A stretch of DNA of 32,703 nt, taken from IMG/VR virus record IMGVR_UViG_3300032334_001134, positions 1-32,703 of that record; one strand, given 5' to 3'. The notes under the pieces are model-generated. The model saw nothing but the letters and a program-made list of their open reading frames with translations, searched no databases and was not told where the DNA came from. The stretch is from a virus. The position numbers and the translations under genes are program-made. Each line of letters opens with the position of its first letter. Position 1 is the first letter of the stretch. Below are positions 1 through 32,703 of this stretch, in pieces.

Positions 1-1
1 C

Positions 2-1759
2 ACTGAAGACAATCGGTTCAAGCTCTTGGAGATGCAGGTTGAGCTTGACTTGCCGGGGTATGAGCACAGAGATGAGGACGATAAAGAGACTGGGATTGCT
101 CTGCCGTATATCGTCACGATGGAGAAGAGTACAAGCACAATTCTAGCGATCCGCAGGAATTGGAATCCTGACGATGAAACGTATCAAAAACGCGCTCATT
201 TCGTTCATTACCCGTATATTCCGGGTTTTGGATTCTACGCCTTTGGACTTATACATCTTATTGGCGCTTATGCTAAGTCTGGCACTAGTATTATTCGCCA
301 GCTTGTGGACGCTGGGACACTTGCTAACCTTCCCGGTGGGTTTAAAACCCGTGGGCTACGTACTAAAGGCGATGACACTCCTATCTCTCCCGGAGAGTTC
401 CGCGACGTAGATGTACCTAGCGGTACGATCAAAGATAACCTGATGACGCTCCCGTACAAGGAGCCGAGTCAGACTTTGATGGCGTTGCTGCAACAAATCA
501 TTGAGGAAGGCCGCAGGTTTGCTGGTTCGGCTCAGCTTGAGATCTCGGACATGTCCGCTCAAGCCCCAGTTGGCACAACGCTCGCCATCCTTGAACGTAC
601 TCTGAAGATGATGAGTGCAGTTCAGGCGCGTATCCACTACGCGATGAAGCAGGAGTTTAAACTCCTCAAAGATATTATCCGCGACTATACGCCAGAGGAG
701 TATAGCTACGAGCCAACGGAAGGTGATCGCAAAGCAAAGCAGTCTGACTATGACATGGTGGATGTTATCCCCGTATCTGATCCGAATGCGGCGACGATGG
801 CTCAGAAGGTTGTTCAGTATCAGGCTGCTCTACAGCTTGCCCAAGGAGCACCTCAGTTATACGACTTACCACTCTTGCATCGGCAGATGTTAGAGGTTCT
901 GGGGATCAAGAATTACCAGAAATTGGTACCGGTTGAAGATGAAATGAAGCCTCGTGATCCAGTCACGGAGAACCAGAATATTCTCAAAGGCAAGCCAGTC
1001 AAAGCGTTTATGTACCAAGACCATCAGGCGCATATTCAGGTGCATATGTCGGCTACGCAAGATCCGAAAATCATGGAGATTATCGGTAAAGATCCGGGAT
1101 TAGCGCAGAAGGTTCAAGGTGCAATGGCCGCACATATTGCGGATCATCTGGGTATGGAATACCGCAAACAGCTTGAACAGCGCATGGGTATGACATTACC
1201 CGCGTACGAGGATGACCGCGAAGAAGAGATGATGTCCCCAGAGATGGAGGTTCAGGTCTCGCAGATGGCAGCGCAAGCGGCACAACAAATGTTGCAGCAG
1301 AACCAGCAGGAAGCTCAGAACAAGAAAAACCAAGAGATGGCGCAAGATCCGCTCATCATGCTACAGAAGCAGGAGCTTGAGATTAAGGCCAAAGATCTTG
1401 AGCGCAAAGCCAAGAAAGATAGCGACGACCTCCAAACGAAAATGGCTCAGCTTCAGGTTGAAGTTCAGCGGTTGACAGCCCAGCATGAACTTGAGCAGCA
1501 GAAGATTGATATGCAGCATGAGGCTGATGGGGCTAAAGCCGCGCTCAAAATGTATAGCGAGCAGAGTCAACGCGAAGCCCAGCAAGAGCAGATGGGCCAT
1601 TCAGCAGGAGTTGACATTATCAAACATCGTGAACAATTAGACCATCAGCGAGAGACCAACCGCGAGAAACGCGCACATGAGTACACAAGTGCTCAGGAAG
1701 AGCGCGCACATCAGATCAGACAAGCTGAACAAAAACCTAAGAATGAGAAAACCAAATGA
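2..1759 (+). CDS. Portal protein, P22-like (5' partial)
   Basis: Portal proteins form the dodecameric ring at the head vertex through which DNA is packaged and ejected. The reading frame is open from base 2, so the true N-terminus lies outside the window; the TTG at 26 is only an internal codon. The visible part has segments I associate with P22-type portals of aquatic podoviruses, such as HFVHYPYIPGFGFYAFGLIH, the GTLANLPGGFKTRGLR segment and the nearby RDVDVPSG. From about position 1225 the protein becomes Gln/Glu/Lys-rich and predicted coiled coil, which fits the helical barrel or crown of this portal type. It is followed by an ATGA-coupled small gene and then by scaffold and capsid genes, the usual head-module order. 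Family call from memory of similar proteins; confidence high for portal, moderate for the P22 subtype. Confidence 0.87.
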   Translation, partial: TEDNRFKLLEMQVELDLPGYEHRDEDDKETGIALPYIVTMEKSTSTILAIRRNWNPDDETYQKRAHFVHYPYIPGFGFYAFGLIHLIGAYAKSGTSIIRQLVDAGTLANLPGGFKTRGLRTKGDDTPISPGEFRDVDVPSGTIKDNLMTLPYKEPSQTLMALLQQIIEEGRRFAGSAQLEISDMSAQAPVGTTLAILERTLKMMSAVQARIHYAMKQEFKLLKDIIRDYTPEEYSYEPTEGDRKAKQSDYDMVDVIPVSDPNAATMAQKVVQYQAALQLAQGAPQLYDLPLLHRQMLEVLGIKNYQKLVPVEDEMKPRDPVTENQNILKGKPVKAFMYQDHQAHIQVHMSATQDPKIMEIIGKDPGLAQKVQGAMAAHIADHLGMEYRKQLEQRMGMTLPAYEDDREEEMMSPEMEVQVSQMAAQAAQQMLQQNQQEAQNKKNQEMAQDPLIMLQKQELEIKAKDLERKAKKDSDDLQTKMAQLQVEVQRLTAQHELEQQKIDMQHEADGAKAALKMYSEQSQREAQQEQMGHSAGVDIIKHREQLDHQRETNREKRAHEYTSAQEERAHQIRQAEQKPKNEKTK

Positions 1760-1959
1760 GTTACGAGCTTCACAAAGCCATGACGATTTTGGCTAAACGG
1801 ATTGACGATAAAGTCAAACATCTCGAAGAGTCTTTAGGAGCGAAAGCAGCTAGGGATTACAACGAGTACACAGGGATGTGTGGGGAAATTACAGGTCTCC
1901 TCACTGCTAAATCCTTCATGCAAGACCTGACGCACGAAATGGAAGACTTCGATGAGTGA
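1756..1959 (+). CDS. Small helical phage protein of unknown function
   Basis: This 67-residue protein starts at an ATG overlapping the portal stop (ATGA), so translation is probably coupled to the portal. It is charged and looks all-helical (for example AKRIDDKVKHLEESLGAKAA), with no membrane segment and no catalytic motif I recognise. It ends with an 8-base overlap into the co-chaperonin gene. Its position between portal and scaffold suggests a head assembly accessory protein, but this is inference only. I do not recognise a named family. Confidence 0.7.
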   Translation: MSYELHKAMTILAKRIDDKVKHLEESLGAKAARDYNEYTGMCGEITGLLTAKSFMQDLTHEMEDFDE

Positions 1960-2299
1960 AGACAAGGCAACACAATTGCCCAAACCTAGTGGCTACAAGA
2001 TCCTTTGTGCCATTCCTGAAGCAGAAAAAGAGTTTGAAAGTGGCATCATCAAAGCTGATGAAACTATTCGATACGATGAACTGCTGACAACTGTCCTGTT
2101 TGTGGTCTCTATGGGACCGGATTGTTACAAGGACAAGATCAAGTTCCCCACCGGACCTTGGTGCAAAGAGGGTGATTTCATCCTAATCCGCCCAAATGCG
2201 GGTACACGCTTGGTGATCCACGGGAAGGAATTCCGGATTATCAACGACGACAATGTTGAGGGGACGGTTGACGATCCTCGCGGCATCAAACGTAAATAA
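1952..2299 (+). CDS. GroES-like co-chaperonin (Cpn10)
   Basis: This 115-residue protein resembles GroES in length and layout. An N-terminal strand (PSGYKILCAIPEAEKEFESG) is followed by a segment matching the GroES mobile loop, where SGIIKADE stands in the place of the GroES tripeptide region GGIVL. The central VVSMGPDCYKD corresponds to the GroES VLAVGNG strand, and KEGDFILIRPNAGTRLVIHG to VGDIVIFNDGYG. Co-chaperonins cap GroEL and assist folding of bound proteins; phage versions such as T4 gp31 and RB49 CocO are needed to fold their capsid proteins. Its place just before scaffold and capsid genes fits that role. It overlaps the preceding gene by 8 bases and has GGAAG upstream. The C-terminal tail is longer and more polar than in bacterial GroES. 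Confidence 0.8.
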   Translation: MSEDKATQLPKPSGYKILCAIPEAEKEFESGIIKADETIRYDELLTTVLFVVSMGPDCYKDKIKFPTGPWCKEGDFILIRPNAGTRLVIHGKEFRIINDDNVEGTVDDPRGIKRK

Positions 2300-2308
2300 G
2301 GAATAGCC

Positions 2309-3262
2309 ATGCCTAAATTTGGTGAAGACTACAAGTTCCCTGACGAGGATGAAGATAAGGTCGAAGTTTCTGTGGAAGAAGACGGTGATATCACTGTTGA
2401 TATTATTGATGACGCTCCCCCGGAAGATCGTAACGTCAACCCGTTGCCAGAAGCCATTAAGGACGATCTTGAGAAAGCTGATGAGTCAGCCGAGTACTCT
2501 AAGAACGTAAAGCAGAAGTTTACGCAGTACAAAAAAGCTTGGCATGATGAACGTAGGGCCAAGGAAGCTGCGCTACGTGAACAGCAGGAAGCCCTTGCTG
2601 CTGCGCAACATATTCTTGATGAAAACAACAGACTGAAGAACATTCTTCATAACGGTGAAAAGGAGTTGATATCCACATATCAGACTACCGCCGAGATGGA
2701 GTTGGACAAAGCAGAGCGAAGTTACAAGGAGGCTTATGACTCCGGTGATTCCGATAGGTTGCTTGAAGCCCAAAAGGAAATTACTCGCGCTCAGCTTAAA
2801 CTGGATAAAGCAAAGAATTTTCAACCCACTGTACAACCGCAACAAAGCAATGTACAGTATCAACAACCTGCCCAACAGCAGTTAGATCCAAAGGTTGCAA
2901 ACTGGGTTTCAAACAATCAATGGTTTGTAGATCCCAACAAACGGGCTATGCGCCGTTATGCTGAAGGGATTCATGAGGATCTTGAATCGCGGTTTGGTAG
3001 AGGTTATATTGGCACAGACGAATACTATGCTAGTATTGACAAAGAAGTTAAAGCTCGATTCCCAGAAGAGTTTGGCTCCACTTCAAAAAACGAGGCAAGT
3101 CCTCGTACAAGGCCAAGTACGGTGGTAGCGCCAGTGAAACGAAGCACTGCTCCCAAACAAGTAGTTCTGTCTAGAAGCGCCGCAAATATCGCCAAAAAAC
3201 TTGGTATTACTCCTCAGCAGTACGCTAAGGAATTTCTGAAATTGGAGGCCAACAATGGCTGA
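2309..3262 (+). CDS. Capsid scaffolding protein
   Basis: This 317-residue protein has the composition of a phage scaffold. Residues 1-70 are strongly acidic, about 75-170 are a charged predicted coiled coil rich in Ala, Glu, Lys and Gln, about 172-195 is a Gln/Pro linker, and the C-terminus is basic and helical (SAANIAKKLGITPQQYAKEF). Scaffolds direct procapsid assembly and then leave or are degraded; a small basic C-terminal helical domain often contacts the coat protein. The gene starts after an AAGGA ribosome site at about 2298 and its stop overlaps the next gene by 8 bases. Scaffolds diverge quickly, so the call rests on composition and position between portal and capsid. Confidence 0.78.
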   Translation: MPKFGEDYKFPDEDEDKVEVSVEEDGDITVDIIDDAPPEDRNVNPLPEAIKDDLEKADESAEYSKNVKQKFTQYKKAWHDERRAKEAALREQQEALAAAQHILDENNRLKNILHNGEKELISTYQTTAEMELDKAERSYKEAYDSGDSDRLLEAQKEITRAQLKLDKAKNFQPTVQPQQSNVQYQQPAQQQLDPKVANWVSNNQWFVDPNKRAMRRYAEGIHEDLESRFGRGYIGTDEYYASIDKEVKARFPEEFGSTSKNEASPRTRPSTVVAPVKRSTAPKQVVLSRSAANIAKKLGITPQQYAKEFLKLEANNG

Positions 3263-3704
3263 AAGCAGACTTGAACGCGAAATGACCGTTAGGACCGAGC
3301 AGGAGCGCCCCAAAAGTTGGCGACCCGCAGAGACTCTACCGGAGCCGGACAAACAGCCGGGATATGCGTACAGATGGGTTCGTACCGCTACTTTGAATGA
3401 GCTTGACCAACGTAATATCTCGGGCAAACTCCGAGAAGGTTGGGAGCCTGTGGCAATTGAAGAACAGCCTAAATTTCGGTTTATGACTGATCCAAATAGC
3501 CGCTTCAAAGACAGTATTGAGATTGGTGGACTTTTGCTTTGCAAGACCCCTGTGGAATTTGTCCAGCAGCGTTCGGAATATTTTGCGGACATGACCCGCA
3601 AGCAGACCGAGGCGGTGGATAATAATCTAATGCGACAGAGCGATCCGCGTATGCCTATTTTCCAAGAACGGCGTTCGTCGGTGAGCTTCGGTAAAGGTAC
3701 TTAA
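3255..3704 (+). CDS. Conserved head-module protein of unknown function
   Basis: This 149-residue protein starts at ATG 3255, preceded by a near-perfect GGAGG and overlapping the scaffold stop by 8 bases, so the two are probably translated together. It is polar, with aromatic patches (GYAYRWVRTATLNELDQRN, KLREGWEPV) and a basic C-terminus ending in SVSFGKGT. There is no membrane segment and no recognisable enzyme motif. I associate similar proteins with scaffold-capsid neighbourhoods of aquatic phages. A minor head protein or assembly cofactor is plausible, but the function is unknown. Confidence 0.75.
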   Translation: MAESRLEREMTVRTEQERPKSWRPAETLPEPDKQPGYAYRWVRTATLNELDQRNISGKLREGWEPVAIEEQPKFRFMTDPNSRFKDSIEIGGLLLCKTPVEFVQQRSEYFADMTRKQTEAVDNNLMRQSDPRMPIFQERRSSVSFGKGT

Positions 3705-3722
3705 ATTTTAATGGAGCTTTAA

Positions 3723-4658
3723 ATGGCTTATCCGGTTGTCAATGGCCCATACGGGCTAGTGCCGATCAACCTAATGGGCGGTATTCCGTTCTCTGGGTCG
3801 ACTCGGATGATTCCGATTGCGCAAAACTACGCGACGAACCTTTTCAACGGCGACGTTGTTGGTCTGTCTGGTGGTAACGCAGTCATCACCCCTTACAATG
3901 CCAACAGCACTTCCGCAGCAGCGGCAGGGCAGATCGTTGGTGTGTTCTTGGGTACTCAGTTCCCCGGAACCAACCCCATCTTTGGTAACCTGCAAGGTCA
4001 ATACTACGCAGCAAGTACCAATAAAGCTGGGATGATCGCTTATGTGATGGACAACCCCACCGCGCTGTTCAAAGCGTGCGTTCTGGCTCAGGCTCAAGGC
4101 TCGGCTAACACGCAAGCTAACACCAGCACGACGGTTGGTTACATGTCGCCTCGTTTCGTTGGGACGGATGCGTTCCTTGTTGCTGGTAACACCGGTAGCA
4201 CGACGACTGGTAACTCGGCAATGGGTGTGTCTGGTGGTAACCCCACTGTGTCTAGCTCGGTAGCCGGTAACATCGTTCAAACGACGGCTTCTGGCTCTGG
4301 CACTTCGCCTTGCTTGCGTGTTGTTCAGTTGGTCCAAGAGTCGGCAGTTGTAGTTGGCACCACGCTGACCAGCAGCCCATCGAACGCGACCACGTTCACC
4401 GTTGCTTCCACGACTGGTATTCAACCCGGAATGACTGTATCTATTGGTGGTACGGTTTATTCTGGCTCGAGCACCGCACCGTTCCCAACGCTCTCTAACT
4501 TGGTTGTTACCGGCGTTGTGACCAGCACTTCTACGATTACCGTTAGTTCGGCTGTGACCGCCACCTCTGGCGCAAACGTGTCGTTCATCGGTTATCCCGA
4601 AGTGATCGTTGGCTGGAACTTCGGCTTCCATAGCTATCTGATCGCCGCTGGCGTCTAA
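3723..4658 (+). CDS. Putative head/virion structural protein with inserted beta module
   Basis: This 311-residue protein has no enzyme motif and is rich in Gly, Ser, Thr, Ala and Val, typical of a beta-rich virion protein. The conserved-looking parts are residues 1-205 (opening with the VVNGPYGLVPINLMGG segment) and the last 21 residues (PEVIVGWNFGFHSYLIAAGV). Between them, about residues 209-290, lies a Ser/Thr/Val-rich segment with TTGIQPGMTVSIGG and a TSTSTITVSSAVTATSG strand pattern; I read this as an inserted small beta module. The gene follows a GGAG ribosome site and sits directly before the capsid gene. It could be a decoration or minor capsid protein. The Arg-rich antisense frame over it is a shadow. 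Confidence 0.75.
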   Translation: MAYPVVNGPYGLVPINLMGGIPFSGSTRMIPIAQNYATNLFNGDVVGLSGGNAVITPYNANSTSAAAAGQIVGVFLGTQFPGTNPIFGNLQGQYYAASTNKAGMIAYVMDNPTALFKACVLAQAQGSANTQANTSTTVGYMSPRFVGTDAFLVAGNTGSTTTGNSAMGVSGGNPTVSSSVAGNIVQTTASGSGTSPCLRVVQLVQESAVVVGTTLTSSPSNATTFTVASTTGIQPGMTVSIGGTVYSGSSTAPFPTLSNLVVTGVVTSTSTITVSSAVTATSGANVSFIGYPEVIVGWNFGFHSYLIAAGV

Positions 4659-4671
4659 GGAGTAACTTAAA

Positions 4672-5583
4672 ATGGCTATCTCACGCGCCCAACTACTTAA
4701 AGAACTGCTTCCGGGCCTCAACGCCCTGTTCGGTCTTGAGTATGCTCGCTATGGCGAGGAGCACAAGGAAATCTACGATATTGAGAGTTCCGAGCGCTCG
4801 TTTGAAGAAGAGACCAAACTGTCTGGTTTCTCTGCTGCACCAGTCAAGAACGAAGGCCAAGCCATCGCTTACGACAATGCACAGGAAGCATGGACTGCTC
4901 GCTACAACCACGAAACCATCGCTTTGGGTTTCTCGCTAACCGAAGAGGCTATCGAAGACAACCTGTATGACAGTCTTTCGGCTCGTTATACCAAAGCTCT
5001 GGCTCGTGCTATGGCGTACACCAAACAGGTGAAAGCTGCTTCCGTTCTAAACAACGGTTTCAACTCTGCCTACACTGGTGGTGATGGTGTCTCTTTGTTT
5101 AGCACTGCACATCCACTTGTTAGCGGTGGAACGAACAGCAACACGCCTGCTACTCAGGCTGACCTGAATGAGACTTCGTTGGAAAACGCAGTTATTCAGA
5201 TCGCTGCGTGGACGGATGAACGTGGTCTGCTGATCGCTGCCAAGCCTAAAAAGCTTGTCATTCCACCAGCACTTCAGTTCGTTGCTACCCGTCTGTTGGA
5301 AACCAGCCTTCGCGTTGGCACTACCGACAACGATATCAACGCTCTGAAGAACAACGGTTCGATCCCAGAAGGCTATACTCAGAACCACTTCTTGACCGAT
5401 ACGAACGCATGGTTCCTCACGACCGATGTTCCTAACGGCATGAAGATGTTTGAGCGTATTCCTCTGTCGAACTCGATGGATGGAGACTTCGACACGGGCA
5501 ACGTCCGTTACAAGTCCCGCGAGCGTTATTCGTTCGGTTGGTCTGATCCGCTTGGAATGTTCGGTTCTTCCGGTTCAAGCTGA
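4672..5583 (+). CDS. Major capsid protein, Mu gpT-like
   Basis: This 303-residue protein resembles the Mu-like major head subunit (gpT) family of HK97-fold capsid proteins. Clues are the N-terminal LLKELLPGLNALFG, a helix-rich region with NHETIALGFSLTEEAIEDN, the LFSTAHPLVSGGTNSNT segment, a strand block around KKLVIPPALQFVATRLLE, and a C-terminal KSRERYSFGWSDPLGMFGS. Length fits the family. A strong ribosome site (AAGGAGT) precedes the ATG and a perfect terminator hairpin follows the stop by 5 bases, as expected for a very highly expressed capsid gene. Pairing with a P22-like portal makes the head module mosaic. Confidence 0.86.
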   Translation: MAISRAQLLKELLPGLNALFGLEYARYGEEHKEIYDIESSERSFEEETKLSGFSAAPVKNEGQAIAYDNAQEAWTARYNHETIALGFSLTEEAIEDNLYDSLSARYTKALARAMAYTKQVKAASVLNNGFNSAYTGGDGVSLFSTAHPLVSGGTNSNTPATQADLNETSLENAVIQIAAWTDERGLLIAAKPKKLVIPPALQFVATRLLETSLRVGTTDNDINALKNNGSIPEGYTQNHFLTDTNAWFLTTDVPNGMKMFERIPLSNSMDGDFDTGNVRYKSRERYSFGWSDPLGMFGSSGSS

Positions 5584-5588
5584 TAGAT

Positions 5589-5616
5589 AGAAAAGGGGGC
5601 TTCGGCCCCCTTTTCT
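5589..5616 (+). terminator. Rho-independent terminator after capsid gene
   Basis: A perfect 12-base-pair stem (5589-5600 with 5605-5616) closes on a TTCG tetraloop, with a GC-rich core and an A/T-rich base whose 3' side is T-rich. It begins 5 bases after the capsid stop codon. The A tract on the 5' side means it could also stop transcription coming from the opposite strand. Confidence 0.92.
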
Positions 5617-5640
5617 TTTGTGAATTACTGTGATATAAAT
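5611..5640 (+). promoter_or_regulatory. Weak candidate promoter after the terminator
   Basis: A TATAAAT element (5634-5640) lies in the A/T-rich stretch right after the terminator. The element 17 bases upstream, TTTTCT, is a poor -35 and overlaps the hairpin tail. Transcription of the downstream genes needs either readthrough or a new start, so a promoter here is reasonable, but the sequence support is weak. Confidence 0.25.
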
Positions 5641-5660
5641 GCACATACCTAGACCACTCG

Positions 5661-5703
5661 ACTTGCTAACCGACTAGGCGGACTTACCTCAAAGATAGCA
5701 AGT
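5661..5703 (+). repeat. Inverted repeat in the leader of the 5724 gene
   Basis: ACTTGCTA (5661-5668) is exactly complementary to TAGCAAGT (5696-5703), with a 27-base loop. The arm ends 20 bases before the ATG at 5724, just upstream of its GAGGA ribosome site. It has no T tract, so it is not a second terminator. It could be an RNA hairpin controlling stability or translation of the next gene, or chance. Confidence 0.45.
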
Positions 5704-5723
5704 TTTGAATTGAGGATTTTATT

Positions 5724-6206
5724 ATGGGTTTCGCTACTCACCTTGGACCGTGGCTTCTTGGTACGGTTAAATACACGACTGGTACGACTGCGGGTACGAT
5801 TCAGAATCTGGGTTCAACGATTGTTGCCCAGACTGATACTGTTACGTTTGCTGATACCACAGCGGCTACTCTGGCGGTTCTTCCTGCTGGCGCTTGCATT
5901 ACTTCTGTTCAGTTGATTTGTGATGGTGCGGTATTTAACGGCACTTCTCCCACGCTGACCATTAAGAATGGCTCAACGACGATTGGCACGATCACTCCTA
6001 CCTCCGGTACGGGCGGGCAATATGCAATGACCGTTACCACCACGGTTGCTGATGCGGCTTTGGTTACTAACGTCGGTTCTACGGATGCGATTATCACTTG
6101 CACGGTTAGCGGCACTACGGTGACGACTGGCTCTGGCACGCTGATCATTACCTACATCGTCCGTGGTTCTAACGGTGTAATGTACCCAACTTCGCAGCAG
6201 AACTAA
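5724..6206 (+). CDS. Small beta-rich virion protein (unknown function)
   Basis: This 160-residue protein is almost entirely Thr, Val, Ile, Gly and Ala in alternating patterns, for example AACITSVQLICDG-like strands and GSGTLIITYIVRGSNGV near the C-terminus, which suggests a beta sandwich. It opens with MGFATHLGPWLLGTVKYTTG, a start I associate with structural proteins placed just after phage capsid genes. A GAGGA ribosome site lies 9 bases upstream and the gene heads the transcription unit after the terminator. Head decoration is a reasonable guess, not shown by sequence. Confidence 0.72.
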   Translation: MGFATHLGPWLLGTVKYTTGTTAGTIQNLGSTIVAQTDTVTFADTTAATLAVLPAGACITSVQLICDGAVFNGTSPTLTIKNGSTTIGTITPTSGTGGQYAMTVTTTVADAALVTNVGSTDAIITCTVSGTTVTTGSGTLIITYIVRGSNGVMYPTSQQN

Positions 6207-6219
6207 GTAGGGGGCTGCG

Positions 6220-6498
6220 ATGCAGCAAACTGATGTAAAGGCCATACACCTAGAAGCCACGGGTACTGCTGTTTCTAGCCGTACTCGGGTTAAAGGCTAT
6301 CAGTGTATTTCTGGTGGTACTGCCGGGGATGTTATTTTCCGTGACGGTGGTTCTAGTGGACCTATTAGTTTACAGTTTAATATCGGAACCGGCACACAAC
6401 CGATTGGTTTAACAATTCCCGGCGAAGGAATTTTGTTTTACACGGATGTACATATGACTTTGCCAACTTCGGCCAAGATTACGGTGTTTTATGGCTAA
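6220..6498 (+). CDS. Small beta-rich virion protein (unknown function)
   Basis: This 92-residue protein has alternating hydrophobic/polar residues and many Gly and Thr, with no helix-rich stretch, so it is probably a compact beta fold. A G-rich stretch (GGGGG) just upstream may serve as the ribosome site. Its last 8 bases overlap the next gene, so it belongs to the same operon as its neighbours. A small head or tail ornament is plausible from position; I cannot name a family. Confidence 0.68.
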   Translation: MQQTDVKAIHLEATGTAVSSRTRVKGYQCISGGTAGDVIFRDGGSSGPISLQFNIGTGTQPIGLTIPGEGILFYTDVHMTLPTSAKITVFYG

Positions 6499-6745
6499 GT
6501 CCCCGGCGTGGCAACGCAAAGAAGGTAAGTCCGAGAGTGGCGGTTTGAACGCCAAAGGAAGGGCTTCTTATAACGCTGCCAATCCGGGCAAGCCCGGACT
6601 CAAGCCACCACAACCGGAAGGTGGGTCGCGCAAGAAGTCATTCTGTGCCCGGATGTCGGGCATGAAGAAGAAGCTCACTAGCGCCAAAACTGCCAACGAC
6701 CCCGATTCCCGGATTAACAAAAGCCTTCGGGCGTGGAAGTGCTGA
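6491..6745 (+). CDS. DUF6321-like small basic phage protein
   Basis: This 84-residue protein begins MAKSPAWQRKEGKSESGGLN and continues with an AKGRASYNAANPG segment, then has CARMSGMKKK and ends in KSLRAWKC. The order of these motifs matches what I remember as the DUF6321 family, a short basic protein common in aquatic phages and of unknown function. It is Lys/Gly/Pro-rich and has no membrane segment. It overlaps the previous gene by 8 bases. It may bind DNA or another virion protein through its positive charge, but this is inference. Family name from memory. Confidence 0.75.
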   Translation: MAKSPAWQRKEGKSESGGLNAKGRASYNAANPGKPGLKPPQPEGGSRKKSFCARMSGMKKKLTSAKTANDPDSRINKSLRAWKC

Positions 6746-6746
6746 G

Positions 6747-6989
6747 GTGAATGTGGAACATACTATTTGGAACGCAGTTCTTTCGGTGGGCGTTAGCGTT
6801 GCTGGGTTCTTCCTTAAGAGCATGTATGACGAAATAAAACGCCTTCAAGTACTGATCAACAAGACCCGCGAAGAGATTGCTAAAGAGTATGTGACCAAGA
6901 CACAGCTAGACGCGGATATCAACCGTATCTTTGACCGGCTTGACCGGCTTGAAGCTAAGATTGATCGGTTGATGGAAAAACATGCCTAG
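6747..6989 (+). CDS. Small membrane protein with coiled coil
   Basis: This 80-residue protein starts at GTG 6747, one base after the previous stop; another GTG lies two codons later. Residues about 6-22 (IWNAVLSVGVSVAGFFL) form one hydrophobic membrane-type helix, and residues 26-78 are a charged coiled coil with heptads around IFDRLDRLEAKIDRLMEK. The layout recalls XhlA-like holin-associated proteins and the two small proteins at 18815 and 18970, but this gene lies 12 kb from the lysis cassette. It could be a second lysis component or a membrane-anchored virion protein. Family unassigned. Confidence 0.7.
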   Translation: MNVEHTIWNAVLSVGVSVAGFFLKSMYDEIKRLQVLINKTREEIAKEYVTKTQLDADINRIFDRLDRLEAKIDRLMEKHA

Positions 6990-7389
6990 CAAGAGCAAAA
7001 AGCAGCACTATTTCATGGAAGCTGTGGCTAACAACCCAGCTTTTGCTAGGAAGGCTGATATCCCTCAGTCTGTTGGTAGAGAGTTTGTAGCGGCTGATAA
7101 AGGCCATAAATTTTCAAAAGGTGGTGATGTGAAAAAGAAAATGATGATGCCTATGGGCGCAGCGGCTCCTATGCGTAAACCCATGCCTCCAGCTATGCCT
7201 CCGGGCGGTGGAATGGCTCCTCCGATGCCTCCGGGTGGTGGCGGTGCTCCTCCGATGGGCATGAAAAAGGGTGGATCGGTTAAGAAGATGTCTAGCGGCG
7301 GATCGGCCTCTAGCCGTGCTGATGGTTGCGCCACTAAAGGTAAAACCAAAGGTACACAAGTTAGAATGGCTGGCGGCGGGATGTGTTGA
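6982..7389 (+). CDS. Lys/Gly/Met-Pro-rich phage protein with GCATKG tail
   Basis: This 135-residue protein starts with an 8-base overlap. Residues 1-45 form a conserved-looking domain (KSKKQHYFMEAVANNPAFAR, then IPQSVGREFVAADKG), a start I have seen in many aquatic phage proteins. The middle is low-complexity Met/Pro/Gly (PPAMPPGGGMAPPMPPGGGG) and carries KGG motifs. The last part contains DGCATKGKTKG and ends in AGGGMC. The GCATKG motif recurs in the protein at 10262. The protein is very basic, and no enzyme motif is visible. Function unknown. Confidence 0.72.
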   Translation: MPSKSKKQHYFMEAVANNPAFARKADIPQSVGREFVAADKGHKFSKGGDVKKKMMMPMGAAAPMRKPMPPAMPPGGGMAPPMPPGGGGAPPMGMKKGGSVKKMSSGGSASSRADGCATKGKTKGTQVRMAGGGMC

Positions 7390-7390
7390 G

Positions 7391-7597
7391 ATGAAACCGA
7401 GCCGTGGGATGGGCGATATTCGTCCATCCAAAATGCCCAAAGCCAAAAAGGGTGGTCCTGTTGGTTTGTATGCCAATATCCACGCTAAACAAGAGCGTAT
7501 TGCTAAAGGCTCTGGGGAGAAGATGCGTAAGCCCGGATCTAAGGGCGCTCCTTCTAAACAAGACTTTATTAAGTCTGCTAAAACGGCGAAAAAATAA
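7391..7597 (+). CDS. Small Lys-rich phage protein
   Basis: I choose the ATG at 7391, two bases after the previous stop, giving 68 residues that begin MKPSRGMGDIRPSKMPKAKK. The open frame extends back to 7271, but that part overlaps the preceding gene and reads as non-coding. The protein is strongly basic, carries a KKGGPVGLYANIHAKQER segment and ends in a Lys/Ala tail. The KKGG block is shared with other small proteins of this phage. Its stop overlaps the next start as TAATG. Function unknown; DNA or virion-protein binding is possible because of charge. Confidence 0.72.
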   Translation: MKPSRGMGDIRPSKMPKAKKGGPVGLYANIHAKQERIAKGSGEKMRKPGSKGAPSKQDFIKSAKTAKK

Positions 7598-8727
7598 TGG
7601 GCATGGGATCAGGACTAGGTAATGCGGCGAGTGGCGCGGCGAGGCAGGCTTCTCCCGGCGGGAAAGGTGGATCTAGCGGCGGATATAATCCCGGCGCTGA
7701 GCCTAGTCCGTCTTATAGCGATGGCGCTCCTAGCTCTCCCGGTGGTAAAGGTGGATTAGCTAGTCCAGCACCACAATCACAAAATCAATTTAATTCTCCG
7801 GGCGGCAAAGGTGGTATGCCGTCTCAATTCCCACAAGACAATATAGGCCCCCCTGCGCCACAGCCTAATCCATACCAGCAGCCATACCAGCAGCAGTTCA
7901 TGCCGCCCCCGCAGATGCAGTTCTCGATGCCTCCTCCCGGCTATGGATCACGTGGTCCCAATTTGGGAGGTGGTGGGTATGGCGGTGGATATGGTGGTTT
8001 TAATCCGCAAAATCGGGCGATGACTATGGGGTATGGTCAAAGCCCACAGCAAACTCAGCAGATTTCTAACGCAGTCTACGGCGGTCAAGTCTCGCAACAA
8101 GTCGCTCCCCCTAACTTGACAGCAGCATCCATACAAGACATGGGGCAGCTAGCTCAAAAACTACAACAAATGCAGAACCAACCGCGAAAGTCCGAAGCAG
8201 AATTGCAAGCTATGTCGGACGCAAACGATAGAGCGCAAGCTGAAAGATTTGTAAGCATGTCTCCGCAACAAATGGCGGAATTGCAGCGCGGTGTATTTGA
8301 CGAAAGCGGCATGGGTCGTGGTGCTCCTCCTTTGACGCAAGCCCAATTTACAAACAATCTTCAGCAAGCAGGACTCGGGCAGTTAATGGGCGGTCGGCAG
8401 ATGCGGAACCCATATCAACAACAGAACCCATATCAACAACAGAACCCATATCAACAACAGAACCCATACCAACAGCAGAGATCCCAACAATACTTCAGGC
8501 CGCAGCAGATGCAGCAAGATCCGTACATGAACTACGTACGAAATCAGCAACAAGCGGTGCAGCAGCAAGCGATGCGGTCATCACAACAACAGCAATATCA
8601 AGCGGCGCAGGATCAACAGCAGAGAGCATATCAACAGCAGATGGCACAGCAACGACGGATAGAACAAGAACGATTTGCACCACAACAAATCATGCCAACA
8701 TATGATGCCGGTTCAGGGACTTTCTAA
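7597..8727 (+). CDS. Gln/Pro/Gly-rich low-complexity phage protein
   Basis: This 376-residue protein has three regions. The first 75 residues are Gly/Ser-rich and contain three SPGGKGG repeats. Residues about 80-150 are rich in Pro, Gln, Gly and Tyr. A more ordinary helical segment (about 165-260, with LAQKLQQMQNQPRKSEAELQ and FVSMSPQQMAELQRGVF) precedes a Gln-rich C-terminal third with four tandem NPYQQQ units. It is translation-coupled on both sides by TAATG. Composition suggests an extended or disordered virion protein, perhaps a linker in the tail or neck. No family recognised. Confidence 0.7.
   Translation: MGMGSGLGNAASGAARQASPGGKGGSSGGYNPGAEPSPSYSDGAPSSPGGKGGLASPAPQSQNQFNSPGGKGGMPSQFPQDNIGPPAPQPNPYQQPYQQQFMPPPQMQFSMPPPGYGSRGPNLGGGGYGGGYGGFNPQNRAMTMGYGQSPQQTQQISNAVYGGQVSQQVAPPNLTAASIQDMGQLAQKLQQMQNQPRKSEAELQAMSDANDRAQAERFVSMSPQQMAELQRGVFDESGMGRGAPPLTQAQFTNNLQQAGLGQLMGGRQMRNPYQQQNPYQQQNPYQQQNPYQQQRSQQYFRPQQMQQDPYMNYVRNQQQAVQQQAMRSSQQQQYQAAQDQQQRAYQQQMAQQRRIEQERFAPQQIMPTYDAGSGTF
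8407..8478 (+). repeat. Four tandem 18-base repeats coding NPYQQQ
   Basis: The unit AACCCATATCAACAACAG occurs at 8407, 8425 and 8443 without change and at 8461 with synonymous differences. It lies in frame, so copy-number change would add or remove six residues without a frameshift. Near-identity of three copies suggests recent expansion by replication slippage. Confidence 0.93.
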
Positions 8728-9650
8728 TGGCATACACCACCGGCCTCTCTACGTTTAATCTTGACCTCAATGATCTCATTGAGGAAGCGTACGAGCGCGC
8801 CGGTATAGAGGTTCGCACTGGCTATGAGTTTCGTACAGCACGCCGATCTCTGAACCTACTAACTATTGAGTGGGCTAATAGAGGCAAAAACCTTTGGACG
8901 ATTCAAGAAGGCCAGATTGCCCTGAATACGGGTCAGCTTATCTACCCTTTGCCAGCAGACACAATCGACCTACTAGATCACGTTATTCGTCAAAACACTG
9001 GGTCATCTAGCAATCAAGTTGATATCAACATCACTCGTATTTCAGAGTCTACGTACTCCACGATCCCAAACAAATTAATTCAAGGACGGCCCATTCAAGT
9101 TTGGGTTAATCGTCAGACTGCACAAACAAACGCTACAAGTATCACACTAAGTAGTACAGTTACCAGCACAGCCACAAGCATTACGCTCAGCGACGTATCT
9201 AACCTGACGACCACTGGGTTCATAAAAATTGACTCAGAGACGATTAGTTATACGAACATCGTCGGCAACACCTTGACCAATTGCTGGCGTGGACAGAACA
9301 ACACTACCGCAGCATCTCATACGGCTGGCGCTGCGGTGTACGTACAAAATCTTCCTTGCATCAATGTGTGGCCTTCTCCTAATGCTGGCGGGGATTACAC
9401 TTTTGTATACTGGAGGCTTCGCCGTCTTCAAGATGCTGGGAATGGCGTAAACGTAGAAGATATCCCGTTCCGACTAGTGCCTTGTATGGTGGCTGGGATG
9501 GCGTTCTATATTGCTATGAAACGAACTGACGTTGAGCCTAATCGTGTAGCGATGCTCAAAGATGAATATGAACAGCAGTGGTTGCTTGCTTCACAGGAGG
9601 ATCGTGATAAAGCAGCGGATCGTTTTGTCCCTCGCCAATTGTTCTACTGA
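8727..9650 (+). CDS. Head-tail connector / tail tubular protein A-like adaptor with insertion
   Basis: This 307-residue protein resembles the adaptor proteins that join the portal to the tail in podoviruses (T7 gp11 or P22 gp4 type). Residues 12-60 are a helix pair (LNDLIEEAYERAGIEVRTGY, then ARRSLNLLTIEWANRG) followed by strands ending in IYPLPADTIDLLDHVIR. The C-terminal part (YTFVYWRLRRLQDAGNG, then DIPFRLVPCMVAGMAFYIAM and QEDRDKAADRFVPR) is also typical. Between VNRQ (residue 130) and INVWPSPN (residue 212) sits a Thr/Ser-rich module of about 75 residues containing FIKIDSETISYTNIVGN and NCWRGQNNTTAASHTAGAAV, which I read as an insertion. Coupled to the previous gene by TAATG. Confidence 0.82.
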   Translation: MAYTTGLSTFNLDLNDLIEEAYERAGIEVRTGYEFRTARRSLNLLTIEWANRGKNLWTIQEGQIALNTGQLIYPLPADTIDLLDHVIRQNTGSSSNQVDINITRISESTYSTIPNKLIQGRPIQVWVNRQTAQTNATSITLSSTVTSTATSITLSDVSNLTTTGFIKIDSETISYTNIVGNTLTNCWRGQNNTTAASHTAGAAVYVQNLPCINVWPSPNAGGDYTFVYWRLRRLQDAGNGVNVEDIPFRLVPCMVAGMAFYIAMKRTDVEPNRVAMLKDEYEQQWLLASQEDRDKAADRFVPRQLFY

Positions 9651-9652
9651 TC

Positions 9653-10042
9653 ATGCCGTCAAAGTACGCATCAGGTAAATATTCAATTGCCGAGTGCGAT
9701 AGGTGCGGGCAACGATACCAACTAAAGGAACTGAAGAAAGAGGTTATCAAAACCAAACTCTTCAACATTAAAGTCTGTCCTACGTGTTGGGACCCAGATC
9801 AGCCTCAGTTATCTCTCGGTCTGTATCCAGTTAATGATCCGCAAGCAGTTCGTGAACCTAGACCTGATGTGAGCTACACGTTGTCTGGGACTTTAAATGA
9901 CGGATATCCCGGCGGTGGTAGTAGAATATTTCAGTGGGGATGGAATCCGGTTGGTGGGGCAAGTGCGTTTGATACGTTACTGACTCCAAATAATTTGGTT
10001 TTGCAGGTGCAATTAGGTACAGTAACGGTTGTAACGACATAA
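9653..10042 (+). CDS. Zinc-ribbon phage protein
   Basis: This 129-residue protein has two CxxC knuckles, C15-C18 (AECDRCGQRYQLKELKKE) and C42-C45 (KVCPTCWDPDQPQLSLG), 23 residues apart, an arrangement that should bind one zinc ion. The rest is Gly/Thr/Pro-rich and probably beta. I associate the CPTCWDPDQPQ segment with small proteins next to phage connector genes. It lies between the two adaptor-like proteins, so a structural neck or head-completion role is likely by context. No catalytic motif is visible. Confidence 0.74.
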   Translation: MPSKYASGKYSIAECDRCGQRYQLKELKKEVIKTKLFNIKVCPTCWDPDQPQLSLGLYPVNDPQAVREPRPDVSYTLSGTLNDGYPGGGSRIFQWGWNPVGGASAFDTLLTPNNLVLQVQLGTVTVVTT

Positions 10043-10052
10043 GGAGCCAATC

Positions 10053-10262
10053 ATGGCTAAGAGCGATAGCAAAGAAGATACAAAGATGGACAAGGCTCAA
10101 GACAAGGCTATGATCAAAAAAGCCTTCAAGCAGCACGACGCCCAAGAGCACAAGGGTGGAAAAGGCACATCCTTGAAACTCAAGAAGGGTGGTCCAACCA
10201 CGGATGACCGCATGAAGTACGGGAAGAATATGTCTCGTGTCATGAACCAAGGTAAAAAATAA
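10053..10262 (+). CDS. Small Lys-rich phage protein
   Basis: This 69-residue protein follows a strong AAGGAG site. It is extremely basic and polar, with a helical-looking N-terminus (DKAQDKAMIKKAFKQHDAQE), a Gly/Lys middle containing HKGGKG and KLKKGGPTTDDRM, and an end of MNQGKK. The KKGG block matches those of the proteins at 6982, 7391 and 10262. No known function; it may bind nucleic acid or another virion component. Its stop overlaps the next start as TAATG. Confidence 0.7.
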   Translation: MAKSDSKEDTKMDKAQDKAMIKKAFKQHDAQEHKGGKGTSLKLKKGGPTTDDRMKYGKNMSRVMNQGKK

Positions 10263-10531
10263 TGGCTACTTTCAGCGCAAAAAAGGGTGGCAAAGAGGTT
10301 GGTTCTGCTGACGTTTACGCACCTCCACATAATATGGAAGGTAAAGCTGGTACGGACTTAAGCAACAACGGCTACGGACCAAACCCAAACCGTACCGAGC
10401 TTAGTGATATGGCTGTTAGCACTGGAGCGGTACGTAGTAAACCGTACCCTGATGTCAAAACAACTGGTATCAAAACTCGTGGTAATGGTTGTGCGACTAA
10501 AGGTACGATGTCTCGGGGACCGATGGCGTGA
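10262..10531 (+). CDS. Small phage protein with GCATKG C-terminal motif
   Basis: This 89-residue protein starts on a TAATG overlap with MATFSAKKGGKEVGSADVYA. It is polar, with Asn/Gly/Pro-rich stretches and no clear domain. It ends KTRGNGCATKGTMSRGPMA, a tail I associate with several aquatic phage proteins; the GCATKG core also ends the protein at 6982. Its stop overlaps a GTG start for the adaptor-like gene. Function unknown; a shared C-terminal motif suggests a common binding partner or processing step. Confidence 0.7.
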   Translation: MATFSAKKGGKEVGSADVYAPPHNMEGKAGTDLSNNGYGPNPNRTELSDMAVSTGAVRSKPYPDVKTTGIKTRGNGCATKGTMSRGPMA

Positions 10532-11178
10532 ACTATGCTGCGCTTGTAACTGCGGTCTCCGACTATACGGAGAATACGTTCCCCACTGCGGATATGAATA
10601 CGTTCATTCAGCAAGCGGAGCAGCGCATTTACAACACTATTCAGTTTCCGTCGTTGCGCAAGAACGTGACCGGTGTTACGGCACCAGCCAATAAGTACCT
10701 CTCTTGTCCGGACGATTTTTTATCGTCATATTCTTTGGCTGTTATAGATGGGGCGGGTAGCTATACCTATCTGTTAAACAAAGACGTTAACTTTATCCGT
10801 GAAGCATATCCAAGCCCAACGGATACTGCGCTCCCTAAGTACTACGCGTTGTTTGGGCCACAGTCGGGCAACGCAGCCGAACTGACATTCATTCTTGGTC
10901 CAACTCCAGACGCTGTGTACACGATGGAGATGCACTATTTCTATTACCCGCCATCGATTGTCACAGCGAGCACAACTTGGTTGGGCGATAACTTTGATAC
11001 GGTCTTGTTGTACGGCACTCTTGTTGAAGCCTACACCTACATGAAAGGCGAGCAGGATATGATGGCGTTGTACGACGGTAAGTATAAAGAAGCGCTTGGT
11101 CTTGCTAAACGTCTGGGTGATGGTCTTGAACGTCAGGATGCGTATCGTTCTGGTCAGTTCCGGCAAACGGTGACTTAA
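10528..11178 (+). CDS. Phage adaptor-like tail/neck protein
   Basis: This 216-residue protein starts at a GTG that overlaps the previous stop (GTGA). It resembles a family annotated as phage adaptor proteins: an N-terminal helix (NYAALVTAVSDYTENTF), DMNTFIQQAEQRIYNTIQFP, a strand-rich middle with LPKYYALFGPQSG and FILGPTPDAVYTMEMHYFYY, and a C-terminal helical part (YGTLVEAYTYMKGEQDMMAL, then KRLGDGLERQDAYRSG). Like the 8727 product it probably belongs to the head-tail joining apparatus. Family call from memory; the exact ring position is unknown. Confidence 0.76.
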   Translation: MNYAALVTAVSDYTENTFPTADMNTFIQQAEQRIYNTIQFPSLRKNVTGVTAPANKYLSCPDDFLSSYSLAVIDGAGSYTYLLNKDVNFIREAYPSPTDTALPKYYALFGPQSGNAAELTFILGPTPDAVYTMEMHYFYYPPSIVTASTTWLGDNFDTVLLYGTLVEAYTYMKGEQDMMALYDGKYKEALGLAKRLGDGLERQDAYRSGQFRQTVT

Positions 11179-11616
11179 ATGGCATTCACCGGAAACTGGA
11201 CAACCAATACGTTTAAGACTGGGCTTCCTAGTGGGACGTTCAACTTCAACACGGGCACGACGCAGGTCTTCAAGATTGCGTTGTACACCAACGCCGCTAC
11301 GCTAGATGCGACCACCACTGGATATACTTCAACAGGCGAGGTTTCTGCCTCGGGGTATACCGCTGGGGGGCAAACGCTTGTTATTAGCCAAGTCCCTACT
11401 GTGGGTGCTACCGGCACGACTTCGTACTGGTCATTCAATAACGCCGTCTGGACTACTGCGGTTACTGCACGTGGGGCGTTGATCTATTTGTTTGACGGAG
11501 CTACGAACCCTGCTATTTGTGTATTGGACTTTGGTTCAGACAAGACATCAACCACTACATTCACTGTGCAATTTCCGGCAGTGACCAATACGTCAGCGAT
11601 TATTAGGATTGCATAA
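11179..11616 (+). CDS. Beta-rich phage virion protein, paralogue A
   Basis: This 145-residue protein is Thr/Gly/Ala/Val-rich with beta character. It contains VFKIALYTNAATLDATTTGY, GEVSASGYTAGGQTL and a C-terminal TNTSAIIRIA. The protein at 11811 has the same motifs in the same order, so the two are paralogues separated by one small gene. The family is common among phage tail-region proteins and has no known activity. It starts directly at the previous stop and ends in a TAATG overlap. A fibre-associated or tail ornament role is likely from context. Confidence 0.73.
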   Translation: MAFTGNWTTNTFKTGLPSGTFNFNTGTTQVFKIALYTNAATLDATTTGYTSTGEVSASGYTAGGQTLVISQVPTVGATGTTSYWSFNNAVWTTAVTARGALIYLFDGATNPAICVLDFGSDKTSTTTFTVQFPAVTNTSAIIRIA

Positions 11617-11807
11617 TGTTAGTTAATACTATTCACGGTGAAATGGACGATTCCCTACTGGAAAAAAAAGAGGGTTCGTTGGATAATGACATTGAGTTCA
11701 CCACTTGGACTGAGTACTGGCTTAACGACGAGTTGGTCCACCGGTCGGTTCACGTTACGTTAAAAACTTCTCCGTTTACGGCGCTTGAAGCCGCTTCGAT
11801 AGGATAA
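11616..11807 (+). CDS. Small conserved phage protein
   Basis: This 63-residue protein begins MLVNTIHGEMDDSLLEKKEG and contains TTWTEYWLNDELVHRSVHVT, a short acidic-to-aromatic layout I have seen in aquatic phage genomes beside this beta-protein family. It overlaps the previous stop (TAATG) and sits between the two paralogues at 11179 and 11811. It has no membrane segment and no enzyme motif. Close linkage to the paralogue pair suggests it works with them, possibly as a partner or chaperone. Confidence 0.72.
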   Translation: MLVNTIHGEMDDSLLEKKEGSLDNDIEFTTWTEYWLNDELVHRSVHVTLKTSPFTALEAASIG

Positions 11808-11810
11808 ATC

Positions 11811-12302
11811 ATGGCTAATACTCAGTCGATGTGTACTTCGTTCCTTGGCGAACTGATGCTTGGTCAGCATCAGCTTGGAACGTCGACTATTGTTTCCCGT
11901 GGAAGTTTGACTTCTCCCACAACGGACACAGTTAAAGCTGCGCTATACCTTGCTTCGGCAACAATCAACGCTGCTACTACCGCGTACACGGCAACCGGTG
12001 AAGTCACAGGTACTAACTATACTGCTGGTGGTGTGACTGTAACAAACGCAACGGCTCCAACGTCTACTAATAGCTCATCCACTGCGGGTGTTGGCTACTG
12101 GACGCCCTCTGCATCAATTACCTACACAACCGTCACGCTTTCAACGGCGTTTGATACGGTGTTGATCTACAACTCCACGCAGAGTAATAAAGCAATTAGC
12201 GTTCATACATTTGGTTCACAGACCGTGACCGCAGGTACGTTTACGTTGACGATGCCAAGCAACACGACCAGCACTGCTCTGATTCGTTTGGCTACAACCT
12301 AA
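11811..12302 (+). CDS. Beta-rich phage virion protein, paralogue B
   Basis: This 163-residue protein repeats the plan of the 11179 product: VKAALYLASATINAATTAYT, GEVTGTNYTAGGVTV, and a C-terminal TSTALIRLATT. The N-terminus differs (MCTSFLGELMLGQHQLG), which I recognise as the more usual start of this family. It is otherwise Thr/Ser/Ala-rich and beta. An AGGA ribosome site precedes the ATG. It ends just before the repeat protein at 12320. A tail or fibre-linked structural role is inferred from neighbours. Confidence 0.73.
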   Translation: MANTQSMCTSFLGELMLGQHQLGTSTIVSRGSLTSPTTDTVKAALYLASATINAATTAYTATGEVTGTNYTAGGVTVTNATAPTSTNSSSTAGVGYWTPSASITYTTVTLSTAFDTVLIYNSTQSNKAISVHTFGSQTVTAGTFTLTMPSNTTSTALIRLATT

Positions 12303-12319
12303 CCGGTTGGTGAAGTACT

Positions 12320-13828
12320 GTGGCTACCGGCTGGGGGGCCAGTACTTGGAGTAGTAATACGTGGGGCGGTTCACAAGACGCCCTAACGGGAACTGCCGCG
12401 TCCGGTTCTGTAAGCGCCCCCGGCGTATCAGTAACAGTAAGTATTAGCGGTGTTTCTGCCTCTGGTTCGGTTGGAACCGTTACTTTTGTTCCGTCAATCG
12501 CCTTAACCGGGGTTTCTGCTTCCGGTTCTGTAGGAACAATTACACACGGTTCGGCCCAATTTGCAATAACCGGGGTAGCAGCCGCTGGCTCCGCCGGTAC
12601 GGTAACTCCATCAAAATCACAAACTGAAACTGGAACAGTTGCTTTTGGTTCGGTTGGTTCAGTTGGGGTTGCCCCGTCTGTATCTTTAAGCGGTACCGTA
12701 GCTTCCGGTTTAGTAGGAGCTGTTTCGACTAGTAGAACGGTCCCATTATCCGGGGCCAGTGGTTCTGGACTTGTTGGCACCGTAGTATTTACCAAGAGCT
12801 TTGCTCTTACGGGGGTATTGGCTCAACCCACTGTTGGTGGAGTTGACCCCGGTCCAAACCCTCAACTATATGAAGTCCACGCTGATGCGCTAGTCAGTAC
12901 GCCTTCTTCATCAAGAACGGTTGGTATTACTGGCAATGCTGCTAGCGGTGCTGTTGGCAACACCCAGTTTGCCCAACCTGTTTTCCCTACCGGAGTATCA
13001 GCCACAGGTTTGGTTGGTTCGGTTACAGTGGGGGACCGGGCACTTGCACTTAGTGGGGTAGCTGCATCTGCGGCGGTTGGCATTGCCTCTGTTCTTAAAG
13101 GCGACTCATTAAGTGGGGTTGCTGCGGCTGGCTCTGTCGGGACGGTGGGGGTTGGCCCTCACATTTTCCCAATTACTAATGTGTCCGCTGCTGGTGCTGT
13201 CGGAACGGTATCCCCATCTATAACGCAGTCTGTATCTGGAGTAACAGCTACTGGCTCAGTTGACACCGTTGGGTTATCTGTTGCGGTTGTGTTATCTGGG
13301 GTTTCCGCTTCCGGCCTAGTTAGTCCGGTAGAGTACACAATACCTGTACCTATAAGTGGAGTAGAAGCCGCTGGAACAGTTGGCACTTTACAAGCAGAAT
13401 TTAGCCAACCGATATCAAGTAGTTCCGCAGAAGGTGTAGTCGGAAATGTAGGACTAAATGTTACCGTCGCCCTAACAGGAGCTACAGCGGCAGGAGAAGC
13501 AGGGACTGCTGTATTTGGGCGTCCAATATCTGGTGTTTTTGCTACTGGGGCTGTACAATCTGTTTCAATTGGGGATCGCCTTGTCGCTATCACTGGTTGT
13601 CCTGCTATGGGCAAAGTGGGCGATCTTGGGTATGCTTATTGGAGTGTAATAAATGATGATCAGACACCGGGATGGTCAAATGTCACTGCGACTGGAAGCC
13701 CAAACTGGACGAGCATCACTACAACCGGAAGCCCAAGCTGGACAAATACTGCCACAACGCAAAGCCCAAGTTGGTCAAGCGTTACCACAACTGAAAATGC
13801 TAACTGGACCGATACGGTAACCGTTTAA
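12320..13828 (+). CDS. Tail-fibre-like protein made of ~20 short repeats
   Basis: The GTG at 12320, preceded by GGTGAAG, gives 502 residues. The N-terminus is Trp/Gly-rich (ATGWGASTWSSNTWGGSQD), as seen at the start of some phage fibre proteins. Residues about 22-440 contain about 20 imperfect copies of a unit with core LSGVSASGSVGTV, spaced about 20-25 residues apart; one longer spacer near residue 175 (PGPNPQLYEVHADAL) interrupts the series. The last 55 residues are five copies of an 11-residue unit with PSWTxxTTT character. The repeats have alternating small and hydrophobic residues and probably form a beta solenoid or a string of beta hairpins, giving a long rod. Host binding is inferred from position among fibre genes. 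Confidence 0.78.
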   Translation: MATGWGASTWSSNTWGGSQDALTGTAASGSVSAPGVSVTVSISGVSASGSVGTVTFVPSIALTGVSASGSVGTITHGSAQFAITGVAAAGSAGTVTPSKSQTETGTVAFGSVGSVGVAPSVSLSGTVASGLVGAVSTSRTVPLSGASGSGLVGTVVFTKSFALTGVLAQPTVGGVDPGPNPQLYEVHADALVSTPSSSRTVGITGNAASGAVGNTQFAQPVFPTGVSATGLVGSVTVGDRALALSGVAASAAVGIASVLKGDSLSGVAAAGSVGTVGVGPHIFPITNVSAAGAVGTVSPSITQSVSGVTATGSVDTVGLSVAVVLSGVSASGLVSPVEYTIPVPISGVEAAGTVGTLQAEFSQPISSSSAEGVVGNVGLNVTVALTGATAAGEAGTAVFGRPISGVFATGAVQSVSIGDRLVAITGCPAMGKVGDLGYAYWSVINDDQTPGWSNVTATGSPNWTSITTTGSPSWTNTATTQSPSWSSVTTTENANWTDTVTV

Positions 13829-13837
13829 AGGATAGAC

Positions 13838-15250
13838 ATGGCTACTTCGTATACCACGCTACTAGGGCTTGCCCTTCCCGCAACCGGGGAGTTGTCAGGT
13901 ACTTGGGGTGATACAGTCAACAACTATATATCAAATTATATTGACTCGGCTGTTGCTGGGGCTGTTACTGTTACTGCGGATACGACACTTACTAAGACCA
14001 CAGGTACAAGCCTTGGGGCTACGTCATCTCAATATGCGATTATTATCGCGTCCCCAGCATCAGCTAACATCACTATTACAGCCCCAGCAGCAAGTAAAGC
14101 GTACATAATTAACAATACGTCTGGGACGTATACAGCCAAGATTGTGGGCGCTGGCCCTACAACGGGAGTTACCCTGCTTGCTAGCGAGAAGGCAATAGTT
14201 GCTTGGAACGGCTCTGACTTTGTAAAAGTTGCTTCTACTTCGTCTTCTGTCGTCAATTCGGGGACTTTAGCTGTTGCTTATGGCGGCACCGGAATAAACT
14301 CATTAGGGACTGGAGTTGCTACTTTTTTAGGCACTCCTTCTAGTGCGAATCTGGCAGCGGCGGTCACTGATGAAACGGGTTCTGGTGCTTTGGTTTTTGC
14401 TACCAGCCCGACGCTTGTAACCCCTGCGCTTGGCACTCCTACTTCTGGAACCCTGACAAATGCTACTGGATTGCCTATTTCTACGGGTGTTTCTGGTTTA
14501 GGTACTAACGTTGCTACTTTTTTGGCAACTCCAACTAGTGCAAACCTAGCTTCTGCGGTCACCGATGAAACGGGTTCAGGTGCATTAGTATTTGCAACCA
14601 GCCCTACGTTGGTTTCGCCTATTCTTGGTACTCCAACTTCTGGTGCTTTAACAAACTGTACAAGTATTCCAGTTAACCAAGCGACAGGAACTTTACCCGT
14701 TGTTAACGGAGGTAGCGGTCAAACTACGTATACCGATGGTCAATTGTTAATCGGTAACAGCACTGGAAACACGCTAACAAAATCAACTTTGACTGCTGGT
14801 ACGGGGATTACTGTTACTAATGGCAGCGGTTCGATTACTATCACTAATACAAGTCCTTCCAGTGGGGGTACGGTTACTTCGGTAGGCATGAGCGTCCCTG
14901 CGTTTCTGTCAGTTACGGGTTCCCCTGTTACAACTACTGGTACGTTAGCTGTTACTTTATCTGGCACAGCTCTACCGGTCCTTAATGGTGGAACGGGGCA
15001 AACAACAGCAACGGCGGCTTTTAATGCTCTTTCACCGATTACAACGACTGGGGATCTTATAATTGGTAACGGAACTAATAGCGCGACTCGTCTAGCAATT
15101 GGTTCAAGCGGTAATGTTTTAACATCTAATGGAACAACCGCATCGTGGAGTGCTTCCGTAGGTGGCGCTCAGGCTTTTGTAACTCAATATACTGGCGAAA
15201 ATCAACCGCCCGGCGCATTTAATCCTTCTAATTCTTTTGCTCTCATTTAA
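13838..15250 (+). CDS. Tail fibre protein with duplicated 65-residue unit
   Basis: This 470-residue protein begins MATSYTTLLGLALPATGELS and continues with GTWGDTVNNYI, the usual start of a large group of phage tail fibres. After an N-terminal domain (residues 1-140) come two units (about 156-214 and 221-279) that share ATFLGTP, SANLA, AVTDETGSGALVFATSPTLV and LGTPTSG. Then follow GGSGQTT and GGTGQTT linkers typical of fibre shafts and a short C-terminal tail. No peptidase motif of the self-cleaving S74 chaperone is visible. It should bind the virion through its N-terminus and contact the host through the C-terminal part. AAGGA precedes the ATG. Confidence 0.84.
   Translation: MATSYTTLLGLALPATGELSGTWGDTVNNYISNYIDSAVAGAVTVTADTTLTKTTGTSLGATSSQYAIIIASPASANITITAPAASKAYIINNTSGTYTAKIVGAGPTTGVTLLASEKAIVAWNGSDFVKVASTSSSVVNSGTLAVAYGGTGINSLGTGVATFLGTPSSANLAAAVTDETGSGALVFATSPTLVTPALGTPTSGTLTNATGLPISTGVSGLGTNVATFLATPTSANLASAVTDETGSGALVFATSPTLVSPILGTPTSGALTNCTSIPVNQATGTLPVVNGGSGQTTYTDGQLLIGNSTGNTLTKSTLTAGTGITVTNGSGSITITNTSPSSGGTVTSVGMSVPAFLSVTGSPVTTTGTLAVTLSGTALPVLNGGTGQTTATAAFNALSPITTTGDLIIGNGTNSATRLAIGSSGNVLTSNGTTASWSASVGGAQAFVTQYTGENQPPGAFNPSNSFALI
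14303..14674 (+). repeat. Two-copy repeat inside the tail fibre gene
   Basis: Bases 14303-14479 and 14498-14674 encode two closely similar stretches of about 59 residues, set 65 residues apart. Identity is clear at protein level (AVTDETGSGALVFATSPTLV in both) and high at DNA level in the central part, so recombination between the copies could change shaft length. Confidence 0.85.
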
Positions 15251-15259
15251 GGAATATTC

Positions 15260-16273
15260 ATGTCAACTGCTGCGCAATACGCATCTACTCCGAAAGTAGG
15301 TTCGGCTTTATTAACTACAGCGGATACTTCGTATACGGCACCAACTAACGCAGGTACAGTATTTACTGCGGGCGCTAGTGGATCTCGTATTGACTATATT
15401 GAAACTCAAGGTATAGCGACTACCGCAGCCGGTTTGATTAATCTGTTTATTTATGATGGCACGACTTATAGTCTGTGGCAACAGATTCCTGTTTTGGCGG
15501 TTACCTCTAGCACTACCTCCTCGGCTTGGTTGGCGGGATTGTCTAGTAATAGTAATGCAAACGTAATGCCTTTGACGATTCCAACCGGGTCTTCATTGCG
15601 AGCTACGGTTACTGTTGATCAACCTACGCTTTTAACTTACAGCCGCACTTCTGCCGTTGCACTTGTTAGTCCTACTTCTGGTACATATTTGACTCTTGTG
15701 ACTGCTGCCGCTAGTACTACAGCGATTGCAACGGCTGCTACAGTTAGCAGCACATATTTTACGTTGACTACTACACCATATACCATGACTAACCCGGCGC
15801 AAGTGACAATCACTTCAACGGGTAATCAATCAGCAATTACTTTTACAATTAGGGGTCTTAGTCCAACTGGAGCTGAAATTTCAGAAAGTATTACAGGCCC
15901 TAATAACACAACAGTTTTTAGCTCAAATGTCTATTCTCTAGTATTTTCAGTTTATTCATCTGCTACGATGACTGGAACTACATCAATTGGTTATGGAAGT
16001 GTTTACGTACCAACTTATCCAGTCAAAATTAATCAAACTAGCACAGCAACGTCAAACGCTGGTGTGACATGGACAGTTAAAGGTATTGGCCCCGGTGGAA
16101 ACGCAATTTCTGAATCTTTAACAGGCGCAGCGGCGGGTTCAACGGTTACTAGTACTAATGCGTATCGGGTAGTAACAAGCATTGTTGGAAATGCTACTGC
16201 GACCAATGCGTCTTTTGGAAATGCTACTTTAACGGGTGGTATTCAGGTAATTGCTTACGGTGGAGATTTCTAA
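15260..16273 (+). CDS. Beta-rich tail/fibre-region protein with internal duplication
   Basis: This 337-residue protein has two parts. Residues 1-145 (STAAQYASTPKVGSALLTTA, then INLFIYDGTTYSLWQQIPVL) match a structural protein I associate with phage fibre regions. The C-terminal half holds two similar units: RGLSPTGAEISESITGP followed by SSNVYSLVFSVYS, and KGIGPGGNAISESLTGA followed by STNAYRVVTSIVG. An AAGGA site precedes the ATG, and the stop overlaps the next start (TAATG). The composition is Thr/Ser/Ala-rich with beta character. Probably a virion surface protein; exact location unknown. Confidence 0.74.
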   Translation: MSTAAQYASTPKVGSALLTTADTSYTAPTNAGTVFTAGASGSRIDYIETQGIATTAAGLINLFIYDGTTYSLWQQIPVLAVTSSTTSSAWLAGLSSNSNANVMPLTIPTGSSLRATVTVDQPTLLTYSRTSAVALVSPTSGTYLTLVTAAASTTAIATAATVSSTYFTLTTTPYTMTNPAQVTITSTGNQSAITFTIRGLSPTGAEISESITGPNNTTVFSSNVYSLVFSVYSSATMTGTTSIGYGSVYVPTYPVKINQTSTATSNAGVTWTVKGIGPGGNAISESLTGAAAGSTVTSTNAYRVVTSIVGNATATNASFGNATLTGGIQVIAYGGDF

Positions 16274-17469
16274 TGAATAAAGGTATGTACGGGTTTGGGT
16301 TGCCCCCCAATATGGCAACCCGTGTGGCTCCTCCACAGTGGACCAACTTCAAACTAATTACCACTACTACATCAGCAGAAACCGTCCCTCAGAACGTCTA
16401 TCAAATAGGTGTAGCTGTATGGGGTGGTGGTGGTAGTGCTAGTGGAAATTCTATAACTGGCTGCGCGGGCGGTGGAGGCGGCGGTTTTGCTTTTGGTATT
16501 GTTGATGTTATCCCCGGACAAAAGCTTCCAACCATAACTATTGGCGCTACAGCCGGAACATCATCATTTGGAACTTTGTTAACTGCCACAGGAGGTAGTA
16601 GCGCATCTGGCGCATCTGGCGGGACTGGCGGAACGGGCACTGCGGCCACATCATTACGTGGAGTAACAACAGCCTCTGGCGGAGTTGGAGGAAATAACAC
16701 TTCAGGAGCTGCTAATTGCGGCGCAGGGGGCGGCGGCGCAGGATCATTTTATGGGACCGGCGGTACTGGGGGCGAGGTGTCGTCGACTACTACCGGGTCG
16801 GGCGGTGGCGGATTTGGCGGTAATGGCGGTGTCGGGGGCACTACGAATGGTAGTGGGGGAGGTGGTGGCGCAGGTGCAGGAAATAACGGCGCACAAGCAT
16901 TGAATGATGCTTCCGGTGGAGGAGGAGGGACTGCTGGCCCCGGAGGGTTTGGTAATTCATATTGGGGGGGTCCCGGTGGTCCCGGCAGTGGTGGAACCGG
17001 ATCAAGTAGTGGAACTGCATTAAGTACATCAACATCTACAGTTTCTGCGGCGTCCGGTTCAGGCGGTCAACCCGGAGGTGGTTATACACTTAGTGGTTCT
17101 ACATCAATTTTACTCGCCGGAAGTGGGAGCGGTCCGGGTGGATTTTTAAACCTTCCAAATAAAACATTGGGTGGTGGTGGTGGTGGTGGTGGGACCGGCT
17201 CTACCGCTACCTCTTACGGTGCTGGGGGTGGAGTCGGCGGACCCGGAGGTGGCGGCGGCGGTAGTTATTTTGCTGGAGGTAGTGGCGGAATTGGAGGCGG
17301 GGGTGGTGGAAGTCGAAGTAATTATGGTGGTTACGGTGGCTTTGGTGGGGGAGGTGGGGGGTCCGGTAACTCTAATCCCGGAACTGGTGGTTATGGCGGT
17401 GGTGGTGGCGGACCCTCAGGCTCTGGTGGTCAAGGGGCCGTGATTCTTTATTGGACAGAAGGGTTCTAA
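16273..17469 (+). CDS. Polyglycine-rich adhesin-like protein
   Basis: This 398-residue protein has a non-repetitive N-terminus of about 60 residues (MNKGMYGFGLPPNMATRVAP, then QIGVAVWGGGGSASG). A body in which Gly is by far the most common residue, in runs of three to eight, follows, and the protein ends GAVILYWTEGF. Phage adhesins with such glycine runs, such as gp38 of Salmonella phage S16, fold as packed polyglycine type II helices at the fibre tip and recognise host surface receptors. The place at the end of the fibre module fits. Low-complexity sequence makes homology hard to prove. (GGT)7 at 17170-17190 is a likely length-variable site. Confidence 0.77.
   Translation: MNKGMYGFGLPPNMATRVAPPQWTNFKLITTTTSAETVPQNVYQIGVAVWGGGGSASGNSITGCAGGGGGGFAFGIVDVIPGQKLPTITIGATAGTSSFGTLLTATGGSSASGASGGTGGTGTAATSLRGVTTASGGVGGNNTSGAANCGAGGGGAGSFYGTGGTGGEVSSTTTGSGGGGFGGNGGVGGTTNGSGGGGGAGAGNNGAQALNDASGGGGGTAGPGGFGNSYWGGPGGPGSGGTGSSSGTALSTSTSTVSAASGSGGQPGGGYTLSGSTSILLAGSGSGPGGFLNLPNKTLGGGGGGGGTGSTATSYGAGGGVGGPGGGGGGSYFAGGSGGIGGGGGGSRSNYGGYGGFGGGGGGSGNSNPGTGGYGGGGGGPSGSGGQGAVILYWTEGF
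17170..17190 (+). repeat. (GGT)7 microsatellite in adhesin gene
   Basis: Seven consecutive GGT codons, in frame, encode Gly within the run LGGGGGGGGT. Slippage would change run length by whole residues and keep the frame. Confidence 0.95.
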
Positions 17470-17471
17470 TC

Positions 17472-17864
17472 ATGAAATACGCATGGATTGAAGACAATCG
17501 TATTCGGGATGTTGCGCACGCCACTCCATCAGACATTTATCACCCCGATGTGGCGGTGTTTTACAACACGGAAGTACCTGATGATGCTGTAAATGGCGAT
17601 GGGTGGGTCGACGGGCAATTAGTTAAGCCAGAGCCTCCCGCCCCTGAGCCTCCTCCACCACGCACATGGACTATTGACAGTATCCGCGCTGGTCTAACTT
17701 TGATCGAACGGGTGAAGTGGGATAACGACTCAGCCCCTGAAATCATTACAGCAAAGCAAGAAATGGCTACTCCGCAAGAGCTTGCCCACACTACGGAAGT
17801 TCTGGCATTGCTAGTTGGCGCGGCGGTAATTTCTCAAGCGTCAGTAGACAAAATCCTTCAGTAA
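17472..17864 (+). CDS. Small phage protein following the adhesin gene
   Basis: I choose ATG 17472, three bases after the adhesin stop, giving 130 residues that begin MKYAWIEDNRIRDVAHATPS; the open frame extends upstream into the adhesin gene but without a better start. Residues 1-55 are a compact domain ending in NGDGWVDGQLVKP, then a Pro-rich linker (PEPPAPEPPPPRTW), then a helical C-terminal domain (SIRAGLTLIERVKWDNDSAP and MATPQELAHTTEVLALLVGA). I associate this layout with proteins next to phage fibre genes. A fibre assembly factor or tip companion is a reasonable inference. Confidence 0.73.
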   Translation: MKYAWIEDNRIRDVAHATPSDIYHPDVAVFYNTEVPDDAVNGDGWVDGQLVKPEPPAPEPPPPRTWTIDSIRAGLTLIERVKWDNDSAPEIITAKQEMATPQELAHTTEVLALLVGAAVISQASVDKILQ

Positions 17865-17879
17865 ATTAGAGGATATAAA

Positions 17880-18056
17880 ATGGCCGAAAAATGGATTCAA
17901 AAGGCGATTAAAAAACCCGGTGCTCTTCGCGCTGAACTTGGTGCTAAAGCTGGTAAACCCATCCCTGAGAAGAAACTTGCGGCTGCGGCAAAAAAGCCGG
18001 GGAAACTCGGGCAACGCGCACGGTTAGCGGAGACTCTCAAGGGGTTGAAAAAGTAA
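17880..18056 (+). CDS. Small basic phage protein, DUF5872-like
   Basis: A 58-residue protein starts at ATG 17880 with GAGGA 10 bases upstream and stops at TAA 18054-18056. It reads MAEKWIQKAIKKPGALRAEL and continues with IPEKKLAAAAKKPGKLGQRA and a basic helical end. The WIQKAIKKPGAL pattern matches what I remember as DUF5872, short basic proteins found in phages and large viruses. It is Lys/Ala/Gly-rich with net positive charge, which suggests nucleic acid or virion binding. Family name from memory. Confidence 0.75.
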   Translation: MAEKWIQKAIKKPGALRAELGAKAGKPIPEKKLAAAAKKPGKLGQRARLAETLKGLKK

Positions 18057-18121
18057 TTTTCCTGTCTTACAGAAACGCTAAAATTGCGACGGGCACCCGC
18101 CCATCAACCCCGGAGATTCTC
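18057..18121 (+). promoter_or_regulatory. Candidate promoter/operator before the acidic-protein gene
   Basis: This 65-base spacer is one of only two sizeable gaps in the window. It holds TAAAAT (18079-18084) as a possible -10, with TTTTCC 16 bases upstream as a poor -35. Between them CTGT-CTT-ACAG (18062-18072) is a small perfect dyad that could be an operator. A GGAG ribosome site lies near the end. None of these is strong alone; the terminator after the next gene supports a separate transcription unit. Confidence 0.33.
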
Positions 18122-18352
18122 ATGAAAGACTTGATCATTGAAGCGATTGACGGCTCGGAGCCGATTGATGCGCTGAACGCCCTCTTCTCTGTTGCCTTTG
18201 CTGTTGCCGTGGAAAACGGTATTAACGAATTCACGCTTAGCTCCCTCTTCTCTTCACATGTCGAAGCGCAATTTGAAGTTGCTGCAAATGCAGTTGCTGA
18301 AGAAGACGGCACTGAAGAAGACGAAGACGACGACGAACAGACTGACAACTAA
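18122..18352 (+). CDS. Small highly acidic protein of unknown function
   Basis: This 76-residue protein begins MKDLIIEAIDGSEPIDALNA. Residues 1-60 look like two or three amphipathic helices (ALFSVAFAVAVENGINEFTL, then SSHVEAQFEVAANAVAEE), and the last 17 residues are almost all Asp/Glu (EEDGTEEDEDDDEQTDN). There is no membrane segment and no Cys. The gene sits between a spacer with promoter-like elements and a terminator, so it may be expressed alone. Acidic small proteins in phages can mimic DNA or inhibit host enzymes, but a head-associated or regulatory role is equally open. Confidence 0.72.
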   Translation: MKDLIIEAIDGSEPIDALNALFSVAFAVAVENGINEFTLSSLFSSHVEAQFEVAANAVAEEDGTEEDEDDDEQTDN

Positions 18353-18359
18353 AGTCAGG

Positions 18360-18385
18360 CCCCGGTGCGACCCACCGGGGTTTTT
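18360..18385 (+). terminator. Rho-independent terminator after acidic gene
   Basis: CCCCGGTG (18360-18367) pairs with CACCGGGG (18373-18380) around a 5-base loop, followed directly by TTTTT (18381-18385). The hairpin ends only two bases before the ATG of the endonuclease VII-like gene at 18388. Confidence 0.88.
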
Positions 18386-18387
18386 AT

Positions 18388-18828
18388 ATGCTGTTCTGCG
18401 CTGTCTGCCGTAGAGAATTTCTCCGAGAAGACCTTATTGTCCACGGACGTAAGGACTACTTTCTTTGTAGCGCGTGTAAGTCAGACGTAAACCGTCTTGA
18501 CCGTTTTGGATTATCCCCATCAGATTATGACTTCCTGTTGAAACTTCAGGGGTATAATTGCGCTATCTGTAACAACTCCCTCAAGCTCAAGCAGTACAAG
18601 TTTGCGGTAGACCACTGCCACGACTCAGATGATGTTCGTGGGATTCTGTGTAAACGATGCAACACGGCGCTTGGTATTTTTGATGATGACCCGGACTTGA
18701 TACTGCGAGCCGCAGAATACTTGAACAACCCACCAGCTTTGGGTAGAGTCAAACGACATGATGGCCGCAAAAAAGTAACTTTTCTACGAGACGAGTATAC
18801 AAGGATGTACGGCAATGGAAATAGTTGA
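18388..18828 (+). CDS. Endonuclease VII-like HNH nuclease
   Basis: This 146-residue protein has an N-terminal zinc ribbon (C4-C7 and C27-C30) followed by a domain like T4 endonuclease VII (gp49), which cuts branched DNA before packaging. The key layout is CAICNNSL (C58, C61), AVDHCHDSDDVRGILC (D75, H76, C88) and KRCNTALGIFDDDPDL (C91, N92). In T4 endonuclease VII the four Cys bind zinc and Asp, His and Asn are active, and all have counterparts here. The AAEYLNNP end of the domain also fits. The start is odd: the ATG lies against the upstream terminator, whose GGGG arm is the only possible ribosome site. The 3' end overlaps the next gene by 14 bases. Confidence 0.84.
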   Translation: MLFCAVCRREFLREDLIVHGRKDYFLCSACKSDVNRLDRFGLSPSDYDFLLKLQGYNCAICNNSLKLKQYKFAVDHCHDSDDVRGILCKRCNTALGIFDDDPDLILRAAEYLNNPPALGRVKRHDGRKKVTFLRDEYTRMYGNGNS

Positions 18829-18973
18829 GCTGTTTCTGAAGGCTTGGCCGGTTCTTTTGGCTATCATCACGCTTATTGTTGTGCTGTCTAAACTTGACCT
18901 GCGCGTTGCTGTGTTGGAAGAAAAGATGAAATCGGCTTGGGAGCAGATTAACAAGGTAAAGGATAAGCAATGA
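18815..18973 (+). CDS. Small single-pass membrane protein, possible holin-associated
   Basis: A 52-residue protein starts at ATG 18815 with AAGGA upstream, overlapping the nuclease gene by 14 bases, and stops at 18973 with an ATGA overlap to the next gene. Residues about 10-27 (AWPVLLAIITLIVVLSKL) are one membrane helix, followed by a short charged helix (VAVLEEKMKSAWEQINKV). Size, topology and place directly before another membrane protein and an endolysin suggest a lysis role such as antiholin or small holin. No family recognised. Confidence 0.74.
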   Translation: MEIVELFLKAWPVLLAIITLIVVLSKLDLRVAVLEEKMKSAWEQINKVKDKQ

Positions 18974-19278
18974 GCGAGAAACTTGAAGCCAAGAGTCAGC
19001 TTATCGAGAAGACGGCTTTTGCTGTGCTTCCAATTCTTTTTACATGCGTTGTATATCTGATGTCGTCACTGGACAAACTTAGCCACGATGTGACGGTCCT
19101 GAATGCCAAAATCAGTCTGGTGGTCACATCAGACAACAAGCAAGCCGCCAACTCCGGGGCTGAACTTGCTCGGGAAAAACTGCGGCAGGATCTTGAAAAG
19201 GAGATCCAAGTCAACCGCGACCTGATCCACATCAATCGGGAACGGATTGTCATCCTTGAAGAACGACTGAGGAAATAA
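18970..19278 (+). CDS. Membrane-anchored coiled-coil protein in lysis cassette
   Basis: This 102-residue protein has one hydrophobic helix (residues 16-32, AFAVLPILFTCVVYLMS) followed by a long charged coiled coil (SLDKLSHDVTVLNAKISLVV, then AREKLRQDLEKEIQVNRDLI). I associate this plan with small proteins beside endolysins in aquatic phages. It starts by ATGA coupling and ends by TAATG coupling to the endolysin. A spanin-like or holin-regulating role is plausible; there is no lipoprotein signal and no second partner with spanin features, so a spanin is less likely. Confidence 0.75.
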   Translation: MSEKLEAKSQLIEKTAFAVLPILFTCVVYLMSSLDKLSHDVTVLNAKISLVVTSDNKQAANSGAELAREKLRQDLEKEIQVNRDLIHINRERIVILEERLRK

Positions 19279-19787
19279 TGGCTGACTTCAACCCTGCCTT
19301 TGAAAAAATGATCCACGACGAGGGTGGATACCAACTAACCGACATTCCGGGCGACCGGGGAGGACAGACATATGCAGGTATCGCAAGAAAACCCAACCCA
19401 GACTGGGCGGGATGGCAACACATCGACCATAAAGACTTTGGGTCAGCTACGCCTTTGGTCCGCGAATTCTATAAATCTCATTTTTGGGATCGTGTCCGAG
19501 GTGACGACATTAAGGATCAAGCTATCGCGGAAACCATCTTCAACTTCTCCGTCAACACCGGAGTCAGCGTCGCAGCCAAACTCGCCCAACTCATCGTCGG
19601 CGTCACCCCAGACGGTGCAATCGGACCAAAAACAATCGAACGGTTAAACATCTGTACAGCAGAAAAGTTCCTGCCAGCCTATGCGCTAGCCAAAATTAGC
19701 AGGTACGCTCAAATCTGCAACAAGGACCGAGGGCAATCTAAATTTCTCCTCGGCTGGATCAACCGTACATTGTCCGGACTAAAGTAA
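19278..19787 (+). CDS. Endolysin, glycoside hydrolase 108 type
   Basis: This 169-residue protein cuts the glycan chains of peptidoglycan to burst the host. The N-terminal half matches GH108 lysozymes: FEKMIHDEGGYQLTDIPGDR carries the catalytic Glu (E15) in the EGGY motif, then GGQTYAGIARKPNPDWAGW. The C-terminal part (TPDGAIGPKTIERLN) fits the peptidoglycan-binding domain usually joined to GH108. There is no signal peptide, so release through the neighbouring holin is expected. It starts on TAATG and ends on TAATG, tying it to both neighbours. A strong call. Confidence 0.92.
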   Translation: MADFNPAFEKMIHDEGGYQLTDIPGDRGGQTYAGIARKPNPDWAGWQHIDHKDFGSATPLVREFYKSHFWDRVRGDDIKDQAIAETIFNFSVNTGVSVAAKLAQLIVGVTPDGAIGPKTIERLNICTAEKFLPAYALAKISRYAQICNKDRGQSKFLLGWINRTLSGLK

Positions 19788-20224
19788 TGGATCTCATTGG
19801 TATAGGGTCAATAATTGAAGGCGTGGGCAAGGTCGCGGGCGACCTCATCACAACGGATAAAGAACGCCTTCAAATGGCGTTGGAAGATCGCAAGCTCGAC
19901 CTTGAGGAAAAGCGCATCGACCAGACTACAGACCTCGCGCAAGTGGATGTCAATAAGATTGAAGCGGCGAGTAGTAGCCTATTTGTCTCTGGCTGGCGTC
20001 CTGCTGTGGGCTGGGTTGGGGTGCTTGGCTTGGCTTATCAATTCCTTGGATACCCCCTAATGCAGTGGTGTTGGGCTTTTGGTCAAGGTTATGACATAAT
20101 CCCTAAAGGGTTGAACCCTCCGCCAGATCTGGACGTTGAGCAACTCATGACACTACTAGCTGGACTGTTGGGGTTCGGCGGTATGCGCTCATTCGAGAAG
20201 CACAAAGGTGTAGCGAGCAAATAA
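19787..20224 (+). CDS. Holin, GTA 3TM-type
   Basis: This 145-residue protein has the layout of the GTA_holin_3TM family. An N-terminal region (residues 1-65) contains a charged helix (ERLQMALEDRKLDLEEKRID). Next comes the hallmark SGWRPAVGWVGVLGLAYQFL (residues 68-87), and near the end a second hydrophobic helix, LMTLLAGLLGFGGMRSFEK. Holins form the membrane lesion that lets the endolysin reach the cell wall. Direct coupling to the endolysin by TAATG supports this. Helix count by eye is two clear and one possible. Confidence 0.87.
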   Translation: MDLIGIGSIIEGVGKVAGDLITTDKERLQMALEDRKLDLEEKRIDQTTDLAQVDVNKIEAASSSLFVSGWRPAVGWVGVLGLAYQFLGYPLMQWCWAFGQGYDIIPKGLNPPPDLDVEQLMTLLAGLLGFGGMRSFEKHKGVASK

Positions 20225-22353
20225 TGCCACTCAAAAAGCTGCTGTTTAAACCGGGAGTTAACCGCGAAAACACGCGATACACTAACGAAGGCGGTTATTA
20301 CGAGTCAGAAAAAATTCGATTTCGCCAAGGTACGCCTGAAAAACTTGGTGGCTGGCTACAAATTTCGGGTAGTACATTTTTAGGTATTTGCCGGTCGCTC
20401 TGGTCTTGGGTGACGCTTGCTGCGCAAAACCTGATGGGTGTTGGAACAAATCTGAAGTTTTATATTCAGAATGGTGGGGCGTACTACGACATCAATCCTA
20501 TCCGTAAGACCAACACGCTTACTAACCCTTTTGCTACGTCAACAGCCAGCAATTCTGGTGGCAACACGACGATAACAATCACTGATAATAATCACGGCGC
20601 TACAAATAATACGTATATAAATATCTATTACCCCGGCGCGGCCCCAACATTTGGCGGCGTAACTATTCCTACGGGGGAATACATAATTACGTATCTGACG
20701 CCTAACACTTATAGTATTACTCTTGCAGGAACTGCGTCTTCAAATACTACTGGGGGCGGCACGGTTTATATTTCGTATCAGGTTAATTCAGGTCCAGAAT
20801 ACGAAGTGCCACTTACTGGGTGGAGTGCTGGCGCATGGGGTGCTGGGACTTGGGGTATTGGTGGCACTTCCGCTGTTGGCCTACAAATTTGGAATCAGAT
20901 TAATTACGGAGAAAACTTGCTATACGGCCCCCGTGGAGCTGGGTTGTATTATTGGAACGCAAACCTTGGTTATCAAAATAATCCGTTTACAGTTACTATT
21001 GCCCGTCCCGCTGTTCTTACGCTGGGGTACGCATTAATAGACGGCACAGCCGTGACATTAACAACTACGGGTTATTTACCTACGGGACTTATTCCGGGTA
21101 CGGTTTATTACGTTATTAATACTAGTGGTGTTACATGTAATTTAGCACTTACCGCTGGCGGCACAGCGATTAACACTACTGGTTCACAGTCTGGCACACA
21201 ATCAATTTCTCCACGTGGGATTCCGCTCTCAAGTCTTGCTAGTTCTGATGGGTACGCACCACTCTACCAAAATTCATTTACTGTAGCAGACGTTAGTAAA
21301 AATATCATAGTGTTTGGGACAAACGACTACAGTAGTACGACTCTTGATCCTATGTTGATTCGTTGGTCAGATTCGTCACAACAATCAGACGCATATCCGT
21401 TGCTTGTTTGGTACCCAGCTATTGGTAATGAAGCTGGATTTTTGCGTTTGTCCCACGGTTCTAGAATCATTACGTATGTACAAAGTAGACAAGAAATTGT
21501 AGTATTTACTGATTCATCCGTGTATTCAATGGTGTATACCGGTGGAACGTACGTCTTTAATATTCAATTAATAGGCGATAATATTTCTATCGCTAGCCCA
21601 AACGCCGCAGTCATTGCTTCTGGCGTTACGTACTGGATGGGCGTAGATAAATTTTACAAATATGATGGTCGGGTACAAACGCTTAGCTGCGACCTACGAC
21701 AGTACGTATTTGAAAACATAAATAAAACTCAATTAGAACAAGTTTTCTGTAGCACTAACGAAGGCTTCAACGAGGTTTGGTGGTTTTATTGTACGGGAAC
21801 GAGCAACACAATAACCAACTATGTTGTCTACAATTATTTAGAAAATGTCTGGTATTACGGCACTATGGCCCGTACCGCTTGGATTGATAGTGGACTAAAT
21901 AATTACCCAATCGCCGCCACGTACTCTAATAATTTGGTTTGGCATGAAAACGGTGTAAACGATTGTACTGATTCGGTTACCGGAGTGCCAATTGATTCCT
22001 ATATTCTGTCGTCTGAATTTGATATTGACGACGGGCACAACTTTGGGTTTGTGTGGCGCATGTTACCTGACCTCAAATTCGATGGGTCTACTGCTACGTC
22101 TCCGCAAGTCACAATGACTCTGTACCCCATGCAGAACTCAGGTTCGGGTTACAACTCTCCTTTGTCTGTCGGCGGTAACGCTTACGCTACGTCCACCCGT
22201 ACTTCAACGTATCCAATCGAAGCGTACACAGGGCAAATCTATACTCGCGTGCGTGGTCGCCAGATGGCATTCAAAATTGAAGGCAATCAGCTTGGGCTGC
22301 AATGGCAGCTTGGCTCTCCTCGAATTGATATCCGCAATGATGGGCGGCGTTGA
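20224..22353 (+). CDS. Large tail / DNA-stabilisation protein (P22 gp10 or T7 gp12-like)
   Basis: This 709-residue protein begins MPLKKLLFKPGVNRENTRYT and continues NEGGYYESEKIRFRQGTPEK, a start I associate with packaged-DNA stabilisation or tail tubular proteins of podoviruses. The C-terminal two thirds carry recurring Trp/Tyr-rich strands (VTYWMGVDKFYKYDGRVQTL, NEVWWFYCTG and YNYLENVWYYGTMART) that suggest a beta-propeller-like platform. Residues about 100-190 and 262-327 are Thr/Gly-rich additions, the second with TTTGYLPTGLIPGTVYYVIN, a module found in many phage proteins. It follows the holin by TAATG. P22 gp10 or T7 gp12 equivalents close the tail tube, the likely role here. Confidence 0.8.
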   Translation: MPLKKLLFKPGVNRENTRYTNEGGYYESEKIRFRQGTPEKLGGWLQISGSTFLGICRSLWSWVTLAAQNLMGVGTNLKFYIQNGGAYYDINPIRKTNTLTNPFATSTASNSGGNTTITITDNNHGATNNTYINIYYPGAAPTFGGVTIPTGEYIITYLTPNTYSITLAGTASSNTTGGGTVYISYQVNSGPEYEVPLTGWSAGAWGAGTWGIGGTSAVGLQIWNQINYGENLLYGPRGAGLYYWNANLGYQNNPFTVTIARPAVLTLGYALIDGTAVTLTTTGYLPTGLIPGTVYYVINTSGVTCNLALTAGGTAINTTGSQSGTQSISPRGIPLSSLASSDGYAPLYQNSFTVADVSKNIIVFGTNDYSSTTLDPMLIRWSDSSQQSDAYPLLVWYPAIGNEAGFLRLSHGSRIITYVQSRQEIVVFTDSSVYSMVYTGGTYVFNIQLIGDNISIASPNAAVIASGVTYWMGVDKFYKYDGRVQTLSCDLRQYVFENINKTQLEQVFCSTNEGFNEVWWFYCTGTSNTITNYVVYNYLENVWYYGTMARTAWIDSGLNNYPIAATYSNNLVWHENGVNDCTDSVTGVPIDSYILSSEFDIDDGHNFGFVWRMLPDLKFDGSTATSPQVTMTLYPMQNSGSGYNSPLSVGGNAYATSTRTSTYPIEAYTGQIYTRVRGRQMAFKIEGNQLGLQWQLGSPRIDIRNDGRR

Positions 22354-22682
22354 TGAGTTATATTGTTACTTCAAGTTCTGTACTTAATCAAATCGCTGCG
22401 CCGCGTTTACCGGACGCGTCAAAAGAATACGACCCGCGCTATATTGACCAGCTCAATAACATTCTGCGGTTGTACTTTATTCAGATCAACAATCTATTTG
22501 GTCAATTAACCGCCAATACCCCGTTAACTGTAGCAACTCTACCTAGTGCGACAACTGCTGGTGTAGGGTCTAGAGCGTTTGTAACTGATTCTTCGGTATC
22601 CACATTTGGGACTACAGTAACCGGGGGCGGGTCAACTAAAGTGCCTGTGTATTCAGACGGGACTAATTGGAAAGTCGGATGA
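22353..22682 (+). CDS. Small tail-region protein
   Basis: The ATG at 22353, overlapping the previous stop as TGATG, gives 109 residues beginning MSYIVTSSSVLNQIAAPRLP; a TTG one codon upstream is less likely. Residues 1-50 are helical (KEYDPRYIDQLNNILRLYFI), and the C-terminal part has a strand segment with TAGVGSRAFVTDSSVSTFGT and ends with YSDGTNWKVG, a fibre-like ending common in phage proteins that hold tail spikes. A virion adaptor for a fibre or spike is inferred. ATGA coupling leads to the cupin gene. Confidence 0.72.
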   Translation: MSYIVTSSSVLNQIAAPRLPDASKEYDPRYIDQLNNILRLYFIQINNLFGQLTANTPLTVATLPSATTAGVGSRAFVTDSSVSTFGTTVTGGGSTKVPVYSDGTNWKVG

Positions 22683-23005
22683 AACAAATTGATCCAAACT
22701 ACATCGAGTTTGCCGAGGTAGACGACATCTGGGTGCGGGCGTATAGCGTAGCCAAGGCTAATACTGTCATGGCCCAGCATACACATACTCACGATCACAT
22801 TACGTTGATATCTAGCGGATCAATCGAAGCGTGGCAGGACGGTAAAAGTATTGGTATATTTGAAGCGCCATCTATTGTTAAAATATCTGCTGGCAAAAAA
22901 CACGCATTTGTAGCACTTACGGACAACGTAGTGCTTTGTTGTTTACACAATCTTCGCGGCACAGGGCTGGAACAGCCAGAAATCAAAGAGGCTCAATTAT
23001 GTTGA
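22679..23005 (+). CDS. Cupin-fold protein
   Basis: I choose the ATG at 22679 (ATGA overlap), giving 108 residues beginning MKQIDPNYIEFAEVDDIWVR. The middle matches a cupin: motif 1 is AQHTHTHDHITLISSGSIEA with four His (34, 36, 38, 40) that could bind a metal, and motif 2 is APSIVKISAGKKHAFVAL with P64 and H75. Cupins are small beta barrels with very varied functions, including enzymes, sensors and structural proteins. Here it lies among tail and ejection genes. It could act on a metabolite or surface sugar, or be a virion component. The fold call is good and the function unknown. Confidence 0.77.
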   Translation: MKQIDPNYIEFAEVDDIWVRAYSVAKANTVMAQHTHTHDHITLISSGSIEAWQDGKSIGIFEAPSIVKISAGKKHAFVALTDNVVLCCLHNLRGTGLEQPEIKEAQLC

Positions 23006-24912
23006 TGTGGTTAACTGTAGAGGCCGGAGCTGAGTTAGCCGCCGCCGAAGCCGCCGCCGCCACTGCCGCTGCCGCTGAAACTGCTGCCGCTACTACCGCT
23101 GCCGCTACTGCTGCTGCTCAGACCGCTGCTGCTCAGACTGCTGCTACTGCTGGATCTGGGATTATGTCTGCCGCCCCTACAGCCGCCGCTGCTGTCGGAC
23201 CAGAAAGTGCTATGGCAGCACAAGCCGCACAAGGTGGGATGGGCGCAGCTTCAGGTATACCCCCCGGAGGACTAGAACAATTAACTCAAGGTACGCTGCA
23301 AGCTCCACCCGCAGGATTGGAACAACTAAACACGGCTGGGCGAAGTTTAAATGTTGAGGCGCTTCAAGGTCCTGTCTCACCAGCACCTCCTCCTGACTCT
23401 GCTAGGTTTATACCACCTCCCGAGGCAAATCTCTCAGCCGCCCAACACGCGGCGGGAACGGGGACACTTTCTCCTGTCGCCCCTCCTTCTCCTCCTCCTC
23501 CCGGTATTCCTGCCGCCGCGCCTCCCCCTGCCTCGCCTTCTCCTGACCCGTACGCTCTATCTAAACCCCCCGTTCCTAGTTCTCCTAGTCCTTATACGTC
23601 TGGTATAGGTGACACATATAATCTTACTAAACCTTCCGTAGAAGTTAATTTTGCAAACCAGTATGCTGCTAACGCCGGTAGGGGAACTCTTTCGGGTATG
23701 GCTGAAGCAGCGGCAGCACCAGCACAACCTACTTCTGCGTTTATGCGGGGTTTAGATAGTGCGATGGAATTTATTGATAAATATCCTAAGACTTCGGCTG
23801 TTGGTGCTTATCTAGGGGCAAGTGCTTTAGGACTGCTCAATCCAAATCGTGGTAACTTCAATAGTGCGCCGTACGACGGTCCGTTGAGCAAATACAAACT
23901 TTCACCTAATTTTAAAGCTAGCGACGCTAACCCTGCCGCTTATCGCTATACCCCCCGCTACGCTGAAGGCGGCATCATGCAGATGGCTCAAGGGGGCGTT
24001 ACGGGCAGTGGAAATCTGACTTTGAATGTACCTCTGGATCTAGGTGGGGGACAGAACGGCGGGCAATCGACCCCAGACTTTGCATTTGGCAACGGAAATC
24101 CGGGGGCAAACACCGGATTCTTTGGTCAGAACAGTACTCAGGTCAACGCGCCGTCAAACCCACAAGGGCCAACCAACTCTTTCATGACTCAACAGGCAGG
24201 TACTCCTGACCTGATGCAATCATTTCAGCAACTTAAACCTGAAACTCAATCGAACCCCATCAACGTAGGTGGGCCAGCCGACGTTAGTCAAAATCAACCG
24301 CAAAAGTTCGCTAGTGGCGGGTCGACGGGTAACCTATCCAGTACTTTGGACTACTACACCAAGATGATGGAGGGCGAAGCGCCTAAGATCCCAGCCCAGC
24401 ATCCTGAAGGCGTAGGCATATATCACGATACTGACCCGGATACACGTAGTCTTGATCCGTACTCTGCGGCTAGGACTCGTTTAGCCAAAACCAATAAACG
24501 TGCTTACATGACGGCCCCAAAAGGTCCCGAACCATACGTGGGTGGACAATTAAATTTTAGTCCACCCGGAGGTAAACCTGACACTACCCAATACCAAGAA
24601 GCAGCAAAGGGCGGTATCATGGGGCTTAGCGATCTTGGGGGGTATGCTGCTGGTGGAAACCCACGTTTGCTAAAAGGACCGGGGGATGGAATGTCGGATA
24701 ATATACCGGCAACCATCAATGGACGCCAACCGGCTCGATTAGCTGACGGGGAATTTGTGATCCCTGCCGATGTGGTCTCCCATCTTGGGAACGGATCAAC
24801 AGAAGCTGGGGCTAAAGTGCTTCACCAGATGATGACTAAAGTGCGGCAAGAGCGCACCGGTAATCCCAAACAAGGTAAACAAATCAACCCACGTAAGTAC
24901 ATGCCGCGATGA
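22999..24912 (+). CDS. Ala/Pro-rich virion-like protein with LADGEFVIPADVVSHLG module
   Basis: I choose ATG 22999, overlapping the cupin stop by 7 bases, giving 638 residues; the open frame reaches back to 22936. Residues about 10-52 are an almost pure Ala helix with regular Thr. Residues about 130-210 are Pro/Ser-rich, a segment near 255-290 looks ordinary (SAFMRGLDSAMEFIDKYPKT), and later parts hold GGIM motifs (AEGGIMQMAQGGV, AKGGIMGLSDLGG). The C-terminus has GPGDGMSDNIPATINGRQPA then RLADGEFVIPADVVSHLGNG, a module I associate with many aquatic phage proteins. Position before GNAT-like and giant proteins suggests a virion or ejection protein. Function unknown. Confidence 0.75.
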   Translation: MLMWLTVEAGAELAAAEAAAATAAAAETAAATTAAATAAAQTAAAQTAATAGSGIMSAAPTAAAAVGPESAMAAQAAQGGMGAASGIPPGGLEQLTQGTLQAPPAGLEQLNTAGRSLNVEALQGPVSPAPPPDSARFIPPPEANLSAAQHAAGTGTLSPVAPPSPPPPGIPAAAPPPASPSPDPYALSKPPVPSSPSPYTSGIGDTYNLTKPSVEVNFANQYAANAGRGTLSGMAEAAAAPAQPTSAFMRGLDSAMEFIDKYPKTSAVGAYLGASALGLLNPNRGNFNSAPYDGPLSKYKLSPNFKASDANPAAYRYTPRYAEGGIMQMAQGGVTGSGNLTLNVPLDLGGGQNGGQSTPDFAFGNGNPGANTGFFGQNSTQVNAPSNPQGPTNSFMTQQAGTPDLMQSFQQLKPETQSNPINVGGPADVSQNQPQKFASGGSTGNLSSTLDYYTKMMEGEAPKIPAQHPEGVGIYHDTDPDTRSLDPYSAARTRLAKTNKRAYMTAPKGPEPYVGGQLNFSPPGGKPDTTQYQEAAKGGIMGLSDLGGYAAGGNPRLLKGPGDGMSDNIPATINGRQPARLADGEFVIPADVVSHLGNGSTEAGAKVLHQMMTKVRQERTGNPKQGKQINPRKYMPR

Positions 24913-25340
24913 TTCAAGTATCAATGGTCCCTAGAGAGTTAATCGATACGTGCTGGGATAAAGTTGGGCCATTCCTTGATCGAGCAGCCAGATACACGTA
25001 TGGTAGATACACCGTAGACGATATTTACAACGCAGTAGTCGACTACGATCACGACTTATGGGTTGCGTTTGAGGATAACGAGATCAAAGGCGCAGTGGTC
25101 ACGAATTTCATGCACTACCCAAAACGAAAAGTTTTATCTATGACTTTCTGTGGTGGCGTAGAACTGAGTAAATGGAAAGATCCTATGCTGGATTTGCTAC
25201 GGCGATACGCTAAAGACATGGGATGTGACGGGATCGAGGCCACCGCTCGTCGCGGTTGGGCTAAAATATTTCAAAATGACGGGCATAAAAGCCTGTGGGC
25301 AACATTTGAACTGCCCCTCGAAGGAGTAAATCATGGGTAA
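24909..25340 (+). CDS. GNAT acetyltransferase-like protein (T7 gp13-like position)
   Basis: This 143-residue protein has the length and pattern of a GNAT fold: an N-terminal helix (RELIDTCWDKVGPFLDRAAR), central strands (DHDLWVAFEDNEIKGAVVTN then KRKVLSMTFCGGVEL), a helix (PMLDLLRRYAKDMGCDGIEA) and a C-terminal part with RRGWAKIFQNDGHKS. The acetyl-CoA loop normally seen as Q/RxxGxG/A is not clear, so catalysis is doubtful. T7 gp13, encoded before the large internal virion proteins, has a similar length and is also GNAT-like; this gene precedes the large Gln/Ala-rich proteins. It starts on ATGA and overlaps the next gene by 8 bases. Confidence 0.74.
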   Translation: MIQVSMVPRELIDTCWDKVGPFLDRAARYTYGRYTVDDIYNAVVDYDHDLWVAFEDNEIKGAVVTNFMHYPKRKVLSMTFCGGVELSKWKDPMLDLLRRYAKDMGCDGIEATARRGWAKIFQNDGHKSLWATFELPLEGVNHG

Positions 25341-28300
25341 GGGCGGCGGTGGCGGTGGACAAACTAGCTCGACGGTAACGAATACCAATATCCCCGAATA
25401 TGCGCGTGGCTATGTAGAAAACATGCTGATGGGGACTCAGCGTCAGTTATTTACTGGCAATGAGGGGGAAGGCGGCGCATTTGACATTACAGGGTTCAAA
25501 CCCTACAAAGCATACGGTGGGACGTACGATCAATCGGGGAACATGACCTCGTATGATCCTAGCGCATCAGTCGCTGGGTTCACGCCAATGCAGCAGATGG
25601 CGCAGAACGGTATTTACAATATGCAAATGCCGGGGCAATTTAATGCTGCTAGTGGGTACACCGCTGACGCGATGCGGCGCGCCTCCAACGCTGGATATGG
25701 TCCTAGCCAATTTACTATGGAGCGAGCGCAGGCTCCCGGCTTAAATTATTTCCAGATGGACCAGCCCCAAGATGTTGCTGGGGAACAGGCTGGTAGAGTT
25801 AGACTTGCTGCGGCACCGCAAGCCCGCGCTGCTTATATGCAAGCGGCGCAAATGGACGCGTCTCCAGAAATGGCAGCGGCGGCGGCAAACCAAACTCAAT
25901 TAGCTCAAGCCGCTAGGATGCGTTCTGAACAAGCTGGAATTACCCAACTTGGTCAAGCTAATACATACCAAGGTCAACAGCTTAATTACAAACCACAAGA
26001 TGTTGGGTATGACAGAGTAAACGCGCCCAATCTTCGTGACTTGCAAATGCAAGGCGCAGCTAACGTCGGTACTCAATCATTTACTCAGCCGGGTGCCGCG
26101 CAATCATATATGTCTCCCTACATGCAGAATGTGGTGGACATCCAGCAACGCGAAGCACAACGCCAAGCAGATATTGCGGCAACCAGACGAAGCACAGGTC
26201 TTGCTCAAGCTGGAGCTTTTGGCGGGGGGCGTCATGCAATCGAAAACGCAGAAGCTGCTCGTAACTTAGCTACCCAAAAAGGGGATATCCAAGCCCAAGG
26301 ACAACAAGCCGCTTTTCAAGCAGCGCAAGGTCAATTTAATACTGAACAACAAGCGGCGCTTAACGCAGCGTTGGCTAACCAACAAGTTCAGCAACAGACG
26401 GGTGTTCAGAATCTTAGTGCTGCTCTGCAAACTCAAGGTCTTGGCGCACAAACCGGATTGACCGCACAGCAGTTGAACCAAGCCGCTGGGATGCAGACTG
26501 GGCAGTTTAATCAGCAACAAGGTTATAACACTGCTTTACAAAACGCCCAATTAGCGCAACAGCAACAACTTGCTAATCAATCATTGCAAGGACAGTATGG
26601 CTTACAACAAGGCCAGATGAACCAAGCAGTTTCTCTGCAAAACGCTGCACAACGTCAAGCAGCTAATGCGGCCAATCAAGGTGCATTGAACCAATTCGGG
26701 TTGCAGCAAGGGCAAATGGATCAGGCCACTGCCCTCCAGAATGCTCAGATGCGGCAGCAAGCGGCGGCTAATAATCAACAATACGCTGCCCAATATGGTT
26801 TACAAGGCGGGCAATTTAGGCAAGCTGCCAACGCCGCTAATCAACAAGCAGCTAATCAAATTGCGTTGGCTAACCAGCAGATGACTGGACAGTATGGTCT
26901 GACTCAAGGTCAGATGGACGCAGCGCGTAATCAGTTCAACGCTCAACAGCGCCAAGCAGCCAATCTTGCTAATCAGCAGATGGCCTTCAATACAGGTAGC
27001 CAAAATCTCCAAGCGGGTCTTGGAGTGCAGCAGCTTGGTGCTGGGCAAGATTTACAGTCTCAGCTAGCAAACCAACAGATGAGGCTTAACACCCAGCAAG
27101 CTGGGGAACAGTCTCGTCAATTTGGTGCTAATTACGGTCAACAAATGAACGCTCAGCAACTTGCTGCGGCGCAACAATTGGCTGGTATAGGAGGGCAACA
27201 GCTAACAGCCCAGCAAGGAATCTACGGACTTCAGAATCAGTACGGTGGTCAACAACAGCAAATGCAGCAGCAGATTATTAATCAGGCTATGCAGGACTAC
27301 TCTAACGCACAGCAGTATCCGCTGATGCAGTTGGGTACGATGTCCAACATGCTGCGTGGTCTGCCGATGCAAGCTTCTACCACCAATATGTATCAGGCCG
27401 CGCCTAATGCCATCACTCAAGGTATCGGTGCGGTCGGTGCTTACGGTGCGTTGAATAATGCGTTTGGTGCTCCCACTGGCGGGGCTGGTGGAGCCAGACC
27501 TTATAAAGAAGGTGGTGCTATTCGTGGTGGCATCATGTCCTACGATGTGGGCGGTGAGATCGAAAGCACGCTCAGCAAAATGGGCGTCGATGACCTCAAG
27601 AGATACGCAAAAGAATCTTCTAGTCCATCAATTAAACAGATGGCTGCGCGTCTGATCCAAGAGAAATCGATGCCAGTTCCTCGCATGGCGCGAGGCGGTA
27701 TCCTTGCGTTTGCTAAATCTACTGAAGAAAACAATCGGAGCCTAGTAAAAGAGCTTAGAGAAGCAAGCGAAGAAGGTCTGGCTAGTCCGGATGAGTTAAC
27801 TGCTACGGACGTTCAATATGCCCCCAATAAAGGGTTTGGAGGGGCGCTCACTAAGCTGTTGGCGGATCGCCACGCAGAGTCTTTTGGAACAAGGCCCACA
27901 ACTTCTGCCTCACCACCGGAACCACCACCTCCGCCTCCGCCTTCTCCTTTTGCTGCTGGGCCAGATGTTAATCCTCAAGACGTTAGATTAGCTAACGCTA
28001 GGTCACCAGCGCCGCCTGCTCCACCTGCTCCCCCACCACAGGGTATCGCTCAAGCCGCAGCCGCTACTGCTCCTCCTCGTCCACCTGCTGCTCCACGCCC
28101 TTCTGCGCCTCCGGCCCCTCCTCCTTCCGCTGGTATTAGCGCGCCTTCATATCCCAATAGGCCAGAAATACCAGACACCCCAGAACATGCCGCTTATAGA
28201 GCACAGGCAGCAGCGGCTAACGCCAACGCAAATAAAACCGTAGCGCAGCATTTGGAAGATATAAAAGCCGAACAGGTAGCGGCTGGCCTTGAACCCGAAA

Positions 28301-29238
28301 ACAAAGCGATACAAGACTATCGCGCTAGGATGATGGCTGAACGTGCCAATATGGACGACGAAGCCAAGCGCCAAAAGAATCTTCGCCTTGCTGAGTTCTT
28401 TGCAAGCTGGGGTTCAACTCCCGGCGCTACGCTTGTGGCGGGTATGACTGCACTCAAAAAGACTATTCCTACGTTGATCGAAGACGAGAAGGAACGCAAA
28501 AAAGCCACACGTGAAGCGGATAAGATTATCTATGAGCTTGATCAGGCCGTCAGGCTTGAGAAGAAAGGCGACATTAATGCTGCCACAGATAGGAAGCAAA
28601 ACGCCGCTAAAATTGCTGAGCCGTATAACTCAACCTTGGCAAAACTTTCCCAAGAAAAGACTACCGCAGCTATTAATGCGCAAGGAGATATGGCGAGGTT
28701 TGCGTCATCGACCTTTAATACTGAATCGACAAGACAAACGCATTTGGACACCACTAGAATGTCTAATGAAAGCGCTGAAAAGATAGCGCGTATTAAAGCT
28801 AGCGCAGATTTGGCGGCGGTTAGAGAAGCCGCTAAAGCTAGAGAAACTGGGAAAATAGGCACTTTGTATCAAGGCGCTTTAGAGTTAGTTCGCCATACAC
28901 AAGCTGATATAGATAATCGTAGAAAAACTGACCCCTCTTACGTCATGGCTTTGCGTATAGCAAATGCTCCAGAGCCTTCAAACACTAAAGACAAAGCGGC
29001 ATACGAAAAAGCCAAACAAGATGTTGTGGATTGGGAAACGGAGCAGGCAAAGAGATTAGTTTTACCTATGGCCCGAGTAGAAGCTTTGGGTAGAGAATTG
29101 AGCGGATCGGCACCTGCTTCCACAGATACTCCCACTACAATGACTAGAGCAGACGTTGAAAGAGTGGCTAAAGAACGCAATAAAACTGTAGCAGAAGTAG
29201 AAGCGGCGGCGAAAGCCAAAGGCATCACGATCAGATAA
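25333..29238 (+). CDS. Large Gln/Ala-rich virion / probable ejection protein
   Basis: This 1301-residue protein follows AAGGAG and begins MGKGGGGGGQTSSTVTNTNI. Residues 15-150 are Tyr/Gly/Met-rich and less repetitive. About 150-700 are Gln/Ala/Asn-rich, with at least four tandem units near 420-555 that share YGLQQGQM. Then come GGIM (about 732) and GGIL (about 785) motifs, a Pro-rich linker (about 857-936) and a helical C-terminal part (MMAERANMDDEAKRQKNLRL, AEFFASWGSTPGATLVAGMT). It ends TRADVERVAKERNKTVAEVE plus a short tail. Large helical Gln/Ala-rich proteins after a gp13-like gene recall T7 gp14-gp16, the core proteins ejected into the host. No enzyme domain recognised. Confidence 0.76.
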   Translation: MGKGGGGGGQTSSTVTNTNIPEYARGYVENMLMGTQRQLFTGNEGEGGAFDITGFKPYKAYGGTYDQSGNMTSYDPSASVAGFTPMQQMAQNGIYNMQMPGQFNAASGYTADAMRRASNAGYGPSQFTMERAQAPGLNYFQMDQPQDVAGEQAGRVRLAAAPQARAAYMQAAQMDASPEMAAAAANQTQLAQAARMRSEQAGITQLGQANTYQGQQLNYKPQDVGYDRVNAPNLRDLQMQGAANVGTQSFTQPGAAQSYMSPYMQNVVDIQQREAQRQADIAATRRSTGLAQAGAFGGGRHAIENAEAARNLATQKGDIQAQGQQAAFQAAQGQFNTEQQAALNAALANQQVQQQTGVQNLSAALQTQGLGAQTGLTAQQLNQAAGMQTGQFNQQQGYNTALQNAQLAQQQQLANQSLQGQYGLQQGQMNQAVSLQNAAQRQAANAANQGALNQFGLQQGQMDQATALQNAQMRQQAAANNQQYAAQYGLQGGQFRQAANAANQQAANQIALANQQMTGQYGLTQGQMDAARNQFNAQQRQAANLANQQMAFNTGSQNLQAGLGVQQLGAGQDLQSQLANQQMRLNTQQAGEQSRQFGANYGQQMNAQQLAAAQQLAGIGGQQLTAQQGIYGLQNQYGGQQQQMQQQIINQAMQDYSNAQQYPLMQLGTMSNMLRGLPMQASTTNMYQAAPNAITQGIGAVGAYGALNNAFGAPTGGAGGARPYKEGGAIRGGIMSYDVGGEIESTLSKMGVDDLKRYAKESSSPSIKQMAARLIQEKSMPVPRMARGGILAFAKSTEENNRSLVKELREASEEGLASPDELTATDVQYAPNKGFGGALTKLLADRHAESFGTRPTTSASPPEPPPPPPPSPFAAGPDVNPQDVRLANARSPAPPAPPAPPPQGIAQAAAATAPPRPPAAPRPSAPPAPPPSAGISAPSYPNRPEIPDTPEHAAYRAQAAAANANANKTVAQHLEDIKAEQVAAGLEPENKAIQDYRARMMAERANMDDEAKRQKNLRLAEFFASWGSTPGATLVAGMTALKKTIPTLIEDEKERKKATREADKIIYELDQAVRLEKKGDINAATDRKQNAAKIAEPYNSTLAKLSQEKTTAAINAQGDMARFASSTFNTESTRQTHLDTTRMSNESAEKIARIKASADLAAVREAAKARETGKIGTLYQGALELVRHTQADIDNRRKTDPSYVMALRIANAPEPSNTKDKAAYEKAKQDVVDWETEQAKRLVLPMARVEALGRELSGSAPASTDTPTTMTRADVERVAKERNKTVAEVEAAAKAKGITIR
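26590..27000 (+). repeat. Tandem ~34-residue Gln/Ala repeats in the 1301-residue protein
   Basis: At least four units share a YGLQQGQMNQA-type core (FGLQQGQMDQA, YGLQGGQFRQA and YGLTQGQMDAA in the others), each followed by Ala/Asn/Gln-rich residues such as RQAANAANQQ. Spacing is about 33-35 residues. The surrounding region has looser versions of the same pattern. Confidence 0.8.
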
Positions 29239-29246
29239 GGATTGCC

Positions 29247-32200
29247 ATGAAAGAACAAGATTTTGGGGCAATACTATTTGGTCCTGCGCCCGCCGCTGCC
29301 CCTGCCGAAAAAGATTTCGGTTCGATTTTATTTGGTCTCAAAAAACCACCTGTCCAAGAACAAGAACAGGGGCCAAAAGTACTTTCGCAAGAAGATGATT
29401 CTTCTGATTTTTTCCGGGCCATAAAAAACGCTATCCCCCAAAACAAAGAGATTATTGGGGGGTCTGAGCTATTTACGGGTCTTGCTCTTCAAAAACTTGG
29501 CGCTGAAGAAACTGGACGGGGATTAGTCAAGTCTGGTGTTGAGCGTATCGGTCGGGCTGAAAAAGAAACTGTAAGTAAAAAGTCTGATGAATTTACCGAA
29601 GCCCTCAAGATGGGTATCGGCACTCTGCTTACCGACTGGCTTCCATATCAGATTGGTTCTGGGGTGGCTAACGTAGGGGAAACCCTAGCGTTTATGGCTG
29701 CTGGCGCGGGGCTTGGTGCTGCTACCGGCGCTGGTGTTGCTGCAATTCCCGGTGCGGTTACTAGCCTAGTATCCAAAACTATGCTCAAGCAGGGCATCAG
29801 GGAGATGGCCGAAAAGGTCGCTAAAGAACAAGGCGTAGAACAAGCTAAAAAGTTTATTAATGATGAGAGCAAAAAAGCTCTCATTAAAGAAGTCGCTAAA
29901 ATTGGATCAGTTGAAGCCGCAGTAGCGCAAGCAGGTCTGCATGGCACAGGTGAAGTTAGTAGCCGTGCGCTGCAAGAAGCACAAAAACGTGGCGAAACTG
30001 CCGAAGATCTTGAGATTGGACGCCTCGCTCCCGCTGCAATTGTACATGCCGTAGCAGATTACTTTGTTAATAAAGTTGGAGTAAATGCTCTTAAGGTTAA
30101 CGAAAAAGCTGCTAGTTCGTTTAAAGAAGGTCTGATTCCTTTAGTCACAGAAATTGCTAAACGTATTGGCACAACGGGAATTAAAGAACTCCCCGGCGAA
30201 GAAATTCAAACTCTTGCCGAACGCGCTGGCGCTAAACTTTCGTGGGCTGATGCCGAAGCACTAAAAGAATACATCAATACCGCCGCTGCTTCGATGGGTA
30301 TGGCAGTTGTTCCCGGTGGTGTAGGCGGTGCGCGTTCGTATTACACCAACAAAAACACTGCCCTAGAATTAAAATACGTAGAGGAAGAACGAAAAGCTAA
30401 AGAAGAAGCTGATGCTAAAGCCGCCGCTAAAGCCGCCGCTGAAGCTGCCAAAGCCGCAAAAACTACTGGTGCTCCCCCCGCTGCTGGAGCCGCGCCTATT
30501 ACTCCCGGTGCTCCTCCCGTAGCGCCTTCTGGAGGCGCGTTAAGTAATGCTGCCAACTTCAATGCGCTAGTCAACGCTACGCCCGGAGCCGCGACTACTA
30601 CAACTACTGCGCCTCCAACCGGGACTACGCCTCCACCAACCGGGGCTGCGCCTGCTAGTTCTCAGCAAGAAGCAGCGGTTTCTTTGCTCAATACGCTGGC
30701 AACTAAACCTGATACTTTCACGCCTGTAGAACTGAGCCAACGGTTAAGCGAGTTAGGCAAGAATTTAGGTATAACGCCTGACCCTGCGGTAGTTAATAGC
30801 ATCGGACCTAGAAGAGCCGGACTCATGGCACTTGGTGATTACCTCACCGCCAATAACATTCAGTTCCCAGAACTGCAACCGATCTTAGACACACTGCCGA
30901 AATCTGGAAGAGAGATTAAATTAGAAGAGCAAGCACAAAAGGCCGCTGATAAAGCCGCCGCTGATGCTCAGAAAGCTGCGGACAAAGCCGCAAAGGACGC
31001 ACAAAAGGCTGCTGATAAAGCTGCAAAAGATGCAGCAAAAGCCGCTAAAGCTTCAACTCCTCCGGCTACTCCTGCTGCGGTTACTCCTGACGCCGTTGCC
31101 AACGCAATGATTTACATCAACAGTGTTGATGCTGGGACTGCGCTCAAACAAACTGAAATTCGACAAGTAGCAACGGCACTTGGTTTGCCAATAAAAGTTG
31201 GATCAAATGTAGCGTCTTTTGAAACCCTTAAAAATTTCGTTGCGGGGCTAGATCCCAACCTACATACCCAAGCTTTTGAAATTATCCAACAGCGATCTGG
31301 AGCACCAAGTGGCACTACAGGAACTAACGCGCCCTCAGTTGGAACAAGCCCTAGCGTGGCTACACAGCCCGGTGCAGGACCCGCCACCCAAGGAGCTACC
31401 GCCCCTAACGCAAACGGAGTGGGAAATGCTCCATCAGGCACTACAGCAACTAATGTTGGAAAAGGAACTCAACCCACTTCAGTAAAAAGTGAAGTAGAAC
31501 TACTAGCGGAAGAACAAGCGGCTGATTTAGCAGAACCAAAAACAGCAGAAGGCCCCGCGCCAAAGCTTTATGCTCCGCTGGCTAGTAGAGAAGATTTGGC
31601 TGACGTTGATTCCACTTTAGCTGATGAAATTTTTGCCGGACGCCAAGACTTTTTCCAACTTATTGATTCTGAGCTAGAGAAACTAGACCCCAATGAAAAA
31701 TTAATTTCTTCTCGGAAAAGATCACTGCAACGTCTCGAAGCAAGTGCGGAGGTAGAGCTAACCCAAGACCCAAGGGAATCCGAAGGTCCTGTCTTGTATC
31801 AACAAGGCGCGTTGTTTCCAACGTCTAGGGTAGACAAAGCTCAAACCCAAGATGAGGCTAAAGCCGCATTCAATGCTGCGCTTGCTAAAGCCAAAGAAGC
31901 ACGGGACCAGTACGAAAAGAGTTTGGCTAGTGCAACTAGTCTTAAAGGCGTAGCCAAAAACTTCATCAATAACTTTGTAGGAGCATCTCTAAGCCGTAAT
32001 ACGGACCCTTATTCTTTCATGACTAGGCAGGAGCCGATTTACCCGTCTCCCGAAGTTGAAAGAAATTATCGGCACATGCAACGGTATGAGGATCTCCTCA
32101 ATAGAGAACTGCAAGCTTATTACAACAAGTTTGGTGAATACCCGAATCTCACTGGTGAACAAACCCAAAAGACCGTAATCTCTGCGAAGCAAACTGGGGC

Positions 32201-32703
32201 CAAAGGGAGCGTATTTAATCCTAGGATTGAAGCTGCTACTTATCAACCAAACGAACCGTTAGGCCAAAGACAGCGATCTATTTTTGACCCGCGTCGCTGG
32301 CAACCATATTTTCCCGGCGCTCGGACGGAAGGCGAAAACCGCCAGATCGGGATAACCCTCGCTCGTCAATTAGAAGAGCGGGAAGAAGAGGATCGTTTAA
32401 GTAAACTTGAAGAAGCCAAAGCTAAGCGCGAAAAACTAAAACCAAACGAAAGTTGGACTCCGCTGGGTACTCCAGCGGTTAGGGATCTGTATAATCAGAT
32501 TAGTAAAGAACAACAAGCCGAAGCCGAAACCCACAATAAGCGGGTTGAAGAACTTGAAGCTGAGCATGAGAAGCTTGAAGAAGAGCATTCAAAAGCTGAA
32601 AACCTAACTGTTACTCTAGAAAGAAAAATAGCTCAAGCTAAAAAAGATAAAAATGAAGAGCTTGTAAAGCAATTAGACGCAGAGCATTATGCTGCTCTAA
32701 ATA
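29247..32703 (+). CDS. Giant virion / polyvalent-type protein (3' partial)
   Basis: The ATG at 29247 (AAGG upstream) opens a frame that stays open to the last base, at least 1152 residues, so the 3' end lies outside the window. The N-terminus has two copies of a short motif, DFGAILFG and DFGSILFG. Residues about 133-176 are hydrophobic and Gly/Ala-rich (GETLAFMAAGAGLGAATGAG). Two Lys/Ala-rich linkers (about 382-406 and 558-602) flank a helical domain near 472-540; a second helical domain lies near 617-670. After about 1042 a long charged coiled coil begins (RVEELEAEHEKLEEEHSKAE). I associate this plan with large polyvalent or ejection proteins of podoviruses, often with enzyme domains further on. 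No catalytic motif in the visible part. Confidence 0.78.
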   Translation, partial: MKEQDFGAILFGPAPAAAPAEKDFGSILFGLKKPPVQEQEQGPKVLSQEDDSSDFFRAIKNAIPQNKEIIGGSELFTGLALQKLGAEETGRGLVKSGVERIGRAEKETVSKKSDEFTEALKMGIGTLLTDWLPYQIGSGVANVGETLAFMAAGAGLGAATGAGVAAIPGAVTSLVSKTMLKQGIREMAEKVAKEQGVEQAKKFINDESKKALIKEVAKIGSVEAAVAQAGLHGTGEVSSRALQEAQKRGETAEDLEIGRLAPAAIVHAVADYFVNKVGVNALKVNEKAASSFKEGLIPLVTEIAKRIGTTGIKELPGEEIQTLAERAGAKLSWADAEALKEYINTAAASMGMAVVPGGVGGARSYYTNKNTALELKYVEEERKAKEEADAKAAAKAAAEAAKAAKTTGAPPAAGAAPITPGAPPVAPSGGALSNAANFNALVNATPGAATTTTTAPPTGTTPPPTGAAPASSQQEAAVSLLNTLATKPDTFTPVELSQRLSELGKNLGITPDPAVVNSIGPRRAGLMALGDYLTANNIQFPELQPILDTLPKSGREIKLEEQAQKAADKAAADAQKAADKAAKDAQKAADKAAKDAAKAAKASTPPATPAAVTPDAVANAMIYINSVDAGTALKQTEIRQVATALGLPIKVGSNVASFETLKNFVAGLDPNLHTQAFEIIQQRSGAPSGTTGTNAPSVGTSPSVATQPGAGPATQGATAPNANGVGNAPSGTTATNVGKGTQPTSVKSEVELLAEEQAADLAEPKTAEGPAPKLYAPLASREDLADVDSTLADEIFAGRQDFFQLIDSELEKLDPNEKLISSRKRSLQRLEASAEVELTQDPRESEGPVLYQQGALFPTSRVDKAQTQDEAKAAFNAALAKAKEARDQYEKSLASATSLKGVAKNFINNFVGASLSRNTDPYSFMTRQEPIYPSPEVERNYRHMQRYEDLLNRELQAYYNKFGEYPNLTGEQTQKTVISAKQTGAKGSVFNPRIEAATYQPNEPLGQRQRSIFDPRRWQPYFPGARTEGENRQIGITLARQLEEREEEDRLSKLEEAKAKREKLKPNESWTPLGTPAVRDLYNQISKEQQAEAETHNKRVEELEAEHEKLEEEHSKAENLTVTLERKIAQAKKDKNEELVKQLDAEHYAALN

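Follow-up and report, generated by a model that had tools for sequence, protein, structure and literature searches.

Two large proteins encoded on a linear 32.7-kb IMG/VR contig (the window, i.e. the whole stretch of DNA analysed here) share a short motif, [MYFA]-A-x-GG-[ILMV], which is usually followed by a second GG exactly 8 residues on and whose invariant part is A-x-GG-hydrophobic. A repeated GG element had been noted in a preliminary description of this DNA; the observation is confirmed, and is stronger than first stated. The two proteins, P0001 and P0002, appear to be ejection (pilot) proteins, and the phage is probably short-tailed. We are largely confident that the motif represents a tape-measure-type element in ejection-type proteins. 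The complete explanation, in which P0001 and P0002 are ejection proteins and the GG motif is a tape-measure-type docking element in their linkers, is given slightly less than an even chance. The GG motif is already known in the tape-measure proteins of long-tailed phages, where its role is unexplained; a full-text literature search with partial coverage found no paper naming or explaining it.

Table 1. Genes, domains and motif sites in the window.
Feature	Position	Strand	Description
P0001	22999..24912	+	637 aa, ejection-type: Ala-rich start, mostly disordered, tape-measure-type C-terminal module
Motif site 1	23959..24000	+	YAEGGIMQMAQGGV, P0001 residues 321-334, GG-to-GG spacing 8
Motif site 2	24601..24657	+	AAKGGIMGLSDLGGYAAGG, P0001 residues 535-553, immediately N-terminal of the C-terminal module
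Tape-measure-type C-terminal module of P0001	24634..24909	+	LGGY..GG..LLKGPGDGMSDNIPA..ARLADGEFVIPADVVSHLGNGS...
P0003	24909..25340	+	143 aa, conserved gene separating P0001 and P0002; homologues in the same place in ~38 loci
P0002	25333..29238	+	1301 aa, fusion of Gln-rich B (~1-740) and B2 (~741-1301)
Motif site 3	27505..27561	+	KEGGAIRGGIMSYDVGGEI, P0002 residues 725-743, at the B/B2 fusion point
Small helical domain	27553..27669	+	P0002 residues 741-779, between sites 3 and 4; AlphaFold2 block with pLDDT 77-91
Motif site 4	27685..27714	+	MARGGILAFA, P0002 residues 785-794
Long helical region	28180..29100	+	P0002 residues 950-1256; AlphaFold2 helices, pLDDT mostly 70-97
P0004	29247..32702	+	Start of a giant protein downstream, in the position of T7 gp16; without the motif

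All four GG sites quoted in the preliminary description are present, and both proteins are read without ambiguity. P0001 contains AEGGIMQMA (residues 322-330, GG at 324-325) and AKGGIMGLS (residues 536-544, GG at 538-539), and P0002 contains IRGGIMSYD (residues 730-738, GG at 732-733) and ARGGILAFA (residues 786-794, GG at 788-789). Additional GG elements occur at P0001 332-333 and P0002 727-728, and the later second GG that had been described is seen about 8 residues on in three of the four quoted sites. Of the core first proposed, [small/basic]-GG-I-[M/L], the GG followed by a hydrophobic residue stands, whereas the small or basic residue before GG is not conserved and the M or L after I is lineage-specific.

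The AlphaFold2 model of P0001 has a mean pLDDT of 54.8, with an Ala-rich N-terminal helix (residues 2-46) and otherwise short helices only (247-276, 446-457 and 487-501). The sites had been placed in linker-like regions, and around the sites of both proteins pLDDT is indeed below 50; predicted disorder covers residues 528-559 around site 2 of P0001, and roughly residues 712-740 and 782-837 of P0002. The absence of a fixed position among homologues had been named as a possible refutation, but the motif sites keep their place in the P0001 and P0002 families, as judged from conservation statistics that ignore phylogeny except, in part, in the comparison of motifs within and between genomes described below. 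At site 1, A322 is kept in 84% of the P0001 family, GG324/325 in 80/77% and GG332/333 in 95/93% (letters present); at site 2, GG538/539 are found in 95/86% and A536 in 79% of 85 distinct homologues. Information per column reaches 2.12 bits at site 1 and 2.79 bits at site 2, compared with 0.94 bits in the disordered residues 340-440 of P0001. The sites in the second half of P0002 rank among its best-conserved residues. Among 34 homologues of this half, GG727/728 (100%) and GG732/733 (93/100%) are kept at site 3, and A786 (94%), GG788/789 (100%), I (82%), [IV] (82%), A792 (91%) and F793 (97%) at site 4. Mean information per column is 3.17 bits for site 3 and 3.34 bits for site 4; the mean over all columns is 1.68, that of the adjacent linker 1.34 and that of the long helical domain 1.84.

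Enrichment of the motif was assessed in approximately 90 related contigs, whose ORFs were divided into four groups (P0001-like, or A; P0002-like, or B; the gene following B; all others), with dipeptide-preserving shuffles as the baseline. In P0001 alone, A-x-GG-[ILM]-x(3,9)-GG is observed 3 times versus 0.06 expected, a count reached in 0 of 1000 dipeptide shuffles. Motif counts in P0002 alone are not significant (A-x-GG-[ILMV], 1 versus 0.76 expected from dipeptide shuffles), and thus the significance of the motif in this protein rests on its homologues and not on its own counts. Over the ~90 contigs, [MYFA]A.GG[ILM] is enriched 9.6-fold in P0001-like proteins, 8.3-fold in P0002-like proteins and 8.8-fold in the next gene, and A.GG[ILM]...GG 21-fold, 10-fold and 26-fold, respectively; within each family these counts come from related sequences, are not independent and are inflated by common descent. 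Counts across families are not inflated in this way, because P0001-like and P0002-like proteins have no detectable similarity: there are no cross hits between the two families, in line with the original statement that the two motif proteins differ. In the upstream virion genes (476 proteins) the same patterns occur at 1.4-fold and, with the following GG, 1.2-fold, i.e. without enrichment, and the next large gene, two after B, has a motif count of 0 in these contigs. Nor is the motif present in portal, capsid or tail genes. Only three gene families, which lie side by side, carry it: the P0001-like proteins, the P0002-like proteins and the muralytic protein (B2) that in the window forms part of P0002. 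The spacing between GG-hydrophobic and the following GG shows a peak at exactly 8 in P0001-like proteins (65 versus 7.3 expected), P0002-like proteins (36 versus 4.2) and B2 or the next gene (31 versus 1.9), and this peak is absent in upstream genes (6 versus 7.8).

A DNA pattern encoding M-A-x-G-G-I-V-A-F was also searched in IMG/VR, using the same residues in reverse order as a control. The forward pattern matched at least 120 viral contigs, every match lying in the reading frame of an ORF of 150 aa or more, and the reversed pattern matched 1 contig. The motif thus recurs in many environmental phages, as had been suggested for aquatic phage virion proteins, but it is not confined to them, since FAxGG also occurs in records of cultured phages, over 1,300 of them. 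That the sites reflect chance or a glycine-rich composition is highly improbable. The plain form GG[ILMV][ILMVAFS] is not significant in P0001 and P0002 alone (P 0.10-0.52), as such an origin would predict, but positional conservation speaks against it, and for the refined motif it is ruled out by the family-wide enrichment together with the reversed-order control. Enrichment over composition controls, the lack of which had been the other possible refutation, is therefore present. It is also quite unlikely that the sites serve only as flexible spacers, rich in glycine, by which domains could unfold and be threaded through the channel. Their location in predicted disordered linkers, with glycine common nearby, would suit such spacers; however, conservation at the hydrophobic and Ala/Phe positions comes close to that of the glycines, and neither the spacing of 8 nor the contrast between forward and reversed patterns is expected of a spacer.

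P0002 unites two proteins, B and B2, in a natural fusion; in many relatives they are encoded by separate genes. In these split relatives, B stops near site 3 and as a rule has an xGG element at its C-terminus and a GLADLAIYNM-like end; the domain border on which site 3 of the window lies is thus, in those relatives, a border between genes. Split-off B2 proteins consist of a helical domain, LPxPNMQ-MAxGGIVAFADGGEV, a muralytic domain (in 9/27: 8 SLT and 1 glucosaminidase) and further helices, and site 4 corresponds to the B2 motif directly upstream of the SLT or glucosaminidase domain where this is present. A Pfam scan of P0001, P0002 and P0004 of the window gave no muralytic domain match. Eleven P0002-like proteins (in loci L014, L024, L031, L039, L041, L043, L049, L056, L058, L081 and L082) start with an N-terminal tag, M-x-(S)YSRRxLYAxGEPLGDSATR...GRxxYGGGG. 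In L014 (5813-7045, 7428-9221) a tag of this type also begins the P0001-like protein, and the tag resembles a targeting or assembly signal common to two different proteins. The window's own proteins do not have it.

The arrangement of B and B2 bears on the main rival to docking, namely that a protease cleaves at the GG sites, either as the particle assembles or at ejection, freeing muralytic or C-terminal parts. We regard this as live, though disfavoured and rather unlikely. Site 3 coincides exactly with the point at which relatives encode B and B2 as separate genes, site 4 directly precedes the muralytic domain of relatives, and lambda and T5 both process their tape measures close to the C-terminus, the T5 cut separating a muralytic domain from the rest (PMC10038345); it is by this analogy only that peptides ending at GG, as suggested earlier, might be expected in P0001 and P0002. 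The T5 cut, however, is made after R1127 and not after GG. Proteolysis predicts placement at domain borders, but not that stand-alone B usually keeps a GG element in its last 20-40 residues, where no cut is needed, nor the conserved downstream I-[IV]-A-F, which a simple GG site leaves unexplained. The adenovirus protease recognises [MIL]-x-GG, with M, I or L at P4. Here P4 is A in 84% (site 1), 79% (site 2) and 94% (site 4) of sequences, which does not fit an adenovirus-type site.

The link to tape measures comes from the C-terminal module of P0001 (GPGDGMSDNIPA...ARLADGEFVIPADVV), which matches tape-measure PHROGs (up to 12/49 members) and, in tblastn, tape-measure genes of cultured phages. 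Aligned by HHalign with the corresponding module of siphophage tape measures, it gives a probability of 97.5% (E 7.7e-12), and still 96.5 when the GG element is left out, compared with at most 1.1% in 30 column-shuffled controls; as the tape measures were preselected as module-bearing, these values speak to homology of the module and not to its frequency. On this evidence the module is homologous to siphophage tape-measure C-termini. The GG element precedes the module in tape measures too, e.g. PGFADGGMVPGFADGGRISGPGTGRSDSI in R26L. FAxGG plus a module of this type is found in 1367/50,697 phage records, which, among the matches listed, are mostly annotated as tape measure, and a search with FADGGVVTKP...GEAGPEAIMPL yielded 666 records, again mostly tape measures. 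A divergent form occurs in lambda gpH (residues 734-785, FATGGFTGTGG...HRGEFVFTKEA...YATGG), with a pairwise HHalign value of only 42%. A 36-aa motif consensus gave only matches with E > 1 against cultured phages, one tape measure among them. Nothing significant was found for the C-terminal module or P0003 among solved structures, and a Foldseek search of the P0001 and P0002 models against BFVD returned only proteins of uncultured phages, with low TM-scores. Of 84,980 bacterial and archaeal genomes, six contigs encode a relative of the P0001 module, none of them from a named isolate; this rarity fits uncultured, mostly non-integrating phages.

Several relatives of P0001 or of its module have other annotations. 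The P0001 relatives in OQ594354.1 and OL906435.1 (hits H1 and H2) are called “calcium-binding protein” and “extracellular solute-binding protein”, and 13/49 members of the “endolysin” family phrog_971 match the module; all three names look mistaken. In L040, L053 and L057 the P0001-type module is found in two adjacent genes each, which suggests duplication. Pelagibacter phage HTVC103P gp79 (L094:5927-7222, 432 aa) combines several ATGGLM/AGGGLL elements with a tape-measure-type GPGTGTSDSIPALLSDGEFV module, and its gene lies between the portal and capsid genes, an unusual place for such a module.

The best-supported reading of the motif is a short linear element of ~8-12 residues, often doubled with an 8-residue repeat, in disordered inter-domain linkers. 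Its high conservation in a segment that AlphaFold2 leaves without a fold of its own points to a short binding motif. Of the functions considered, docking is the likeliest, and we put it forward tentatively. Each GG element would form a short beta-strand or hairpin upon docking, and all would bind the same partner in the delivery channel, which might be the portal, adaptor, nozzle or another ejection protein. Docking would hold several different, otherwise unfolded proteins extended and threadable in the particle, and these would be let go upon DNA release. A common partner is suggested by the presence of the motif in unrelated proteins of one virion, by its conserved hydrophobic residues, and by the resemblance of copies within a genome: motifs of P0001-like and P0002-like proteins are more alike within a genome than across genomes (P 0.0002, and P 0.012 after removal of close relatives, which takes away shared ancestry only in part).

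Addition of a strand is suggested by the GG-flanked hydrophobic residues and by two precedents. In 80alpha, a sheet formed with the tail completion protein gains strands from the N-termini of the tape-measure protein (PMC11661146), and in R4C the tape-measure C-terminus is a predicted triple beta-helix (PMC10276861). No strand is formed at the motif sites in the AlphaFold2 models of P0001 and P0002. Alternatively, the element might be membrane-active or channel-forming and insert into the host membrane after ejection. It has a short hydrophobic core flanked by GG, and membranes are indeed a site of action of tape measures and ejection proteins (PMC13190303, PMC8954989), but a core of 4-6 residues is too short for a membrane span, and we find this distinctly unlikely. 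A broader version of the docking proposal, which we consider doubtful, is that FAxGG-I might be a general address or docking signal for the channel through which phages deliver their DNA. Tape measures of long-tailed phages and a number of unrelated ejection proteins within a single short-tailed virion would then share it, and a single conserved partner in the channel would recognise it.

Ejection proteins are hard to find by homology (P0001 and P0002 themselves have no Pfam or PHROG match), and the motif offers a testable sequence handle on them; at 8 residues it could aid the annotation of ejection genes in environmental phage contigs. A module common to both protein types links the ejection proteins of short-tailed phages with tape measures. 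It would set an ejection or docking role of the tape-measure C-terminus apart from length measuring, for which short-tailed phages would have no need.

The assignment of P0001 and P0002 as ejection proteins is based on gene order, an SU10-type adaptor gene and the muralytic domains in relatives, and the short-tailed morphology is likewise read from gene content. The genes are ordered as a stabilization-type protein, P0001 (A), P0003, P0002 (B/B2) and the giant protein. Among the genes scanned in the window, which is a fragment, the upstream 20224-22353 product matches phrog_3287 (virion structural protein) and the 8727-9650 product matches SU10_adaptor. Elsewhere in the window, 12320-13828 encodes a 502-aa product with many degenerate VSASGSVGTV-like repeats ~20-30 residues apart; 6982-7389 and 10053-10262 encode small basic proteins rich in KGG/SGG runs, the N-terminus of the former matching PHROG virion structural proteins; and a small ORF beside the portal gene (1952-2299) resembles, by eye, a GroES-type co-chaperonin.

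The ejection genes of T7 (gp13-gp16), P22 (gp7/gp20/gp16) and SU10 (gp19-gp24) are, like those of the window, located after the tail and connector genes in a run of 3-5 that ends in a giant protein. As for a muralytic domain in one member of such a set, it is seen here in relatives, in 9/27 split-off B2 proteins. The ejection proteins of T7, P22 and SU10 lack the [FYM]A-x-GG-[ILM] motif and have no detectable sequence similarity to the motif proteins (best blastp E 0.78), so that the assignment does not imply membership by sequence, and the motif is not needed for podophage ejection in general. Equating P0003 with T7 gp13 is unsupported (HHalign of the P0003 family versus T7 gp13, 0.9%).

Three proteins of named phages have the C-terminal module of P0001 in a similar gene neighbourhood: gp065c of Caulobacter phage GB2A (“tail length tape measure”), WJZ48115 of phage DSL-LC04 and WEV89209 of Synechococcus phage MinM2. 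All are named by annotation only, and the MinM2 protein is annotated as a calcium-binding protein. In lambda, the far C-terminal helix of gpH (residues 818-842) is located in the tail tip (PMC10721106), and in T5 the C-terminal piece of the cut tape measure remains there (PMC10038345). The tape measures of siphophages (e.g. Dinoroseobacter phage R26L, Mycobacterium and Gordonia phages, D3112) have a C-terminal FAxGG..GPGTGxSDSIPA..SNGEYV, and as in P0001 the repeated FAxGG directly precedes the GPG-G-SD-IPA...GEfV module. Unlike these tape measures, P0001 is predicted by AlphaFold2 to be mostly disordered, without a long coiled-coil rod, and the scanned genes of its genome resemble those of short-tailed phages. 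In further contrast to tape-measure phages, the motif is here also present in two further proteins that are unrelated to tape measures.
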